A stretch of DNA of 64,000 nucleotides from Alphaproteobacteria bacterium (GTDB lineage Bacteria > Pseudomonadota > Alphaproteobacteria > Rs-D84 > CACZYB01), in the NCBI GenBank assembly GCA_017938435.1, contig JAGBBO010000047.1, positions 1-64,000 on the forward strand, in the 5' to 3' direction. This document shows positions 1 to 64,000 of the stretch, one piece after another (the stretch's first letter is position 1; each line of letters begins with the position of its first letter). The position numbers and the translations under genes are program-made. The notes under the pieces are model-generated. The model worked only from the letters and a program-made list of their open reading frames with translations, was not told the DNA's origin and did not search any database.

Positions 1-1
1 C

Positions 2-655
2 ACAAACTGTTTAACAACAGGTGTTGCTTCTTGTTCAGCAACAACCGGTAAGGCGACAAGTTGTAAGGCAGGATATGGTTTTAATTCATCAAATGGAACT
101 TGCACTATTTGTGAGGCTGGAACTTATTCACCTGGTGGAACAGGCGGTTGTTATTCGTGTTCATCAGGTTACTATTCTTATGCAGGTGCATCAAAATGTA
201 CTGCTTGCACAAATAAACCTTCTAATTCATCATATACTTCAAATAGCACATCAAATAGTTGTTCATGGTCCTGCAATAGCGGATATATCAAATCAGGTTC
301 ACAATGTTGTTCAACAAAAACTGTTTATGTTTACACAAAAGAGCAAGATTGCAGATCTTTTGGATTTAATCCTTGTAGTGGATATACTGGTAGTGCCTAT
401 ACATCTTGTACACTTGAAAAGGGATCTGGCGGCGGCAGCTATGAATGTGGTCCTGAATACTATGAAAAAATAGGAGAAATATCATATACAAAATCATTGA
501 ATGTTGGAAGCATTTCTGGATTGTATTATTCAACAGTAAATGGTATTGGTACATCTGAACCAACTTATTCGCCTTCACTAAATACTTCTTGTATCTCATG
601 GGATACATATGGTAATTGCACTGAATATTCAATAAGGCTAAATTGTTCACAATAA
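2..655 (+). CDS. Secreted Cys-rich repeat protein, C-terminal part (5' end outside window)
   Basis: An open frame enters at the left edge (codons from base 2) and ends at TAA 653-655, so about 217 residues of the C-terminus are seen. It is rich in Cys, Gly, Ser, Thr and Tyr. The first part has short Cys-spaced units (CTICEAGTYSPGG, CYSCSSGYYS, CTACTNKPSNSS) like GCC2/GCC3 or TNFR-like repeats; the last ~110 residues form a less repetitive Cys-containing domain. Composition and the following hairpin terminator match the secreted Cys-rich gene at 9563-10897, so it is probably an exported surface protein of the same family. Its signal peptide and true length cannot be seen. Function unknown. Confidence 0.75.
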   Translation, partial: TNCLTTGVASCSATTGKATSCKAGYGFNSSNGTCTICEAGTYSPGGTGGCYSCSSGYYSYAGASKCTACTNKPSNSSYTSNSTSNSCSWSCNSGYIKSGSQCCSTKTVYVYTKEQDCRSFGFNPCSGYTGSAYTSCTLEKGSGGGSYECGPEYYEKIGEISYTKSLNVGSISGLYYSTVNGIGTSEPTYSPSLNTSCISWDTYGNCTEYSIRLNCSQ

Positions 656-690
656 AAACTTCCCCCCTCAGTTACGAGGGGGATTTTTTT
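656..690 (+). terminator. Rho-independent terminator of the Cys-rich gene
   Basis: A 7-bp stem CCCCCTC/GAGGGGG (663-669 with 676-682), loop AGTTAC, is followed by a seven-T run (684-690), directly after the stop codon. Nearly the same hairpin recurs at 8653-8678. Confidence 0.85.
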
Positions 691-694
691 ATTA

Positions 695-740
695 TGGATT
701 CCAGTATCGGTGCACTTGTAATGACAACGAATAAGTTGTC
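695..740. repeat. Intergenic palindromic element, degenerate
   Basis: Contains GGATTCCAGTATCGG and GTAATGAC, which in the opposite orientation resemble the GTCATT...GGAATCCA sequence near 10965-11025, plus a hairpin GACAAC/GTTGTC (723-728 with 735-740). It looks like a dispersed REP-like intergenic element. Only two degenerate copies are seen, so the assignment is weak. Confidence 0.3.
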
Positions 741-754
741 CTTCCTTTTGAATT

Positions 755-1471
755 TTATACTCTCATTTCTAAATTTGGGATAAGGGAACGAAGTTTTTCT
801 TCAAATTCTTTATCCATAAAAAATTGCATAGCCAAAGGATTATTTGGCTGATCCTTTGTTGCAGGTCTGCACCTTTGAACGGCATAATGTTTTACCCCAG
901 CCTTTGAAAGTAATTCAGCAATTTCTAATATATCATCTTTTGTAAGAACTGTCGGATCCGCAGTAGTTCTAACCTCAAAATCTTTTCCACTTTTTAAAAG
1001 TATTTCTAATGATTCAAATGCAAATTCCCCACTACCTTTTACTTTTGTAATTTGTTCATATTTTTTGCATGGAGCCTTTATATCTAATCCAACCCAGTCA
1101 ATATATGGTAAAAGTTTTGAAAGTTTTTCAGGAAAACATCCATTTGTATGAAGTCCAAATTTAAAATGTGGAGCAAACTCCTTTATCTCCTCAATCGCAG
1201 TAATAATTTCATCGGTTTGTGAAGTTGCCTCGCCACCACTAAACACAACTGCATCAAGAATTTTTGTTCGTTTTTTAAGAAGTTCTAACACATATTCGTA
1301 ATTTTCTTTGTCTTGTTGGGTTGGTTTCCTATAGCAAAGAAGTTGTTGATTGGAACAATAAATACATCTCCATGGGCAACCTTGCAAAAACAAAACCGCA
1401 GAAATTTTTGTTGGATAGTCAATAGTTGTAAATGGAACAAGTCCACCAATTATAATGTTTGATTTAGCCAT
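755..1471 (-). CDS. nrdG: Anaerobic ribonucleoside-triphosphate reductase activating protein (NrdG2-type radical SAM)
   Basis: A 238-residue radical SAM protein. The N-terminus has the family pattern GGLVPFTTIDYP followed by GCPWRCIYCSN, giving the CxxxCxxC 4Fe-4S ligands C32, C36 and C39; VFSGGEAT is the SAM-contacting GGE motif. This matches the ~230-residue NrdG2 branch, which generates the glycyl radical on the anaerobic class III reductase NrdD, rather than the ~155-residue E. coli NrdG. The start is supported by GGAGGA upstream. No nrdD lies nearby. It implies DNA precursor synthesis without oxygen. Some members of this group act on other glycyl-radical enzymes, so the substrate is inferred from the family. 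Confidence 0.85.
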   Translation of the reverse strand: MAKSNIIIGGLVPFTTIDYPTKISAVLFLQGCPWRCIYCSNQQLLCYRKPTQQDKENYEYVLELLKKRTKILDAVVFSGGEATSQTDEIITAIEEIKEFAPHFKFGLHTNGCFPEKLSKLLPYIDWVGLDIKAPCKKYEQITKVKGSGEFAFESLEILLKSGKDFEVRTTADPTVLTKDDILEIAELLSKAGVKHYAVQRCRPATKDQPNNPLAMQFFMDKEFEEKLRSLIPNLEMRV

Positions 1472-1538
1472 ATTCTTCCTCCACCTATTTTATTATAACC
1501 AAAGCAAAAAATAAGACAAGGAATTATTCTTTTTCTTC

Positions 1539-1567
1539 TTGACATAGACAAAAAATAAAGTTAGTAT
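1539..1567 (+). promoter_or_regulatory. Sigma70-like promoter for the 96-residue gene
   Basis: A perfect -35 TTGACA (1539-1544), a 17-nt spacer and TAGTAT (1562-1567); TATAAT also begins at 1565. It lies 28 nt upstream of the start codon. Confidence 0.5.
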
Positions 1568-1594
1568 AATCAAAAAATAAAAAAGAGGTGTAAT

Positions 1595-1885
1595 ATGAAT
1601 AAAGAAATTATTTCGCATAAATTCGAAAAATTGAATAAAAATTTAAATATGTGCACAACTTCATTTGATGGTGAAATTGCATCTATTTCTCTTTTCCGTC
1701 AATATGATTTTGGAAAAGGGAAAAGGCTTTTTGAAATCTTTTTTTATGGGGATATCTATTCCAAACTTGCAAAGGAAGAACATATTATTGATGGAAAAGT
1801 GCAAAAAATTTATGATTGTGATACTTCTATTTCTCCAAATATGAATGAAGTTTACAGATACCTTAAAGGTGAAAAAATAAGATAA
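1595..1885 (+). CDS. Small hypothetical protein, 96 aa
   Basis: I do not recognise this family. It has no signal peptide or membrane segment and is Lys- and Phe-rich, with the phrases SFDGEIASISLF and CDTSISPNMNEVYRYLKG. A good ribosome site (AAGAGGTG) precedes the ATG, a promoter-like TTGACA lies upstream and a strong terminator follows, so it is a single-gene transcription unit and probably real. It is convergent with the metallophosphoesterase gene. Confidence 0.6.
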   Translation: MNKEIISHKFEKLNKNLNMCTTSFDGEIASISLFRQYDFGKGKRLFEIFFYGDIYSKLAKEEHIIDGKVQKIYDCDTSISPNMNEVYRYLKGEKIR

Positions 1886-1890
1886 AATCA

Positions 1891-1919
1891 AAAGCCGGTT
1901 GTTAAAAGCCGGCTTTTTT
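1891..1919. terminator. Terminator between convergent genes
   Basis: An 8-bp stem AAAGCCGG/CCGGCTTT (1891-1898 with 1909-1916) with a 10-nt loop. T runs occur on both strands, so it can serve both directions. The last codons of the minus-strand metallophosphoesterase (stop at 1902-1904) lie inside the loop and right arm. Confidence 0.8.
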
Positions 1920-3017
1920 ATCACTTTTTATGTTTATAACGACATATTCCGATTTGGTTCCAGTTTTAAATTTTATTGCCCAATCAGAAATCCCCGATGT
2001 CACAATAAAATTTGTATTATTTCGTTTTTCATATCCATAAATTTTATCATTTGCACCAATCCATTTTCCAACATTATTAAATGGAAAAAGTTGTCCACCA
2101 TGTGTATGTCCAGAAAGAACCAAATCCACATTTGCCTTTTCTTGGTTTTTATAATCAGCAGGTTGATGATCAAGAATGATAGTATATTTGTTTTTATCAA
2201 GATTTTTTGTAATATCTGTCATAGATTCTCTTTTTCCATTAGTCAATAAATTTTCGGATAAATCTTTCCTTCCTATTACATAAAACTGATTTGCAATCAA
2301 TTTCATTTTATCTCGTAAAACTATTATATTATTTTTTTCAAGTTCATGTATTAAGTCACGATCACTAAAACCACGATATTTTGGTCCATAATATCCATTA
2401 TCATGATTACCAAAAACAAAATAAATTCCATACTTAGTTTTTATTTCACTTAATGCTTTTACAGATTTTACCATATCATCTTTTGTTGTATCATCATCAA
2501 CAAAATCTCCAACTATAACGAGTATATCAGGTTTTTCATTATTCATAGCTAAAGTATGTTTTTTAAAACCATCACCATCAAAAGTTGCACCTATATGAGA
2601 GTCTGCAAACATAACAATTTTTAAATTTTCTATATCTTTTACAGTTGAAATATTATATTCTGTTCGCCACACATTATGTGCAAAATACCAGCCAAAAGCT
2701 AGGGTAACAATACTTGATATAATAGCTGACCATCCTGCATAGTAATGCTTATATGATTTTTTTATTTTTCCAAATATAAAATCACAAATACACCAAATCA
2801 TTGCAAAATATATTGCACAGACTATTGCATTTATAAAATTTATTATAAAACCAATACAGGTAAATAAAGAAACGACAACAAATAATCCTATTGCCGTTTT
2901 CTTTTTTACTGAAAAGTTTTTGTTGGAAATAAATTTTGCAACTCTGCTTCCAATGTATAACAAAGCAATCGCTGTAAAAAGTAATCCAACAATCATTATT
3001 ATTAACCACATAATCAT
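1902..3017 (-). CDS. Membrane-anchored metallophosphoesterase (YkuE/YaeI-like)
   Basis: 371 residues. The first ~115 residues hold about four hydrophobic helices (near 3-23, 42-60, 62-83 and 95-113). A calcineurin-like catalytic domain follows with every expected metal motif: DSH (D139, H141), GDFVDDD, GNHDNG, a His in LDHQPADY and GHTHGGQ near the C-terminus. YkuE/YaeI proteins of this layout are Mn-dependent phosphoesterases linked to the envelope; E. coli YaeI acts on phosphodiester model substrates and related proteins cleave UDP-diacylglucosamine. The natural substrate here is unknown. It is transcribed alone. Confidence 0.8.
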   Translation of the reverse strand: MIMWLIIMIVGLLFTAIALLYIGSRVAKFISNKNFSVKKKTAIGLFVVVSLFTCIGFIINFINAIVCAIYFAMIWCICDFIFGKIKKSYKHYYAGWSAIISSIVTLAFGWYFAHNVWRTEYNISTVKDIENLKIVMFADSHIGATFDGDGFKKHTLAMNNEKPDILVIVGDFVDDDTTKDDMVKSVKALSEIKTKYGIYFVFGNHDNGYYGPKYRGFSDRDLIHELEKNNIIVLRDKMKLIANQFYVIGRKDLSENLLTNGKRESMTDITKNLDKNKYTIILDHQPADYKNQEKANVDLVLSGHTHGGQLFPFNNVGKWIGANDKIYGYEKRNNTNFIVTSGISDWAIKFKTGTKSEYVVINIKSDKKAGF

Positions 3018-3060
3018 TTATAGCCTAACTTATTTTAATTTATTTTCACTAAGCTAATTA

Positions 3061-3246
3061 TCAACTTTTGTTTTTGATTGATAAGCCATCATGAAATGTC
3101 TGTCCTACAATATCTCCTACTAAACGATAGGAATGTATCGCACTACCATAAGAAATAATATTCATTTTTCCTAAATTAACAAGACCTTTTTCATCTATAT
3201 AAATGATAGAGGTAAAAAATGAGTTATACAATAGGACAAGTTGCAA
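3061..3246 (-). pseudogene. Possible C-terminal remnant of a flavin-reductase-like gene
   Basis: A 61-codon frame. From about residue 15 it reads like a protein tail (IIYIDEKGLVNLGKMNII, then GDIVGQTFHDGLSIK), which weakly resembles the end of flavin reductase-like FMN proteins (a Tyr-x-x-x-Gly-x-x-x-Gly-x-x-Phe-x-x-Gly pattern). The first residues overlap the start of the MerR-like fragment on the other strand and have no convincing ribosome site. Best read as a decayed gene end; the family guess is tentative. Confidence 0.25.
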
Positions 3247-3347
3247 AAATAATGGGGCTTACAACCCATTTTTTCTGTTATGAGCATGACATATTGCCAT
3301 TGCCAAAGCATCACCAGAATGTTCAGAATTTATTTTTGGTTTGTTAA
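3219..3347 (+). pseudogene. Truncated MerR-type regulator N-terminus
   Basis: An ATG with a clear ribosome site (AGAGGT) opens a 42-codon frame. It starts MSYTIGQVAKIMGLTTH, a near-textbook first helix-turn-helix of MerR regulators (YTIGxVAKxxGxxxxTLRYY). After ~17 residues it runs antisense into the 3' end of ruvC and stops at 3345-3347, so no wing, second helix-turn-helix or effector domain remains. It appears to be a merR gene cut off by the junction with ruvC. Whether it is still translated is unknown. Confidence 0.4.
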
Positions 3348-3735
3348 GTAAAACGCCAACCATCATTTGTATTTGTTCCTTTGTTGCGTGTCCTATACCA
3401 ACAACTGACTTTTTAATAAGATTCGGTGAATATTCAAAAACAGAAATTCCTAAAATTGATGGTGTTAAAATAGCTACACCCCTTGCTTGCCCCAATTTAA
3501 GTGTTGATGACGGATTTACATTTACAAAAACCTCTTCAACAGCAACTTCCTCAGGTTTATATTGTTCCAAAACTTCCCTAAGTCTTTTATATATTTCAGC
3601 AAGCCTTTCTGGCAATGTTCCTTTTTCTGAAATGTTAAGGGTTCCATTCGCAATGTGTCGGAATTGATTATTTGTGAAATCCACGATTCCCCAACCTGTG
3701 TGTCTTAATCCAGGATCAATTCCCATTATAAGCAT
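3259..3735 (-). CDS. ruvC: Holliday junction resolvase RuvC
   Basis: 158 residues, the usual length. RuvC is a dimeric nuclease that cuts four-way DNA junctions in recombinational repair. The acidic active site is visible: D7 in MGIDPGLRHTGWG, E67/E68 in VAVEEVF, and H139 with D142 in EHSGDALAMAICHAH (the His variant seen in Thermus RuvC rather than a second Asp). The ATG follows the lpxC stop without a gap (TAAATG); Met4 is an alternative start. It is last in an lpxL-lpxC-ruvC transcription unit. ruvA and ruvB are not in the window. Confidence 0.95.
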   Translation of the reverse strand: MLIMGIDPGLRHTGWGIVDFTNNQFRHIANGTLNISEKGTLPERLAEIYKRLREVLEQYKPEEVAVEEVFVNVNPSSTLKLGQARGVAILTPSILGISVFEYSPNLIKKSVVGIGHATKEQIQMMVGVLLNKPKINSEHSGDALAMAICHAHNRKNGL

Positions 3736-4593
3736 TTACAACTCCACTATTTCATAATTTGATTCATCGGACATAACTTTGCGAACAAGTTGATTGTTGT
3801 GAAAATGTCCACCACGACTATTTTTATAAAATCCAATTATAGAGTGTCCCATAACATATAAATCACCAATCGCATCAAGTATTTTATGAAATACAAATTC
3901 ATTTGGTTCACGAAGACCTTCTGGATTTATGATTTTTTCTTCATCAACTGCGATTCCGCTTTTTAATGTTGCACCAAGACAAAGCCCTTTTGAATGAAGG
4001 TATTCTACATCACTCATCCTTGCAAAAGTTCTAGCCATACAAATTTTAGATTTATAATTTTCTTCTGTTAAATCTATAATTTCTTGTTCAATTCCAATAG
4101 GTTTGATTCCACTGTAATCTATTGTCACATCAAGGGTTAAAAGTCCCTTATCTGATGGTTCAATAGATACAGATCCCTTTTCATCGCTATATTCAACTTT
4201 TTTTAGTATTTTTATTGCCTTTTTAGGGGCATTTTGTATTAAAAAGCCGGCTTTTTCTTCAATTTCTTTAAGTAAAGGGAGTGCAGAACCATCTTGTATT
4301 GGAATTTCTTCGGATTCTGTTTTTATAACTAAATTATCAATCCCAAGTCCATGTAATGAAGATACAAGATGTTCAATAGTTTTAACATTTACACCATCTT
4401 TTTCCCCAATACAAGTATATCCAGTTTCTCCGAATACATTATTAAGGTTAAGTTGATATTTTTGACCTTTTATTTCAAAAACAATACCTGTATCAATATC
4501 TGCTGGAAAAAGTTCTATGGTATTCAAAGTTCCTTTGTGTTGACCAATGCCAGTAAATACGATTTTGTTTTTAATTGTTTTTTGATTTTGCAT
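3736..4593 (-). CDS. lpxC: UDP-3-O-acyl-N-acetylglucosamine deacetylase LpxC
   Basis: 285 residues, slightly short for the family (~300). It catalyses the committed zinc-dependent step of lipid A synthesis in the cytoplasm. Seen: the FTGIGQHKG start motif, the zinc and catalytic residues H75 (TIEHLVSSLHGLGIDN), H236 and D240 (FHKILDAIGDLYVMG), and H263 in GGHFHNNQLV. Its start overlaps the 3' end of the lpxL-like gene by 23 bp, indicating translational coupling. The cell therefore makes lipid A. Confidence 0.95.
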   Translation of the reverse strand: MQNQKTIKNKIVFTGIGQHKGTLNTIELFPADIDTGIVFEIKGQKYQLNLNNVFGETGYTCIGEKDGVNVKTIEHLVSSLHGLGIDNLVIKTESEEIPIQDGSALPLLKEIEEKAGFLIQNAPKKAIKILKKVEYSDEKGSVSIEPSDKGLLTLDVTIDYSGIKPIGIEQEIIDLTEENYKSKICMARTFARMSDVEYLHSKGLCLGATLKSGIAVDEEKIINPEGLREPNEFVFHKILDAIGDLYVMGHSIIGFYKNSRGGHFHNNQLVRKVMSDESNYEIVEL

Positions 4594-5827
4594 TTTTGCT
4601 CCTTATTTTATTTTTAATATCCCATCTATCATGAACCCAGAACCATTGTGCAGGATTCTCTTTTATCCATCCCTCAATGATATCATTTATTTTTTGAGTA
4701 GTTTTTATTGCATCAGCATCTTTATCTTTCGATTTAAATGGCATAAAAGTATTGTGGAAAATAATTTTATGATGAACGCCATGTTCTCTTACTATTTGTA
4801 TAGGAAGAATAGGGCAATTAAAATGAGAAGCCAATTTTGCGACTCCAACAGGACTTTTCACTTTTACTCCGAAAAATTTTGTAGGAATTCCAGTTTGAAA
4901 TTTTTGGTCAGGAACAGCAAGCATTGCACTTCCATTCAAAAGTATTTTCATTGCATCTCTAGTTCCATTTACTGTATTTGGAACGAATTTTAAATTTCCT
5001 ATACCATTACCAAAACTTTTTGTAACAAGATTGTTTGTAAGATTATTACTTGGAAATTTATAAAGTATAGAGCAAGGAGCTTTATGAAGAGCAAATGGTA
5101 TTGCAATCAATCCCATTGTCCCAGAATGAGAAATAAATGCAACATATGGTTTATTCTTTAACTCATCTAAAATTGCATCATTTTCAAATGTAAGATATTT
5201 TTTATAATTTCTAAAAATCTCAGGAAAATGAACTGGCTCAGCAGTATATTTTCCCATCATTTCCCAAACATCATGTTTAATTTTATTACGTTCAGCTAAA
5301 CTTTTCCTTGGAAATGCAATTTTAAGATTTGCATCTATAAGTTTATTGTATTTGCCCTGAGTTTTTCCAATTAAAACACCAATTTTTCCACCAAGCCATG
5401 ATGCCCACTCCACAGGAAAAATTTTAAATATTAAATAAAATAAATGTGAAGCAAAAGATTCAAGTGGATGAGAAATATATTTTTTGATAAAAGGTTTTTT
5501 CCTATATGGATATGATTTTTTATCCTCTAAATCAATTATGGAACACAAAAATAATATAGCATAAAGGGTTTTTGCAAAAATTGTTAAATCACCTCTGTCA
5601 AAATAGAAATCTTCAACACTAATAAAAAAGCAAAAATAAAATATTGCAAAATCTATGAATGAAAAAAGATAAATTTTTTTTCTTTGTAAAGATTGTTTCG
5701 CATAAGCAATGTATGCCGGAAACATTGCAAATATGAATAAAAGCAATGCCCTTCCAAACCCAAATTTTATTGGAAGTGTGGGAAGTAAATCAAAACTAAA
5801 CTTATTCCACAAAGATTCTAAAAACAT
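4571..5827 (-). CDS. Lipid A biosynthesis acyltransferase, LpxL/HtrB family, with extra N-terminal membrane domain
   Basis: 418 residues, about 110 longer than typical LpxL. Residues 1-115 carry three predicted membrane helices (about 26-43, 52-71 and 86-100). From ~120 it is a lysophospholipid-acyltransferase domain: SHPLESFASHLFY, DANLKIAFP, and the conserved end QWFWVHDRW at 394-402. The catalytic HX4(D/E) motif reads HSGTMG (H234), leaving Gly where the acid is expected. The start is fixed by AGAGGTG 8 nt upstream. The family adds secondary acyl chains to lipid A at the inner membrane; with the acid missing, activity or mechanism may differ. First gene of the lpxC-ruvC operon. Confidence 0.8.
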   Translation of the reverse strand: MFLESLWNKFSFDLLPTLPIKFGFGRALLLFIFAMFPAYIAYAKQSLQRKKIYLFSFIDFAIFYFCFFISVEDFYFDRGDLTIFAKTLYAILFLCSIIDLEDKKSYPYRKKPFIKKYISHPLESFASHLFYLIFKIFPVEWASWLGGKIGVLIGKTQGKYNKLIDANLKIAFPRKSLAERNKIKHDVWEMMGKYTAEPVHFPEIFRNYKKYLTFENDAILDELKNKPYVAFISHSGTMGLIAIPFALHKAPCSILYKFPSNNLTNNLVTKSFGNGIGNLKFVPNTVNGTRDAMKILLNGSAMLAVPDQKFQTGIPTKFFGVKVKSPVGVAKLASHFNCPILPIQIVREHGVHHKIIFHNTFMPFKSKDKDADAIKTTQKINDIIEGWIKENPAQWFWVHDRWDIKNKIRSKNAKSKNN

Positions 5828-5913
5828 ATAAACACCTCTTTATTTTTACCTTTTACTTTTACTTTAAATTCTGGTATAATACAAGGGAAAAATAATTAAA
5901 TTTGGAGAAAATT

Positions 5914-6324
5914 ATGCCAGAACAAAAAAAATTTTTATCAGAAGATATTCAAAAAACTATACTAAATGCTACTGCACAGATTGCATCTGGGTATTTTAGT
6001 AATAATAAAGTGGAAGATTCAAAAATCACAGGAATTGTTGAAAGTATCTATTCTCATTTGGTTTCAATTTCTGATAAAACAGCAAGTTATGCTTTAACTC
6101 CGTTTATAAATCCAAAAGATTCTATTAAACCAGATTATATAATTTGTCTTGAGGATGGAAAAAAGTTAAAAATGCTAAAACGATATCTTAAGGCAAAATA
6201 TAATATGACCGAAGCTGAATACAAAGAAAAATGGGGATTACCAAGGGATTACCCAATGGTTGCACCTAATTATGCAAAAAAAAGGTCGTCTTTGGCTAAA
6301 AAAAGTGGGCTTGGACAAAGATAG
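5914..6324 (+). CDS. mucR: MucR/Ros-family transcriptional regulator lacking zinc-finger histidines
   Basis: 136 residues from the ATG at 5914 (GGAG 6 nt upstream; an in-frame TTG at 5902 is less likely). The hallmark block is present: DYIICLEDGKKLKMLKRYL, then MTEAEYKEKWGLPRDYPMVA and NYAKKRSSLAKKSGLGQ. Family members bind AT-rich DNA and control envelope, virulence and cell-cycle genes in alphaproteobacteria. In Ros, two Cys and two His hold zinc; here only the first Cys remains, the second is Asp, and the His positions are Tyr or Lys. Zinc-free Ros homologues are known from Mesorhizobium loti. A TATAAT-like box lies at ~5874-5880. Confidence 0.9.
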   Translation: MPEQKKFLSEDIQKTILNATAQIASGYFSNNKVEDSKITGIVESIYSHLVSISDKTASYALTPFINPKDSIKPDYIICLEDGKKLKMLKRYLKAKYNMTEAEYKEKWGLPRDYPMVAPNYAKKRSSLAKKSGLGQR

Positions 6325-6412
6325 TAAAAATTTATGCAAACATCTTGAAATTTTAAGATAACTTTACTATATACACTTCGTGTATTAAAAAAATATCGGG
6401 ACAATTTATAAA

Positions 6413-7552
6413 ATGGCAAAAGCTGATTATTACGATTTACTTGGCGTTACAAAAGGCGCATCTGATGATGAAATTAAAAAGGCATATCGAAAGATGGCTA
6501 TGAAATATCACCCTGATCGCAATCCTGGTGATAAAAGTGCAGAAGAAAAGTTTAAGGAAATAAATGAGGCATACGAGGTTTTAAAAGATCCTCAGAAAAA
6601 AGCTGCGTATGATCAATTTGGTCATTCCGCTTTTGAACAAGGTATGGGCGGTGCTGGTCGCGGTGGCTTTGGTGGTTTTGGTAATGGTGGCTTTGACTTT
6701 AATTTCGGCGAAGGTGGTGGATTTTCTGATATTTTCTCTGATATTTTCTCTGATTTTATGGGTGGTGGAAATTCTCGTCGTGGCTCTACACGAAATAGGG
6801 GCCAAGACCTAAGATATGATATAGTAATAACTTTAGAAGAAGCATTCCACGGTGTATCAAAAACAATTCAATTCCGTAGAAATGGTAAATGCTCTCATTG
6901 TGATGGCAAGGGTGGTGAAAATAAAACAACTTGCTCGAAATGTCATGGAAGCGGTGTTATAAATGTTCGTCAGGGCTTTTTTATGAGCCAACAAGTTTGT
7001 CCTGAATGTGGTGGAACAGGGTATGTAATTAAGAATCCATGTCATTTCTGTAATGGTTCTGGTATCGAAGTTGAAAATAAAACTTTGGAAATAAAGATTC
7101 CCGCAGGTGTCGATACTGGCACAAAACTTCGTGTAAGTGGCGAGGGGGAAGCTGGTCTTGGTGGAAGTCCTGCTGGTGATTTATATGTTTATGTAATGAT
7201 TCGTCCAAGTAAAGTGTTTGAACGCGAAGGCAAAAATTTGATTTTAAATGTTCCTATTTCTATAGGAGAAGCGGCACTTGGTGCCACAATCGAAGTTCCA
7301 ATTATTGAAGGTGGTAAAGCCGAAGTCCGCATCCCAAGGGGTATCCAAACTGGTGAAAAACTTCGCTTAAAAGGAAAGGGTATGACAGGCATAAACTCTT
7401 CGGTTCGTGGTGATATGTATTTGGATATTACTGTTGAAACTCCGGTAAAACTTTCATCTCGTCAAGAGGAATTACTTCGTGAATTTGAGGAAGAAAGAAA
7501 AAAGAATGGCGATTCGAAAAATTTCTTTGATAAAATAAAAGAGTGGCTTTAG
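6413..7552 (+). CDS. dnaJ: Chaperone DnaJ (Hsp40)
   Basis: 379 residues, the normal length. The N-terminal J domain contains HPD at 33-35. A Gly/Phe-rich linker follows (about 75-125), including a 12-bp tandem repeat in the DNA that encodes DIFS units. Four CxxCxGxG zinc motifs come next ([32 protein letters not shown]), then the two C-terminal substrate-binding domains. It stimulates DnaK ATPase and delivers unfolded clients. dnaK is not in the window. The ribosome site is weak. A small inverted repeat with TTCG at ~6372-6386 lies in the leader. Confidence 0.97.
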
Positions 7553-7580
7553 TTTTTTTATATTATTTCCATAAAATAAT

Positions 7581-7609
7581 TTGCATATTTTCCTAAAATA
7601 TGTTAGAAT
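7581..7609 (+). promoter_or_regulatory. Promoter of the broken lipoprotein gene, shared with the gene at 41200
   Basis: TTGCAT (7581-7586), a 17-nt spacer and TAGAAT (7604-7609). The first 22 bases differ at one position from the element at 41136-41157. Confidence 0.6.
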
Positions 7610-7666
7610 AACCTGCGAAGAGATGTGAAAAATTGGTTAATTCCAGTTTTTTTGAAGGAGGATAAT

Positions 7667-8443
7667 ATGAAAAAATCTTTACTTTTGCTTGCACTTTTAA
7701 TGGGTTGTAGTTCGCTTAATTATTCCTTTGATAAAAGTGGTAAAATTCAATATAACGACCTTGTAAAATCTACTGAAAACATCAAGGCTACTGTTCAAAA
7801 GGATGATTTATATATTTGTAATAAACAAGATAAAACTTATATGAAATATTGTGATGAAAATGGTTATGTTTTCACTGGTAATATTCGCAAGGAAGATAAG
7901 GAATATCGCCTAGTTGAGGGTGATGTAAAAGAGGTTATTACATACGATGAAAAGGATAGAGTTTTAAGAAGTTATACTACAAAGGAACCAACTGCATTTG
8001 GTTGGGGAATTTACAATGTAAAATCTTTCTACGCAAATGGCTTTTTGAAATCTACAAAAATTGGTGATGATAGTTATATAAACTTTTGTGAAAACGAAGA
8101 TGTTGCCGTTGCAAAAATTGGAACAAAGTATGTTTTCAAAAAATACACAATTAACGGTGTAAAAGAGGTAAATGATTTATATTGTGCTGTTAATTCACCT
8201 ATGGCTGGATGTGTATTCCAAGGTAAAAAGAATATTACCGGAAAGGTTGCAGTTCTTAACTGTGCTGGCGAAGTTAAATATCAATTCTCTCTTTTGAATG
8301 ATAAACTTCATGGTGATTTCAATGTTGGTGATTTTAAAACAAGCACTTATGATAAGGGAACTTTGTTATTTGATACTTTCCACCTAAAAAATCCAAGAAC
8401 AAATAGTTATGTTGATATAGATGGAAATGAAAAAAAAATATAA
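7667..8443 (+). CDS. Lipoprotein, N-terminal portion of a gene interrupted at an A9 tract
   Basis: The ATG at 7667 follows a strong ribosome site (GAAGGAGG). The start MKKSLLLLALLMGCSS is a lipoprotein signal with lipobox LMGC. The remaining ~240 residues contain repeats rich in Tyr, Gly and Asn (SYTTKEP, SFYANGFLKSTKIGDDSY, LNDKLHGDFNVGDF) that recall MORN/YwqK-type beta-hairpin repeats. The frame stops at 8441-8443, just after nine consecutive A's (8430-8438). Reading through with one A fewer continues smoothly into the frame ending at 8636, so this is probably one protein of about 322 residues. Function unknown; likely a periplasm-facing or surface lipoprotein. Confidence 0.7.
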   Translation: MKKSLLLLALLMGCSSLNYSFDKSGKIQYNDLVKSTENIKATVQKDDLYICNKQDKTYMKYCDENGYVFTGNIRKEDKEYRLVEGDVKEVITYDEKDRVLRSYTTKEPTAFGWGIYNVKSFYANGFLKSTKIGDDSYINFCENEDVAVAKIGTKYVFKKYTINGVKEVNDLYCAVNSPMAGCVFQGKKNITGKVAVLNCAGEVKYQFSLLNDKLHGDFNVGDFKTSTYDKGTLLFDTFHLKNPRTNSYVDIDGNEKKI

Positions 8444-8636
8444 ATATAATATTCGCAAAGATTTTATGAAAAATGATAAAGTAATAAATACAATCTATTC
8501 TATGGACAAGGATATAACTGCAATTACTTGTTACGAAAAAAATGGTGACGAGGATAAGGTTATAACTTACTCAATGCTTTCGCCAAATTGGAACAGTATC
8601 GAGTTAAACAATTATAAATGTCCAGAAACAAAATAA
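8421..8636 (+). pseudogene. C-terminal portion of the same lipoprotein, shifted frame
   Basis: This frame continues the lipoprotein beyond the A9 tract. With one A removed, the join reads DGNEKKYKYNIRKDFMKND and runs to TAA 8634-8636. Its style (YEKNGDEDKVITYSML, NNYKCPE) matches the upstream repeats. It has no ribosome site of its own, so separate expression is unlikely. Confidence 0.55.
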
Positions 8637-8652
8637 AAAACTTCTAATTTTT

Positions 8653-8678
8653 CCCCTCAATTACGAGGGGGATTTTTT
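8653..8678 (+). terminator. Rho-independent terminator of the lipoprotein gene
   Basis: Stem CCCCTC/GAGGGG (8653-8658 with 8665-8670), loop AATTAC, then a T run from 8673. Very similar to the terminator at 656-690. Confidence 0.85.
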
Positions 8679-8697
8679 TATACCATTTAAAATTTAC

Positions 8698-8726
8698 TTG
8701 AGTTTTTTGATATATTACTATACTAT
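8698..8726 (+). promoter_or_regulatory. Candidate promoter of the structured noncoding region
   Basis: TTGAGT (8698-8703), a 17-nt spacer and TACTAT (8721-8726), just downstream of a terminator and upstream of the hairpin-rich stretch; transcription would start near 8733. Confidence 0.4.
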
Positions 8727-8732
8727 TAAAGT

Positions 8733-9110
8733 GTGTCATATGGCATGGGACCGTCACAAGTCCATAAAAGTTAACAGTAGAGCATATTTTTTTGCTCTAG
8801 GGATTTTAGCCCTGCTTAATTGCGGGGAGTCCTTGGTGTATGTCCAAAGGACGAATTGTTTCCTTAAAGATCAAGGAGATCATACCTGTTAACATGATTT
8901 TGTGAACTCCCCGCTGTATAGACAGCGATTGAAGGGGGCAAAAACCTTATTCGATTGCAAAAATATATGGAGTGGATTTATCTTGGTTTAGCCACTCAAC
9001 TTTGTGGGTAAGCTTCTCATAGCGATACCCCCCTTATGGGCGAAGTTTCCATATTTATACTTCGTCCTACCATGGGCGGTGTTAGTAGTTTCTCCGCCCT
9101 CCCTCTTTAA
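8733..9110 (+). ncRNA. Hairpin-rich noncoding region, possible pseudoknotted RNA
   Basis: About 480 bases between genes hold no convincing coding frame but are unusually GC-rich and hairpin-dense. Hairpins: 8778-8784/8793-8799, 8799-8802/8810-8813, 8842-8845/8849-8852, 8861-8865/8873-8877, 8913-8917/8922-8926, 8970-8975/8992-8997, 9006-9010/9026-9030, 9041-9046/9059-9064 and 9074-9079/9094-9099. Two long helices cross: GTTAACAG 8770-8777 with 8886-8893, and GCGGGGAGT 8822-8830 with 8906-8914, which would form a pseudoknot. A promoter-like element precedes it. It lacks the conserved cores of tmRNA, RNase P RNA, 6S RNA and tRNA as I know them. It could be a free RNA or the leader of the gene at 9177. 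Confidence 0.35.
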
Positions 9111-9176
9111 AAGGAGGTAAAGGTGAAGGGAAAAACAAAACAACCAAAAACCAAGGAATAAAACTATGGAGGGAGA

Positions 9177-9545
9177 ATGAAAAAATTACTTCTAATCGCC
9201 TTGCTGTTGTCAGGTGGCGTCGCCCATTCTGCAACAATCGAGCAAATAACAAACGCACTTGCAAAATATTGTGTGCCAGATCCAGAAGCTGCGACCTGTG
9301 GCACCGAGGTAGAAGGCAAATATTCTAATACTGTAAGTGCAGTTAGCAAACAAAATTGTCTTTGTCATCAAAATACAAATTCAAAAGCAAAAATGCAATA
9401 TATTCCATCATCTCGTAAATGCGAGGCTGTATGTGCAAAAGGATACAAATCAGCTCCAGAAAAAACAAAAATAATAGTATCAGGTAAAAAATGTCCTGCT
9501 GGATATAGGGCATATGCTGTGACAACATCTGGAAAATATGAATAA
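9177..9545 (+). CDS. Small secreted Cys-containing protein, 122 aa
   Basis: A clear signal peptide (MKKLLLIALLLSGGVAHSA, cut after AHS) precedes ~104 mature residues with seven Cys, including YCVPDPEAATC, NCLCHQN and KCEAVCAKGY. The ribosome site GGAGGGAG lies directly upstream. It ends 17 bp before the next Cys-rich secreted gene, so the two are probably co-transcribed. I do not recognise the family; the composition suggests a disulfide-stabilised periplasmic or surface protein. Confidence 0.7.
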   Translation: MKKLLLIALLLSGGVAHSATIEQITNALAKYCVPDPEAATCGTEVEGKYSNTVSAVSKQNCLCHQNTNSKAKMQYIPSSRKCEAVCAKGYKSAPEKTKIIVSGKKCPAGYRAYAVTTSGKYE

Positions 9546-9562
9546 AAGGAAAGGAAAAATAA

Positions 9563-10897
9563 ATGAAATTAAGAACAAAAACATTATTAACATCTTCTTT
9601 AAATTTAATTATTTTAGGTCTTCCAACACCTGCAATTGCTGAAACATATATATGTGAGGCATGCCCAGCCGGAACATACGATAACGGAACAAGTTGTGTT
9701 GCATGTCCTGCAGGAAGATATAGTGATGCATCCGGTGCTGTAGAGTGTAAAACTTGTGCTGCTGGAAGCAAACCAAATGCAACAAAAACAGGTTGCGACA
9801 AATGTCCTGCTGGAACATACGATAATGGGACAAGTTGTGTTGCATGTCCTGCAGGAAAATATAGTGATACATCCGGTGCTGTAGGATGTAAAACTTGTGC
9901 TGCTGGAAGTAAGCCAAATACAACAAAAACAGGTTGCGACAAATGTCCAGCCGGAACATACGATAATGGAACAAGTTGTGTTGCATGTCCAGCCGGAACA
10001 TTTAACAAAACAGTAGGACAAGCAAGTTGTAACGCATGCACTGCTGGTTACTATTGTCCATCAGGTTCTGTAAATCCTATTATATGTCCTGTTGGTAAAT
10101 ATTCTATAGCTGGTGCTGCAACTTGCACTGGATGTCACGAAGATAAATTTGGCACACCGTATGGAAAATGTGGTATCAGTGGTGTTGAAAAAACATCATA
10201 TTGTTCAAAAGAAGGTTCTACATCATCAGTTGCAAATCCAGTGGGACCTGTTGTCGTATATAAAAATCTTGAAGAGAAAACTCCTATATGTATTGGACAT
10301 ACATATTGTAAAATTACTGATGAAAGTGGTAAGGCAAATGGAGGTTCTTATTGTGCAGAATATAATAAACCATATAATGCAACATGGGTATCTGAAACTG
10401 GTCCCGATTGGAATTGTAATGCAAATTATTATAAACTAGGTGATGAATGTGCTCCTTGTCCATCACATTCAAACAGTCCTGTTGGTTCAACATCTATAGA
10501 TAATTGTGTATGTGAAGATAATTATTATAGAAGTGGCAATATGTGTAAATTAAGACTTTATGCTTATTATTATACTTCAACTAATTGTAAAGACAGTAAC
10601 GGAAATTATGGATCTGTTATTACTTACCATCAATTAAAAGATGGTTCTGGAAGATATGAATGGGGTGATGGTGGTCATACAGTCCATGGATCAGGTCTTA
10701 TTTTATCAACCAGCCCAAATGGAACTAGTTATTCTGTGTCTAGTTGCTATACAGGGTGGGAGTCTTCAAAAAATTATATGCCTGGACAAGTAGCAGTAAG
10801 TGATTATTTTAACACTGGTTCAAAATGTAATAGTGCAATAGGTTTATGCTGGATTAGTGCAAAAGATTATACCTATACTAGAAGAGCTGATAAATAA
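9563..10897 (+). CDS. Secreted Cys-rich CPAGxY repeat protein
   Basis: 444 residues. The signal peptide (about 1-26, ending PTPAIA) is followed by two full 47-residue repeats and a partial third, each CPAGTYDNGTSCVACPAG then YSD..GAV.CKTCAAGSKPN, typical of GCC2/GCC3 (ephrin-receptor-like) modules. More divergent Cys modules follow (CTAGYYCPSGS, CPVGKYSIAGAATC, CPSHSNSPVGST). The last ~120 residues are rich in Tyr, Ser and Gly and are not repetitive. No membrane anchor is seen. Spacing of Cys pairs implies many disulfides and export. Similar proteins occur in multiple copies in gut alphaproteobacterial genomes as I recall; their role, perhaps surface display or adhesion, is unproven. Confidence 0.8.
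   Translation: MKLRTKTLLTSSLNLIILGLPTPAIAETYICEACPAGTYDNGTSCVACPAGRYSDASGAVECKTCAAGSKPNATKTGCDKCPAGTYDNGTSCVACPAGKYSDTSGAVGCKTCAAGSKPNTTKTGCDKCPAGTYDNGTSCVACPAGTFNKTVGQASCNACTAGYYCPSGSVNPIICPVGKYSIAGAATCTGCHEDKFGTPYGKCGISGVEKTSYCSKEGSTSSVANPVGPVVVYKNLEEKTPICIGHTYCKITDESGKANGGSYCAEYNKPYNATWVSETGPDWNCNANYYKLGDECAPCPSHSNSPVGSTSIDNCVCEDNYYRSGNMCKLRLYAYYYTSTNCKDSNGNYGSVITYHQLKDGSGRYEWGDGGHTVHGSGLILSTSPNGTSYSVSSCYTGWESSKNYMPGQVAVSDYFNTGSKCNSAIGLCWISAKDYTYTRRADK
9662..10000 (+). repeat. 141-bp in-frame tandem repeats
   Basis: Units start at 9662, 9803 and 9944 (exactly 141 bp apart), two complete and one partial of about 57 bp. Units 1 and 2 are nearly identical at the DNA level, suggesting recent duplication or ongoing copy-number change. 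They encode the 47-residue Cys modules of the secreted protein. Confidence 0.9.
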
Positions 10898-10920
10898 AAA
10901 TTTCCTTTTCTTAAGGATAA

Positions 10921-10951
10921 TCCCCATTGTTTATTCGGTGGGGATTTTTTT
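10921..10951 (+). terminator. Rho-independent terminator after the Cys-rich gene
   Basis: Stem TCCCCA/TGGGGA (10921-10926 with 10939-10944), 12-nt loop, followed by seven T's. Confidence 0.85.
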
Positions 10952-10964
10952 GTTATTGTATTCG

Positions 10965-11025
10965 GTTTGTCATTCCGCCACGATACCTTCAGTCCGTTAT
11001 TCCGGACTTGATTCGGAATCCACAA
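10965..11025. repeat. Intergenic palindromic element
   Basis: Overlapping inverted repeats: AGTCCG/CGGACT (10991-10996 with 11003-11008) and ATTCCG/CGGAAT (10999-11004 with 11014-11019), within GTCATTCCG...CGGAATCCACA. It resembles the short palindromic repeats scattered between alphaproteobacterial genes. A degenerate inverted copy is at 695-740. Confidence 0.4.
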
Positions 11026-11055
11026 TCAAGCATAAATTCCTTTTGAATATTGAAA

Positions 11056-11850
11056 TTATCCTTTGATTTTCTTTTCGTAATGTTCAAGATAACTTTGTTT
11101 TAAATTCTTTGTTTCAAAAATTATACATACATCAAATGTATTGAATGAATAATCAACAAAAATACTTTTACTTACCTTACATCCAACACGAAGGTATCCT
11201 TTTATCATAGTAGGAAGAGAGATAAATGCTTTTCGCTCATCAATTTCTTCTTTTGGAACAAGAGGGTAAGGCACAGCATTCTCTGTCCTTGCATTTATTT
11301 CCAATTTACCATCAGCAGTGTGATTATAGTAAAGATAAGATAATGCCTCCTTTGCACTGTTTACATCAGTTCCCAAAAAACTTCCACAACCAAACATTAG
11401 TTTTATATCAAAATCAAACATATATGCAGCCAATCCATTCCAAAGCATTTGCATAACAACTTTTGATCTAAAATCCTTATGCACACAGGCACGGCCAAGC
11501 TCCAATACTTCACCATCATAATCATTAAATTTTTCAACATCAAATTCAGCCTGTGAATACCATTTTCCAACACCTTTTGCCCCAACTTTTCGCATAAGTC
11601 GGTATGTTCCAATTACATAATCTTCTGGATCATTACCAGCATTTTTATCTATAGCAATAAGGTGATCACAGTAAAGGTCAAATTCATCAAAATCGCGTTT
11701 TTCTTTTTCTACTTCTTCGGATGGTTTTGCACCATCTTCTTCAAAGAAAATTTTATATCTTAATTTTTGTGCAGCAACAACTTCGGCCTCTGTTTTAGCA
11801 AGTCTAACTTCAAACTTTTCGTTTTTAATATCATCAAGATAACTAGTCAT
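11056..11850 (-). CDS. olsB: OlsB-type N-acyltransferase (GNAT fold), probable ornithine acyltransferase
   Basis: 264 residues matching the OlsB/hemolysin-like acyl-ACP N-acyltransferase family. Visible markers are the N-terminal FEVRLAKTEAEVVAAQKLRY, the core VLELGRACVHKDFRS, the GCGSFLGTD segment, and the C-terminal MIKGYLRVGCKV with FVDYSFNTFDVCI. OlsB links a 3-hydroxyacyl chain to ornithine, the first step to ornithine lipids; OlsA, not in this window, would complete them. Family members can use other amino acids, so the substrate is inferred. Single gene, separated from its neighbours by intergenic DNA. Confidence 0.8.
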   Translation of the reverse strand: MTSYLDDIKNEKFEVRLAKTEAEVVAAQKLRYKIFFEEDGAKPSEEVEKEKRDFDEFDLYCDHLIAIDKNAGNDPEDYVIGTYRLMRKVGAKGVGKWYSQAEFDVEKFNDYDGEVLELGRACVHKDFRSKVVMQMLWNGLAAYMFDFDIKLMFGCGSFLGTDVNSAKEALSYLYYNHTADGKLEINARTENAVPYPLVPKEEIDERKAFISLPTMIKGYLRVGCKVSKSIFVDYSFNTFDVCIIFETKNLKQSYLEHYEKKIKG

Positions 11851-11994
11851 AAATATTCCTATTTTTTTATTCTACTCGTTTATTCTACAGTGTAGAAGAT
11901 AGAAAATAAAGGAAAAAATAAATCTAATTTTAGTATGGAAATTTTATTGATTCGGTATTATACTCAAATTAAGATAAATTAAGGAGATTACAGA

Positions 11995-13803
11995 ATGAAA
12001 AAAGATGAAAATTTAATAAATTGTCGTTGGGATTTAAGCCCGCTTTACAAATCAATAAATGATAAAAAAATCACAATAGATGTCGCAAATGTCGAAAAAC
12101 TTTGCCTTGATTTTCCAAAAAAATACAAAGGTAAATTGAATTCAAAATTAGAAGACGCCATAAAAGATATAATTACAATAGATGAAATTACTACTACAAT
12201 GTTTGCATATTTTTATTTGATGAGTAGCCGTGATGCCGAAAATCAAGAAATAAAAAAACAAACATCTATTGCCCAAGAAAAATTAAGTATTGCCCTTGCA
12301 AATCTTACATTTTTTGATATCGAGTTGGGGGCATTAGATAAAAAAGATTATGATGCACAACTTAAGACATCAAAACTTCTTAAACATCATAAACCTTATC
12401 TTGATAAGATTCGTAAAAATGCAAAATACCAACTTTCGGAAAGTGTTGAAACAATACTTACAAAAGTTTCTCCATTCTTATCTGGTGAATGGGATGATAT
12501 GATGGATGAAATTGAAACAAAGTTGGAGTTTCATATAGGAAGAAAGAAATATAATCTTTCTGAAATTATAAATATAAGTAATACCTCACACAGTGCAAAA
12601 TTGCGTAAAAAAGCACTTGATGAATTAAATAAAGTTTTGGAAACATCAGGATATGCAAATTTGCGTGCAAGAGCGTTAAATTTGGTTATTGGTGAAAAAA
12701 ATCTGATGGATAGTGAACGCGGTTTTAAATCTATAATGGATTCGCGAAATATATCTAATAATCTTGACGCAAAAACGGTTGATGCCCTTCACACTTCTGT
12801 TGCAAAATATGGTGCAGAGCAGGGTAAAAGATATTATAATATTTTAAGAAAATTACTTCATAAAAAAGTTTTGAATTGGGCTGATAGAAATGCCCCACTT
12901 CCATTTGAAAGCAAGGCTTACTATTCATGGGATGATTGTGTGAAAACAGTTATTTCTGCGTATGAAAAGTTTTCTCCAACACTTGCAAATTTAATTCGTG
13001 ATTCATTCAAAAATCACCGTGTTGATGCACCGGTATATAAGGGAAAAACAAGTGGTGCATACAATTATACTATGGTTGCCCAAGGTGGAAAAGTTTATAC
13101 CTGGACCTTCTTGAATTATATGGGGACAACCCGTGATGTAATGACTTTGGCACATGAATTAGGTCATTCTGTTCATGGTTTACTTGCCGGAAAAAAGCAA
13201 GGAACTTTACAAACCCAAGCACCTATGGCTTATGCCGAAACTGCAAGTATTTTTGGAGAAATGTTAACTTTTGAATATATGCTTAATCACATTACTGATA
13301 AAAAGGAAAAATTAGCACTTCTTTTATCAAAGGCAAATGATTGGATAAATTCGGTTAATCGTCAAATCAGTTTTTCATTTTTCGAACAAATTATTCATGA
13401 AAAAAGGAAACAAGGTAAACTTACAAACCAAGATTTTAACGATGCTTGGATGAAAGTATCAAAAGATATGTATGGTCGCGATGGTGAAATTTTCAAATAT
13501 GACAATATGGAAAATCTTTGGTCTTATGTAGGTCACTTTATGCGTCCATTTTATGTTTATGCATATTCATTTGGTGAACTTTTTACACAAAGTTTGTTTG
13601 CAGTAAAAGGTAAAGATGCAAAAAAGTTTGAAAAACTTTACATAGAAATGCTTGAAAGTGGTTCTACAAAAGATGCTGTAAGTTTGATGAAACCATTCGG
13701 ACTTAATCCAACGGATGCAAAGTTTTGGAAACAAGGTATTGATATTTCTATTAAAAAATGGCTTGATGAGGCTGAAATTTTAATAAAAGAATTGAAATTA
13801 TAA
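11995..13803 (+). CDS. pepF: M3-family oligoendopeptidase F
   Basis: 602 residues, the normal size for PepF. A cytosolic zinc peptidase that cleaves short peptides. The catalytic HExxH is in LAHELGHSVHG (about 386-390), followed by the distal Glu region ETASIFGEMLTFE. The helical N-terminal region (AYFYLMSSRDAENQE) and FFEQIIHEKRKQG with GHFMRPFYVYAYSFGEL near the end are family signatures. A good ribosome site (AAGGAG) precedes the ATG. No operon partner. Confidence 0.93.
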   Translation: MKKDENLINCRWDLSPLYKSINDKKITIDVANVEKLCLDFPKKYKGKLNSKLEDAIKDIITIDEITTTMFAYFYLMSSRDAENQEIKKQTSIAQEKLSIALANLTFFDIELGALDKKDYDAQLKTSKLLKHHKPYLDKIRKNAKYQLSESVETILTKVSPFLSGEWDDMMDEIETKLEFHIGRKKYNLSEIINISNTSHSAKLRKKALDELNKVLETSGYANLRARALNLVIGEKNLMDSERGFKSIMDSRNISNNLDAKTVDALHTSVAKYGAEQGKRYYNILRKLLHKKVLNWADRNAPLPFESKAYYSWDDCVKTVISAYEKFSPTLANLIRDSFKNHRVDAPVYKGKTSGAYNYTMVAQGGKVYTWTFLNYMGTTRDVMTLAHELGHSVHGLLAGKKQGTLQTQAPMAYAETASIFGEMLTFEYMLNHITDKKEKLALLLSKANDWINSVNRQISFSFFEQIIHEKRKQGKLTNQDFNDAWMKVSKDMYGRDGEIFKYDNMENLWSYVGHFMRPFYVYAYSFGELFTQSLFAVKGKDAKKFEKLYIEMLESGSTKDAVSLMKPFGLNPTDAKFWKQGIDISIKKWLDEAEILIKELKL

Positions 13804-13891
13804 TAATATTTTTATGTTTTTTGATACGGATATTTAATTATTCCTAAAAAAAGACTTTAAAAATAAAAATATTATAGTAAAATCAGCCATT

Positions 13892-15016
13892 ATGAGCCAA
13901 AAAGTAAAAGAAATAAAAATAATAGATAAATATATTGCGAAACAAGTTTTGTTTGGCTTGTTTATTGTATCATCAATATTGTTAGGTATTGCTTGGTTTT
14001 CTCAAATAATCAGACTTCTTTCTTATTTGGTAAATAACAATATTGGTTTTTGGTCATTTTTAAAAATGACAAGTCTTCTTTTACCTGATTTGCTTGTAAT
14101 TATTTTGCCTATTGGTTTATTTGCAGTGATTCTTTTTGTGTATAATCGTCTTGCTTCGGATAAGGAACTTGTCATTATGGAAGCCGTAGGTATGTCAGTC
14201 CGCGATTTATCAAAACCAACATTATTTTTATCTGTTGTAATTACATTATTGTGTTTTTTTATAACGTTATATATTTCTCCTATTTATGCAACAAAGTATC
14301 GAACATTCCTTTTTGATTCACAAAATGATATCTCTGCGCTTTTGATACAAGAGGGGGAATTTAATCAAATTACAAATGGATTAACAATTTATGTTCGTAG
14401 TTCAAAAGATAATATTCTTTCTGATATTTTTATCAATGATCAAAGACAAAAAAATAGGGTAAGAACTATACTTGCAGAGCAAGGAATTGTTTCTACAACA
14501 AACAATAATATTTCACTTGCTTTGGTAAATGGAAGTATCCAAGAAAAGGCAAAGGAAAAATATACTTTTGGAACATTTGAAAAATATACTGCAGATTTAG
14601 GTGTTGTTGCAAAAAATTCAGTTAGGTATAAAAAACCTGGGGAATTAAGTCTTTTTGAACTTCTTCATGCAAAGGAACTTGGGCATGCAAATGATACTAC
14701 TTTTCCAAAATATTTAGTTGAATTTCATAAAAGGTTAATACAACCACTTTATAATTTAATTTTTGCTTTAATTGCACTTCTTGCGATATTCAAATCTCCT
14801 CTTAATAAACGAAGCAATAGCAAAAATATGATTTTTGCCGTGTCAAGTATGGTTGCATTTCAAATGCTTTATATTTCTATTTTTAATATGTTAAGAATAC
14901 ACACAAATTTATATCCGCTGGTTTATTTTGTTACAATTACAGCAATTATTATTATGTTGAAATTTCTTTACTCAGATAACTTGTTAAACATAAAAAGGTT
15001 AAAAATCAAAAAATGA
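13892..15016 (+). CDS. lptF: LPS export ABC permease LptF
   Basis: 374 residues of the LptF/LptG family: two N-terminal membrane helices, a third after YNRLASDKELVIMEAVGMS, a periplasmic beta-jellyroll domain (about 125-280), and three C-terminal helices. LptF and LptG with the ATPase LptB pull LPS out of the inner membrane. The next gene, lptD, overlaps by 4 bp (ATGA), so translation is coupled. LptG is usually adjacent but is absent here. Family features do not separate F from G firmly; position first in the lptD operon favours LptF. Confidence 0.85.
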   Translation: MSQKVKEIKIIDKYIAKQVLFGLFIVSSILLGIAWFSQIIRLLSYLVNNNIGFWSFLKMTSLLLPDLLVIILPIGLFAVILFVYNRLASDKELVIMEAVGMSVRDLSKPTLFLSVVITLLCFFITLYISPIYATKYRTFLFDSQNDISALLIQEGEFNQITNGLTIYVRSSKDNILSDIFINDQRQKNRVRTILAEQGIVSTTNNNISLALVNGSIQEKAKEKYTFGTFEKYTADLGVVAKNSVRYKKPGELSLFELLHAKELGHANDTTFPKYLVEFHKRLIQPLYNLIFALIALLAIFKSPLNKRSNSKNMIFAVSSMVAFQMLYISIFNMLRIHTNLYPLVYFVTITAIIIMLKFLYSDNLLNIKRLKIKK

Positions 15017-17181
15017 AAAATTATTTAAAATACTTTATCTTTTTTATGTTTATATGTTCGGATGTTTTTTCTGCAACGAATAGTGATGCTACATTATTTG
15101 AAACTGATGAAATAGTGTATGATAAAAATACTGGAAAATTTACAACCGTTGGTGATGTTAAAATTGATTATAAAAGTAATAAACTTTTGACTAAACAAAT
15201 GGAATATGATGTTAAGACAAAGGAAATTACTGCTGATGGCCGTATTGATATTTCAAACAAAGATTCGGTTATGGATACACAAAAACTTGTTATCAACACC
15301 GAAACAGACAAGGCTTCTCTTGGTGAAATAAATGTTAAGTTTGGTAAAAATTCTTATGCAAAAGCTGAATCTGCAAATATGACCAATCCAACAAAAATTA
15401 TTTTGGAAGATGTTGAATACACTGCTTGTAAAGAAGGATTAAATGATTGTTCTAATTCTCCTACATGGAAAATTGGGGCAGGTTCGGTTACACATAATCG
15501 CGAAACAGGAAGTTTGTTTTATACCAATGCTTTACTTTATATGTGGAATTTTCCTGTTTTTTATTTGCCGATTCTTCAAAATTATACTCCAAATATAAAG
15601 AATAAAACTGGGCTTTTAATTCCAAAATTTGGAACATCAACAAAACTTGGAAATGTTTTTCAAATTCCATTTTTTATAAAACTTAATGATTATAATGATA
15701 TGACTATCAGTCCAATGTTCACAACGAACAGGGGAACTATTTGGTTTGGTGAATATAGGACTAATCAGGATTATTTTACAAGTGTTACAAGTGGAAGTTT
15801 TAAGGAAAAAGATTCTGCTAATAACGAAGATAAAAGATGGTTTATCAACACAAATAATTATTTTGAAATAAACGATATATGGCGTGGAACAATCCATATT
15901 GAAAGAGTTTCTGATTATAACTATCTAAGAACATACGATTTCAATACTGACCCATGGCTTTCATCAAATATAGAATTAGAAGGTTCATTGAATAGAAGTT
16001 ATTTGACTGCGGATATGTATTTTTATCAAGCATTGCATAGCAATTACACTTATACTCCAAAGGTTATGCCTATAATAAATTACAAAAGGGTAAGTGAACC
16101 AAATGAATATGGCGGATTTTGGGATTTTAACTTAAACACATCACATATAATACTTGACTATAATAATAAATCTACTAAACGAGATGAAACAAATTTCAGA
16201 ACTTCATCAATTCTTCGTTATTCTCAACCATTTAAAACAAGTGGAGGTCATTTATTTAATTTTGGTATAGAGGGTAGGGGTGATTTATTTGTTCTTGATG
16301 ATGTAGAAGATAATCAAGAAGCAAGTGGTTATTATTCTGGTTCTACTGGTCGTGCAAATATAAGTGCTGATTTAATGTGGAAATATCCATTATATCGATC
16401 ATATTCTAACAGAACTGAAATTTTGGAACCAACTATACAACTTATTGCTTCACCAAAACAATCATCTGATTCTTCTATCCCTAATATGGATAGTAGTTAT
16501 CTTGAACTTGAAACCGAAAATTTATTTAGCACAGATAGATTTTCAGGTTATGACTTGTTTGAAAGTGGTATAAGAGTAAATTATGGAATAAACTTTATCC
16601 AAAATTATAACAATAATCAACAACTTGCATTCTTTATAGGGCAAAATTACAATATTGATGTTCCCGATGATTTATATATTGCAAACAGTGGTCTTAAAAA
16701 TGATAAAGGTGCATCTGATATAGTATCAAGTATCAGTTATACACCATCAAATTTTTTCCGTTTACAATATAAAACACGTCTTTCTCATGGTGATTTTCGT
16801 GCAAATAGGAATGATGTCAACTTGTATATTGGACCAAAAGCACTTAACCTTACTTTAAGTTATGTTTACTTAAGAAATATGTTTATTGAAGACGGTGATT
16901 CTGTTAAGTCTGATGAACTTTATGCCTATGTTTCATCTCAACTTACAAGAAATTGGAAAGTTTTTGTTGGAAACAGATATGATCTTGATCAGCATAGAAG
17001 TATCAAGTTTTTATCAGGTCTTGAATATGAAAATGATTGCTTTAAATTTAACATAAATCTTGTGAACGATTATACAAGGGATAAAGATTATGTTGGTGAT
17101 AAATCAATTTACTTTACACTTGCATTTAAAACATTGGGTTCTATTTCCTCAAGTTTTGGTGTAAGTTCAGACAGTAATTAA
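15013..17181 (+). CDS. lptD: Outer-membrane LPS assembly protein LptD
   Basis: 722 residues. A signal peptide (about 1-21) is followed by an LptA-like periplasmic domain (EIVYDKNTGKFTTVGDVKIDYKSN style strands, about 30-135) and a large beta-barrel region with the LptD phrases LLYMWNFPVFYLPI and KTGLLIPKFGTS. It inserts LPS into the outer leaflet together with LptE. Cys residues near 139 and 145 (ACKEGLNDC) could take part in disulfides. It sits between lptF and surA, the normal alphaproteobacterial context. Confidence 0.93.
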   Translation: MKNYLKYFIFFMFICSDVFSATNSDATLFETDEIVYDKNTGKFTTVGDVKIDYKSNKLLTKQMEYDVKTKEITADGRIDISNKDSVMDTQKLVINTETDKASLGEINVKFGKNSYAKAESANMTNPTKIILEDVEYTACKEGLNDCSNSPTWKIGAGSVTHNRETGSLFYTNALLYMWNFPVFYLPILQNYTPNIKNKTGLLIPKFGTSTKLGNVFQIPFFIKLNDYNDMTISPMFTTNRGTIWFGEYRTNQDYFTSVTSGSFKEKDSANNEDKRWFINTNNYFEINDIWRGTIHIERVSDYNYLRTYDFNTDPWLSSNIELEGSLNRSYLTADMYFYQALHSNYTYTPKVMPIINYKRVSEPNEYGGFWDFNLNTSHIILDYNNKSTKRDETNFRTSSILRYSQPFKTSGGHLFNFGIEGRGDLFVLDDVEDNQEASGYYSGSTGRANISADLMWKYPLYRSYSNRTEILEPTIQLIASPKQSSDSSIPNMDSSYLELETENLFSTDRFSGYDLFESGIRVNYGINFIQNYNNNQQLAFFIGQNYNIDVPDDLYIANSGLKNDKGASDIVSSISYTPSNFFRLQYKTRLSHGDFRANRNDVNLYIGPKALNLTLSYVYLRNMFIEDGDSVKSDELYAYVSSQLTRNWKVFVGNRYDLDQHRSIKFLSGLEYENDCFKFNINLVNDYTRDKDYVGDKSIYFTLAFKTLGSISSSFGVSSDSN

Positions 17182-17192
17182 AGGGGGAAAAT

Positions 17193-18089
17193 ATGTTGAA
17201 AAAAGTATTATATTTATTTTTATTTTTGCTTTTTCCAATAAATCTATTTGCATCAGAAGTTGCAATTCGTGCCATAGTTAATGGCGATATTATAACATCA
17301 TACGATGTTGAACAACGTGCAAAACTTTCACATGAACTTTTGAAACTAAATAAATACACTATGTCTGATAGTGAAATAGAAAACAAAGTTCTTGATGAAA
17401 TGATAGATGATAAAATAAAAGTTGCCGAAGCATCTCGATTCGGTATTCATATTACTCCTATTGAATTGGATGAAGCCAAAAAGCGTATGGAAAAATATTT
17501 GAATCTTCCTGATGGTGGATATGATAAACTTGTAAAAAAACTTGATATAGAACCAAGTATCGTGAATAAACAAATAGAGGCAGATGTTATTTGGATGAAA
17601 TTTATGTATTCTGTTCTTCGTTCTTATGTAAAAGTCACAGATAGCGAACTTGATTTATTGATTGAAAATATGAAAAATGAAAAACAATTTCAGTATGAAA
17701 TTTCATCGATTATTGCAGAAAAATCACAAATCAAATCATTGTCAGAAAAAATGAAAAATATTTCAACTTGTGATGATTTTATAAAATTTGCGAAACAAAA
17801 TGGAAAAGCAGGAAGTGGTTTAAAGTTTACCCTTACAGACAAACAAATGGATAAAAAACTACATAATCTTTTATCTCATACCCAAGTATTAAAGCTAACC
17901 CCATTTACACAAATCAATGATAATAATACTGCATTTTTTATTTGTGATAAATCCCAGTTCACACCTGAATTTTCAAACGAAGAAAAGGAAGAAATAAGAT
18001 TTTCAATTCTTCAAAATAAACTTGATGCCTTTTCAAATAAATATTTTGAAAAGATAAAAGCATCATCAGTTATAGATAAAAAATATTAG
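17193..18089 (+). CDS. surA: SurA-like periplasmic chaperone, short form
   Basis: 298 residues with a signal peptide (to about residue 22) and the conserved start IRAIVNGDIITSYDVEQRAKL followed by DEMIDDKIKVAEASRFGI, the SurA N-domain. The parvulin domain after ~165 is degenerate and there is no second one, against ~430 residues in E. coli SurA. It likely chaperones outer-membrane proteins, including LptD encoded just upstream (11-bp gap, with GGGGG before ATG). Prolyl isomerase activity is doubtful. Its 3' end overlaps that of rbfA by 4 bp. Confidence 0.82.
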   Translation: MLKKVLYLFLFLLFPINLFASEVAIRAIVNGDIITSYDVEQRAKLSHELLKLNKYTMSDSEIENKVLDEMIDDKIKVAEASRFGIHITPIELDEAKKRMEKYLNLPDGGYDKLVKKLDIEPSIVNKQIEADVIWMKFMYSVLRSYVKVTDSELDLLIENMKNEKQFQYEISSIIAEKSQIKSLSEKMKNISTCDDFIKFAKQNGKAGSGLKFTLTDKQMDKKLHNLLSHTQVLKLTPFTQINDNNTAFFICDKSQFTPEFSNEEKEEIRFSILQNKLDAFSNKYFEKIKASSVIDKKY

Positions 18090-18460
18090 TTATCAGATTT
18101 TTCCAAATCTTTTTTTACATCAGGAGAATTTAAAATCTCCTCGATTCTGTTTGCATAATCAAGAGAATTATCAAACTTGAATATAAGTGCAGGGGTTGAA
18201 CGCATATCAATTTTTTTTGCAAGCATAAACCTTATTTCGCCAGAAATTTCATTCAATTTTTTCACAATTTCTTCGTTTTTACTAGGATTCATAGCAGATA
18301 CAAACACCCACGCAGTTTGGTATCCTGGACTTGGACTTACTTCTGTAATAGAAAATAAATCAGAAATTTTTTCATCGAATAATCCTTCTCTAAACATATT
18401 AGAAAGAGTTCTTTTTAAAACTTCACCAACCTGGTATTGTCTTTTTGATGTTTTTTTCAT
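18086..18460 (-). CDS. rbfA: Ribosome-binding factor A
   Basis: 124 residues with the RbfA KH-like fold pattern: RQYQVGEVLKRTLSNMF at the start, ITEVSPSPGYQTAWVFVS in the middle, and RSTPALIFKFDNSLDYANRIEEIL near the end. It binds immature 30S subunits and assists 16S rRNA 5' processing. It is not next to infB or truB as in many bacteria (truB is at 58276). Convergent with surA. Confidence 0.93.
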   Translation of the reverse strand: MKKTSKRQYQVGEVLKRTLSNMFREGLFDEKISDLFSITEVSPSPGYQTAWVFVSAMNPSKNEEIVKKLNEISGEIRFMLAKKIDMRSTPALIFKFDNSLDYANRIEEILNSPDVKKDLEKSDN

Positions 18461-18474
18461 ATCTGTATCCTCAA

Positions 18475-18509
18475 ATAAAAAAACTGCTATATTGTTACAT
18501 ATAGCAGTT
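18475..18509 (-). terminator. Terminator of the DUF192 gene
   Basis: An 11-bp perfect stem (AACTGCTATAT 18482-18492 with ATATAGCAGTT 18499-18509), loop TGTTAC. Read on the minus strand it is followed by a seven-T run. It separates the DUF192 gene from rbfA. Confidence 0.88.
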
Positions 18510-18526
18510 ATAATAACAGTAAATTT

Positions 18527-19168
18527 TTATTTCTTCAACAAAATATCGCCAACACGAATTTTTGATGCCTTAATTGTTCCAGCAGGAAGTTCTATAACAT
18601 AACGAACTAAATTCTTTGGTTTAAGGTATTTTGTTTCACATTTTTCAAAAAATTCATCAATATCAATAGTTTTGTTTTTCTTTGATTTCAAAGCATTTTC
18701 AAAATCAATAGAACAAGGATTGATTAAATCTTCGGTCATAGGTTTTCTGTTTGTTGCAGTTTTTATTACCTTACCATTTTCATTGAAAAATATCATATCA
18801 AGAGGAATAAGAGTATTTTTCATCCACATTGAATAATAATCTGGTGTTTCAAAATCAAATAACATACCAGTATTTTCTGCAAGTGTTTCACGTCCCATAA
18901 GGCCGTTCAATCTTTCTTCATCTGTATCAGCTATTTCAAGTTTAAACACAACTTTTTCTCTTCCATCTTTTGCAATTATTGCAAATTTTTCTCGTTTATA
19001 ACATGGGAAGAAAGAAATGATTCCAAATATCAAAGCAAGCAAAAGTGCAATCGTTACAATAACGAAAGTAATTTTAGATTTTTTGTTGTTTACCTTTTTT
19101 ACAACAGGTTTTGATGTAACTTTTTTATCTGTTTTCACAGTCTTTTTCTTAGTATTTTTTGCAACCAT
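18527..19168 (-). CDS. Membrane-anchored DUF192 protein
   Basis: 213 residues. A very Lys-rich cytoplasmic N-terminus (1-30) precedes one membrane helix (about 33-55) and then a DUF192 domain: FKLEIADTDEERLNGLMGRETL, MLFDF, SMWMKNTLIPLDMIFF and the terminal VIELPAGTIKASKIRVGD. About 25 residues (FENALKSKKNKTIDIDEFF) appear inserted before the last strand relative to usual members. DUF192 proteins are small envelope proteins of unknown biochemical role. Transcribed alone with its own terminator. Confidence 0.82.
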   Translation of the reverse strand: MVAKNTKKKTVKTDKKVTSKPVVKKVNNKKSKITFVIVTIALLLALIFGIISFFPCYKREKFAIIAKDGREKVVFKLEIADTDEERLNGLMGRETLAENTGMLFDFETPDYYSMWMKNTLIPLDMIFFNENGKVIKTATNRKPMTEDLINPCSIDFENALKSKKNKTIDIDEFFEKCETKYLKPKNLVRYVIELPAGTIKASKIRVGDILLKK

Positions 19169-19241
19169 AATACACCTCTTAATTTTATTGTTAAATCAAA
19201 AAAATTGTATCACAAATAAAAGTGATATTCAATGAAATTTA

Positions 19242-20165
19242 TTATTTCTTTTTACTATTTAAAACTTCGGCACCAATTACAACATCAAGCAGTTCATTAG
19301 TAATTTCTGTTTGCCGTCTTTGTTGATATTCAAGATTCATTTGTTCCAAGTGTTCATCAATATTTTTTTCAGCATTTTGCATGGAAATCATTCTTGTAAA
19401 ATGTTCTGATGCCAAACTTTGGGCAATAGCCTTGTATATATTCACAAATAATAGTTGTCGCATAAACAAAGAAAAAAGGGTTCTTCTGCTTCGTGGAGCA
19501 TATATAGGAATATTTTTGGTTGGCCACTTTCTTTGACTAAGTTTTTTCAAAAAATTTTCATCAACAGGTAAAATTTGAAGCATATTTTGTTTTATTACAG
19601 AATGTTCGTCCTTACTATTATAAAATAGATATATTTTAAGTTGTCTATTTGAAAAAGAAAAATCTTTATCTCCGTTTTGTTGTAATGATTGAATTTCACC
19701 AAGTTTGAATACAATCTTTTTAGCAACAGTAATCATTGCTTTGACTGAACTTGGCATAGTGAACAAAGTATCAATATCGTATCCCATAGAAAGAATTTTT
19801 GACGATAAACTTTTTCCACCAACAATGAATGTAACATCATTTAAATCAATATTATTTTGTTGCAAAGAAGAAATCGCAAAACTAGCAATAGATTTATTAA
19901 ATCGTCCTACTAATCCCTGATCAGAACCAAAAATTATAGCAATAATTTGTTCTTTGTATTGTTGCTTTATATTTTTTGGAATATTACGCCCACGAAGAAG
20001 GGCAAGCAATGCAAGTTCAATACTATCAGCATATTGTTTCAATGCCTTAGTGGATTTTTCATATTGTCCCACACTTACAGCAGAAAGAGTTTTCATACTA
20101 CTTACTATATCTTTCAACGAAGTAGTAGTTTTAATCCTTCTTTTTAAACCTTCAAGTGTTTGCAT
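19242..20165 (-). CDS. atpG: N-type ATPase gamma subunit
   Basis: 307 residues, the central stalk. The conserved N-terminal helix (LEGLKRRIKTTTSLKDIVSSMKTLSAV) and the C-terminal helix (RMISMQNAEKNIDEHLEQM with RQTEITNELLDVVIGAEVL) pair as the rotor coiled coil; GSDQGLVGRFN marks the globular domain. Last gene of the atpDCQRBEFAG operon, 9 bp after atpA. The ordinary atpA-G-D-C order is not followed, which is a mark of the N-ATPase type. Confidence 0.9.
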   Translation of the reverse strand: MQTLEGLKRRIKTTTSLKDIVSSMKTLSAVSVGQYEKSTKALKQYADSIELALLALLRGRNIPKNIKQQYKEQIIAIIFGSDQGLVGRFNKSIASFAISSLQQNNIDLNDVTFIVGGKSLSSKILSMGYDIDTLFTMPSSVKAMITVAKKIVFKLGEIQSLQQNGDKDFSFSNRQLKIYLFYNSKDEHSVIKQNMLQILPVDENFLKKLSQRKWPTKNIPIYAPRSRRTLFSLFMRQLLFVNIYKAIAQSLASEHFTRMISMQNAEKNIDEHLEQMNLEYQQRRQTEITNELLDVVIGAEVLNSKKK

Positions 20166-20174
20166 TGTAAATCC

Positions 20175-21692
20175 TTAAATACCTGAGTTAAAAGTTTTAA
20201 CAATATCATTTGCAAATTTTGCAATTTCTTCTTTAAATTTTTCGTTAAGTTTTGCACCGTTATCTATTTCATCAAGAATGTGTTTAAGTGATACATTTGC
20301 TTGTTTAACAAGTTCGTCTTGCAATTTATGAACATTATTTAAAGGAACATCGTCAAATACACCAATATTTGTTGCATAAATAACAACTATTTGTTCGCTT
20401 GCTTTTAATGGTTTATATTGTGATTGTTTAAGGGTTTCCCTTATTCTTTCACCCCTTGCCAAAGTTTTTTGTGTTGCTTCATCAAGTTGTGTCCCAAATT
20501 TTGAAAATGCCTCTAATTCTTCGAATTGAGAATATGATATTTTCATATCTCCAGCAACAGCCTTGTATGCAGGAAGTTGGGCTTTTGATCCAACACGCGA
20601 AACTGAAATACCAATATTTATGGCAGGGATTATTCCTTTTTGGAACAAAGTATTTGTTAAAAATATCTGTCCATCAGTTATAGATATAAGATTTGTTGGA
20701 ATATATGCAGAAACATTTTCAGCCAAAGTTTCACATATTGGAAGTGCAGTTATCGAACCACCACCATATTCTTTTCTTAAATGAGTAGAGCGTTCCAAAA
20801 GTCTGGAATGTATATAAAAGATATCTCCAGGGAAAGCTTCACGACCAGGTGGGCGTCTTAAAAATAATGATAATTGCCTATATGCTTGCGCATGAGTGCT
20901 AAGGTTATCATAAATAATAAGAACATCTTTGCCTTCGCGTTCCATAAAATATTCAGCCATAGAAGTTGCCGCATATGGTGCAATATATAAAAGTCCAGGA
21001 GATGATTCTCCACTTGCAACCATAACAATAGTATTTTTCATACAATCTTTTTGTTTTAAAACATCAATAACTTTTGCAACACTATCTGATCTTTGACCTA
21101 TTGCACAATAAATACAAATTACGCCAGTATCTTTTTGTGAAATTATTGCATCAATGGCAATGGCTGTTTTTCCAGTTTGCCTATCACCCAAAATAAGTTC
21201 TCGTTGACCTCTACCAATAGGAATGATTGCATCAATCGCTTTTATTCCAGTTTGTAGTGGAGTTGATACAGCTTGTCTTTCCATAATTGGATGTGCTTCT
21301 CGTTCTATATTATATTTTTCTTTGGTAATAATTTTTGGACCATTATCAAGTGGATTTCCAATAGGGTCAATAACCCTGCCTAAAAGTTCGGGACCAACAG
21401 GCACATTTGCAATATGCCCCAGTCTTTTAACTTTATCCCCAGATTTTATATTTTTAGGATTATCAAGAAGTATAATTCCAACCTTATCTTCATCAAGATT
21501 TATCACAATACCTTTGGATTCTTGGATTGAAACCATCTCGTCCATTTGCACACTTGAAAGTCCAGAGCAAGTTACAATATTTCCGACAATTTCTATTACC
21601 TGGCCAACTTCTTCAGATAAAACAGAAGCCTTTGTCTTTTTTGAAATTTTTTCGACTTTGTTTATGGTATCCTTCACTGTTTCATTTAACAT
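20175..21692 (-). CDS. atpA: N-type ATPase alpha subunit
   Basis: 505 residues, the non-catalytic nucleotide-binding subunit of the F1 hexamer. P-loop GDRQTGKTAIAID, FPGDIFYIHSRLLER, and GGGSITALPICET are visible. The N-terminal segment is not the canonical delta-binding helix of ordinary alpha subunits, in line with the absence of a separate delta gene. It lies between atpF and atpG. Close spacing to both (9-13 bp) supports one transcript. Confidence 0.93.
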   Translation of the reverse strand: MLNETVKDTINKVEKISKKTKASVLSEEVGQVIEIVGNIVTCSGLSSVQMDEMVSIQESKGIVINLDEDKVGIILLDNPKNIKSGDKVKRLGHIANVPVGPELLGRVIDPIGNPLDNGPKIITKEKYNIEREAHPIMERQAVSTPLQTGIKAIDAIIPIGRGQRELILGDRQTGKTAIAIDAIISQKDTGVICIYCAIGQRSDSVAKVIDVLKQKDCMKNTIVMVASGESSPGLLYIAPYAATSMAEYFMEREGKDVLIIYDNLSTHAQAYRQLSLFLRRPPGREAFPGDIFYIHSRLLERSTHLRKEYGGGSITALPICETLAENVSAYIPTNLISITDGQIFLTNTLFQKGIIPAINIGISVSRVGSKAQLPAYKAVAGDMKISYSQFEELEAFSKFGTQLDEATQKTLARGERIRETLKQSQYKPLKASEQIVVIYATNIGVFDDVPLNNVHKLQDELVKQANVSLKHILDEIDNGAKLNEKFKEEIAKFANDIVKTFNSGI

Positions 21693-21705
21693 TTATTTTC
21701 CCCCC

Positions 21706-22497
21706 TTACTTTTTATCTTCAACAGTTTTTGCTGTTTTTGTAAGTTCAGCCAATCCATTATCAAGATTCTTTTTAAATTCGGAAATATAGGTATTTACCC
21801 CATAACTTATAAGAAGTGGAGGGCAAACAATTTCCAATCCACAAATTATATCTTGATGTTTTTCAAAGTTTATTTTTAAACTTTTTTCATCAATAATTTC
21901 AGAAATAGTTTTGCTTATAATCTGTTTTGTTTTTGTATCTAAATCAAAAGATGTAAAAATACTTAATGACTTATTTTTTTCATAATATTTTTTAAGTTCA
22001 GAAAGTTTTTCAACACTTTTTGATTTAAGTTTTAAAACAAAGTTTTCAAGTATTGCTTTTTCAACATTGGTATTTGCTAAATTTTGAAGAGCATCAGCCA
22101 AAGTTTTAAGTATTGTTTCCCCAGCCAAATCTTTTATTGAATTGCGTAAAAATTCGCGTTCCAAAACGACTTGTTCTTCAAATGCCTTTCGTTTTCCAGC
22201 CATTTCTGCATTAAAAGATTTAAGCATTATTGCATATTCAGCATCAGCTTTTTTATATGCTTCGGCTAAAATACTTGCCTTTGATTGTTCAAGAGATGCA
22301 ATTTTATTTAAAAGATTTTGCTTTTCTTTTTCAGCCTTGTTTTTCGCATTTTCAGCTTCTTTTAATCTTGATTGTATAGCTTTTTCTCTTTTATCCATAG
22401 ATGATAAAACAGGTTTAAACAAATACTTTTTCAAAATCCAAACAATAATCCAAAAATTTATTATTTGAAAGAATACAGTTGACCAATTTATATTCAT
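21706..22497 (-). CDS. atpF: N-type ATPase elongated b subunit
   Basis: 263 residues, about 100 more than a normal b subunit. One N-terminal membrane helix (WSTVFFQIINFWIIVWILKK) leads into a long charged coiled coil (about 35-135), followed by a C-terminal domain to the end (GLEIVCPPLLISYGVNTYI). In N-type ATPases the delta gene is missing and an extended b subunit takes its place; the C-terminal part here is a candidate for the delta-like role. That role is inferred from family knowledge. Confidence 0.88.
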   Translation of the reverse strand: MNINWSTVFFQIINFWIIVWILKKYLFKPVLSSMDKREKAIQSRLKEAENAKNKAEKEKQNLLNKIASLEQSKASILAEAYKKADAEYAIMLKSFNAEMAGKRKAFEEQVVLEREFLRNSIKDLAGETILKTLADALQNLANTNVEKAILENFVLKLKSKSVEKLSELKKYYEKNKSLSIFTSFDLDTKTKQIISKTISEIIDEKSLKINFEKHQDIICGLEIVCPPLLISYGVNTYISEFKKNLDNGLAELTKTAKTVEDKK

Positions 22498-22524
22498 AAC
22501 AAAATCCTTTAAATTGTTAAAAGA

Positions 22525-22809
22525 TTATTTACCTGCAACTACTGAAATTCCATAATTCCAAAATGGATTACTGAATATCAAAATCATAGCAACAAGCAAA
22601 GCATAAATAGCACAAGATTCTAGCATCGCCATAGATACAAATAATGTGCTTCTAAGATTACTTGCTTCATCTGGTTGTTGTGCCATCGCAGCAATAGTTT
22701 GTTTTACGGCAAAACCTTCTGCAAAAGATGGTCCAATACCACCCAAACCAACAGCAACTGCGGCACCAATCACAGATGCAACTGCTATCCAAACTAAACC
22801 CATATCCAT
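22525..22809 (-). CDS. atpE: N-type ATPase c subunit (rotor ring)
   Basis: 94 residues, a two-helix hairpin. The loop AQQPDEA joins helix 1 (GLGGIGPSFAEGF) to helix 2 (MAMLESCAIYALLVAMILIF). The essential carboxylate is E64 in LESCAIY; a second carboxylate, E31, sits in helix 1 where Na+ rings of Ilyobacter have Gln32. Two carboxylates per site are typical of N-type c subunits. S65 and Y69 match Na+-site positions, but Cys replaces the Thr at 66, so ion choice between Na+ and H+ cannot be decided from sequence. Confidence 0.93.
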   Translation of the reverse strand: MDMGLVWIAVASVIGAAVAVGLGGIGPSFAEGFAVKQTIAAMAQQPDEASNLRSTLFVSMAMLESCAIYALLVAMILIFSNPFWNYGISVVAGK

Positions 22810-22851
22810 AATATACCTACCTTTCTTTTTTTTGTTAATAAAGTTAATTTA

Positions 22852-23619
22852 TCAGATTCGTTCAAGTTCCAGAGTTTCCAACTCCTCCATTTCCGATTCT
22901 GATGGATCCCCCATACCTGCAGAAATATATACCATCGCAAGTACAGAAAAAATATACGGTTGTATTGTGCCTGCCAATAACCCGTAAATATTTATTAAAC
23001 CAGGAAGCACAAGTGGTGCAAGGACAAATAAAATACTAGCAAGAAGTCCACCACTCATAATGTTTCCATAAAGTCTTATTGCCAAGGATACAAAACTTGA
23101 AATTTCACTTAAAATATTAAGAGGGAACAGAATAAATATTGGTTCAAAAAATCTTTTGAAATATCCAAATATTCCCTGTTCAGCCATTCCGTAAACTATT
23201 ACCGAACTCATCACAACAATAGAAAGTCCAGCAGTTGTTGATATAGATGATGTTGGAGGCAAGTACCACTCTAAATTATTATTTACATAAAATGGTATTG
23301 GAAGAAGGGATGACCAATTTGCAACTAAAATAAATATAAATAAACTTCCAATAAGGGGGATAAAATCATCAGCTTTTCTTTTCATCATCATTTCTACTTG
23401 TTCGCGTAAAAATTTTACTAAAACTTCCACCATATTTTGAAGCCGTGTCATTTTAAAGCTGCTATTGAAATTTTTTGTAATATAACGAAAGAAAAGCCAT
23501 AAAAATAGCATAATGCCCCATGTGCCAACAAGTGTCATATTTATATCAATATAAAAATGACGACCAAATATATTGGCAGGTATTTTAAATAATACTATTT
23601 CATCAGGGCTTATATTCAC
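22852..23619 (-). CDS. atpB: N-type ATPase a subunit
   Basis: 255 residues with five to six membrane helices. The essential Arg is in SLAIRLYGNIMSGGLL. The segment NMVEVLVKFLREQVEMMM and the phrase VANWSSLLPIP are family features. It forms the ion half-channels against the c ring. Directly follows atpR without a gap and precedes atpE by 42 bp. Confidence 0.92.
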   Translation of the reverse strand: MNISPDEIVLFKIPANIFGRHFYIDINMTLVGTWGIMLFLWLFFRYITKNFNSSFKMTRLQNMVEVLVKFLREQVEMMMKRKADDFIPLIGSLFIFILVANWSSLLPIPFYVNNNLEWYLPPTSSISTTAGLSIVVMSSVIVYGMAEQGIFGYFKRFFEPIFILFPLNILSEISSFVSLAIRLYGNIMSGGLLASILFVLAPLVLPGLINIYGLLAGTIQPYIFSVLAMVYISAGMGDPSESEMEELETLELERI

Positions 23620-23913
23620 CTAATTTTTCTCCTTTTTTATATTCTTTCTATCGTTTCGTAAAATAAAGTATCTACAAATTATAAATATCACTATGATAAG
23701 GAACATTTCTTGGATATCATGGTAATATCTTAAAAGTATGTAAAAGAATAAAATTGTTAAACATATTCTTGCAAAAAAAGAAAGATATATAAAGTTAAAA
23801 GATTTTTCTTTTGATAAAACTTTATCCAAACTGAAATGTAAAAACTTAAAATATACAAATGAAAAAAGCCCAGTTGCAAAAATAAGAATTAAATAATGAA
23901 GTATTGTTGCCAT
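23620..23913 (-). CDS. atpR: N-ATPase AtpR membrane subunit
   Basis: 97 residues with three predicted membrane helices (about 3-22, 43-63 and 68-85) in a strongly hydrophobic, Phe-rich protein. Small size, topology and position between atpQ and atpB match AtpR, a subunit found only in N-type ATPase operons and thought to help assemble the c ring. Its start overlaps the last base of atpQ, and atpB begins directly after its stop. Confidence 0.8.
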   Translation of the reverse strand: MATILHYLILIFATGLFSFVYFKFLHFSLDKVLSKEKSFNFIYLSFFARICLTILFFYILLRYYHDIQEMFLIIVIFIICRYFILRNDRKNIKKEKN

Positions 23914-24254
23914 TATTTCATATCCTCCTTATCAAGTTTAGTTTTTTCCTTTTTTATCCAACGATAGGCGTTGTATCCTCCAATAATAAAACCTAAAATC
24001 ATACAATTTAAAGCCCATGCAATGTATTGATGAGGAAAATTTTTATCCAACCAAAGGCCAATATACGCCATTGCAACAACAGGAACGCCAATCTCCCAAC
24101 CAATAAGTCCAAAAAGGTATATTGCTTCGAATGTATATGATTTTTTTCCCTTTGCCCAAAAATGTCGGTTAATTTTTTTGGAAACGGTTTCAATCATCTT
24201 TTTATCAGAACGAAGATTTTCTTTTTTCTTTATTTCACCTTGTTTTCTTTCCAT
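23913..24254 (-). CDS. atpQ: N-ATPase AtpQ (AtpI-like) membrane protein
   Basis: 113 residues. A charged N-terminus is followed by two membrane helices: LFGLIGWEIGVPVVAMAYIG then WALNCMILGFIIGGYNAYRW, with GLWLD between them, the usual AtpI/AtpQ pattern. AtpI-type proteins aid c-ring assembly. Ribosome site AGGAGA 6 nt upstream. Position after atpC and before atpR is diagnostic for the N-type operon. Confidence 0.82.
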   Translation of the reverse strand: MERKQGEIKKKENLRSDKKMIETVSKKINRHFWAKGKKSYTFEAIYLFGLIGWEIGVPVVAMAYIGLWLDKNFPHQYIAWALNCMILGFIIGGYNAYRWIKKEKTKLDKEDMK

Positions 24255-24263
24255 AAATATCTC

Positions 24264-24653
24264 CTAATTATTGCCAAGATCCTGTATCAATTTTGCAATA
24301 TTTCCTTCTAATGAAGCAAGTGCAGTCCTTGTTTGCTTATCTTCTTCTTCCATTTCTTTAAAATTTATTTCCATTTGTTTTTTAAGACTTTCAAGATCAG
24401 TCCCCTTAATTGCATGTCTTATTGAAAATTCAACATTTTCCCCATATTTTACAAGTATGCCGCCATCTACTGCAAAAAATTCGGTTTTACCTTTTGTTTC
24501 AAATGAAAAAATGGATGTAGTAATTGATGAAACATAGTCCGCATGATTTGGTAAAATTACAAAATGTCCCTCTAATCCTTCGGCACAAATTTTTGAAACA
24601 TCTTCTATATAAAAGATGTCTAAAGGAGTTATAATTTTAAGTTTCATCAACAT
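24264..24653 (-). CDS. atpC: N-type ATPase epsilon subunit
   Basis: 129 residues. The beta-sandwich domain has EGLEGHFVILPNHADYVSSI (matching the family GxxGxxxILPxHA) and FAVDGGILVKYGENVEF. A C-terminal helical part follows (EEEDKQTRTALASLEGNIAKL). It couples F1 to the c ring and can inhibit hydrolysis. It starts 3 bp after the atpD stop. Met3 is an alternative start. Confidence 0.9.
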   Translation of the reverse strand: MLMKLKIITPLDIFYIEDVSKICAEGLEGHFVILPNHADYVSSITTSIFSFETKGKTEFFAVDGGILVKYGENVEFSIRHAIKGTDLESLKKQMEINFKEMEEEDKQTRTALASLEGNIAKLIQDLGNN

Positions 24654-24656
24654 AAT

Positions 24657-26117
<1,461 letters not shown>

Positions 26118-26257
26118 TTATCAAGAGCTATAATCTGATAGAATTTTTTATTTGTCTAAGATAAAACTTTTATCCAACAGATATATATTTACTTGCAATT
26201 TAAAAGTTAAAATATTATTATTTAAAGGTATAAGAGGGAATAAAAAGGAGAATTCTT

Positions 26258-26902
26258 GTGAAACAAATCGATGAACAAAGATATTTATGGCTTTTCCGAG
26301 TTTTTGGATTATTTCTAGTAATAAGCATTTTTTTAAATATCATACTTTTGATTGCTTTTTCAAAAATTGCACCAGAACCTAAAAAGGAACTTTTTTTTGT
26401 TTCAAGTCAAATAGGTAATATAGAAAATTTGTATGTTAGAAAAACAAAAAATCCATTTGAAATTTCTCAAAATAGTGATGGATATGAACTTGCAAAAAAT
26501 TATATTTCAGAGTATATAGTAAATAGGGAAAGTTTATATTCTGATAGAATAAAAATGTCTGATATTTTTGGAATACATGGCCCTATTTATTATTTATCAT
26601 CAAAATCAGTTTATGAAAAATTTATTTCAAGTGATGAATACAAAAATGCTCTTTTAAATAAAAATAAAGAAGTAAAAATTGTAAATATTGAACGAATTGA
26701 ATATCAACCTCAATCCAACAAATGGGTTGCAAAAATTACAGTAAAAACAACAAATTCTTTGGGAATAAATCCTGAAATTGCAACAAAACAACTGTCAATT
26801 ACTTGTAAATTTTCATCAAAATCATTTACAAAAAACTCTAAAAACAAGTGGATAAATCCTTTGGGCTTTGAAATTACAGGTTATGAATATTTGAAAAATT
26901 GA
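26258..26902 (+). CDS. virB8: VirB8-like type IV secretion inner-membrane protein
   Basis: 214 residues from a GTG start with a strong AAGGAG site. One membrane helix near 17-38, then a periplasmic NTF2-like domain with the VirB8 signatures: RESLYSDRIKMSDIFG, YYLSSKSVYEKFISS, KNKEVKIVNIERIEY and the ending NPLGFEITGYEYLKN. VirB8 organises assembly of the secretion channel at the inner membrane. The DotI/TraM family shares this fold and the same gene order, so the subclass is open. Confidence 0.82.
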   Translation: MKQIDEQRYLWLFRVFGLFLVISIFLNIILLIAFSKIAPEPKKELFFVSSQIGNIENLYVRKTKNPFEISQNSDGYELAKNYISEYIVNRESLYSDRIKMSDIFGIHGPIYYLSSKSVYEKFISSDEYKNALLNKNKEVKIVNIERIEYQPQSNKWVAKITVKTTNSLGINPEIATKQLSITCKFSSKSFTKNSKNKWINPLGFEITGYEYLKN

Positions 26903-26969
26903 AAAAAAGACTTGTAATATCAAATAAAAAAGGGGTAGATTATAGAAAAGAGGAATAGGAAATATTAAA

Positions 26970-28517
26970 ATGAAAAAAATTCTAACTACATTTATCTTGC
27001 TATTAACAGCATTCATCGAACCTGCTTTTTCACAAGAAGTTCCTACTGCCGCTGGCTTTGGAACTCAAAGTGCTTGGGATAATCCTATGCAAAATATGGG
27101 TGAAAATCAAACAAAACCTGGTTATCAAAAAATACAATGGGAACCAGGTGCAGTTATGCCAATCAAACTTCGTGATGGTATGTTGACTGTTATAAATTTC
27201 CCAGAATGGGAAACAATTAAGGATGCCTATGTCGGTGATAAAGATTTCTTTGATGGTCGTCCTGTTGAAAAAAATGTTTTTATGATTTCTCCTGTTGATG
27301 GTAGGGCTATGGCTGATACCAATTTATTTATTTTTGGAAACAGTGGAAATAAATATGTTTTCTATTTAAAATCCGAACCTCTTAATACAGAAAAAATTAC
27401 ATCTTCAGTAATTGATATTGCTGTTCCATATAAGTATAGAAAGGGAAGTTCTTCTGCATCCTCATCATCTTCTGGTGGAAGTAACTTCGCATCTATGAAA
27501 TCAATTATGGGTGGTCAAAGTTATAAAGAAACTGGCGATAATGATTGGGAAGGTGAAGATTTCGGTTGGATAAAAAGTATCAATGTTGATCCAACTGATT
27601 TCCGTTTCGATTTAGATGTTTTTGTTCCAAATCCTGATGATTACATTATTGCACCAGAACGAGTATGGCGTGATAATGTATTCACATACATCGATTTTGG
27701 AGAAAAAGCATTGAATATGAATCAAAGACCGGTTGTATCTCTTCTTGTCGAAGGTGGTGAATCTCCTGTTGGTTTTAGAACAGAAGGTCCTCAAAGCCGT
27801 CTTTTGGTTGTCGAAGCAATCGGCGATTTAGTATTAAGAAATGGTGGTCGTCTTGTATGTATAAAACTTCGTTCTAAACCATACTTGCTATCAAATCCAC
27901 CTGCACCACAAAACTTGCTTGCGGTATCTGGTTCAACAGGAAGTGATGCAATAGGTGGTGTCGATTATATGGCATCAGGTGTCGAAGCTGTAAACTATGG
28001 CGGTGCATATGGTGCTTATGGTATGCAAGGTGGATATCAGGGATACCAAGATATGTCTATGAACGCATACGCATATCCACAACAAATGAATATGGGTGGT
28101 TATCCTGCAACTATGGTTGGTGGCACATCATATTATTCAAATAGTGAAAATCAGGCAATTTATAATGCAATGTCTTCAAAGGCAAAAACAAATGCTTCTG
28201 TTTTGCCAAATCACTATGTTCCACTTGTAAAACAAAGCAACCAAAATGTAAGTGTTGAAATATTCAAAGGAAAATCGGTTGTTGAACTTGAATCAAAATG
28301 GCTTGAATTAAGCGAAAAACTTCCATGGCTTGATGAATATACACCATTCTATTCTGTTGAAACAAGTGGTGTTGATGAAATAGGTCAACAAAGATATTAT
28401 GGTGGCGAACTTTACAGATTAAGAGTTGGTCCATTTGGCAAGATAGAAGTTGCTGATGAAATATGTCAAAAACTTTCTCTTCAAAATGTTCCATGTGCAG
28501 TTGTAAGGGCTCAATAG
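26970..28517 (+). CDS. virB9: VirB9/TrbG-like type IV secretion protein with C-terminal SPOR domain
   Basis: 515 residues, about twice a normal VirB9. A signal peptide (to ~21) is followed by a beta-rich domain, a Ser-rich linker, and the VirB9 C-terminal outer-membrane-complex domain (VWRDNVFTYIDFGE, then VGFRTEGPQSRLLVVEA and LVLRNGGRLVCIKL; about 230-310). A Gly/Tyr-rich linker (about 325-395) leads to a SPOR-like domain (about 430-515; YRLRVGPFGKIEVADEIC). VirB9 forms the outer-membrane ring with VirB7 and VirB10; SPOR domains bind septal peptidoglycan. Members of the DotH/TraN group share the core. Confidence 0.8.
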   Translation: MKKILTTFILLLTAFIEPAFSQEVPTAAGFGTQSAWDNPMQNMGENQTKPGYQKIQWEPGAVMPIKLRDGMLTVINFPEWETIKDAYVGDKDFFDGRPVEKNVFMISPVDGRAMADTNLFIFGNSGNKYVFYLKSEPLNTEKITSSVIDIAVPYKYRKGSSSASSSSSGGSNFASMKSIMGGQSYKETGDNDWEGEDFGWIKSINVDPTDFRFDLDVFVPNPDDYIIAPERVWRDNVFTYIDFGEKALNMNQRPVVSLLVEGGESPVGFRTEGPQSRLLVVEAIGDLVLRNGGRLVCIKLRSKPYLLSNPPAPQNLLAVSGSTGSDAIGGVDYMASGVEAVNYGGAYGAYGMQGGYQGYQDMSMNAYAYPQQMNMGGYPATMVGGTSYYSNSENQAIYNAMSSKAKTNASVLPNHYVPLVKQSNQNVSVEIFKGKSVVELESKWLELSEKLPWLDEYTPFYSVETSGVDEIGQQRYYGGELYRLRVGPFGKIEVADEICQKLSLQNVPCAVVRAQ

Positions 28518-28530
28518 TATAGGGGTTTGA

Positions 28531-30738
28531 ATGGCTTTGCTTAATAATAATATAAATAATGCGAAAACTGTATCTGATGAAAATACAGCAATGCTTCCTG
28601 ATAATAAGCAAAGCAAGTCTGCTATAATTACAAAAAAGACTAATACTTTGCTTATATTCATAGCTGTTGGTATGTTAGGCGTATTTTTAATAGGTGCATT
28701 ACTTACTGCAAGTAGAAATCAATCTGATTTTTCAAATGTGGCAAAGGATGTTGACGCATCAAAGGAGCAACAAAAATTAAATGATGTTCCATACATTCCT
28801 CCAGTTGTAAGTTTAGAACCAGAAGATTTGAAAATTGAAAATCAACTTGTTGGTGAAGAGGCATTTCGTCAGATAATGGTTTCGGTTCTTGCTAATCCTA
28901 TAAAAATAACTGATGTTTCACTTTCTTATAATATGGATGGTTTGAATTTAGATAGTGCAGATTGCACAGCCAGAGAAAAACTTTCTCCTAATTCCAGTTG
29001 CACATTAAATCTTTCTTGGACTCCTGCTAAAAAAGAAAATAAAAATCTTTTTATTATTGTTAAATATAATGAACTTGCAGATGAAAATATTGATGCAAAA
29101 GATGCCAAGAAAGATATTTCAAAAAAGGTTAATTTGACTTTACAATCAAAAGAACCGGATGTCGCTCCTCAACCTGTTCAAACCTCTTCTGTGCAATCTC
29201 AACAGCAATCTGAACCCGAAGATAATTTTTTCTTTGATGAAGTGGAAGAAGATGAAGAAGAAGAGGGTGATGATTACGAAATTTCTGATGATTTAGCTCC
29301 TGCCAAAACTAATGAAGTATCTGAAACAAAATCAAAGCGAATAATTAAGCCAGATGATTGTAAAAAATATGCAAGTAAGGCTTATGATTTTAGTGGAACT
29401 TTTATAGGTTGGGTCCAAGGTAATAATGATGTGTATGCACCAAATTGTTCACATATTATTGGAAATATGGAAGATGATGGAATGGTTATTGAATCCGGAA
29501 CTGGTCGTGTTATTGGAAAGGGTGCGGTATTAGATAAGAAAAAATCCGAAGAAAAACGAATTGAATTAGTTCTTCCTCTTCTTGATGAAACAATGCAAGC
29601 AGTAAGTGGACCAATCCAACCTGATTTCGAGGAAATTCGTGCAAATCGTCAGTTGGTAAAATCTGGAGATGCTGGTGAGAGAAGAACAACAATTGGTGAT
29701 GAGGATATTTACCGTTTAGAAGATACCCTTGGTATTTATAAGGATCAGCAAAAGAAACTTATTCCATTTACTATTATTGACCCAAGCCAACTATCTTCTA
29801 TGCCAAAGGATGAAAGATATGTTCTTCGTCAATCAAAACCTATACCGGCTGTTTTAAATCGTCCAGTTTATTTTTCTTCTGAAACAGGAAATGATCAAAA
29901 TATAACAGCAACAGTTGAACGTAATGTTTTTGGTGGAGATGGAAGAACTGTTATAATTCCATCAGGTTCACAACTTATTGGTGTTGCACAATATCCTGGT
30001 GCCGTAGGAATACAATCTGTTCAAAAAATCAATATAGTTTGGAACCGACTTATCCGTCCTGATGGTGCAGAGTTTGATTTAGGTGCTGTTGGAAATTATT
30101 CTGCTGATGCACAGGGTCGTGCCGGTGTTCCTGGAAAGAATGATACTGAATATATGCAACAATTATTTATAAAACCATTACTTTATAGTGCATTACCTGT
30201 TGCGATGGAGGCTATATTCCCATCTACATCAAATTTGGTAACTCGTGTTAAACGTTCGGATGGAACTTATAATACCATTGATGCCGCAACAACAAGTGTG
30301 GATGATCCTGGCACTGCTGGTGATTATGGATATGCATGGAATGAAACACAGACACTTCTTGATATGACATCAAAGGATAAAATGAAAGCCGAAGTTCAAC
30401 AAAACTTTAAAAGCGTTATGCAAAAACTTATCGAAGATAGTGCAAAACAGCAAATTCCGTTTACTGTTCCATCAGGAACTAGAATCCAAGTGTTCTTGAA
30501 CAATGATGTTATGTTAAGAATCAATGATGAACTTGATGACTTGATTGGAGAGGGAGGGGAGGCAAATAGATATACTTATATTGGCGGAGATAATGGCCCA
30601 GTAGATTATACAAATGAAAGTTTTGGGGCGGAATCTGGTGCAACATCGTTTAGTGGTTCTAATTATAGAACTGTTACTGATGCTGTTGAAGGAACTTTTG
30701 ATGAAGAAACTTTTGATGAAGGTGATATAGAGGAATAA
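28531..30738 (+). CDS. virB10: VirB10/DotG-like type IV secretion channel protein
   Basis: 735 residues, much longer than VirB10 (~400). A cytoplasmic tail of ~35 residues precedes one membrane helix (LLIFIAVGMLGVFLIGALL). Next comes an Ig-like domain (about 90-190; LSPNSSCTLNLSWTP) and an acidic stretch (EEDEEEEGDD). A VirB10 C-terminal domain fills about 440-690: AVLNRPVYFSSETGN, VFGGDGRTVIIPSGSQLIGV, INIVWNRLIRPDGAEFDLG and IPFTVPSGTRIQVFLN. VirB10 spans both membranes and gates the channel. It ends in acidic TFDEE repeats. Confidence 0.85.
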   Translation: MALLNNNINNAKTVSDENTAMLPDNKQSKSAIITKKTNTLLIFIAVGMLGVFLIGALLTASRNQSDFSNVAKDVDASKEQQKLNDVPYIPPVVSLEPEDLKIENQLVGEEAFRQIMVSVLANPIKITDVSLSYNMDGLNLDSADCTAREKLSPNSSCTLNLSWTPAKKENKNLFIIVKYNELADENIDAKDAKKDISKKVNLTLQSKEPDVAPQPVQTSSVQSQQQSEPEDNFFFDEVEEDEEEEGDDYEISDDLAPAKTNEVSETKSKRIIKPDDCKKYASKAYDFSGTFIGWVQGNNDVYAPNCSHIIGNMEDDGMVIESGTGRVIGKGAVLDKKKSEEKRIELVLPLLDETMQAVSGPIQPDFEEIRANRQLVKSGDAGERRTTIGDEDIYRLEDTLGIYKDQQKKLIPFTIIDPSQLSSMPKDERYVLRQSKPIPAVLNRPVYFSSETGNDQNITATVERNVFGGDGRTVIIPSGSQLIGVAQYPGAVGIQSVQKINIVWNRLIRPDGAEFDLGAVGNYSADAQGRAGVPGKNDTEYMQQLFIKPLLYSALPVAMEAIFPSTSNLVTRVKRSDGTYNTIDAATTSVDDPGTAGDYGYAWNETQTLLDMTSKDKMKAEVQQNFKSVMQKLIEDSAKQQIPFTVPSGTRIQVFLNNDVMLRINDELDDLIGEGGEANRYTYIGGDNGPVDYTNESFGAESGATSFSGSNYRTVTDAVEGTFDEETFDEGDIEE

Positions 30739-30751
30739 TTAGGAAATAAAA

Positions 30752-31111
30752 ATGAAAAAAATATTATTAACAGTTGTATTGTTGTTTGCTTTTGCCTTTC
30801 CTGTAAGGGCAGAGGGTTTTATGTCTGCATTTGAAGAAATACCACTCCAAGATGGGTTTGAGGAGGAAGATGCTCTTTCTTTTGATACCGAAGAATTTCG
30901 TATTGTTGAACAATATATTTCCAGCACAACTTTAACAAAATCTGATTTTCTTGGATTTTACAAGGAAACTTTAAAATCTTTGGGTTGGGAACTTAAAAGT
31001 GCAAGGGGTGATGTGTATTCCTTTAAACGCGAAGATGAGGGATTAACTATTACAATCGAATCCGAAGATCCTCTTGTCGTTTTGTTTACATTAAAACCTT
31101 ATGGAAAATAA
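30752..31111 (+). CDS. Small exported protein at the end of the type IV secretion cluster
   Basis: 119 residues with a signal peptide (MKKILLTVVLLFAFAFPVRA). The mature part is acidic at first (FEEEDALSFDTEEF) and then mixed alpha/beta (LTKSDFLGFYKETLKSLGWELK, LTITIESEDPLVVLFTLKP), which is reminiscent of small periplasmic domains. It starts 13 bp after virB10 and is followed by the terminator, so it is the last gene of the unit. No lipobox, so it is not an obvious VirB7. Function unknown; involvement in the secretion system is inferred from position only. Confidence 0.65.
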   Translation: MKKILLTVVLLFAFAFPVRAEGFMSAFEEIPLQDGFEEEDALSFDTEEFRIVEQYISSTTLTKSDFLGFYKETLKSLGWELKSARGDVYSFKREDEGLTITIESEDPLVVLFTLKPYGK

Positions 31112-31113
31112 AA

Positions 31114-31139
31114 TTAAGGCCCCTATATGGGGCTTTTTT
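31114..31139 (+). terminator. Terminator of the type IV secretion operon
   Basis: Stem GCCCC/GGGGC (31119-31123 with 31129-31133), loop TATAT, then six T's. The end of the convergent sodB gene overlaps the T run. Confidence 0.85.
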
Positions 31140-31719
31140 AAAGGCAACTTTCTACAAATTCCCAATTTATTAGATGGTTTAGGAATATATCTATAAATTC
31201 ACTTCGTTTATTTTGATAATCCAAATAATATGCATGCTCCCATAAATCCAAACACAAAAGCGGAGTTTGATTATGTGCAATAGGAGTATCCCCATTTGCT
31301 GTTTTTACTATTTTATGTTCTCTTGCTTCTGTGACTAACCAAACCCAACCACTTCCAAAAACAGTATTTGCCACTGCCTTAAATCGAGTTTTAAAATCAT
31401 CAAGCGAAGCAAAAGAATTTTGCAATTTTTTAGGTAGATTTTGTGGCACACCTATTTTCATACAGTTAAAAAAGAAATTGTGATTAAAGACCTGAGCTGC
31501 ATTATTAAATATATATCTAGTATCTTTTGAATGGCTTGATTTTATTATTATTTGTTTAAGGCTAAGATTTGTAAATTCGCTTCCTTGTATAGCATTATTA
31601 AGGTTTGCAATATATGTTGCCATATGTTTTTCATAGTGAAAATCCATTGTTGTTTCCGAAATATATGGTTCTAATGCATTTTTTTTATACGAAAGTGGGT
31701 ATTGATTAAGTTCAAACAT
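31138..31719 (-). CDS. sodB: Fe/Mn superoxide dismutase
   Basis: 193 residues, the normal size. The metal ligands are visible: H28 (DFHYEKHMATYI), H80 (NNAAQVFNHNFFF), and Asp and His in LDLWEHAYYLDYQNKR. The pattern near NNAAQ and the GSGWVWLV segment favour the iron type. It turns superoxide into peroxide and oxygen in the cytoplasm. Ribosome site AAGGAG upstream. Oxygen defence next to anaerobic genes fits a microaerobic life style. Confidence 0.93.
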   Translation of the reverse strand: MFELNQYPLSYKKNALEPYISETTMDFHYEKHMATYIANLNNAIQGSEFTNLSLKQIIIKSSHSKDTRYIFNNAAQVFNHNFFFNCMKIGVPQNLPKKLQNSFASLDDFKTRFKAVANTVFGSGWVWLVTEAREHKIVKTANGDTPIAHNQTPLLCLDLWEHAYYLDYQNKRSEFIDIFLNHLINWEFVESCL

Positions 31720-31860
31720 TTGTATCTCCTTTTTTAATGGAAATAATGATTACTTATTTATTCTATTTTTTCAATAAGAACAAAATCCTTATAAAAACAC
31801 TTGATTTTGAAAAAGTTCTGTATATACTCATTGCTTTAAATAAAAAGGATTTTATAAGAA

Positions 31861-32223
31861 ATGAATAAAGATACAAGAGTAACAAAATTTGTTGAAATAC
31901 CTAAAAAACAGTCTGAAAATGTTATGGATTATGATATTCGTGTTTGTCGTGGTTCAAAAAGAAGTTATTCTATTGAAGAACAAGATGGACTTACTATCTT
32001 TCGTGTGTTTTTTAGTGATTCATTTGAGTTTAAAAAAGCAGATGCTTTTGTAATCGACTGTATTATTGATGGTATGGGTGCAAGGGAAATTTTTGAATTA
32101 GTAAAAAAGAAAAACTTTGCAATGCAAACACGCATTACTGAAACCGTGAAAGAAGTAAAAGAAAAAAGTAAATATAAAATGCGTAAATTTTTAGGAAGTT
32201 ATTATTTTAACTATACTAAATAA
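31861..32223 (+). CDS. Hypothetical protein, 120 aa
   Basis: I do not recognise this family. It is basic and soluble, without a signal peptide, with SYSIEEQDGLTIFRVFFSD in the middle and a Lys-rich C-terminal helix (ETVKEVKEKSKYKMRKF). AAGGA lies 12 nt before the ATG. The 3' end overlaps the 3' end of miaB by 8 bp (convergent). The sequence is coding-like throughout, so the gene is probably real. Confidence 0.55.
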   Translation: MNKDTRVTKFVEIPKKQSENVMDYDIRVCRGSKRSYSIEEQDGLTIFRVFFSDSFEFKKADAFVIDCIIDGMGAREIFELVKKKNFAMQTRITETVKEVKEKSKYKMRKFLGSYYFNYTK

Positions 32224-33592
32224 TTTTTCCTTTAAGATTTGCATAACTTGCTGATTCTATTTTAATATTTTGTATTGTGCCGACCAATTTTGTGTCGGCT
32301 TTTACTATAACAGGTTGAAGATATTCATTTTTTCCAATAATATATCCATCATCAACTTTTGATATATCAGTAAAAAGAACACTCATTACCTTTCCAATAC
32401 ATGATTTATTAAATGCATCTTGTGATTTTCTAAGTTCAGTTTGAAGTCTTTTCAATCTATCAGATTTTATTTTCAAATCAATCTGTCCATCCATTTTTGC
32501 AGCTACAGTATTAGGTCTTGGCGAATATTTGAACGCATAACATTGAATGAATTTTACTTTTCTTACAATATCCAAAGTTTGCTCGAAATCCTCTTCTGTT
32601 TCATTTGGAAAACCAACAATAAAATCAGAAGAAATTTGAATATTTGGATTTGCATTTTTAAGTTTACTTGCTAATTCCAAATATTGCTCCTTTGTATATC
32701 TACGATTCATTTTATGTAAAACTTCATTACTACCCGCCTGTATAGGAAGGTAAACCAAAGGCATAAGTTTTGGTTCAGTCGCATGAAGTTCAATCATTTC
32801 ATCAGAAAATTCAGATGGATACGAAGTTGTATAACGGATTCGTTTTACATTTTCAAACTTTGCAATTTTTTTAATCAGTTTTGCAAGACTTGATTTTTCA
32901 CCATTTTCATCAAGTCCATTATAACAATCCACATTTTGTCCCAAAAGGTTGATTTCCACAGCCCCAAGTTTTTGAAGATTATTAACCTCTTCCAAAACAT
33001 CTTTTTCTGTTCTGGAAATTTCACGACCACGAGTATTTGGAACGACACAGTATGTGCAAAATTTATCACATCCTTCTTGGACTTGAACAAAGGCAATTTT
33101 TTCAGTATTTTTTGTAACAGGAAGACACGCAAATTTTTCCAAACCAGAAAGTTCTGTATTGATAAGGTGTGAAAGTTTTGTTTTTTTACCCTTTTTATTA
33201 TCAACATTTTCCTTTGCTATTATTTCCTTTTCAGCCAAAGCCTTTTTCAAAAGTTCAGGAAGTAAATGATACTTTTGAGATGATAAAACAATCGACACAA
33301 ACGGAGCTCGCTTGAAAATATTTTCACCTTCCGCCTTTGCTACACAACCAATTACAGCAAACACAGGCGACTTTCCTTTAAGCCTTAAATAAAGTTTATT
33401 AAGTCGGCCCAGTTCGGAAAATATTTTTGCCGATGCTTTTTCTCTTATATAACAAGTATTAAGGATTATTATATCAGCATTTGTTTCATCTTCGGTTGGT
33501 TCCATATTATGTTCAGCAAGAAGCCCCACGATTCTCGATGAATCGTAAACATTCATTTGGCAACCAAAAGTTTTAAGATGAAACAATACCAT
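32216..33592 (-). CDS. miaB: tRNA-2-methylthio-N6-isopentenyladenosine synthase MiaB
   Basis: 458 residues. An N-terminal MTTase domain (TFGCQMNVYDSSRI, NTCYIREKA, VIGCVAKAEG) supplies three Cys for one Fe-S cluster. The radical SAM core GCDKFCTYCVVPNTRGRE supplies CxxxCxxC. A C-terminal TRAM domain ends the protein. It methylthiolates A37 of tRNAs. The CQMN motif separates MiaB from MtaB and RimO. It follows gatB by 5 bp, in a secD-gatA-gatB-miaB run. Confidence 0.94.
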   Translation of the reverse strand: MVLFHLKTFGCQMNVYDSSRIVGLLAEHNMEPTEDETNADIIILNTCYIREKASAKIFSELGRLNKLYLRLKGKSPVFAVIGCVAKAEGENIFKRAPFVSIVLSSQKYHLLPELLKKALAEKEIIAKENVDNKKGKKTKLSHLINTELSGLEKFACLPVTKNTEKIAFVQVQEGCDKFCTYCVVPNTRGREISRTEKDVLEEVNNLQKLGAVEINLLGQNVDCYNGLDENGEKSSLAKLIKKIAKFENVKRIRYTTSYPSEFSDEMIELHATEPKLMPLVYLPIQAGSNEVLHKMNRRYTKEQYLELASKLKNANPNIQISSDFIVGFPNETEEDFEQTLDIVRKVKFIQCYAFKYSPRPNTVAAKMDGQIDLKIKSDRLKRLQTELRKSQDAFNKSCIGKVMSVLFTDISKVDDGYIIGKNEYLQPVIVKADTKLVGTIQNIKIESASYANLKGKII

Positions 33593-33597
33593 ATAAA

Positions 33598-35061
33598 TTA
33601 CCCTAACTTTTTCTTTAAAATTTCATTTACTATCTGAGGATTTGCTTGACCCTTCATAGCCTTTAATGTTTGACCAACAAACCAACCAAAAAGTTGAACC
33701 TTTCCAGCTTTATATGCGTTGACATTATCCGGTGAACTAGCAATCAAATCATCAATAACTTTTTCAATCGCAGATGTATCAGAAACTTGTTTCCAACCTT
33801 TTTCTTCCACAATTTTTATTGCAGATTTTTCATCGCCTTCATACATAAGTTTGAAAACATCTTTTGCAATTTTACCACTAATAGTTCCATCTTTTATAAG
33901 GGAAATAAGTTCAGCAAGTTCTTCTGGTTTAATTGGGCTATCAACAATATCCTTTGCTTCTTTATTAAGCACAGCAAAAAGTTCAGATTGCATCCAGTTT
34001 GAAACCATCTTACCATCATTATCTTTTACTTTTGCTACTGCATTTTCAAAGTATTCAGCAATAGCGCGTTCTGATGTTAAAATATTTGCATCATATTCAG
34101 AAAGTTTATATTCTTCCATAAAACGCTTTTTCTTTACATCAGGAAGTTCAGGCATCTGAGCTTTGATTCTTTCAACCAATCCTTCCTCTAGTATAAGTGG
34201 CATAATATCAGGATCTGGGAAATAACGATAATCAATAGCATTTTCCTTACTACGCATAGTTCTTGTTGTGCCAGTATTTGCGTCAAAAAGTCTTGTTTCT
34301 TGATCAATCTTTCCTCCATCAGCAAGGATTTCAGCCTGTCTTTGAGATTCATATTCTATTGCCTGTATCGCAAAACGAACGGAATTAACATTTTTGGTTT
34401 CTGTTCTTGTGCCAAGTTTGTCACTGCCTTTTTCACGAAGGGAAATATTGATATCGCAACGCATACTTCCTTCATCCATATTTCCATCGCAAGTGCCAAG
34501 ATAGCGAACAATAGAACGCATCTTTTTAATATATTCACCAGCTTCGAACGGACTTGAAATATCAGGTTTAGAAACAATTTCCATCAATGCAACGCCGGCA
34601 CGATTAAAATCAACCATAGATTTATTTGAAGAAAGTTCATGATTGAGTTTTCCGGCATCTTGTTCAACATGTAATTTTTCAATTCTAATCTTTTTAGGGT
34701 TACCATCTTCATCAGTAATTTCCACCCAACCATCACTTACAATAGGATGAAATTGTTGAGTAATTTGGTATCCAGTAGGAAGATCAGCATAAAAATAATG
34801 TTTTCTATCAAAAACCGAGCGTTTATTGATTTTTGCATTAAGTCCAAGACCAGTTTTAATTGCCTGTTCAATACAATATTTATTTATAACAGGAAGTTGT
34901 CCTGGAAAACCACTATCAAAAAATGAAACATGAGTATTTGGTTGGGCACCAAATTTTGTTGAACTAGCTGAGAATAATTTTGATTCGCTTATAACTTGAC
35001 AGTGAATTTCAAGTCCAATATTCATTTCATATTCTTTATCTTTTACTTTTACTGTATACAT
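33598..35061 (-). CDS. gatB: Asp/Glu-tRNA amidotransferase subunit B
   Basis: 487 residues. The cradle domain has the hallmark NIGLEIHCQV, KHYFYADLPTGYQITQ and MDEGSMRCDINIS; a C-terminal helical and YqeY-like tail (about 330-487, with NAYKAGKVQLFGWFVGQTLKAMKGQANP) binds tRNA. With GatA and GatC it converts misacylated Glu-tRNA(Gln) or Asp-tRNA(Asn). It begins 3 bp after gatA. Confidence 0.96.
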   Translation of the reverse strand: MYTVKVKDKEYEMNIGLEIHCQVISESKLFSASSTKFGAQPNTHVSFFDSGFPGQLPVINKYCIEQAIKTGLGLNAKINKRSVFDRKHYFYADLPTGYQITQQFHPIVSDGWVEITDEDGNPKKIRIEKLHVEQDAGKLNHELSSNKSMVDFNRAGVALMEIVSKPDISSPFEAGEYIKKMRSIVRYLGTCDGNMDEGSMRCDINISLREKGSDKLGTRTETKNVNSVRFAIQAIEYESQRQAEILADGGKIDQETRLFDANTGTTRTMRSKENAIDYRYFPDPDIMPLILEEGLVERIKAQMPELPDVKKKRFMEEYKLSEYDANILTSERAIAEYFENAVAKVKDNDGKMVSNWMQSELFAVLNKEAKDIVDSPIKPEELAELISLIKDGTISGKIAKDVFKLMYEGDEKSAIKIVEEKGWKQVSDTSAIEKVIDDLIASSPDNVNAYKAGKVQLFGWFVGQTLKAMKGQANPQIVNEILKKKLG

Positions 35062-35064
35062 AAT

Positions 35065-36537
35065 CTATTCTCCCATAACTTTTGAAGGTGTATTATCAAA
35101 TTGTGAAATAAGTTCAAGTTGAGATGCAACCTTGTAAACTGTTTCTTCATCAAATTTTCTTCCCATAACTTGAAGTCCAAGAGGTAATCCATTTTTATCT
35201 TTTCCAACAGGGATTGACATAGATGGAAGTCCAGCCAACGATGAACCAACAGTATAAATATCGTTCAAATAAACTTCAAGTGGTGAAAGTTTATCATTCT
35301 TTGAAAATGCAGCCCCTGTTGTTGATGGAGTTAAAATTACATCAACTTTTTTGAATGCCTCTTCAAATTCTTCACAAATAATTCTACGAGTTTTAAGTGC
35401 TTTTAAATAAGATCTTTCATAAAATTCTTCAGTTAAGATTGTCGAACCAATAAGAAGTCTTTTCTTAACTTCTGCACCAAAACCTTCTGTCCTTGTAAGT
35501 TCATACATTTCATCCAATGAATGATATGGAGATTTTGTTCTATATCCATATTTTACACCATCGTATCTTGCAAGATTAGAAGATGCTTCCGCTGGTGCAA
35601 TGATGTAATAAACTGGCAAAGAATATTTTGTATGAGGAAGAGAAATATTTACTATTTCAGCCCCTAATTTTTTCAAATCTTCTGCTCTTTCATCCCAGAA
35701 TTTTTGAACTTCAGGATTAAGTTTATCACTTTTATATTCCTCTGGAATACCAATTTTAAGTCCCTTAATCGATGAACCTAAAACCTTTGTCCAATCGATA
35801 ACTTCTTTTGGTGCAGTAGTTGGATCTTTTTCATCAAGACCAGAAATAACTTTTAAAAACAAAGCACTATCAGCAACGGTTCTTGTTATTGGTCCTGGAC
35901 AATCAAGAGATGATGAAAAAGCAACCATACCATATCTTGATGCACGACCGTATGTTGGTTTCATACCTACCAAACCACAAAAACTAGAAGGTTGTCTGAT
36001 TGATCCACCTGTATCACTTCCTGTCGCAGCCATTGCCATACCAGAAGCCACAGCAGCCGCAGAACCACCAGAAGAACCTCCAGGAACTAAATCTTCACCA
36101 TTTCTTTTATATGGATTTTTAACTTCTCCAAAATAAGATGTAAGATTTGTTGATCCCATTGCAAATTCATCCATAGATGTTTTTCCAAGCATTGTGATTC
36201 CAGCATCTAATAACTTTTTTGAAACAGTAGATTCATATTCTGGAACAAAATTTTCAAGCATTTTTGAAGAAGCAGTTGTTCTAACTCCTTTTGTGCAATA
36301 TAAATCTTTTATTGCCATAGGAATTCCTTCTAATTCTCTGGCTTTATCCATAGCAATATTTTCATCAGCAATTTTTGCTTGTTCCAATGCAATTTCCGGT
36401 GTTTCGGTTACAAAAGCATTAAGACCCTTATATTTTTCCATATTTTCAATATATGCTTTTGTAAGTTCAACAGCAGAAATTTCTTTCTTTTTAAGTAAAT
36501 CTTTTGCTTGTGTAATAGTTAAATCAGTTAATTTCAT
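35065..36537 (-). CDS. gatA: Asp/Glu-tRNA amidotransferase subunit A
   Basis: 490 residues from the ATG that has GAGGT 9 nt upstream; an in-frame TTG two codons earlier has too short a spacing. Amidase signature with the Ser-cis-Ser-Lys triad: Lys in MAIKDLYCTKG, and VPGGSSGGSAAAVASGM followed by GSDTGGSIRQPSSFCGLVGMKP split across the signature. It releases ammonia from glutamine for GatB. gatC, often just upstream, is not here; secD lies upstream instead. Confidence 0.96.
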   Translation of the reverse strand: MKLTDLTITQAKDLLKKKEISAVELTKAYIENMEKYKGLNAFVTETPEIALEQAKIADENIAMDKARELEGIPMAIKDLYCTKGVRTTASSKMLENFVPEYESTVSKKLLDAGITMLGKTSMDEFAMGSTNLTSYFGEVKNPYKRNGEDLVPGGSSGGSAAAVASGMAMAATGSDTGGSIRQPSSFCGLVGMKPTYGRASRYGMVAFSSSLDCPGPITRTVADSALFLKVISGLDEKDPTTAPKEVIDWTKVLGSSIKGLKIGIPEEYKSDKLNPEVQKFWDERAEDLKKLGAEIVNISLPHTKYSLPVYYIIAPAEASSNLARYDGVKYGYRTKSPYHSLDEMYELTRTEGFGAEVKKRLLIGSTILTEEFYERSYLKALKTRRIICEEFEEAFKKVDVILTPSTTGAAFSKNDKLSPLEVYLNDIYTVGSSLAGLPSMSIPVGKDKNGLPLGLQVMGRKFDEETVYKVASQLELISQFDNTPSKVMGE

Positions 36538-36555
36538 TTTCAATCTACCTCTTTT

Positions 36556-38103
36556 TTATAAATCAAGTTTTTTTGCTTTACCAGTTTTTGCCCACAATTC
36601 AAGTATCATTTTAAGACAAGTAATGTTTGTAAAAAGTGATGTTAAAATACCCATAGTAAGGGTAACAGCAAATCCTTTTATTGGACCACTTCCAAATTGG
36701 AACATAATAAGTGCAGATGCAAGTGTGGTTATATTCGAATCCATAATTGCAGCAAAAGCATTGCTAAATCCATCTTCAATAGATTTTATTGTGCTAACTC
36801 CACGCTTTGCCCCTTCACGCATACCTTCAAATATCAAAATATTTGCATCAACAGCCATACCTATATTAAGTGCAATACCGGCAATTCCAGGAAGAGTTAA
36901 TGTTGCCCCAGTTATTGCCAATCCAGCAAATATCAATACAATGTTTAAAATTAAAACTATATCTGAAAATACACCCAATATTCCATATGTCACAATCATA
37001 AAGATAAGAACCAAAGCAAGCCCAAGAATACTTGCAAAACTTCCTTTTTCAATCGAGTCAGCACCAAGTCCTGCACCCACAGTTCTTTCTTCTACAACAG
37101 TTAATTCACAAGGAAGAGCACCAGAACGAAGCATTGTTGATAAATCGTTTGCTTGTTCTGTTGTAAATCCACCAGTTATTTGACCATAGCCTCCAGTAAT
37201 AGGTTCTTGGATTGTTGGTGCAGAAAGTATTTTTCCATCAAGTATAATTGCAAATCTTTTACCAACATTTTCACTTGTTAGTTTTGCGAATGCTCTTGCT
37301 CCAATGGAATTAAATGTTGTTGTCACAGCAGGGCGTCCATTTTGATCATACGCAACATGAGAGTCAGTCAAATTTTCACCACTAACGGCAACTCTTTTCT
37401 TAATAACAAGTCCATTTATAACTTCAGAATCCATTGGAACTTTTCCTGTTTGCATAGCTTCCTCATCTACCATATGAAAAGTCATTTTTGCAGTTTTACC
37501 AATAAGTTCCTTAACCCTTTCCGGATTATCAGCACCAGGAAGTTGAACCATAATTCGGTTTTCACCTTGTTTTTGAATTGATGGTTCTTTGTTTCCTAAG
37601 GAGTCAACACGACGACGAACAATTTCAATAGAATTATTTAAAATATCAGTTTTCATTTTTTGGATTGATGCTTCGGAATAAAATATTTTCATTTTATTAC
37701 CATCAAGTTCCATTTCAACATCATCAACAGTTGCCTTTTGAATACGGCGTTTTGCTTCTTTAATATCTTCAGGATTTTTGATTATAACAGTTGTCCAATT
37801 CGCAGTTCCAGTAAGGTTTGCATAAGGAATCATTGCATCACCTTTTTCCTTATCACCACGAAGTTCTTTTCTGACAATATCTTTTATCTGAGTATTTTTT
37901 TCTTTTACAACTGTATCAATATCAGCTTCCAAAAGAATGTATGCACCACCCTTTAAATCAAGACCAAGAGCGATAGGATCCCCTTGTAAAAATTTTGGCA
38001 TTTTTTCCCTTGTCCTTTCGGAAATAAATGAAGGAAGCACTATTGCAAAAGCAATTAAAGCTATTGCAAGGATTGAAAAAAACTTAAATTTTGAAACTTT
38101 CAT
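36556..38103 (-). CDS. secD: Protein translocase subunit SecD
   Basis: 515 residues. One N-terminal helix, the conserved GLDLKGGAYILLEAD, a large periplasmic P1 region including RVDSLGNKEPSIQKQGENRIMVQLPG, and five C-terminal helices with GIALNIGMAVDANILIFEGMREG. With SecF it uses ion-motive force to finish protein export. secF, normally next or fused, is not adjacent. SD AGGAG in front of the ATG. Confidence 0.95.
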   Translation of the reverse strand: MKVSKFKFFSILAIALIAFAIVLPSFISERTREKMPKFLQGDPIALGLDLKGGAYILLEADIDTVVKEKNTQIKDIVRKELRGDKEKGDAMIPYANLTGTANWTTVIIKNPEDIKEAKRRIQKATVDDVEMELDGNKMKIFYSEASIQKMKTDILNNSIEIVRRRVDSLGNKEPSIQKQGENRIMVQLPGADNPERVKELIGKTAKMTFHMVDEEAMQTGKVPMDSEVINGLVIKKRVAVSGENLTDSHVAYDQNGRPAVTTTFNSIGARAFAKLTSENVGKRFAIILDGKILSAPTIQEPITGGYGQITGGFTTEQANDLSTMLRSGALPCELTVVEERTVGAGLGADSIEKGSFASILGLALVLIFMIVTYGILGVFSDIVLILNIVLIFAGLAITGATLTLPGIAGIALNIGMAVDANILIFEGMREGAKRGVSTIKSIEDGFSNAFAAIMDSNITTLASALIMFQFGSGPIKGFAVTLTMGILTSLFTNITCLKMILELWAKTGKAKKLDL

Positions 38104-38226
38104 AATAAATACTCCTAATATATTTTAAACAATAAAGAAAGAATACAAAATCTTTCTATATTTTTCAAGGGTAAAGATAGAAAAATTGAATAAATTTTAA
38201 AAGATTATTTTTATACAAAAATCAAG

Positions 38227-39654
38227 TTATTTTAATAATTCTACATCAATAGATTTTATATCAATAAGATTTGCAAATTGACTGAAGTTTTTATCCAAAA
38301 CGACAAACTGAATATTGATTTTATCTCTTAAAGAAGTAAATTTTGCAATTTCATTACCAGAAAGGTTTTGTATTGATGGAAGTTTCACAGATAATGGATT
38401 TACATGGATACCATCCTTAATTATCTCATAATGAAGATGAGGTCCAGTTGAAAGTCCGGTCGAACCAACATATCCAATTATTTGTCCTTGTTTAACCTGA
38501 GTCCCAACTTTTACATCAGGTTTAAATCTACTCATATGAGCATACGCAGTAGAATAAGTTCCATTATGACGAATTTTTATGTAATTTCCATACCCATTTA
38601 TCCAACCACGGAAAACAACTTTTCCACTTCCTGCAGCAGGTATTGGTGTTCCCGTTGGGGCGGCAAAATCGACACCCTTATGTGCCTTTGAATATCCAAG
38701 AACAGGATGTTTTCTATTACCATATTTTGATGAAATTCTTGCTCCATTTATAGGGGTTTTTTTCAAAGTTTTTGAGGCTCCTTTTCCATTTTCATCATAA
38801 TAACCTACAACACCTTTTTCATTTTTGTATCTGAAAAGTCGAAATTCATTATGTCTTGAATTAAGGTAAAGTGATGCAAATATTACTTCACCACTTCCTA
38901 AATATTCGCCATTATCAGAATAAAGTTGTTCATACATCACCTGAAATTTATCCCCAGGATAAATATCTCGTTCAAAATCGACATCGAATGAAAATATTTC
39001 ATAAAATTTATCAATTACATTATACGGAATTCCTTGACTAACAGCAACCTGTGTAAGGCTGGTCCCTTTTTCAATTATACCTTCACCACGGACAAGTTCA
39101 GAATTTATATTTGATTTAGATTCAACAGTTTTAAACCCATCATCGGTTTTTGTTGAAATAATTCTATATATAGGACTTTTTACTATTTCCAAAGAAATAA
39201 GTTTAACTTTTGCCTTTTCATCAGAATCATTTAAAGGTTTAACCCTTACAATCAATTTATCAGTATCAGGCCTTAAATCAGAAAGTTTAAATACAGGATT
39301 TATAGATTTGCTAACTTCTAAAATATCAGTATATCCGACACCGATATTTGAAAGCATCGAAGCAATACTATCTCCAGTTTTAACATTCAAAGCATACTCT
39401 TTTGTATTCGAAAACATACCATCAAAAATACCATTCACGGATGAAATAGGTCTTATATTTTTATTAACAGAATTTGATGTTGAAATAATAGGGTCAAAGG
39501 CATCCTGTATCTTAGGAGGAATATTACTGCCAGATTGTTTTGAAATAATAAAGAAAAGCAATAAACAAATAGAAAAACTTGCTAAAAACACCTGAAAATG
39601 AGGTTTAGCAATACATTTTTTTATATTTTGACGCGATATATTAATTTTTTTCAT
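38227..39654 (-). CDS. M23-family peptidoglycan endopeptidase, membrane anchored
   Basis: 475 residues. A basic N-terminus and one membrane helix (about 18-38), then a LysM/OapA-like region (about 70-230; LNVKTGDSIASMLSNIGVG) and a LytM catalytic domain (about 305-430). The zinc motif has HxxxD in KAHKGVDFAAP and HxH in TGPHLHYEI, so it should be active. It cuts peptide crosslinks of peptidoglycan in the periplasm, as MepM does. No operon partner is evident. Confidence 0.88.
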   Translation of the reverse strand: MKKINISRQNIKKCIAKPHFQVFLASFSICLLLFFIISKQSGSNIPPKIQDAFDPIISTSNSVNKNIRPISSVNGIFDGMFSNTKEYALNVKTGDSIASMLSNIGVGYTDILEVSKSINPVFKLSDLRPDTDKLIVRVKPLNDSDEKAKVKLISLEIVKSPIYRIISTKTDDGFKTVESKSNINSELVRGEGIIEKGTSLTQVAVSQGIPYNVIDKFYEIFSFDVDFERDIYPGDKFQVMYEQLYSDNGEYLGSGEVIFASLYLNSRHNEFRLFRYKNEKGVVGYYDENGKGASKTLKKTPINGARISSKYGNRKHPVLGYSKAHKGVDFAAPTGTPIPAAGSGKVVFRGWINGYGNYIKIRHNGTYSTAYAHMSRFKPDVKVGTQVKQGQIIGYVGSTGLSTGPHLHYEIIKDGIHVNPLSVKLPSIQNLSGNEIAKFTSLRDKINIQFVVLDKNFSQFANLIDIKSIDVELLK

Positions 39655-39708
39655 TCTTTTATTATAACTTATAATTTGTTAAAAATCAAATTTAAAAAGT
39701 ATTTACTC

Positions 39709-40098
39709 CTATTCAATAGATGAAATTTTAGAAATAATTGATAAAAGCCCAACTTGTCGTTGATTGGAAAGAGTAGATTTAAGTCCGATATCTTCAAAAA
39801 ATTGCATTGCATCAATAGTTTTTATTTCATTTACATTATGTCCATCAAATATAGTTTTTATTATAAACAAAAGTCCCTTTACTATTAACGCATCACTTTC
39901 AAAATCGAAATAATATTTATTATCATTTTTTGTTACATTAAACCATACATTCGATGAACAACCATATATTTTATGTTCATCATCTTTTTTATCTTGAGGA
40001 TATGGTGAAAGTTGTTTCCCAAGTTCTATAACAAAGGCAAATTTTTCATCACTTTCTTCTATCATATCAAAAGTTTGTTTTAATTCTTCTATGTTCAT
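39709..40098 (-). CDS. sufE: SufE-like sulfur acceptor
   Basis: 129 residues. The active-site Cys is in IYGCSSNVWFNV, and the fold pattern (IEELKQTFDMIEESDEKFAFVIELGKQL, SDALIVKGLLFII) matches SufE. It takes persulfide sulfur from SufS for Fe-S cluster building. sufS and sufBCD are not in the window. It is divergent from lpxK with a short gap. Confidence 0.9.
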   Translation of the reverse strand: MNIEELKQTFDMIEESDEKFAFVIELGKQLSPYPQDKKDDEHKIYGCSSNVWFNVTKNDNKYYFDFESDALIVKGLLFIIKTIFDGHNVNEIKTIDAMQFFEDIGLKSTLSNQRQVGLLSIISKISSIE

Positions 40099-40155
40099 TT
40101 GACTAGCACTTTTTTTTGTTATATAATCATCTTGTTTTTAACAAGGAATATTGAT

Positions 40156-41127
40156 ATGAAAGCACAAAGTCCTAAATATTTCAATAGTAAAGTCGGTATC
40201 GGAATTTTCTTTTTACCACTTGCTTTTGTTTATTGGTTTATTTCAACAATGAAAAAATTTTTTACCAAACCTTATCATTCAAAGGCAAAGGTTGTTTGCA
40301 TTGGAAATATTACACTTGGCGGAGTTGGCAAAACACCACTTGTTATTAAGGTTATAGAGGAACTAATTAAAAAAAATATTCGTGTTGGTGTTTTATCCCG
40401 TGGATATAAGGGGGCACTTTCATCTAAAAATCCAGTTTTAGTGAATAAAAAACATACATCTTTTGATATAGGGGACGAGGTTTTTATGATTTTCCAAAAA
40501 TTTAATGGCAAAGTTCCGGTTTGTATTTGCACAAATAGGGCAAATGGTGCCAAAGTTTTGGAAAATATGGTTGATATTATAATTATGGATGATGGACTTC
40601 AAAATTATACTCTTGCTAAGGATAAGGCTATTATAGTTTTTGATGGTAAACAAACTATTGGCAATGGATTTATTTTTCCCGCTGGTCCTCTTCGTGAAAG
40701 TTTGAAAAATGGTATGAAAAAAGCAGATGCTGTCGTTATAATGCGAAAAATCAATCAAGTGTTTGAAAAAACTATTTTTAAATTCAAAAAGCCTGTTTTT
40801 AATGCAAAAACTGTTGCCAAAGATTTGGAAAAATTTATGGGAAAAAGTGTAATTGCATTTGCGGGTATTGGTAATCCACAAAAATTTTACGATACATTAA
40901 AATCTGAAAAAATAAAAATCAAACGCTCGTTTGAATTTCCAGATCATTATCAATACAAAGACAGCGATTTTGAAAATATTTTAAAAATTGCTAATGGTAT
41001 TCCAATTCTTACTACGACAAAGGATTATGTAAAAATTCCATCAAAATATCAAAAGAAAATCATTTCTGTTGAAATAGATTTGAATATTACAAACGCGAAA
41101 AAGTTTATTGATATTATTTTAAAGTGA
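40156..41127 (+). CDS. lpxK: Tetraacyldisaccharide 4'-kinase LpxK
   Basis: 323 residues from the ATG at 40156 (AGGAA upstream); a longer frame from TTG 40099 has no ribosome site and is not expected for the family. Inner-membrane-associated kinase that phosphorylates the lipid A disaccharide. P-loop VVCIGNITLGGVGKTPL, then VLSRGYKG, the DDGLQNY motif, and FAGIGNPQKFYDTL. The family's N-terminal hydrophobic helix is at about 13-30. Confidence 0.92.
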   Translation: MKAQSPKYFNSKVGIGIFFLPLAFVYWFISTMKKFFTKPYHSKAKVVCIGNITLGGVGKTPLVIKVIEELIKKNIRVGVLSRGYKGALSSKNPVLVNKKHTSFDIGDEVFMIFQKFNGKVPVCICTNRANGAKVLENMVDIIIMDDGLQNYTLAKDKAIIVFDGKQTIGNGFIFPAGPLRESLKNGMKKADAVVIMRKINQVFEKTIFKFKKPVFNAKTVAKDLEKFMGKSVIAFAGIGNPQKFYDTLKSEKIKIKRSFEFPDHYQYKDSDFENILKIANGIPILTTTKDYVKIPSKYQKKIISVEIDLNITNAKKFIDIILK

Positions 41128-41135
41128 TTTTTCCA

Positions 41136-41164
41136 TTGCATATGTTCCTAAAATATGATAATAT
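41136..41164 (+). promoter_or_regulatory. Promoter of the G8-tract gene, near copy of the one at 7581
   Basis: TTGCAT (41136-41141), a 17-nt spacer and TAATAT (41159-41164). Only one of the first 22 bases differs from 7581-7602. Confidence 0.65.
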
Positions 41165-41199
41165 AGGTTTGTTTTAAATACGATAAAAAAGGAGAAAAT

Positions 41200-42527
41200 A
41201 TGATTAGACAAAATAGACGAATGGGGGGGGTAAATCCCTTGTAAACCTAGGTAAAGCCTTGCTTTCAGCGATAGTTGTATCTGCTGTTATTTTAAATGAA
41301 AATGCTATTGCAGCAAGAAGAAAATCTTCAAAAACCACTTCTAAAAAAGGTTTGCGTTCTGCAAGTTCAAAAAAATCTAATTCCGCTAAATCAACATCAA
41401 AAAAGGGCCTTCGCTCGGCTAGTTCAAGGTCTAATTCTGGAACTGGTTCAACATCAAAAAAGGGCCTTCGCTCGGCTAGTTCAAGGTCTAATTCTGGGAC
41501 TGGTTCAACATCAGGCAGAAGTTCAAGGTCATCAAAGCGTGCGGCAACTGCTTCGGCCAAAGTAAGCAATATTAGGGGGTTGAATTCTTATTCAAATTCG
41601 ACCTATGGAAATACGACAAATTATTCTTATGCAGATGTTAGCGATGTAACAAGTTTAATCTCTGGTTTGACATCGAAAATGAAAACATTGTCCGAAACGA
41701 TGAATGAATATGCGAACAAAATTTCAAATTTAGAAAAACAGAATTCTGAATATGCAAATAAGATGTCTGACTTTGAAACTCGTCTTGCAAAATTGGAGGC
41801 AGGAAGTGTCGTAACAACACAAAATGTTCCCCTTTCTACAAGTTCAACAACGACTTCGGATGGAAAACTTGGGTATATAAAGGGTAGTGCAGATTTGTGT
41901 AAACCAGACTCTTCAGGCCATAAATATTGTTCTGTTGCTATAAATGTTGATAAAAAATATCCTGGAAGTTCTTTTTGCATATCTTATCTATATGATAAAT
42001 CAGTAAATTCTTGGACAGCTCGAAGTAAGATTTTTGATATGCAGACAATAACTGGTCAAATAAATAGTATAAAAGATTTTACAAAAAATAAACCTACTTT
42101 ATTTGTAATGGATGATTTTTCTTATTATCTTGGTGATGAGTATTCTAGAATGATTTTAGAAAAAAAAGACGATAGAAAATATATTTTATTATGCGGTACT
42201 GGATTAGGGCATAACCATACAGATACTGTATATCCTACATTTGATATCTTAGATAAACAAGTTAAATTATATGGTTATCCTGGTGCATACAAAGTGTTTA
42301 ATGATGCAAAAGGCTCAATAAGACATCCTTTTACTTCACCTTCCGGAGATTTAGTTTTATTTGATGTAAATGGAAGTCCATTAATAAAGTGGACAGGTAA
42401 TAGTTTAGAATATTCACCAAATCTTTCAGAAAGTTATATAAAAGAGTTAAAATCTTTTGTCCGTGATGGAAGTAATGAAGAATATTTTGATGTAAGAGGA
42501 AACAAGTATTCAAAATTAGATTGGTAA
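41200..42527 (+). CDS. Exported Ser/Lys-rich repeat protein, out of frame at a G8 tract
   Basis: An ATG at 41200 with a strong AAGGAG site opens MIRQNRRMGG and then hits eight G's (41223-41230), after which the frame stops at TAA. Adding one G gives an uninterrupted protein of about 442 residues: MGGGKSLVNLGKALLSAI and a hydrophobic stretch ending NENAIAA form a signal peptide. Next come Ser/Lys/Arg-rich repeats (KKGLRSASSRSNSGTGST), a coiled coil (about 150-190), and a ~220-residue C-terminal domain with CKPDSSGHKYCSVAIN. As sequenced the gene is off, unless translation starts at TTG 41259, which lacks a ribosome site. Function unknown; probably a surface protein. Confidence 0.65.
41223..41230 (+). 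repeat. G8 homopolymer in the signal-peptide region
   Basis: The only run of eight G's seen in a ~30% GC window. It sits 20 nt after the start codon and sets the frame of the exported protein: 6 or 9 G's would be in frame, 8 is out of frame. Confidence 0.85.
41391..41504 (+). repeat. 57-bp in-frame tandem repeats
   Basis: Units start at 41391 and 41448, with the next unit beginning at 41505 but only partly matching; the two full copies differ at one or two bases. A diverged copy lies just upstream (about 41336-41390). They encode 19-residue Ser/Arg/Gly units. Confidence 0.88.
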
Positions 42528-42532
42528 AAAAA

Positions 42533-42564
42533 ATCCCCTCTAATTCGAGGGGATGATTTTTTTT
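42533..42564 (+). terminator. Terminator of the repeat-protein gene
   Basis: Stem ATCCCCTC/GAGGGGAT (42533-42540 with 42547-42554), loop TAATTC, then eight T's. Same CCCCTC/GAGGGG core as those at 656 and 8653. Confidence 0.88.
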
Positions 42565-42579
42565 ATTATCAATTTAAAA

Positions 42580-42903
42580 TTACATTGGTAAATCGACACC
42601 TTCAGGAAGTTGAAGTCCAGCAGTTGCCTCTTCCATAGTAGCAGTTGCAACTTCATCAGCCAAATCCTTTGTGTTATTCATTGCTGCAACAATCAAATCT
42701 TCCAAAGTTTCTTTTTCTTCTGCCTTCAAAAGAGAAGCATCAATTTCACATTTTTTTGTTTCTTTTGTGCAAGTCATTGTAATTTTAACAAGACCATTTC
42801 CAGCTTCGCCAGTAACTTCTTGTTTTGAAAGTTCATTTTGGGCAAGTTTAACCTTTGCTTGCATAGCTTGTGCTTGAGCAACTAGTTCATTTATATTTAC
42901 CAT
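42580..42903 (-). CDS. ybaB: Nucleoid-associated protein, YbaB/EbfC family
   Basis: 107 residues. NELVAQAQAMQAKVKLAQNEL, VTGEAGNGLVKITM, and LEDLIVAAMNNTKDLADEVA match the YbaB family, small dimeric DNA-binding proteins. Position after dnaX is the classic dnaX-ybaB-recR order. SD AAGGAG before the ATG. recR does not follow here. Confidence 0.92.
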   Translation of the reverse strand: MVNINELVAQAQAMQAKVKLAQNELSKQEVTGEAGNGLVKITMTCTKETKKCEIDASLLKAEEKETLEDLIVAAMNNTKDLADEVATATMEEATAGLQLPEGVDLPM

Positions 42904-42941
42904 TTTTTCTCCTTTTGCGGTTTGTTAATAAATAAATTATA

Positions 42942-43319
42942 CTACAATTCTTCAATATTTGCAACCGTTGAATTAGTAAAACAAGTTAGTATTTCTTTTA
43001 GTATAGGATTTTGAGAAACTTCATCTAATTGTTTGTTAAACAAGGCTTTTTTCTTTTGTTCTAGGGTATCTTCACCCCTTTCCAAAGAACATTCCACCTT
43101 TATATTATATTTATTTTCATCAAAGAAATGGTTAAGATTTTTGATAATTTCCCTTGGATATCCTTCCTCTAAATTTACAGAAAGAATACCTTTATCAAAA
43201 CCGACAAACCTTATATACCTTGCTACATCTTGGGACAAGATAAATGATTTTTTTTCTTTTAAAATATCGACCAAACCTTCAATAGTCATAGTTGCAACAT
43301 CATTAGTTGCGCTTTCCAC
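42942..43319 (-). CDS. DnaX C-terminal domain (tau-specific part) in the shifted frame
   Basis: This frame carries a domain typical of the end of alphaproteobacterial DnaX: TIEGLVDILKEKKSFIL, ARYIRFVGFDKGILSVNLEEGYP, and NPILKEILTCF. Its first possible start (GTG 43319) has no ribosome site. Reading back, the frame stays open and joins the dnaX frame if one A is dropped from the A10 tract (43358-43367). So it is best seen as the tau-specific end of dnaX, not a separate gene. The full tau would be about 534 residues. Confidence 0.75.
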   Translation of the reverse strand: MESATNDVATMTIEGLVDILKEKKSFILSQDVARYIRFVGFDKGILSVNLEEGYPREIIKNLNHFFDENKYNIKVECSLERGEDTLEQKKKALFNKQLDEVSQNPILKEILTCFTNSTVANIEEL

Positions 43320-43350
43320 TTCTTCAAAAAGAGAACCTGAAATAATATGA

Positions 43351-44547
43351 CTAGCTATTTTTTTTTTGAACTTCAGCAGAATTCTGATTTTCTATTTTTT
43401 CCAAAATTTCAACTGGGCTTGGCATCATACCAACATACGAAAGTCGTATCAGTATCATTTCAACCGCCGAAAGCATATTTGGCACTTTTTTAAGTTCATC
43501 AAATCCCTTCAAAAGCATCTGCCATGTTCTTGCAAGCACAGCGATTGAAAGTTTTTCAGCAAACTTTTTGACTTTCTCTTGTTCTTCTGGAATAAGGGGA
43601 AGAAGTCCAACCGATTGAGGAGAAATTTTCACTCTTGTAACATAATGAGTCATTTCCAATAAATCAGTAAGCATAAGAACAGGATCTACACCAAGTTTAT
43701 ATTGTGCATTTACCAAATCAATAGCTTTTTGTATTTCACCAGACATAATATCTTCAAAAAGTTCAAAAACAGTGTTTTTAGAAGCAAGTCCCAAAATTTT
43801 AGAAACTTTTTCCGCAGTAATATCACCATCACAATTTGAAATTACTTGATCCAAAAAGCTCATACCATCACGAACAGATCCATCAGCAGTTTTTGCAATA
43901 ATTTGAATCGATTCGTCATCAATTTTTACATTTTCAAGTTCGCAAATATGTTTAAAGTGTTTACAAAGGACATCAATTTCAACCCTTGGCAAATCAAATC
44001 TTTGACATCTGGAAAGAACAGTCGCTGGAACCTTTCTAATTTCAGTCGTTGCAAAAATAAATTTAGTATATTCAGGTGGTTCTTCCAATGTTTTAAGAAG
44101 GGCATTAAACGCACTTTTTGAAAGCATATGTACTTCATCGATTATATAAACTTTGTATCTTGCAGACGAAGGTTTATATTGTACCCCATCAATTATTTCA
44201 CGAATATTGTCAACACCAGTTCTACTTGCAGCATCCATTTCAATAACATCAATATCTCTATCTTCTGCAATAGCACGACAATGTTCACAAACACCACAAG
44301 GTTTTATTTGTGGACCAGTTGCCTTTCCATCAGCGCCTATACAATTCAAAGATTTTGCAAAGATTCGTGCAGTAGAAGTTTTACCGACACCACGAATACC
44401 AGTAAATATATACGCATGTGCAAGTCTGTTTGTTTTAATCGCATTGGTAATAGTCTGAACCAAGACATCCTGTCCTACAAGTTCTTCTAATGTGCTTGGT
44501 CTATATTTTCTTGCTAAAACCTTATATGTCTTTTCTGTATCTGCCAT
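43351..44547 (-). CDS. dnaX: DNA polymerase III subunit gamma/tau (DnaX), gamma-length as sequenced
   Basis: 398 residues in the main frame. The clamp-loader ATPase has Walker A GIRGVGKTSTARI, four zinc Cys (CIGADGKATGPQIKPC, CEHC), Walker B IIDEVHML, sensor FATTEIRKVPATVLSRCQRF, and domain III after ~245. The frame ends KKNS* right after a run of ten A's on the coding strand. The tau-specific domain follows in another frame. It loads the beta clamp; tau also holds polymerase and helicase together. Upstream ribosome site AAAGG. Followed by ybaB. Confidence 0.92.
   Translation of the reverse strand: MADTEKTYKVLARKYRPSTLEELVGQDVLVQTITNAIKTNRLAHAYIFTGIRGVGKTSTARIFAKSLNCIGADGKATGPQIKPCGVCEHCRAIAEDRDIDVIEMDAASRTGVDNIREIIDGVQYKPSSARYKVYIIDEVHMLSKSAFNALLKTLEEPPEYTKFIFATTEIRKVPATVLSRCQRFDLPRVEIDVLCKHFKHICELENVKIDDESIQIIAKTADGSVRDGMSFLDQVISNCDGDITAEKVSKILGLASKNTVFELFEDIMSGEIQKAIDLVNAQYKLGVDPVLMLTDLLEMTHYVTRVKISPQSVGLLPLIPEEQEKVKKFAEKLSIAVLARTWQMLLKGFDELKKVPNMLSAVEMILIRLSYVGMMPSPVEILEKIENQNSAEVQKKNS
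43358..43367 (-). other. A10 slippage tract in dnaX
   Basis: Ten A's on the coding strand at the end of the gamma frame. Nine A's (or twelve) would read VQKKIASHIISGSLFEE into the tau domain; eleven gives a stop at once. The Thermus thermophilus dnaX uses transcriptional slippage on A9 to make gamma and tau. Confidence 0.6.
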
Positions 44548-44687
44548 AAATTAAACCTTTTCAAATTATTGAATTTATTCTAACAAAAAAAAATCTATAA
44601 GCAAGATTAAATTTTAAAATTTATCGTTGCTATTATTTAAAAAATTTAGTAATAATTAGTAAATAGAAAAATTTTAAGGAGAAAAAA

Positions 44688-45863
44688 TTGAAAAAAATAT
44701 CATTTACACTTGTAATTCTTTCATTTTTTATGAATTTATCTGTTTATTCAGCAGTCGGTCCAGATATAAAAGCGCCATACGCAATTCTTATGGATTTTGA
44801 TAGTGGTAAAGTCTTATACGAAAGAAATTCAACGGTTGCAGTTCCTCCGTCATCTATGAGTAAACTTATGACTATATATTATGTATTCGAAAAACTTAAA
44901 AATGGGACTTATACTTTGGATACAGAGTTTATGGTTGGACCAGAGGCATGGAAAAAAGCAAAAAATATGAATGCAAATTCTGGTTCCACAATGTTTTTGG
45001 AATATGGTGAAAAAGTTCGTATCGAAGATTTGATTCGTGGAATTATTGTAAATAGTGGTAACGATGCAACAATAGTTCTAGCTGAAAATATAAGTGGTAG
45101 TGAAGCAAAGTTTGTTGATGAATTGAATAACCTTGCATATCGTTTAGGTCTTAAAAAAACAACACTTGTAAATGCTTCGGGTTGGTATGAAAAAGATCAT
45201 TTAATGTCAGTTGAAGATTTGGCTATATTATCAAGAAAGATTATTCAAGATTTTCCTGAATATTATCATTATTTTAGTGAAAAGGAATTCCTTTACAAAG
45301 AAAAATTAACAGGAAACAAAGATAACAGAAATAAACTTCTTTGGATTATGCCATCATCTGATGGGCTTAAGACTGGACACACAACAAAGGGTGGATATGG
45401 CCTTTCATCTTCTGCAAAAAAGAATGAAAGAAGACTTATTTCTGTTGTAAATGGAATAAAGGGTGTAAATCCAAGTTATACAAGATTTACTGATTCTAAA
45501 TCTTTACTTGAGTGGGGATTCCGTGAATTTTCAAATCTTGTTTATTTCAATCCTGGTGATAAAGTTTTGGAAATCCCAGTTTGGTTTGGTAAAAAATCAA
45601 CTGTTCCAGTTGGTGTTTCTGAAAAAGTTTTGATTACAAATAAAGTTGGAGAAAATCCAAATGTTGAACTTCGTGCAATATTCAAATCTCCAATTCCTGC
45701 ACCTGTTGTAAAAGGAGCAGAGGTTGGTTCTTTAATCCTGTATGTTGATGGTCATAAAATTAAAGAATTTAAACTTGAAACTTTAGAAGAAATTGAAAAA
45801 ACTGGTTTCATAAGTCGTATTTTCAAAAATATAAAACAAATCATAATAAATATCGTAAGCTAA
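44688..45863 (+). CDS. dacA: D-alanyl-D-alanine carboxypeptidase (penicillin-binding protein 5/6-like)
   Basis: 391 residues from TTG 44688, chosen because AAGGAG lies 7 nt upstream and the signal peptide (to about residue 23) needs it. The three active-site motifs are present: SMSK (SSMSKLMT), SGN (VNSGNDATIVL) and KTG (DGLKTGHTTKGG). It trims the last D-Ala from peptidoglycan stem peptides. The C-terminal PBP5 domain (about 280-360) and a last amphipathic segment (FISRIFKNIKQIIINIV) suit membrane attachment. tmk follows 12 bp later. Confidence 0.93.
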   Translation: MKKISFTLVILSFFMNLSVYSAVGPDIKAPYAILMDFDSGKVLYERNSTVAVPPSSMSKLMTIYYVFEKLKNGTYTLDTEFMVGPEAWKKAKNMNANSGSTMFLEYGEKVRIEDLIRGIIVNSGNDATIVLAENISGSEAKFVDELNNLAYRLGLKKTTLVNASGWYEKDHLMSVEDLAILSRKIIQDFPEYYHYFSEKEFLYKEKLTGNKDNRNKLLWIMPSSDGLKTGHTTKGGYGLSSSAKKNERRLISVVNGIKGVNPSYTRFTDSKSLLEWGFREFSNLVYFNPGDKVLEIPVWFGKKSTVPVGVSEKVLITNKVGENPNVELRAIFKSPIPAPVVKGAEVGSLILYVDGHKIKEFKLETLEEIEKTGFISRIFKNIKQIIINIVS

Positions 45864-45875
45864 AGGAGTTGTAAT

Positions 45876-46490
45876 ATGGCTGGATTTTTTATTACATTTG
45901 AAGGTGGTGAAGGTGTTGGAAAAACAACACAATTAAAACTTGTTGCAGATGAACTTAGAAAAAAAGGTTATGATGTTGTTGCAACTCGTGAACCTGGAGG
46001 CACAACTCTTGGCGAAAAAATTCGTGAAATACTTTTAAAAGGTGATGTCGATAAAATGTCCCCTATGACCGAAGCCTTGCTTTTTACAGCTGTTCGTGCC
46101 GACCATGTAGAAAAAGTTATTAAACCAGCTGTTACTGCAGGTAAGATTGTTTTGTGTGATAGATATGTCGATACTACCTATGCTTATCAAGGATATGCTC
46201 ATGGACTTGGTATTGATAAAATGAAAGATTTATATGATTTAGCCATAGGTGATTTTAAACCAAATTTAACAATTATTTTTGATATAGATCCAAAAAAATC
46301 TCATGGTCATTTAACCGAAATGAATAGATTTGAAAATATGGGAAATGAATGGTTATCAAAAGGACTTCAAGGTTTTCGTGAAAGTGCAAAATGCGATGAA
46401 AAAAGATGTGTCCTTATGGATTCGATTGGTGAAATTCCAGAAATAACAGAAAGAATTATGAAAATTATAAATGAAAAATTAGGTTTATAA
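45876..46490 (+). CDS. tmk: Thymidylate kinase
   Basis: 204 residues. P-loop FEGGEGVGKTTQ, TREPGGT, DRYVDTTYAYQGYA, and FDIDPKKS are the family motifs. It phosphorylates dTMP to dTDP. In a dacA-tmk-holB-tatD run, with SD AAGGAG; holB begins 1 bp after its stop. Confidence 0.95.
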   Translation: MAGFFITFEGGEGVGKTTQLKLVADELRKKGYDVVATREPGGTTLGEKIREILLKGDVDKMSPMTEALLFTAVRADHVEKVIKPAVTAGKIVLCDRYVDTTYAYQGYAHGLGIDKMKDLYDLAIGDFKPNLTIIFDIDPKKSHGHLTEMNRFENMGNEWLSKGLQGFRESAKCDEKRCVLMDSIGEIPEITERIMKIINEKLGL

Positions 46491-46491
46491 T

Positions 46492-47760
46492 ATGCCCAAT
46501 CAAGAAAGTTCAGTATTAACCAATGATTTATTATGTCCTATTTCAAATCCTTTTTTAATAGGACATAGTAATGCTGAGCAAGAATTTTTTGATGCTTTTA
46601 AAAGCGGTAATCTTCATCATTCTTGGATTATTTCTGGGGAAAAAGGAATTGGAAAGGCAACACTTGCATATCGTATTGTTCGATATATTTTTTCATTACA
46701 AAATCAGGATCTAATTTCAAATTTATCCCTTGATACAAATCTTGATATAAATAAGGTTTCGGAAAATCCTTTGGATTTTGGTTATGATGAAGAGGATGAT
46801 GATTCTCAAGACGATGATTTTTCTTTTTCATCAAGTGATTTGATTATTCCTCAAACATCTAATACAGAAACAAAAAATGATGATTCTGCTTTGAAATTAG
46901 TTGATAATTCATCATTAAAATTGTCTCCTAAAAATTCAATTTTTGAACGACTTGTTGCTGGTGGAGTAACTGATTTAAAAGTTATAGAAAGGGAATATTC
47001 TGATTCTTCAAAAACAAAATTAAAAACAGAAATTTCTGTTGAACAAATTCGTGAATTAAAGGAATTTTTTTCAAAAACTTCATCCGAAGGTGGTTATAAA
47101 ATTGCTATTATTGATAGTGTTGATGATATGAATCAAAATAGCAGTAATGCCCTTTTGAAAATACTAGAGGAGGCTCCTAATAAATCGCTTCTTATTTTGA
47201 TTTGCAATAACTATGAAGGTTTGCTTGATACAATTAAATCAAGATGTCGCGTTTTAAAACTTCATCCATTATCAGATGAAAATATGGATATTCTTTTACA
47301 TGAATATATAAAGGATATTTCCCAAGAAAATGTAAAACAGTTAATACACCTTGCGCATGGTAGTATTGGAACTGCTTTGGATTTTTACCACAATAATGGT
47401 GTTGAAATTTCAAAAGTTTTTTATGAAACAGTTCCAAATGTTTTAGCAAAGAAGAATAAACAAATTTTGGATATAGTAAATCTTATCGGAAATTCAGAAA
47501 CAAAACTTAAAATTTTTGAAAGATTATATATATCTTTGCTTGATAATGTTTTACGAATGAATTCGGGACTTTCACAAAATTTTGCTTCGAATTTAGAAGA
47601 AAATACAACAAAATTTTGTGCTAAGTTTTTGATAAATCCGGATAAAATTTTTAAAATCCGAGAAAATGCTTTGAATTATTTTGATTTAACTCAAACATTA
47701 AATCTTGATTATATGGCAGTTATTATTTCAAGTTTCGAAAGGTTAAAAAATGCTTATTGA
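46492..47760 (+). CDS. holB: DNA polymerase III delta' subunit with acidic insertion
   Basis: 422 residues, about 90 longer than typical. AAA+ fold with P-loop-like GEKGIGKATLAYRI, IAIIDSVDDMNQNSSNALLKILEEAP and sensor SRCRVL; the insertion spans about 80-150 and is Asp/Glu/Ser-rich (DEEDDDSQDDDFSFSSSD). It lacks the zinc Cys of dnaX. It is part of the clamp loader with DnaX and delta. Co-directional with tmk (1-bp gap) and tatD (11-bp overlap), the classic tmk-holB-tatD order. Confidence 0.88.
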   Translation: MPNQESSVLTNDLLCPISNPFLIGHSNAEQEFFDAFKSGNLHHSWIISGEKGIGKATLAYRIVRYIFSLQNQDLISNLSLDTNLDINKVSENPLDFGYDEEDDDSQDDDFSFSSSDLIIPQTSNTETKNDDSALKLVDNSSLKLSPKNSIFERLVAGGVTDLKVIEREYSDSSKTKLKTEISVEQIRELKEFFSKTSSEGGYKIAIIDSVDDMNQNSSNALLKILEEAPNKSLLILICNNYEGLLDTIKSRCRVLKLHPLSDENMDILLHEYIKDISQENVKQLIHLAHGSIGTALDFYHNNGVEISKVFYETVPNVLAKKNKQILDIVNLIGNSETKLKIFERLYISLLDNVLRMNSGLSQNFASNLEENTTKFCAKFLINPDKIFKIRENALNYFDLTQTLNLDYMAVIISSFERLKNAY

Positions 47761-48526
47761 TAGTCATTGTCACCTTGATATGTTCGACGATTCGATTCGT
47801 GATGATATTGTAAAAAATGCAAATACTTCAGGGGTCAAGTATATGCTTAATGCCTGTGCGGCGAAGAAAACTTTTGATAAAATTATTGAAATTTCCAATA
47901 ATTACTCTTGTGTTTTTGGCGCTATTGGTCAGCATCCAGAAGAGGCTGAACGCGAAGGTATGGTTTCAAAAGATGAACTTTTATCATACATTTCAAAGGG
48001 TAAAAAAATTATTGCGATTGGAGAAACAGGACTTGACTATTCTGGTGAAAATTTTAACCGTGATTTGCAAATAGAAAATTTATTAAATCACATTGAAATT
48101 GCATCACAGACGGGGGTGCCTTTAATTATTCATAATCGCGATTCTAATGATGATATGACTGATATTTTGTCTTCACAATTTAAAAAGAAACCCTTTAAGG
48201 CAATAATCCATTGTTTCACAGCTGATAAAAAAATGGCTGATGCAATGCTTGAACTTGGATTTTATATTTCTGCATCTGGTATTATTACATTTAAAAATGC
48301 AACTGATTTAAGGGAAGTGTTTTCAACTATTCCTTTTGATAGACTTTTGGTTGAAACAGATAGTCCTTACCTTGCACCTGTTCCATTTCGTGGCAAAACA
48401 AACGAACCAGCATTCGTTGTTGAAATAGCAAAAAAACTTGCCGAAATCACACAAAAATCTTTTGAAGAAATTTCTGAAATTACAAGTGGTAATTTCAAAC
48501 GCTTGTTTGATTTAGATATTAAATAG
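47750..48526 (+). CDS. tatD: TatD-family metal-dependent nuclease
   Basis: 258 residues. Metal ligands lie in IDSHCHLDMF, the Glu of AIGETGLDY, IIHNRDSNDD and IHCFTAD, and the Asp of LVETDSPYLAPVP. TatD proteins are 3'-5' exonucleases linked to DNA repair. It starts inside the 3' end of holB (11-bp overlap). Its end overlaps the end of bamD by 8 bp. Confidence 0.94.
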   Translation: MLIDSHCHLDMFDDSIRDDIVKNANTSGVKYMLNACAAKKTFDKIIEISNNYSCVFGAIGQHPEEAEREGMVSKDELLSYISKGKKIIAIGETGLDYSGENFNRDLQIENLLNHIEIASQTGVPLIIHNRDSNDDMTDILSSQFKKKPFKAIIHCFTADKKMADAMLELGFYISASGIITFKNATDLREVFSTIPFDRLLVETDSPYLAPVPFRGKTNEPAFVVEIAKKLAEITQKSFEEISEITSGNFKRLFDLDIK

Positions 48527-49256
48527 CATCAGCTATTTCTTTTGCCATTTTATACCATTTTGTTTTTGGATAATTTACTTCTAAAAGACGAGTCATATTT
48601 TTAACTTCATCTTTATCGCCCATTATATTGTAAATTTCCACAGTCCTGAAAATTGCTTCTGGCACAAACAATGTTGTTTCATATTTTTTTATAACAGTTT
48701 GATATCTGTTAAGTGCGGCAATAATATTTTTCTTTTCTATCAAAGTTGATGCAATATACATTTCTTTTGCAGCCAAATTATTTCTTGCAATAATAATCTT
48801 TGGTTTTACATCATTTGTAAATTTAGAATCAGGATATTTTTTTTCAAGTTCTTGCATTTTTAATAAAGACATTTCTGTCATCTTTTGATCCCTAGTGATA
48901 GGAGAAATTTGATCATAGTAAGACATTGCAATCATATACATAGAATAATCAGCCTGAGGATGATTTGGTTGAAATTTCAAAAGTCTTTCAAATTGTTCAA
49001 TCGCATCAATATATTTTTTTTCTTTATAGTAAGCATATCCAGCCATAATCCATGACTTTGCAACAAAAGGAGAATATGGGTGATTATATTCAACTTGTTT
49101 GAATGCTTCTGTTGCAGAAATATTATTTTCTTTTTTAAGTTGGCGTAAACCTTCCTCATAAATTTGAACATCAGTTTTTGTCGTATAATCAAAATTTGCC
49201 TCTCCTGCACAAGAAGCAAGAACAATCACAAATATAGCATTTAAAAATTTTTTCAT
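48519..49256 (-). CDS. bamD: Outer-membrane assembly lipoprotein BamD
   Basis: 245 residues. Lipoprotein signal with VLASC at the cleavage site, then five TPR-like repeats: YEEGLRQLKKENNISATEAF, NHPYSPFVAKSWIMAGYAYY, and QADYSMYMIAMSYYDQI followed by DQKMTEMSLLKMQELEKKYP. BamD is the essential partner of BamA in barrel insertion; this implies BamA elsewhere. Length is normal. Confidence 0.93.
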   Translation of the reverse strand: MKKFLNAIFVIVLASCAGEANFDYTTKTDVQIYEEGLRQLKKENNISATEAFKQVEYNHPYSPFVAKSWIMAGYAYYKEKKYIDAIEQFERLLKFQPNHPQADYSMYMIAMSYYDQISPITRDQKMTEMSLLKMQELEKKYPDSKFTNDVKPKIIIARNNLAAKEMYIASTLIEKKNIIAALNRYQTVIKKYETTLFVPEAIFRTVEIYNIMGDKDEVKNMTRLLEVNYPKTKWYKMAKEIADAI

Positions 49257-49331
49257 ATTTTCTCTCTTTTTTATATTGCCTATATTTTTGATATATTATA
49301 TGATAAGTTATAAGAAATAAAGGATTTTTTT

Positions 49332-50882
49332 ATGACTAATAAAGGATTATTTAAAAATACAATACTTGTAGGCATTATTACCTTAATAAGTCGAATAAGC
49401 GGACTTTTTCGTGATTTTTTTGTAGCAAAATATCTAGGTGCAGGAAAACTTTCTGATTGTTTTTTGGTAGCCTTTAAAATTCCAAATTTATTTAGAAGCG
49501 TTTTTGCAGAAGGTGCTTTTAACTCTGCATTTGTCCCAATATTTTCTGGTGTTTTATATGAAAAATCAAAGGATAAGGCAAAAGAATTTTGTAAAAATTT
49601 ATTTTCATTTTTGTTTTACATACTTTTAATTTTCACTCTTATAGCTGAAATTTTTATGCCATTTATTATTGATGTTTTTGCACCTGGATTTATCGAAAAT
49701 CCTGAAAAATTTGAATTAGCAGTGAATCTTGCACATATAACATTTCCTTTTTTACTATGCATAGCACTTACTTCGTTTTTTGGAAGTATTTTGAATACAT
49801 TGGGAAATTTTAAACCTTATGCTTTAACTCCGGTTATATTAAATTTATGTATGATATTTTCACTTGTATTTTTTGCAAATATTTTCCCAACAACGGCACA
49901 TACTGTTTCATGGGGCGTATTTGCATCAGGAATAATACAACTTGTTCTTTTGTGGTGGATTGCAAATAAATATGGCTTTGGGCTTATTTCTTTTAAACCA
50001 AAATTTACACCAGAAATAGGGATGTTTTTCAAAAAAATTATGCCGGGTATTTTGGGTGCTGGTATCTATCATCTTAATGTTATGATAGGAAGCATTTTTG
50101 CATCACAAACGAATGGTGCTGTTTCATGGATTTATTATGCAGATAGATTAAATCAACTTCCTCTTGGTGTTATTGGTGTTGCATTGGCTACTGTTTTATT
50201 GCCAAGTCTTTCAAAAGAAATAAAACAACACAATATGAATAAGACAAAGGGGATTTTTAATAATTCTATGAAATTTGCAAGTCTTCTTGTCATTCCATCG
50301 GCATTTGGAATTATTGCCTTAAGTTATCCTATGATTCAGATATTTTTTGAAAGAGGAGAATTTAAAGCATCAGACACATTTGCAACAGCAAATATTTTAC
50401 AAATACTTTGTTTTTCATTACCTGCTCTTGTCTATACAAAGTTGTTTTCCAATATCTTTTATGCACGAAATGATACTAAAACTCCAATGTTTGTTGCAGG
50501 AATTACACTTGTATTTAATGTAATTTTTACTATGTATTTTAATAAATTTTTTGGTTATATAGGTGTTGTAATTGCTATTACGATTTCTAATTGGATAAAT
50601 TGCATTTTGCTATATTTGATAAGTTATAAAAATAAATTTATGGTCATGTATCTTGATATAATAAAGGACATTATAAAAATAACTATTATAAGTGCGATTA
50701 TGGCTGTAATCGTTCGATTCGGTGTTTGGGGTTTGATGGCAGATATAAGTGTCTATTCTTTCACATTAAAACTATTTTCGCTTGGACTTTTGATTTTTAT
50801 TGGCGGACTATTTTATATAGCAGGTTTAATTTTTGCAAAGGTAGTGACAATAACTGAATTAAAACATATGATAAAGAGGTAA
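49332..50882 (+). CDS. murJ: Lipid II flippase MurJ
   Basis: 516 residues with about 14 membrane helices. Family signatures: ISRISGLFRDFFVAKYLGAG, DCFLVAFKIPNLFRSVFAEG, and AFVPIF. It flips lipid-linked peptidoglycan precursor to the periplasm. SD AAGGA in front. The TPR gene follows 2 bp later. Confidence 0.95.
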   Translation: MTNKGLFKNTILVGIITLISRISGLFRDFFVAKYLGAGKLSDCFLVAFKIPNLFRSVFAEGAFNSAFVPIFSGVLYEKSKDKAKEFCKNLFSFLFYILLIFTLIAEIFMPFIIDVFAPGFIENPEKFELAVNLAHITFPFLLCIALTSFFGSILNTLGNFKPYALTPVILNLCMIFSLVFFANIFPTTAHTVSWGVFASGIIQLVLLWWIANKYGFGLISFKPKFTPEIGMFFKKIMPGILGAGIYHLNVMIGSIFASQTNGAVSWIYYADRLNQLPLGVIGVALATVLLPSLSKEIKQHNMNKTKGIFNNSMKFASLLVIPSAFGIIALSYPMIQIFFERGEFKASDTFATANILQILCFSLPALVYTKLFSNIFYARNDTKTPMFVAGITLVFNVIFTMYFNKFFGYIGVVIAITISNWINCILLYLISYKNKFMVMYLDIIKDIIKITIISAIMAVIVRFGVWGLMADISVYSFTLKLFSLGLLIFIGGLFYIAGLIFAKVVTITELKHMIKR

Positions 50883-50884
50883 AA

Positions 50885-51388
50885 ATGAAAAAAATCTTAC
50901 TAATTATTTTATTTGTATTTTCTAGCAATAATTCTTTTGCTCAGATATTTTTTAACCCAAATTATACGAATGTGAATAAAGGCACATCACAATCTAAAAC
51001 TAATAATAAAATCGAAATGAAAAAATTAAATGAAAAAATTAAGAAAGGATCTGCTAGCGAAGATGATTACATTGCTCGTGGAAAACTTTATATGGGAAAA
51101 GGACAAACTTATCAAGCAATACAAGATTTTTCCGAAGCAATTAAGTTAAATAATCTTTCTTTTTCTGCTTATTTAGAGCGAGCAGAAGCCTATTTTGAAT
51201 CTGGTAATATATTTGGTGCAAATCAAGATTTATCAGAAATTTTTGATGGCGTGATTGCAGATGTCAGTAAGGGAAGTTTTTACAATTCTCTTTGGAAAAG
51301 GGCATATACACTTCGTGCAAAAATTCATGAAAAAAACGGCGACTACAGTGCCGCCGAAAGAGATTACAATTCTGCAGAAAAGTTTTAA
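50885..51388 (+). CDS. Exported TPR protein
   Basis: 167 residues. A signal peptide (to about residue 20, ending NNSFA), then a Lys-rich linker and two to three TPR motifs (ARGKLYMGKGQTYQAIQDFSEAIKLN, SAYLERAEAYFESGNIFGANQDL). Starts 2 bp after murJ, so translationally linked. Periplasmic scaffold or partner protein; specific role unknown. Confidence 0.75.
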   Translation: MKKILLIILFVFSSNNSFAQIFFNPNYTNVNKGTSQSKTNNKIEMKKLNEKIKKGSASEDDYIARGKLYMGKGQTYQAIQDFSEAIKLNNLSFSAYLERAEAYFESGNIFGANQDLSEIFDGVIADVSKGSFYNSLWKRAYTLRAKIHEKNGDYSAAERDYNSAEKF

Positions 51389-51390
51389 TT

Positions 51391-52500
51391 TTATACATTA
51401 AACAAGAAATGGAAAATGTCACCATCTTGAACAGTGTATTCTTTACCCTCTGTTCTAAGTTTTCCATTTTCACGAGCACCAACTTCGCCACCAAATTTGA
51501 TAAAATCTTCAGTTGAAATAGCTTCAGCACGAATGAAACCTTTTTGAAAATCAGTATGAATTACACCAGCAGCCTCAGGTGCTTTTGCCCCACCTTTTAC
51601 TGTCCAGGCATGTGCTTCCTTTGGGCCTATTGTAAAGAAAGTAATAAGATTCAAAAGTTTATACCCTTCCTTTATAATTTTAGAAAGTCCAGTTTCCGAG
51701 ATTCCTAATGTTTCCAAAAATTCTTTCTTTTCTTCTGGATTTTCAAGAGAAGCAATCTCTTGTTCTATTTTAGCAGAAATAATAGTTGAAACATTGCCTT
51801 CTTTTTTTGCATATTCTTCTACTTGTTTTGAATATTGATTCCCAGTTGCCGCAGATGCCTCATCAACATTCGCAACATATAAAACAGGCTTTGCCGTTAA
51901 AAGATGAAGTATTCTAAATGCACGAAGATGTTCGGCATCTTTTTCATCAGGTTTTGCCTTAGATGCAGGTTCCCCAGCCTCTAATTTTTCAATTACTGCG
52001 TGCATAACTTCTGATTGTATTTTTGCTTCTTTATCGCCACTTTTTGCCTTTTTATCAGTAAGGACAACGCGTTTTTGTAAACTTTCCAAATCAGAAAGTA
52101 AAAGTTCAGTATTGATTGTTTCAATATCTCTTATCGGATTAACTGAATTTTCAACATGAATAATATTCCCATCTTCAAAACTGCGAACTACATGAATAAT
52201 TGCATCGACTTCTCTAATGTTTGCAAGGAATTGATTTCCCAAACCTTCACCCTTACTTGCCCCTTTTACAAGTCCAGCAATATCAACAAATTCCAATTTT
52301 GTTGGAATAATTTCTTTTGATTTTGCAACTTCTGCGAGTTTAGTTAATCTTTCATCAGGAACAGATACTATTCCAGAATTAGGTTCAATGGTACAGAATG
52401 GATAATTTGCACATTCTGCCTGTATAGTTTGAGTTAACGCATTGAACAAAGTGGATTTTCCAACATTAGGAAGCCCCACAATACCACATTTAAATCCCAT
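51391..52500 (-). CDS. ychF: Redox-regulated ATPase YchF (Obg family)
   Basis: 369 residues. G1 GLPNVGKSTLFNALT, a DIAGLVKGASKGEGLGNQFL G3 region, NVDEASA in place of the GTPase NKxD (ATP-preferring), and a C-terminal TGS domain (LITFFTIGPKEAHAWTV). It binds ribosomes and modulates stress responses. Convergent with the TPR gene, 2-bp gap. SD is weak. Confidence 0.95.
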   Translation of the reverse strand: MGFKCGIVGLPNVGKSTLFNALTQTIQAECANYPFCTIEPNSGIVSVPDERLTKLAEVAKSKEIIPTKLEFVDIAGLVKGASKGEGLGNQFLANIREVDAIIHVVRSFEDGNIIHVENSVNPIRDIETINTELLLSDLESLQKRVVLTDKKAKSGDKEAKIQSEVMHAVIEKLEAGEPASKAKPDEKDAEHLRAFRILHLLTAKPVLYVANVDEASAATGNQYSKQVEEYAKKEGNVSTIISAKIEQEIASLENPEEKKEFLETLGISETGLSKIIKEGYKLLNLITFFTIGPKEAHAWTVKGGAKAPEAAGVIHTDFQKGFIRAEAISTEDFIKFGGEVGARENGKLRTEGKEYTVQDGDIFHFLFNV

Positions 52501-52595
52501 AATTATTTCCTATTGCACTTGTTTTTGCATTACTTTATAATGAATTTGTTTTTAAATCAAGATAAAGATTTAAATGTAATGAAAGGTATAATTTT

Positions 52596-52871
52596 ATGGA
52601 CAATCCAGAACCGAACCCGACAGTTCAAAATTTAAAAAATCAATATATATCACTTCTCAAACAAGATAGGTTATCCCAAACAGAGGCAGAAACTATTACC
52701 GCACTTCGGTTTAATAGGTGGAGCAATCTTAGATCTAATAATCCAGATAAACTTTCTTGGATTATGGGAACAAAAAATCTTACTGACGAGAATATATATA
52801 TTTATATGATAGCTCTTGCTACAAAAGATAAAAATTTCGCGAAAATTAACTATTTTCAATATCAAAAATAA
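52596..52871 (+). CDS. Hypothetical protein, 91 aa
   Basis: Small soluble protein of unknown family, mostly helical (LKNQYISLLKQDRLSQTEAETI, LTDENIYIYMIALATKDKN). AAAGG lies upstream of the ATG. Divergent from ychF, with 95 bp between them. Coding style and its own ribosome site support it, but no homologue is recognised. Confidence 0.5.
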   Translation: MDNPEPNPTVQNLKNQYISLLKQDRLSQTEAETITALRFNRWSNLRSNNPDKLSWIMGTKNLTDENIYIYMIALATKDKNFAKINYFQYQK

Positions 52872-52963
52872 GATTTTTTGTGTTTGAGAATTTATTTTAC
52901 TAGAATTTTTATTAAAATTGATATAAAATCTAACTGGCTTAACAATTTTAAGGAGAATTTAAT

Positions 52964-53737
52964 ATGGTCGAAAATAAAAATAATAATTATAGAAAAAGAT
53001 ATAACAGGGCTCCAAATCACAGAAAATATAGAAATGGTGGTAATGGTAAAAGACGTGGACTTTTGAACTTTTTGTTCTCTTTTGAAGGAAGAATTTCAAA
53101 AAATCTTTTTATCGGATTTAGTTTATTTTTCACACTTTTATCATTTGCTTTTGATATGATTTCAGTTGCAATTCCAGCTGAAAATAATCAAGTTTTTGAT
53201 ACAGTGTTTAGCATTATCAATCTATTCCTTCTTTGGTTTGTTATTACTCTTGGATACAAAAGGGCACATTCCCTTGGTATAAGTGGTTTTTATTCAATCA
53301 TTGGAACTATTCTTTTCAAACCATTTTTCTGTTTCTTAAGAACAGATCGTGATTTTGCAAATGATAGTGCTTATAAAAATCATTTTGATAACTTTAAAAA
53401 AGTTGGATATTTCTTTGATAGAAATATTTTTACACGAATTTTGTATATAGTTTTGCTTGGCGTTTTGGCTGCTGTTCCATATATGCTTTTAAAGAAAAAT
53501 ACTCTTTCAATCCAAGATTTTACTGATATTATGCTTTTCATTCTTGGTATAGTTGTATTTAATATTTTGCAATTATTTGTTATTAACAAAAAATGGTTCA
53601 GAAGATATTATTCAAATACTGTAAAAGTATTATCATTTATTGGATATAATCTTTTGGTTATTGCAGTAAGTGTGTTCTTTTATTCTGCATATATTTTAAT
53701 GATGATGATGCAAACAATGCAAAATGCACCAAAATAA
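52964..53737 (+). CDS. DUF805 membrane protein
   Basis: 257 residues. A basic N-terminus (1-33, Asn/Arg-rich) precedes LFSFEGRISKNLFIGFSLFF, the DUF805 opening, then four to five membrane helices and the RAHSLGISGFYSIIG motif (DUF805 RxHDxGxSG). Inner-membrane protein of unknown role. Clear SD (AAGGAG) and a terminator after it. Confidence 0.8.
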   Translation: MVENKNNNYRKRYNRAPNHRKYRNGGNGKRRGLLNFLFSFEGRISKNLFIGFSLFFTLLSFAFDMISVAIPAENNQVFDTVFSIINLFLLWFVITLGYKRAHSLGISGFYSIIGTILFKPFFCFLRTDRDFANDSAYKNHFDNFKKVGYFFDRNIFTRILYIVLLGVLAAVPYMLLKKNTLSIQDFTDIMLFILGIVVFNILQLFVINKKWFRRYYSNTVKVLSFIGYNLLVIAVSVFFYSAYILMMMMQTMQNAPK

Positions 53738-53765
53738 TAAATATAAGATTTTTCTATTTAAAAAT

Positions 53766-53789
53766 AGGGGGCTTTGGCTCCCTTTTTTA
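53766..53789 (+). terminator. Terminator of the DUF805 gene
   Basis: Stem AGGGGGC/GCTCCCT (with one G-T pair), loop TTTG, followed by six T's. Confidence 0.8.
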
Positions 53790-53851
53790 TTGTAAAAAAA
53801 TTTTTTTATGCTAATATCAATTCAAAAGAATTATGGGTAAAGGAGAAGTAA

Positions 53852-54895
53852 ATGTTTGAAAAATCAAAAGCATTAAATTTTATAGTTTTATTTTTTCTAT
53901 TATATATTCTAAAGGTTGGACAATCTATATTTCTTCCTTTTGTAGTTGCACTGTTTTTATGGTGTTTGATTTATATTTTAACTAATAATTACTCAAAAAT
54001 TTTTATTGAAAAATTAAAACTTCCAGCATGGAGTTGGTATTTTGCTCGTATTTTGGCGATTGTTACACTTGCAGGAATCATTTATTTTATCGTTATGGGC
54101 ATAAAGTCAAATATTGATGATGTATCCCAAACATTTGGACATTATCAAAAAAATATGGGTAATATTTTTGATAAAATTCAACAGTATTTTGGTATAAAAA
54201 ACAAGGTCGCATTTCATCATGTCCTTCGTGATATAAATATTGGTAAGGTCATCAATTCCATAGCCCAAGGTATTGCAAGTTTTGTGCAATCATCTATGAT
54301 GGTATTTATCTATCTTTTCTTTATTTTGCTAGAGGAAAAAAGTTTTTCTAAAAAAATTCCACAGCTTTTTTCATCAAAGAAAAAGGAAAAAGATGCAAAA
54401 GCATTATTTGAAAAAATTTACGCAAAAATAGAAATTTATGTTTCTGTTAAAATGTTTACAAGTTTCCTTACCGGAGTTCTAGCATATATTGTAATGACAT
54501 CGGTAAACCTTGATTTTGCAATGTTTTGGGCAATTTTGATATTCCTTTTGAATTTTATTCCAACAATAGGTTCAATCATATCATCAATATTCCCAATATT
54601 TTTTGCATTATTACAATTTAATGGTGATTTAATTCCAGTATCTGTTGTTGCAATAGGTATTATTGCAATACAACTTTTGATTGGAAATATTATCGACCCA
54701 AAAATTATGGGAAGAAAACTAAATCTAAGCCCATTGGTTTTGATTCTTTCCCTTGTTATTTGGGGTAGTATTTGGGGCATTGTTGGAATGTTTTTATGTG
54801 TGCCAATAATGATAATTTTAACTATTGCGTTATTACAATTTCCATCGACAAAGAAATTTGCAATGTTTCTTACAGAAGATGGAACAACTTTTTAA
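53852..54895 (+). CDS. AI-2E family membrane transporter (PerM/YdiK-like)
   Basis: 347 residues with about eight membrane helices. C-terminal signatures FLLNFIPTIGSIISSIFPI and GNIIDPKIMGRKLNLSPL identify the family. Members include AI-2 exporters and Na+/Li+ antiporters, so the substrate cannot be fixed. SD AAAGGAG. The small lipoprotein and mutS follow closely. Confidence 0.88.
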   Translation: MFEKSKALNFIVLFFLLYILKVGQSIFLPFVVALFLWCLIYILTNNYSKIFIEKLKLPAWSWYFARILAIVTLAGIIYFIVMGIKSNIDDVSQTFGHYQKNMGNIFDKIQQYFGIKNKVAFHHVLRDINIGKVINSIAQGIASFVQSSMMVFIYLFFILLEEKSFSKKIPQLFSSKKKEKDAKALFEKIYAKIEIYVSVKMFTSFLTGVLAYIVMTSVNLDFAMFWAILIFLLNFIPTIGSIISSIFPIFFALLQFNGDLIPVSVVAIGIIAIQLLIGNIIDPKIMGRKLNLSPLVLILSLVIWGSIWGIVGMFLCVPIMIILTIALLQFPSTKKFAMFLTEDGTTF

Positions 54896-54906
54896 TAGGG
54901 GGAAAT

Positions 54907-55041
54907 ATGTTTAAAACATTATCAGTTTTATTTATTTGTTTAATGGTTTCTGGTTGTGGTTGCAAATGTAAATATAACGATTATCTTCCAGAAAATAATC
55001 CACTTGTTATTCCAGAGGATTTAAAACCATCACAAAAATAA
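54907..55041 (+). CDS. Very small lipoprotein, 44 aa
   Basis: ATG at 54907 with GGGGGAAAT upstream. MFKTLSVLFICLMVSGC is a lipoprotein signal with lipobox VSGC, leaving about 28 mature residues, Cys/Lys then Pro-rich (NNPLVIPEDLKPSQK). The tail resembles the PLVIP phrase of alphaproteobacterial DUF3035-type and LptM-like small lipoproteins. It starts 11 bp after the AI-2E gene and 6 bp before mutS. Role unknown. Confidence 0.65.
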   Translation: MFKTLSVLFICLMVSGCGCKCKYNDYLPENNPLVIPEDLKPSQK

Positions 55042-55047
55042 GGATGT

Positions 55048-57741
55048 ATGATGAGTAGTTTAGAAAAAGTTACGCCTATGATGCAACAATATTTATCTGT
55101 GAAATCACAGCATAAAGATTGTCTTCTTATGTATCGTATGGGTGATTTTTATGAACTATTTTTTGATGATGCAGTAATTGCGTCAAAGGCATTAGATATT
55201 GCACTTACACATCGTGGAACCTATATGGGAAAGCAAGTTCCAATGTGTGGTGTTCCATACCATGCTTTTTCATCATATATGCCAAAACTTGTTCGACAGG
55301 GGTTTAAGGTCGCAATTTGTGATCAAATGGAAAGTCCAGAAGAAGCAAAAAAACGCGGTTATAAGGCTGTTGTAAAAAGAGAAGTTTCTCGTATTATTAC
55401 TGCTGGAACATTAACAGAAGATAATTTATTAAACGGTTCGTTTAACAATTATTTAATGTCGCTTGTTTTTGTTGATGGTTTAGAAATGAAAATTTCTGTT
55501 GCTTTAACAGATATTTCTACTGGTGAATTTACTATTTATTCATTCGAAGAAAATTCAATATCTGAATTACTTTCATTAACTGTTGTTAAAAATCCTGCTG
55601 AAATAATTATGTCACAGGATGATATTGATAATCCTAAACTTGAAAGTTTTATTTCTCAATTCAAGGCAAAAATTGTTATTAAACCTTATACATTTTTTGA
55701 TTCTCTTAATGCGAAAATTAACCTTTGCAAAGTTTTTAAAGTTGCAGAAGTTTCTGTTCTTGGTGATTTTTCTGATCCAGAGATTCGTGCCCAAGGTGCT
55801 ATTTTAAATTATATTAACCTTACACAAATTGGGCAAATTCCAAATATTTCTAAACCACATAAAAAATCTAATTCTGATATTCTTCAAATTGATGCCTTTT
55901 CAGTTAAGAATTTGGAAATATTTGAAAATATAAATGATGATACAACAAAATCATCCAATCTTTTTGCTGTAATGGATAAGACAAAAACACCTATGGGAAA
56001 GCGAGAGCTTAAAAATGCGTTAAGTTCACCTCTTGCAAATGTTACGGAAATAAATAAAAGGTTAAATATTGTTGATTTCTTTTTTAATAAATCTGATTTA
56101 ATCGAAAATATTCGTGATATTTTATCCCAAGTTTTTGATATTCAACGAATTGTTTCAAGAATAAGTTGCAACCGTGCTGGTCCAAGGGATTTGCTTAATA
56201 TTGGCGAAACATTATCAATCATTCCAACCCTTAAAAATTTATTATTACAATCTGTTGAAAACAGTATTGATAACCCAATACAATCTATTATTGATGAATT
56301 AAAAGATTTTTCATCTCTTGCACATAATATTCAAAGTGCAATAATTGATGAACCGCCACTAATTACTCGTGATGGTGGATTTATCAGGGAGGGGTATCAT
56401 CCGGCACTTGATGAATATAAATTGCTTTCTAAAAATACAAAACAGGTTATTTTAGATTTACAGGCAAAATATTCTCTTGATGCCAAGGTTTTAAATTTAA
56501 AAATAAAATATAATAATCTTGCTGGGTATTTTATTGAAGTTCCAACCAAACAGGCAACATCACTTCTTGAACCAAATAGTGGGTTTATTCATAAACAAAC
56601 TCTTGTAAATTGTGTCCGTTTTACAACTCCGGAATTATCAGAGATAGAGCAAAAAATATTGGTTGCACAGGATAAATCTCTTTCTTTGGAATTAAGTTTG
56701 TTTGATGAACTTTGCAAAACAATTCTTGATAGGGTTGATGATATAAACACATTATCAGATGCTATTGCCAAATTGGATTTTTATTCTTCTCTTGCATTGC
56801 TTGCTCAAACAAACGATTATGTAAAACCAGTTATAGATGATTCGTTTGCTTTTGAAATAATTGATGGTCGTCATCCTGTGGTAGAAACTAATTTAAAGCA
56901 ACAAAATATTACATTCATTCCAAACGATTGTTCGTTGGAAAACAAAGGGGAAAATAGTAAACTTTGGATTTTAACAGGGCCAAATATGGCTGGTAAATCT
57001 ACATTTTTAAGACAAAATGCAATTATTACAATTATGGCTCAGATTGGTTCATTTGTTCCTGCAACCTCAGCTCATATTGGTGTAGTTAATAAATTGTTCA
57101 GTCGTGTTGGTGCTTCTGATAATTTGGCAAGAGGTCAATCAACATTTATGGTAGAAATGAGTGAAACTGCGACTATTCTTAATCAAGCAGATGAACATTC
57201 ATTTGTCATCCTTGATGAAATAGGAAGGGGAACCGCAACATTTGATGGTCTTTCTATTGCATGGGCAGTGCTTGAATACCTTAACAATATAAATCGTTGT
57301 CGTGGTATTTTTGCAACACATTATCATGAACTTACTGGTGCTATTGAAAAAATGAAAAATGTTTCTGCTCATACTATGGAGATAAAAGAATATAAGGGTG
57401 ATGTAATTTTCATTCACAAAGTAGGTATTGGCGTTGCCGATAAATCATACGGAATACATGTCGCAAAAATTGCTGGTATTCCAGAGGAAGTTATTTCAAG
57501 GGCATCCCAAATTTTGGAAACATTTGAATCTAATGAAGATAATTTATCTAATAAAAAATTAGTTAAAAAGATTGATGAAATGGATTTATTTTCATTTAAA
57601 CCTCAAACTGAAATAAATAAAAAATCCGAAGAAGATGAAAAACTTCGCCGTCTTCGTGACAAATTAAAGGAGATAAATCCTGATGACCTATCTCCGAAAT
57701 CTGCATTATCAATTATGTATGAAATAAAAGATATGTTTTAA
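55048..57741 (+). CDS. mutS: DNA mismatch repair ATPase MutS
   Basis: 897 residues. The mismatch-binding Phe-x-Glu is in MGDFYELFFDDA; the ATPase has Walker A TGPNMAGKSTFLRQNA, LDEIGRGTATFDGLSIAWA (Walker B) and FATHYHELT. A helical C-terminal dimerisation tail ends the protein. SD AAGGATG overlaps the preceding lipoprotein stop. mutL is not in the window. If functional, mismatch repair would dampen homopolymer slippage, relevant to the A9, G8 and A10 tracts. Confidence 0.97.
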   Translation: MMSSLEKVTPMMQQYLSVKSQHKDCLLMYRMGDFYELFFDDAVIASKALDIALTHRGTYMGKQVPMCGVPYHAFSSYMPKLVRQGFKVAICDQMESPEEAKKRGYKAVVKREVSRIITAGTLTEDNLLNGSFNNYLMSLVFVDGLEMKISVALTDISTGEFTIYSFEENSISELLSLTVVKNPAEIIMSQDDIDNPKLESFISQFKAKIVIKPYTFFDSLNAKINLCKVFKVAEVSVLGDFSDPEIRAQGAILNYINLTQIGQIPNISKPHKKSNSDILQIDAFSVKNLEIFENINDDTTKSSNLFAVMDKTKTPMGKRELKNALSSPLANVTEINKRLNIVDFFFNKSDLIENIRDILSQVFDIQRIVSRISCNRAGPRDLLNIGETLSIIPTLKNLLLQSVENSIDNPIQSIIDELKDFSSLAHNIQSAIIDEPPLITRDGGFIREGYHPALDEYKLLSKNTKQVILDLQAKYSLDAKVLNLKIKYNNLAGYFIEVPTKQATSLLEPNSGFIHKQTLVNCVRFTTPELSEIEQKILVAQDKSLSLELSLFDELCKTILDRVDDINTLSDAIAKLDFYSSLALLAQTNDYVKPVIDDSFAFEIIDGRHPVVETNLKQQNITFIPNDCSLENKGENSKLWILTGPNMAGKSTFLRQNAIITIMAQIGSFVPATSAHIGVVNKLFSRVGASDNLARGQSTFMVEMSETATILNQADEHSFVILDEIGRGTATFDGLSIAWAVLEYLNNINRCRGIFATHYHELTGAIEKMKNVSAHTMEIKEYKGDVIFIHKVGIGVADKSYGIHVAKIAGIPEEVISRASQILETFESNEDNLSNKKLVKKIDEMDLFSFKPQTEINKKSEEDEKLRRLRDKLKEINPDDLSPKSALSIMYEIKDMF

Positions 57742-58139
57742 TATCTTTCATTTGCAAAGTGTTTCACAGCAATAGAAGCGAGTGGTTTCAAGTGTGCTCT
57801 GTAAAACAAAGGTTGCGTTTTTTCTGAATCATTAAATTGTTTAATATTAACATTAAAGTGAACAGAAAGAGTATTAAGTTCATTCAAAACATTTCTTAAA
57901 TGAGCTTTATCTTCATCATTAAGAAGTCCATAAACATAATCATTATCCAAAAATTTTACAATTTTTTTAATATAGTCATAATTCATTTTGTAAACAAAAT
58001 AATTGTTATTGGATGCTATGATTTTTTCTTTTTCTGCTTCACGAATAATTTCCATACAATCATCTATAACAATAAACATTGCCTTTATTGTGCTTTTATA
58101 TATTTTATCTTGTATAGGAGTTTCTCTAACTTTTTTCAT
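57738..58139 (-). CDS. Hypothetical helical protein, 133 aa
   Basis: Soluble, almost wholly helical protein (KSTIKAMFIVIDDCMEIIRE, MNYDYIKKIVKFLDND, LRNVLNELNTLSVHFNVN). No family recognised. Ribosome site AAGGG upstream. The 3' end overlaps mutS by 4 bp (convergent). Coding-like composition throughout. Confidence 0.6.
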   Translation of the reverse strand: MKKVRETPIQDKIYKSTIKAMFIVIDDCMEIIREAEKEKIIASNNNYFVYKMNYDYIKKIVKFLDNDYVYGLLNDEDKAHLRNVLNELNTLSVHFNVNIKQFNDSEKTQPLFYRAHLKPLASIAVKHFANERY

Positions 58140-58275
58140 TACTTTTCCCTTGTTTTTTTATTGTTAATAAAAAAGTTCTTTTATGCTTAAATATAATCAT
58201 AATACATTTTTTGTCAACAAAAAATCTTGTAAAATTCAAAATAATTTGCTAATATAAAAGAAGAGGTTAAAAAAT

Positions 58276-59199
58276 ATGTCAATAAATGGTTTTATAAATA
58301 TAGATAAGCCATTAAATATTACATCAAACGATGTCGTTTTTAAGGTTAAAAAAATGCTTTATCCTGTGTTTGGTAAGGTAAAGATTGGTCACACAGGAAC
58401 GCTTGACCCTCTTGCAAGTGGAGTTTTGCCTATTGCTCTTGGCGAAGCTACTAAAACAGTAGCTTTTCAAATGGAAAATACAAAAACATATGAATTTTCA
58501 ATAAAATTTGGTTCGGAAACTTCTACTGATGATGCCGAAGGTGAAATAATTAAAACATCAGATTTTATTCCAACAATAGATGAAATAAGGCAAATTTTAC
58601 CACGATTTTTAGGTAAAATCGAACAAATTCCTCCAAAATATTCTGCAATAAAAATAAATGGAAAAAGGGCGTATGATCTTGCCCGTCAGGGTGAAGATTT
58701 TGAAATAAAACCACGAGAAAATTTCATTCATCATCTTGATTTATTGGAAAAAATTGATAATTCTGAATACAAATTTAAAGTAACAGCGAATAAAGGTTTT
58801 TATGTTCGTTCTATTGCAAGGGATATCGCCAGAGCCTTAAATTCTGCAGGATTTGTTTCGTATTTGCGTCGTATCTCTAATGGACCTTTTAATTTGGAAA
58901 ATTCAATAACACTTGACAAATTAGAAAAAATATTGCAAAATACCGAACAATCGTTGGATGTACGGAAATTTGATAGCGATGTTTTGCTTCCTGTATCCTT
59001 TGGGCTGAACGACATCTTGGCTTTGGATATAACTGAAGGGCAAAATGAAAAATTAAGAAATGGACAATGGATAAAGGCAGATTGCTTTGAAAACATAAAT
59101 TCCGATTCTTTATATAAAATAATATCAAACTCCAAACTTTCAGCAGTTATTAAATTAGAAGATGGTTTTTTAAAAACTGTCCGTGTTTTTAACTTGTAA
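58276..59199 (+). CDS. truB: tRNA pseudouridine-55 synthase TruB
   Basis: 307 residues. The catalytic Asp is in [31 protein letters not shown] and the motif [19 protein letters not shown] follow. It makes Psi55 in the T loop of tRNAs. First of truB-rpsO-pnp, a conserved order. SD AAGAGGT. Confidence 0.95.
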
Positions 59200-59215
59200 A
59201 AGAAAGGAATTAAAA

Positions 59216-59485
59216 ATGTCAATTACAAAAGAAAAAAAACAAGCTTTAATCAAAGATTTTAAAGTTTCAGAAAAAGATACAGGTTCATCAGAAGTTCAAA
59301 TTGCGATTCTTACTGAAAGAATTAACAATTTAACTGAACACTTTAAATCAAATAAAAAAGATAATGCTTCAAAACTTGGTATGATGAAAATGGTAAACAA
59401 CAGAAAAACTTTGCTTGCTTATCTTAAAAGAACAAATCCAAAATCATACGAAGAAATTATTAAAAAATTAGGTTTAAGAAAATAA
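59216..59485 (+). CDS. rpsO: 30S ribosomal protein S15
   Basis: 89 residues from ATG 59216, with AAAGGAA upstream; this is the standard size, and an upstream in-frame start inside truB is not needed. [26 protein letters not shown] and [20 protein letters not shown] are the S15 helices that bind 16S rRNA. Confidence 0.97.
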
Positions 59486-59500
59486 AGTTTATTAAAATGT

Positions 59501-59530
59501 CTTAAGGGGGGAATTTTTTCTTCCCTTAAG
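59501..59530 (+). terminator. Terminator or processing hairpin between rpsO and pnp
   Basis: Stem CTTAAGGG/CCCTTAAG (59501-59508 with 59523-59530). The T tail is weak, so read-through into pnp is plausible. Confidence 0.55.
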
Positions 59531-59558
59531 TACATTTTTAATGTATTATTGTAAATAT

Positions 59559-59656
59559 GGAAAAGGGCAAGGTAAGTCAGAATATAGAATCCAATATGAC
59601 TTGACTTGGATTGTATTTTCTGACTTTTAAAAAGTCATCTTTCCTTTCTCTTTTCC
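59559..59656 (+). promoter_or_regulatory. pnp leader: long stem-loop, possible autoregulatory site
   Basis: Nested pairings form one long hairpin: GGAAAAG 59559-59565 with 59650-59656, AAGG 59569-59572 with 59643-59646, AAGTCAGAA 59574-59582 with 59618-59626, and AATCCAA 59588-59594 with 59606-59612. An alternative hairpin GACTTTT/AAAAGTC (59622-59636) competes with the third helix. It lies 34 nt before pnp. Confidence 0.55.
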
Positions 59657-59689
59657 CTTTTTAATAACAAACAAACGAAAGGATAAAAT

Positions 59690-61816
59690 ATGTTTGGATT
59701 AGGAAAAAAGAAATCTATGTTTAACATAGTTGAAAAAGAAATTATGTGGGAAGGTAAGAAACTTACACTTCAAACAGGTAAAATCGCAAGACAGGCAACT
59801 GGTGCTGTTTTTGCAACTTATGGTGATACAAAAGTTCTTGCAACAGTAGTTGCTGCAAAAGAAGCAAAAGAAGGTCAAGACTTTTTTCCATTGACTGTTA
59901 ATTATCAGGAAAAATTTGCATCTGCAGGAAAAATTCCTGGATCATTTAATCGTCGTGAAGGAAGACCTTCTGTTCATGAAACTTTGGTTTCTCGTCTTAT
60001 TGATAGACCTATAAGACCACTTTTCCCAGAAACATTTAAAAACGAAGTTCAAGTAATTGCAACAGTATTCAATTATGATAAAACAAATTCACCTGATATA
60101 GTTGCAATGATTGCATCAAGTGCTGCTTTAGCAATTTCAGGTATTCCATTTATGGGTCCTATTGGTGCAGCTCGTGTTGCATACATCAATGATAAATTTG
60201 TTGTAAACCCAACAAAGCAAGAACTTGAAAATACAAAACTTGATTTGGTTGTTGCTGGAACAGAAGAAGGTGTTTTAATGGTTGAATCAGAAGCAAATGA
60301 ACTTTCTGAAGATACAATGCTTTCTGCTGTTGAAACTGGTTTCAAATCATTCCAACCAATTATCAAACTTATAAAAGAAATGAAACAAGAAGTTGGAAAT
60401 CCAGATTGGGAAATTCCTGCACAAGTTCCTGAATATGCAACATTAAAAGCTAAATTTGTTGCTGAATTTGGTGATGAAATTACAAAGGCTTATAAAATAA
60501 AAGCAAAACTTGAAAGACAAGATGCTTTGGCTGATATTAAGGAACGTGCATTTGCAACAATTGATGCCGAAGATGAAGTTTCACTTCGTGTTGCACCTTA
60601 TGTATTTAGTGATATAGAAGCAGAAACAATGCGTGGTGCAATTTTAAGAGGAGAACCTCGTATCGATGGTCGTGATACAAAAACAGTTCGTCCAATCGAA
60701 TGTGAAGTTGGTATCCTTGGAAGAAATCATGGTTCTGCACTTTTCACTCGTGGTGAAACACAGGCTTTGGTATCTGCTACAATCGGTGTAAAAGATGATG
60801 AACAATTAGAAGATGATTTGAACGGAGTTCGTGGTGAAAGATTTATGCTTCACTATAATTTTCCTCCATTTTCTGTTGGTGAATGTGGAAAACTTGGTTC
60901 ACCTGGCCGTCGTGAAATCGGACATGGAAAACTTGCATGGAGAGCAAATCATGCAATGCTTCCATCATACGAAGAATTCCCTTACACAATTCGTGTAGTA
61001 TCAGATATTACTGAATCAAATGGATCTTCATCTATGGCAACAACTTGTGGTGCAAGTTTGGCTATGATGGATGCCGGTATTCCAGTTAAGGCTCCTGTTG
61101 CAGGTATTGCTATGGGCTTGATTAAAGAAGGCGATCAATTTGCTATTCTTACTGATATTATGGGTGATGAAGATCATCTTGGCGATATGGATTTCAAAGT
61201 TGCTGGAACAAAAGATGGTATAACTGCTCTTCAAATGGATATTAAAATTACATCTATTACATTTGAAATTATGAAACAAGCATTAGCACAAGCACACGAA
61301 GGAAGAAAACATATCCTTGGTAAAATGGCAGAAGCTATTAAAGAACCAAGAAAGGAACTTTCTCAATATGCACCAACTATTGTTGAAATGCAAATCAATC
61401 CAAAGAAGATTCGTTCTGTTATCGGAAGTGGTGGTGCAGTGATTCGTTCTATTTGTGAAAAATCTAATACAAAGATTGAAATAGAAGATTCTGGTCTTGT
61501 AAAAATTGCAGGTCTTGATAAAGATGAAATTTCTGTTGCACAAAAAATGATTAACGATATTTGTGCAGATCCTGAAATTGGAAAAGTTTATGATGGAGAA
61601 GTTATAAAACTTATGGACTTTGGTGCTGTAGTTTCCATTATGAATGGATCTAATGAAGGTATGGTTCATATTTCTGAAATTCGTGACCGTAAAGTGAAAA
61701 AAATAGAAGATGTTCTTGCTGTTGGCGATAAAGTTCGTGTTATGGTAACCGAAATGAAAGATGGAAAGACAAGACTTTCTATTAAACAAGCTGCAGCTTT
61801 GGATAGTATTTCTTAA
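59690..61816 (+). CDS. pnp: Polynucleotide phosphorylase
   Basis: 708 residues, the standard size. Two RNase PH domains ([26 protein letters not shown] with [10 protein letters not shown] and [17 protein letters not shown]), a KH domain ([15 protein letters not shown]) and an S1 domain ([17 protein letters not shown]) at the end. It degrades RNA 3'-5' with phosphate and sits in the degradosome. SD AAAGGA. Usual truB-rpsO-pnp setting. Confidence 0.97.
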
Positions 61817-61822
61817 TAATAA

Positions 61823-61850
61823 AAAGGGGGTTCGCCCCCTTTCATCTTTT
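61823..61850 (+). terminator. Terminator of pnp
   Basis: Perfect 8-bp stem AAAGGGGG/CCCCCTTT (61823-61830 with 61835-61842) capped by TTCG. The tail is CATCTTTT, so weakly T-rich. Confidence 0.78.
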
Positions 61851-61868
61851 AGGTTTTAGGATTTTTAA

Positions 61869-62684
61869 ATGAATATTGGAACATTTGATAGTGGTCTTGG
61901 CGGGCTTTTGATAACAAAGTCTTTGATAGAGGCAATGCCCGAGTATAATTTTTGTTATCTTGGTGATACTTTGCATGTTCCATATGGTGCAAGATCAAAA
62001 GAAGTGGTTTATACTTTTACAAAAAATTGCATTGAATATTTATTTGAAAAAAAAGATTGTAAGTTAATTATTATTGCATGTAATACTGCGACATTTGCTG
62101 CATTAAGAAAATTGCAACAAACATATCTTCCACAAAAATATCCAGACAGACGAATTTTAGGTGTTATTGTCCCTACAGTAGAGGAAGTCATAGGAAAAAA
62201 ATATAATTCTGTTGGACTTCTTGCGACACATGGAACTGTGAATTCTGATGTCTATGGAATTGAACTTAAAAAACGAAATCCAGATATAAAATTGTATTCT
62301 CGTTCTGCTCCATTATTGGTTCCCCTTGTTGAAAATAATGCTGACGAGTTTGCAATGCCGATAATTGAATCTTATGTAAAACAGTTTGCTAATACTGATA
62401 TTGAGGCAATTATTTTAGGTTGCACTCATTATCCTCATTACAAGACTCAAATTGCCACTGCTACTGAAAAAATATTAGGCAGAAAAATTGACATTATTTC
62501 CCAGGATGAATTTTTATCTGTATCATTAAAAAATTATCTTTTGCGACATCCTGAAATAGATAAGGATTTATCAAAAGATTCAAAGTATGTTTTTGAAATT
62601 ACAGATATAAATGATGCTTATATATCACAAGCAAAGGCAATATTTGGTAACGATAATATTGTTGTTCAAAAGGTTGACATATAA
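61869..62684 (+). CDS. murI: Glutamate racemase
   Basis: 271 residues. The catalytic Cys pair is in IIACNTATFAAL and ILGCTHYPHY; the start has FDSGLGGLLITKSL and YLGDTLHVPYG. It provides D-glutamate for peptidoglycan. A weak ribosome site (TTAGG) precedes it. tilS follows 24 bp after its stop. Confidence 0.94.
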   Translation: MNIGTFDSGLGGLLITKSLIEAMPEYNFCYLGDTLHVPYGARSKEVVYTFTKNCIEYLFEKKDCKLIIIACNTATFAALRKLQQTYLPQKYPDRRILGVIVPTVEEVIGKKYNSVGLLATHGTVNSDVYGIELKKRNPDIKLYSRSAPLLVPLVENNADEFAMPIIESYVKQFANTDIEAIILGCTHYPHYKTQIATATEKILGRKIDIISQDEFLSVSLKNYLLRHPEIDKDLSKDSKYVFEITDINDAYISQAKAIFGNDNIVVQKVDI

Positions 62685-62708
62685 ACAAATTCTTCCTATA
62701 TATAAATT

Positions 62709-63710
62709 ATGATTACACAAGAAGTTTTTGATAATAATCTTTCTGGTATTTTAAAGGTGCATCCTTTAAAGGTTGTTGTTGCTGTTTCTGGTGGTTCGGA
62801 CAGTATGGCACTAACAATACTTACTCATAATTGGGCTATTAAAAATGGTATTGAACTTACTGCATTAACTGTTGATCATAATTTAAGAAAAGAGTCTAAA
62901 TCTGAGGCAGAAACTGTTCATAAATGGTGTGAAAAGTATGGTATAAAACATCAAATTTTGACTTATATAGGTCCGATTCCTACTTCTAATATTGAGGCAG
63001 TTGCAAGGGAATATCGTTATAAATTACTAACTGATTTTATGAAAAAAAATTCTATCAATTACCTTTTTATCGCCCATAATCAGGATGAACAATGTGAAAC
63101 ATTTTTCCTTAATCTTTCTCGTGGAAGTGGTGTTTATGGACTTTGTGGAATGCCATCTATTTCTCAAAGATTTGATATAAATATTGTTCGCCCAATGCTT
63201 TTATTTACAAAATCAGAAATAAAGGAATTTTTAACTTCTATTTCCCAAGATTGGATTGAAGATCCAAGTAATTCTGACACTAAATATAAACGCGTTAGAA
63301 TAAGAAATTTAAAGGAATTGACATCTTCATTGGAACTTTCAAATGATCGTTTGAATAATACCATGAAAAATATGGAACGAGTTCGTGATTGTGTCGAATT
63401 TTTTGTTTCGGAATGTATAAAAAAGTCTGTAATATCAAATAATTCAAAATTAGTTATTGATAAGGATGTCCTTTTGTATTATCCAGAGGAAATTGCTCTT
63501 CGTTCACTAGCAAAACTTTTGCAAACTTTTGCAAACACAGATTATCCACCTCGTTTTGAAAGTTTAGAAAATTTATACTCTAAGATAAAAAATATGCAAC
63601 TTGGTCATGGAATTACATTATCAAAAACAAAAATTTCTTTTGATAAAGCAAAGAATATAGTTTTTGAACCAGAGATTGGAAGAGGCAAAAAAACTGCTGG
63701 TAAAATATAA
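62709..63710 (+). CDS. tilS: tRNA(Ile)-lysidine synthase TilS
   Basis: 333 residues. ATP-pyrophosphatase P-loop VVVAVSGGSDSMAL, then LTVDHNLRKES, AHNQDEQCETFFLNLSRGSG, and DWIEDPSNSDTKYKRVRIRN. It modifies C34 of the AUA-reading tRNA(Ile). The C-terminal tRNA-binding part is short, as in small TilS forms. tilS-ftsH is the usual order, seen here. Confidence 0.93.
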   Translation: MITQEVFDNNLSGILKVHPLKVVVAVSGGSDSMALTILTHNWAIKNGIELTALTVDHNLRKESKSEAETVHKWCEKYGIKHQILTYIGPIPTSNIEAVAREYRYKLLTDFMKKNSINYLFIAHNQDEQCETFFLNLSRGSGVYGLCGMPSISQRFDINIVRPMLLFTKSEIKEFLTSISQDWIEDPSNSDTKYKRVRIRNLKELTSSLELSNDRLNNTMKNMERVRDCVEFFVSECIKKSVISNNSKLVIDKDVLLYYPEEIALRSLAKLLQTFANTDYPPRFESLENLYSKIKNMQLGHGITLSKTKISFDKAKNIVFEPEIGRGKKTAGKI

Positions 63711-63764
63711 ATTTATAGTTTAAACTTCTACCTATAATAAATTATTTAAAAAGGATTATTTCAA

Positions 63765-64000
63765 ATGTTTAAAAATTGGAAAAATTGGTATTTTGTAATA
63801 TTACTTGTTTTAATTTTTTCGGTTGTATCAGATGGAACTTCTAAAAAATCTTCGAAAAAAACTGAAAATTCAATGATTTTTTCAGATTTTATTCAAAATG
63901 TTAAGGATAAAAAGATTGAATCTGTTGTTATTAAGGGGGATTTGATAGAAGGAAAACTTAAACCATCTAAAAAAGATGAAAAATCGACCGAATTTACATC
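63765..64000 (+). CDS. ftsH: ATP-dependent zinc protease FtsH, N-terminal part (runs off the window)
   Basis: 78 codons are seen. MFKNWKNWYFVILLVLIFSV forms the first membrane helix, and NSMIFSDFIQNVKDKKIESVVIKG the start of the FtsH periplasmic domain. AAGGA lies upstream. The ATPase and protease domains are beyond the right edge. Position after tilS is the standard one. The identification rests on this N-terminus and context. Confidence 0.82.
   Translation, partial: MFKNWKNWYFVILLVLIFSVVSDGTSKKSSKKTENSMIFSDFIQNVKDKKIESVVIKGDLIEGKLKPSKKDEKSTEFT

Follow-up and report, generated by a model that had tools for sequence, protein, structure and literature searches.

A candidate poly-G on/off switch at the start of an exported-protein gene in a gut-type alphaproteobacterium

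The gene and its G8 tract

The window analysed here is a stretch of 64,000 nucleotides at the start of contig JAGBBO010000047.1 of the Alphaproteobacteria bacterium assembly GCA_017938435.1 (genome G000 below). A gene lying between lpxK and a convergent ybaB has a start codon that is out of frame with the long reading frame behind it. Its features are as follows.

41189-41194 (+), Shine-Dalgarno (SD) sequence AAGGAG
41200-41244 (+), start codon ATG and short open frame as sequenced, MIRQNRRMGGVNPL followed by TAA at 41242-41244 (OFF state)
41217-42527 (+), open frame of 436 codons not reached from ATG 41200, with signal peptide (KSLVNLGKALLSAIVVSAVILNENAIA), Ser/Lys/Arg-rich repeats, coiled coil and beta-rich C-terminal part
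41223-41230 (+), G8 homopolymer tract, the candidate switch; its first G belongs to the second ATG codon
41231-41245 (+), post-tract box TAAATCCCTTGTAAA
41259-41261 (+), TTG, the only standard start codon in the long frame before the hydrophobic core
41391-41513 (+), 57-bp tandem repeat, 2.2 copies, 98% match (STSKKGLRSASSRSNSGTG)
41637-41804 (+), predicted long helix/coiled coil (residues 126-181 of the 421-residue query)
42533-42554 (+), intrinsic-terminator-like hairpin between this gene and ybaB

Translation from ATG 41200 gives MIRQNRRM, enters the G8 run 20 nt after the start codon and stops at codon 15. A sequence-only reading had described this layout, with an exported repeat protein placed out of frame by the G8 tract, and had proposed slipped-strand phase variation while allowing for a sequencing error. 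The description was confirmed, including the presence of tandem repeats in the protein.

No convincing domain was found in Pfam, NCBIfam or PDB. A single-sequence AlphaFold2 model had a mean pLDDT of 41.6 and only the coiled coil was predicted with confidence. No orthologue of the gene was found by peptide patterns in 84,980 species genomes, in 58 relatives outside G000, or at the lpxK-ybaB locus of five genomes of the same genus. No Rfam match was obtained at the tract.

The length of the tract alone proves nothing. It is the only G-run of 7 or more in the window, where a G8 is expected about 0.1 times, and the 1.107-Mb draft genome contains three tracts of G8 or more, roughly the number given by chance. 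GGG makes up only 9% of glycine codons in neighbouring genes. Two other tracts in this genome are worth noting. On contig C5 (locus L001, 1485-1520; L numbers denote extracted loci) a G9 lies between TTGAAA (spacer 19) and TATAAT upstream of a lipoprotein gene, although the neighbouring genes on this contig look unlike the rest of the genome and may be foreign. On contig C16 (L003, 1501-1508) an in-frame G8 lies near the 3' end of a glycosyltransferase gene directly upstream of a gene that by eye is sulfatase/EptA-like, and this is a second candidate contingency tract.

The leader ATGRTTAGAYAAAA was found without mismatch in exactly three genes of this genome. Promoter, leader and signal peptide share 82% DNA identity with a paralogue on contig C29 (L006, 820-1833, minus strand), whose C-terminal part differs; a third gene on contig C28 (L060, 3423-5661, minus strand), encoding a Ser/Lys/Arg-repeat and TolA-like/cysteine-rich protein, shares the leader ATGGTTAGACAAAA and the KKGLRSASS repeats. 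In all three genes the leader is cut off from the long frame, but each time differently: by the G8 tract in the window gene, by a TAA at codon 4 in C29, where the tract is eroded to AGGGGGG, and by a perfect 13-bp tandem duplication in the hydrophobic part of the signal peptide in C28. The downstream frames of the three genes have no stops over 318-719 codons (318 in C29, 719 in C28), so the coding capacity is recent or still used. Other Ser/Lys/Arg-repeat genes in this genome and in the related genome G004 have intact ATG, GTG or TTG starts.

Poly-G tracts in related genomes

Inspection of gene starts across the family showed that an SKR-family gene in the congener G003 has the same layout, with G9 in codons 14-16 and also out of frame, and that G9/G10 tracts lie upstream of related genes in G005 and G007. 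Twenty-one genomes were then scanned for G8 runs. G003 contained 45 tracts of G8 or more in about 1.1 Mb (41 of G9 or more, where about 1 is expected) and G005 also contained many, against 3 in G000 and 1 in G004. Two genomes of the same family, G008 and G009, gave 341 and 247 G8 matches; at about 50% GC some of this is chance, but at one locus in G009 the tract is followed by GTAAATTCAATGATTTACA.

Sixty loci holding 65 tracts were extracted. The tract lengths were 8 (4 tracts), 9 (48), 10 (12) and 11 (1), and G7 runs were absent from these loci. For G003 alone the run lengths were bimodal: 6 (2), 7 (0), 8 (4), 9 (30), 10 (9) and 11 (1).

Twenty-six tracts in G003 and G005 lie 18-42 nt after an SD-preceded ATG of a long frame, the same position class as the window tract. 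Four are in frame, 18 are one base too long and 4 are two bases too long, although one of the last has an alternative GTG start that would be in frame. Sixteen of 21 OFF genes checked have no start codon in the 25 codons after the tract and so cannot bypass it. The products are mostly exported proteins, many with the Ser/Lys/Arg repeats of the window gene and some cysteine-rich, together with a PAP2 phosphatase, a GT92 glycosyltransferase and an EptA-like transferase. The 15 bases after the window tract, TAAATCCCTTGTAAA, are identical to those after the G10 tract of an exported-protein gene in G003 (L131) and occur nowhere else in the roughly 0.7 Mb of sequence compared.

Four further tracts, two of them at one locus, lie in promoter spacers with the arrangement TTGACA-N9/10-G9-TAAAAT. 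Others lie 75-160 nt upstream of the starts of exported-protein genes. Fourteen, in G003 and G005, are G8-G10 runs in the loop of hairpins with differing but complementary stems (e.g. CCATCCCCCTA-G9-TAAGGGGGATGG), some 75-90 nt upstream of exported-protein genes and several at contig ends; the G9 hairpins gave no Rfam match. Ten orthologous pairs between G003 and G005 keep the tract over flanks of 72-90% identity, and in four of these the lengths differ (8/9, 8/10, 11/9 and 10/9).

Unexpectedly, GTAAAATCAATAAGTTATA or a variant stands next to many tracts. It is an exact match to the IHF consensus WATCAANNNNTTR in 19 of 65 tracts, against 1.5% of background positions. Its distance is fixed: 13-15 nt after the G-run, 14-16 nt before it on the other strand, or directly adjacent and inverted. 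The last arrangement, G9-TAAATCATTGATTATA, was seen at six loci, upstream of an outer-membrane-type protein gene and ABC-transporter-like genes. In tracts just after a start codon the same box encodes a V-[KN]-S-x-x-Y motif of the signal peptide, with GTA and TCA codons nearly invariant although these make up only 24% of Val and 32% of Ser codons in the window genes, so DNA-level constraint or common descent is likely. Each congener has three HU/IHF-family genes, but IHF binding, and a role of the box in switching, are inferences. The window tract lacks the box, having TAAATCCCTTGTAAACCTAGG instead.

Interpretation

The combination of enrichment, retention, length change and position is what is expected of SSR contingency loci, and it supports slipped-strand phase variation as the lineage-wide function of such tracts. 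In the absence of read data or conspecific genomes, the window gene is probably a phase-variable locus for an exported, probably surface-exposed, Ser/Lys/Arg-repeat protein, and one member of a poly-G phasome spread through this genus and family of small-genome Alphaproteobacteria. The G-tract lies in the n-region of the signal peptide. Replication slippage would change its length, so that in one of three length classes translation runs from ATG 41200 through the signal peptide and the 436-codon frame, and otherwise ends within a few codons. The consensus in this draft is OFF. If the equilibrium length is near 9, as in the congeners, a single step would separate the two states. G8 is, however, at the short end for efficient switching. 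MutS is present (PF00488 at 56965-57525 of the window, in an 899-codon frame), so mutability should be lower than in Campylobacter; as MutS is also present in G003 and G005, loss of mismatch repair was rejected as the cause of tract abundance.

The main rival, less likely but not excluded, is that the phasome is eroding in this species and that this copy is a fresh pseudogene, locked off with no meaningful switching. Few tracts remain in G000 and G004 compared with G003 and G005, and the two closest family members in G000 are off through lesions that are not G-tracts. On the other hand, the open downstream frames mean that inactivation would have to be very recent in all three genes, and the tract itself is still 8 long.

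Initiation at TTG 41259, making the gene always on with a non-coding or regulatory leader, seems unlikely. TTG starts occur in this genus (a dacC-like gene), and the C29 paralogue has the same first standard start at the aligned place, so both genes would be intact. However, the resulting signal peptide would have no positively charged n-region, related genes start at ATG with NLGK-type n-regions, a strong SD-ATG precedes the tract, and most OFF genes checked in relatives offer no such start.

Programmed slippage of RNA polymerase or ribosome, giving a fixed fraction of full-length product without any change in the DNA, is similarly improbable. Of the 26 tracts in relatives 18 are off in the same direction (chi-square p = 5e-4 against equal thirds), as if one shift were built in. 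The window copy, however, is off in the other direction, ON states and two-base-off states occur, orthologous tracts differ in length, and a tract in a promoter spacer cannot act by slippage; the skew also follows if length 9 is the mutational equilibrium and most of these cassettes are in frame at 8. A sequencing or assembly error hiding a constant in-frame tract is likewise unlikely, for although homopolymers are error-prone and this is a single MAG-like draft in 55 contigs, the congeners independently show long tracts with a sharp 9-10 peak and mostly off frames, and the other lesions in the paralogues are not homopolymer indels.

A more speculative and rather doubtful possibility is that G9/G10 plus the IHF-type box at fixed spacing is one DNA element, placed by this lineage both inside signal-peptide coding sequence and upstream of promoters: a portable phase-variation cassette whose nucleoprotein geometry sets promoter output or even controls tract length. 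The sharp length peak without any G7 would then reflect active maintenance. The fixed spacing is a new lead on how such tracts are kept or read.

Comparison with known systems

Poly-G phase variation is well known, but mainly from mucosal pathogens such as Campylobacter, Helicobacter and Neisseria, and has not previously been described for this group. The probable home of this genome, by inference, is the order Rs-D84 of reduced-genome gut Alphaproteobacteria (about 0.7-1.1 Mb, gut-associated, with many hypothetical membrane-bound proteins), the account of which does not mention phase variation or homopolymers (PMC12306168). A phasome in such an uncultured lineage with MutS present would mean that dozens of surface proteins can be switched combinatorially in a bacterium thought to live on other cells, and would explain why many of its exported proteins look like pseudogenes in assemblies.

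The poly-G contingency genes of Campylobacter likewise have G-tracts near the 5' end of surface genes in low-GC genomes, frameshift on/off switching (here inferred) and envelope functions, with lengths peaking at 9 and 10 (53% and 26%, PMC6321876; here 74% and 18%). The present lineage is unrelated, MutS is present, many tracts lie outside ORFs, exported repeat proteins predominate and an IHF-type box accompanies many tracts. The G9 tracts between -35 TTGACA and -10 TAAAAT resemble the promoter-spacer poly-G/C switches of porA, opc and fetA in Neisseria, in different genes and a different lineage. Where tracts lie upstream of starts, the order is often box, tract, core promoter, as in nadA of Neisseria meningitidis, in which IHF binds at a TAAA repeat tract upstream of a core promoter and tract length alters spacing (PMC2791445); here the tract is mononucleotide, many loci are involved and the box also occurs inside coding regions.
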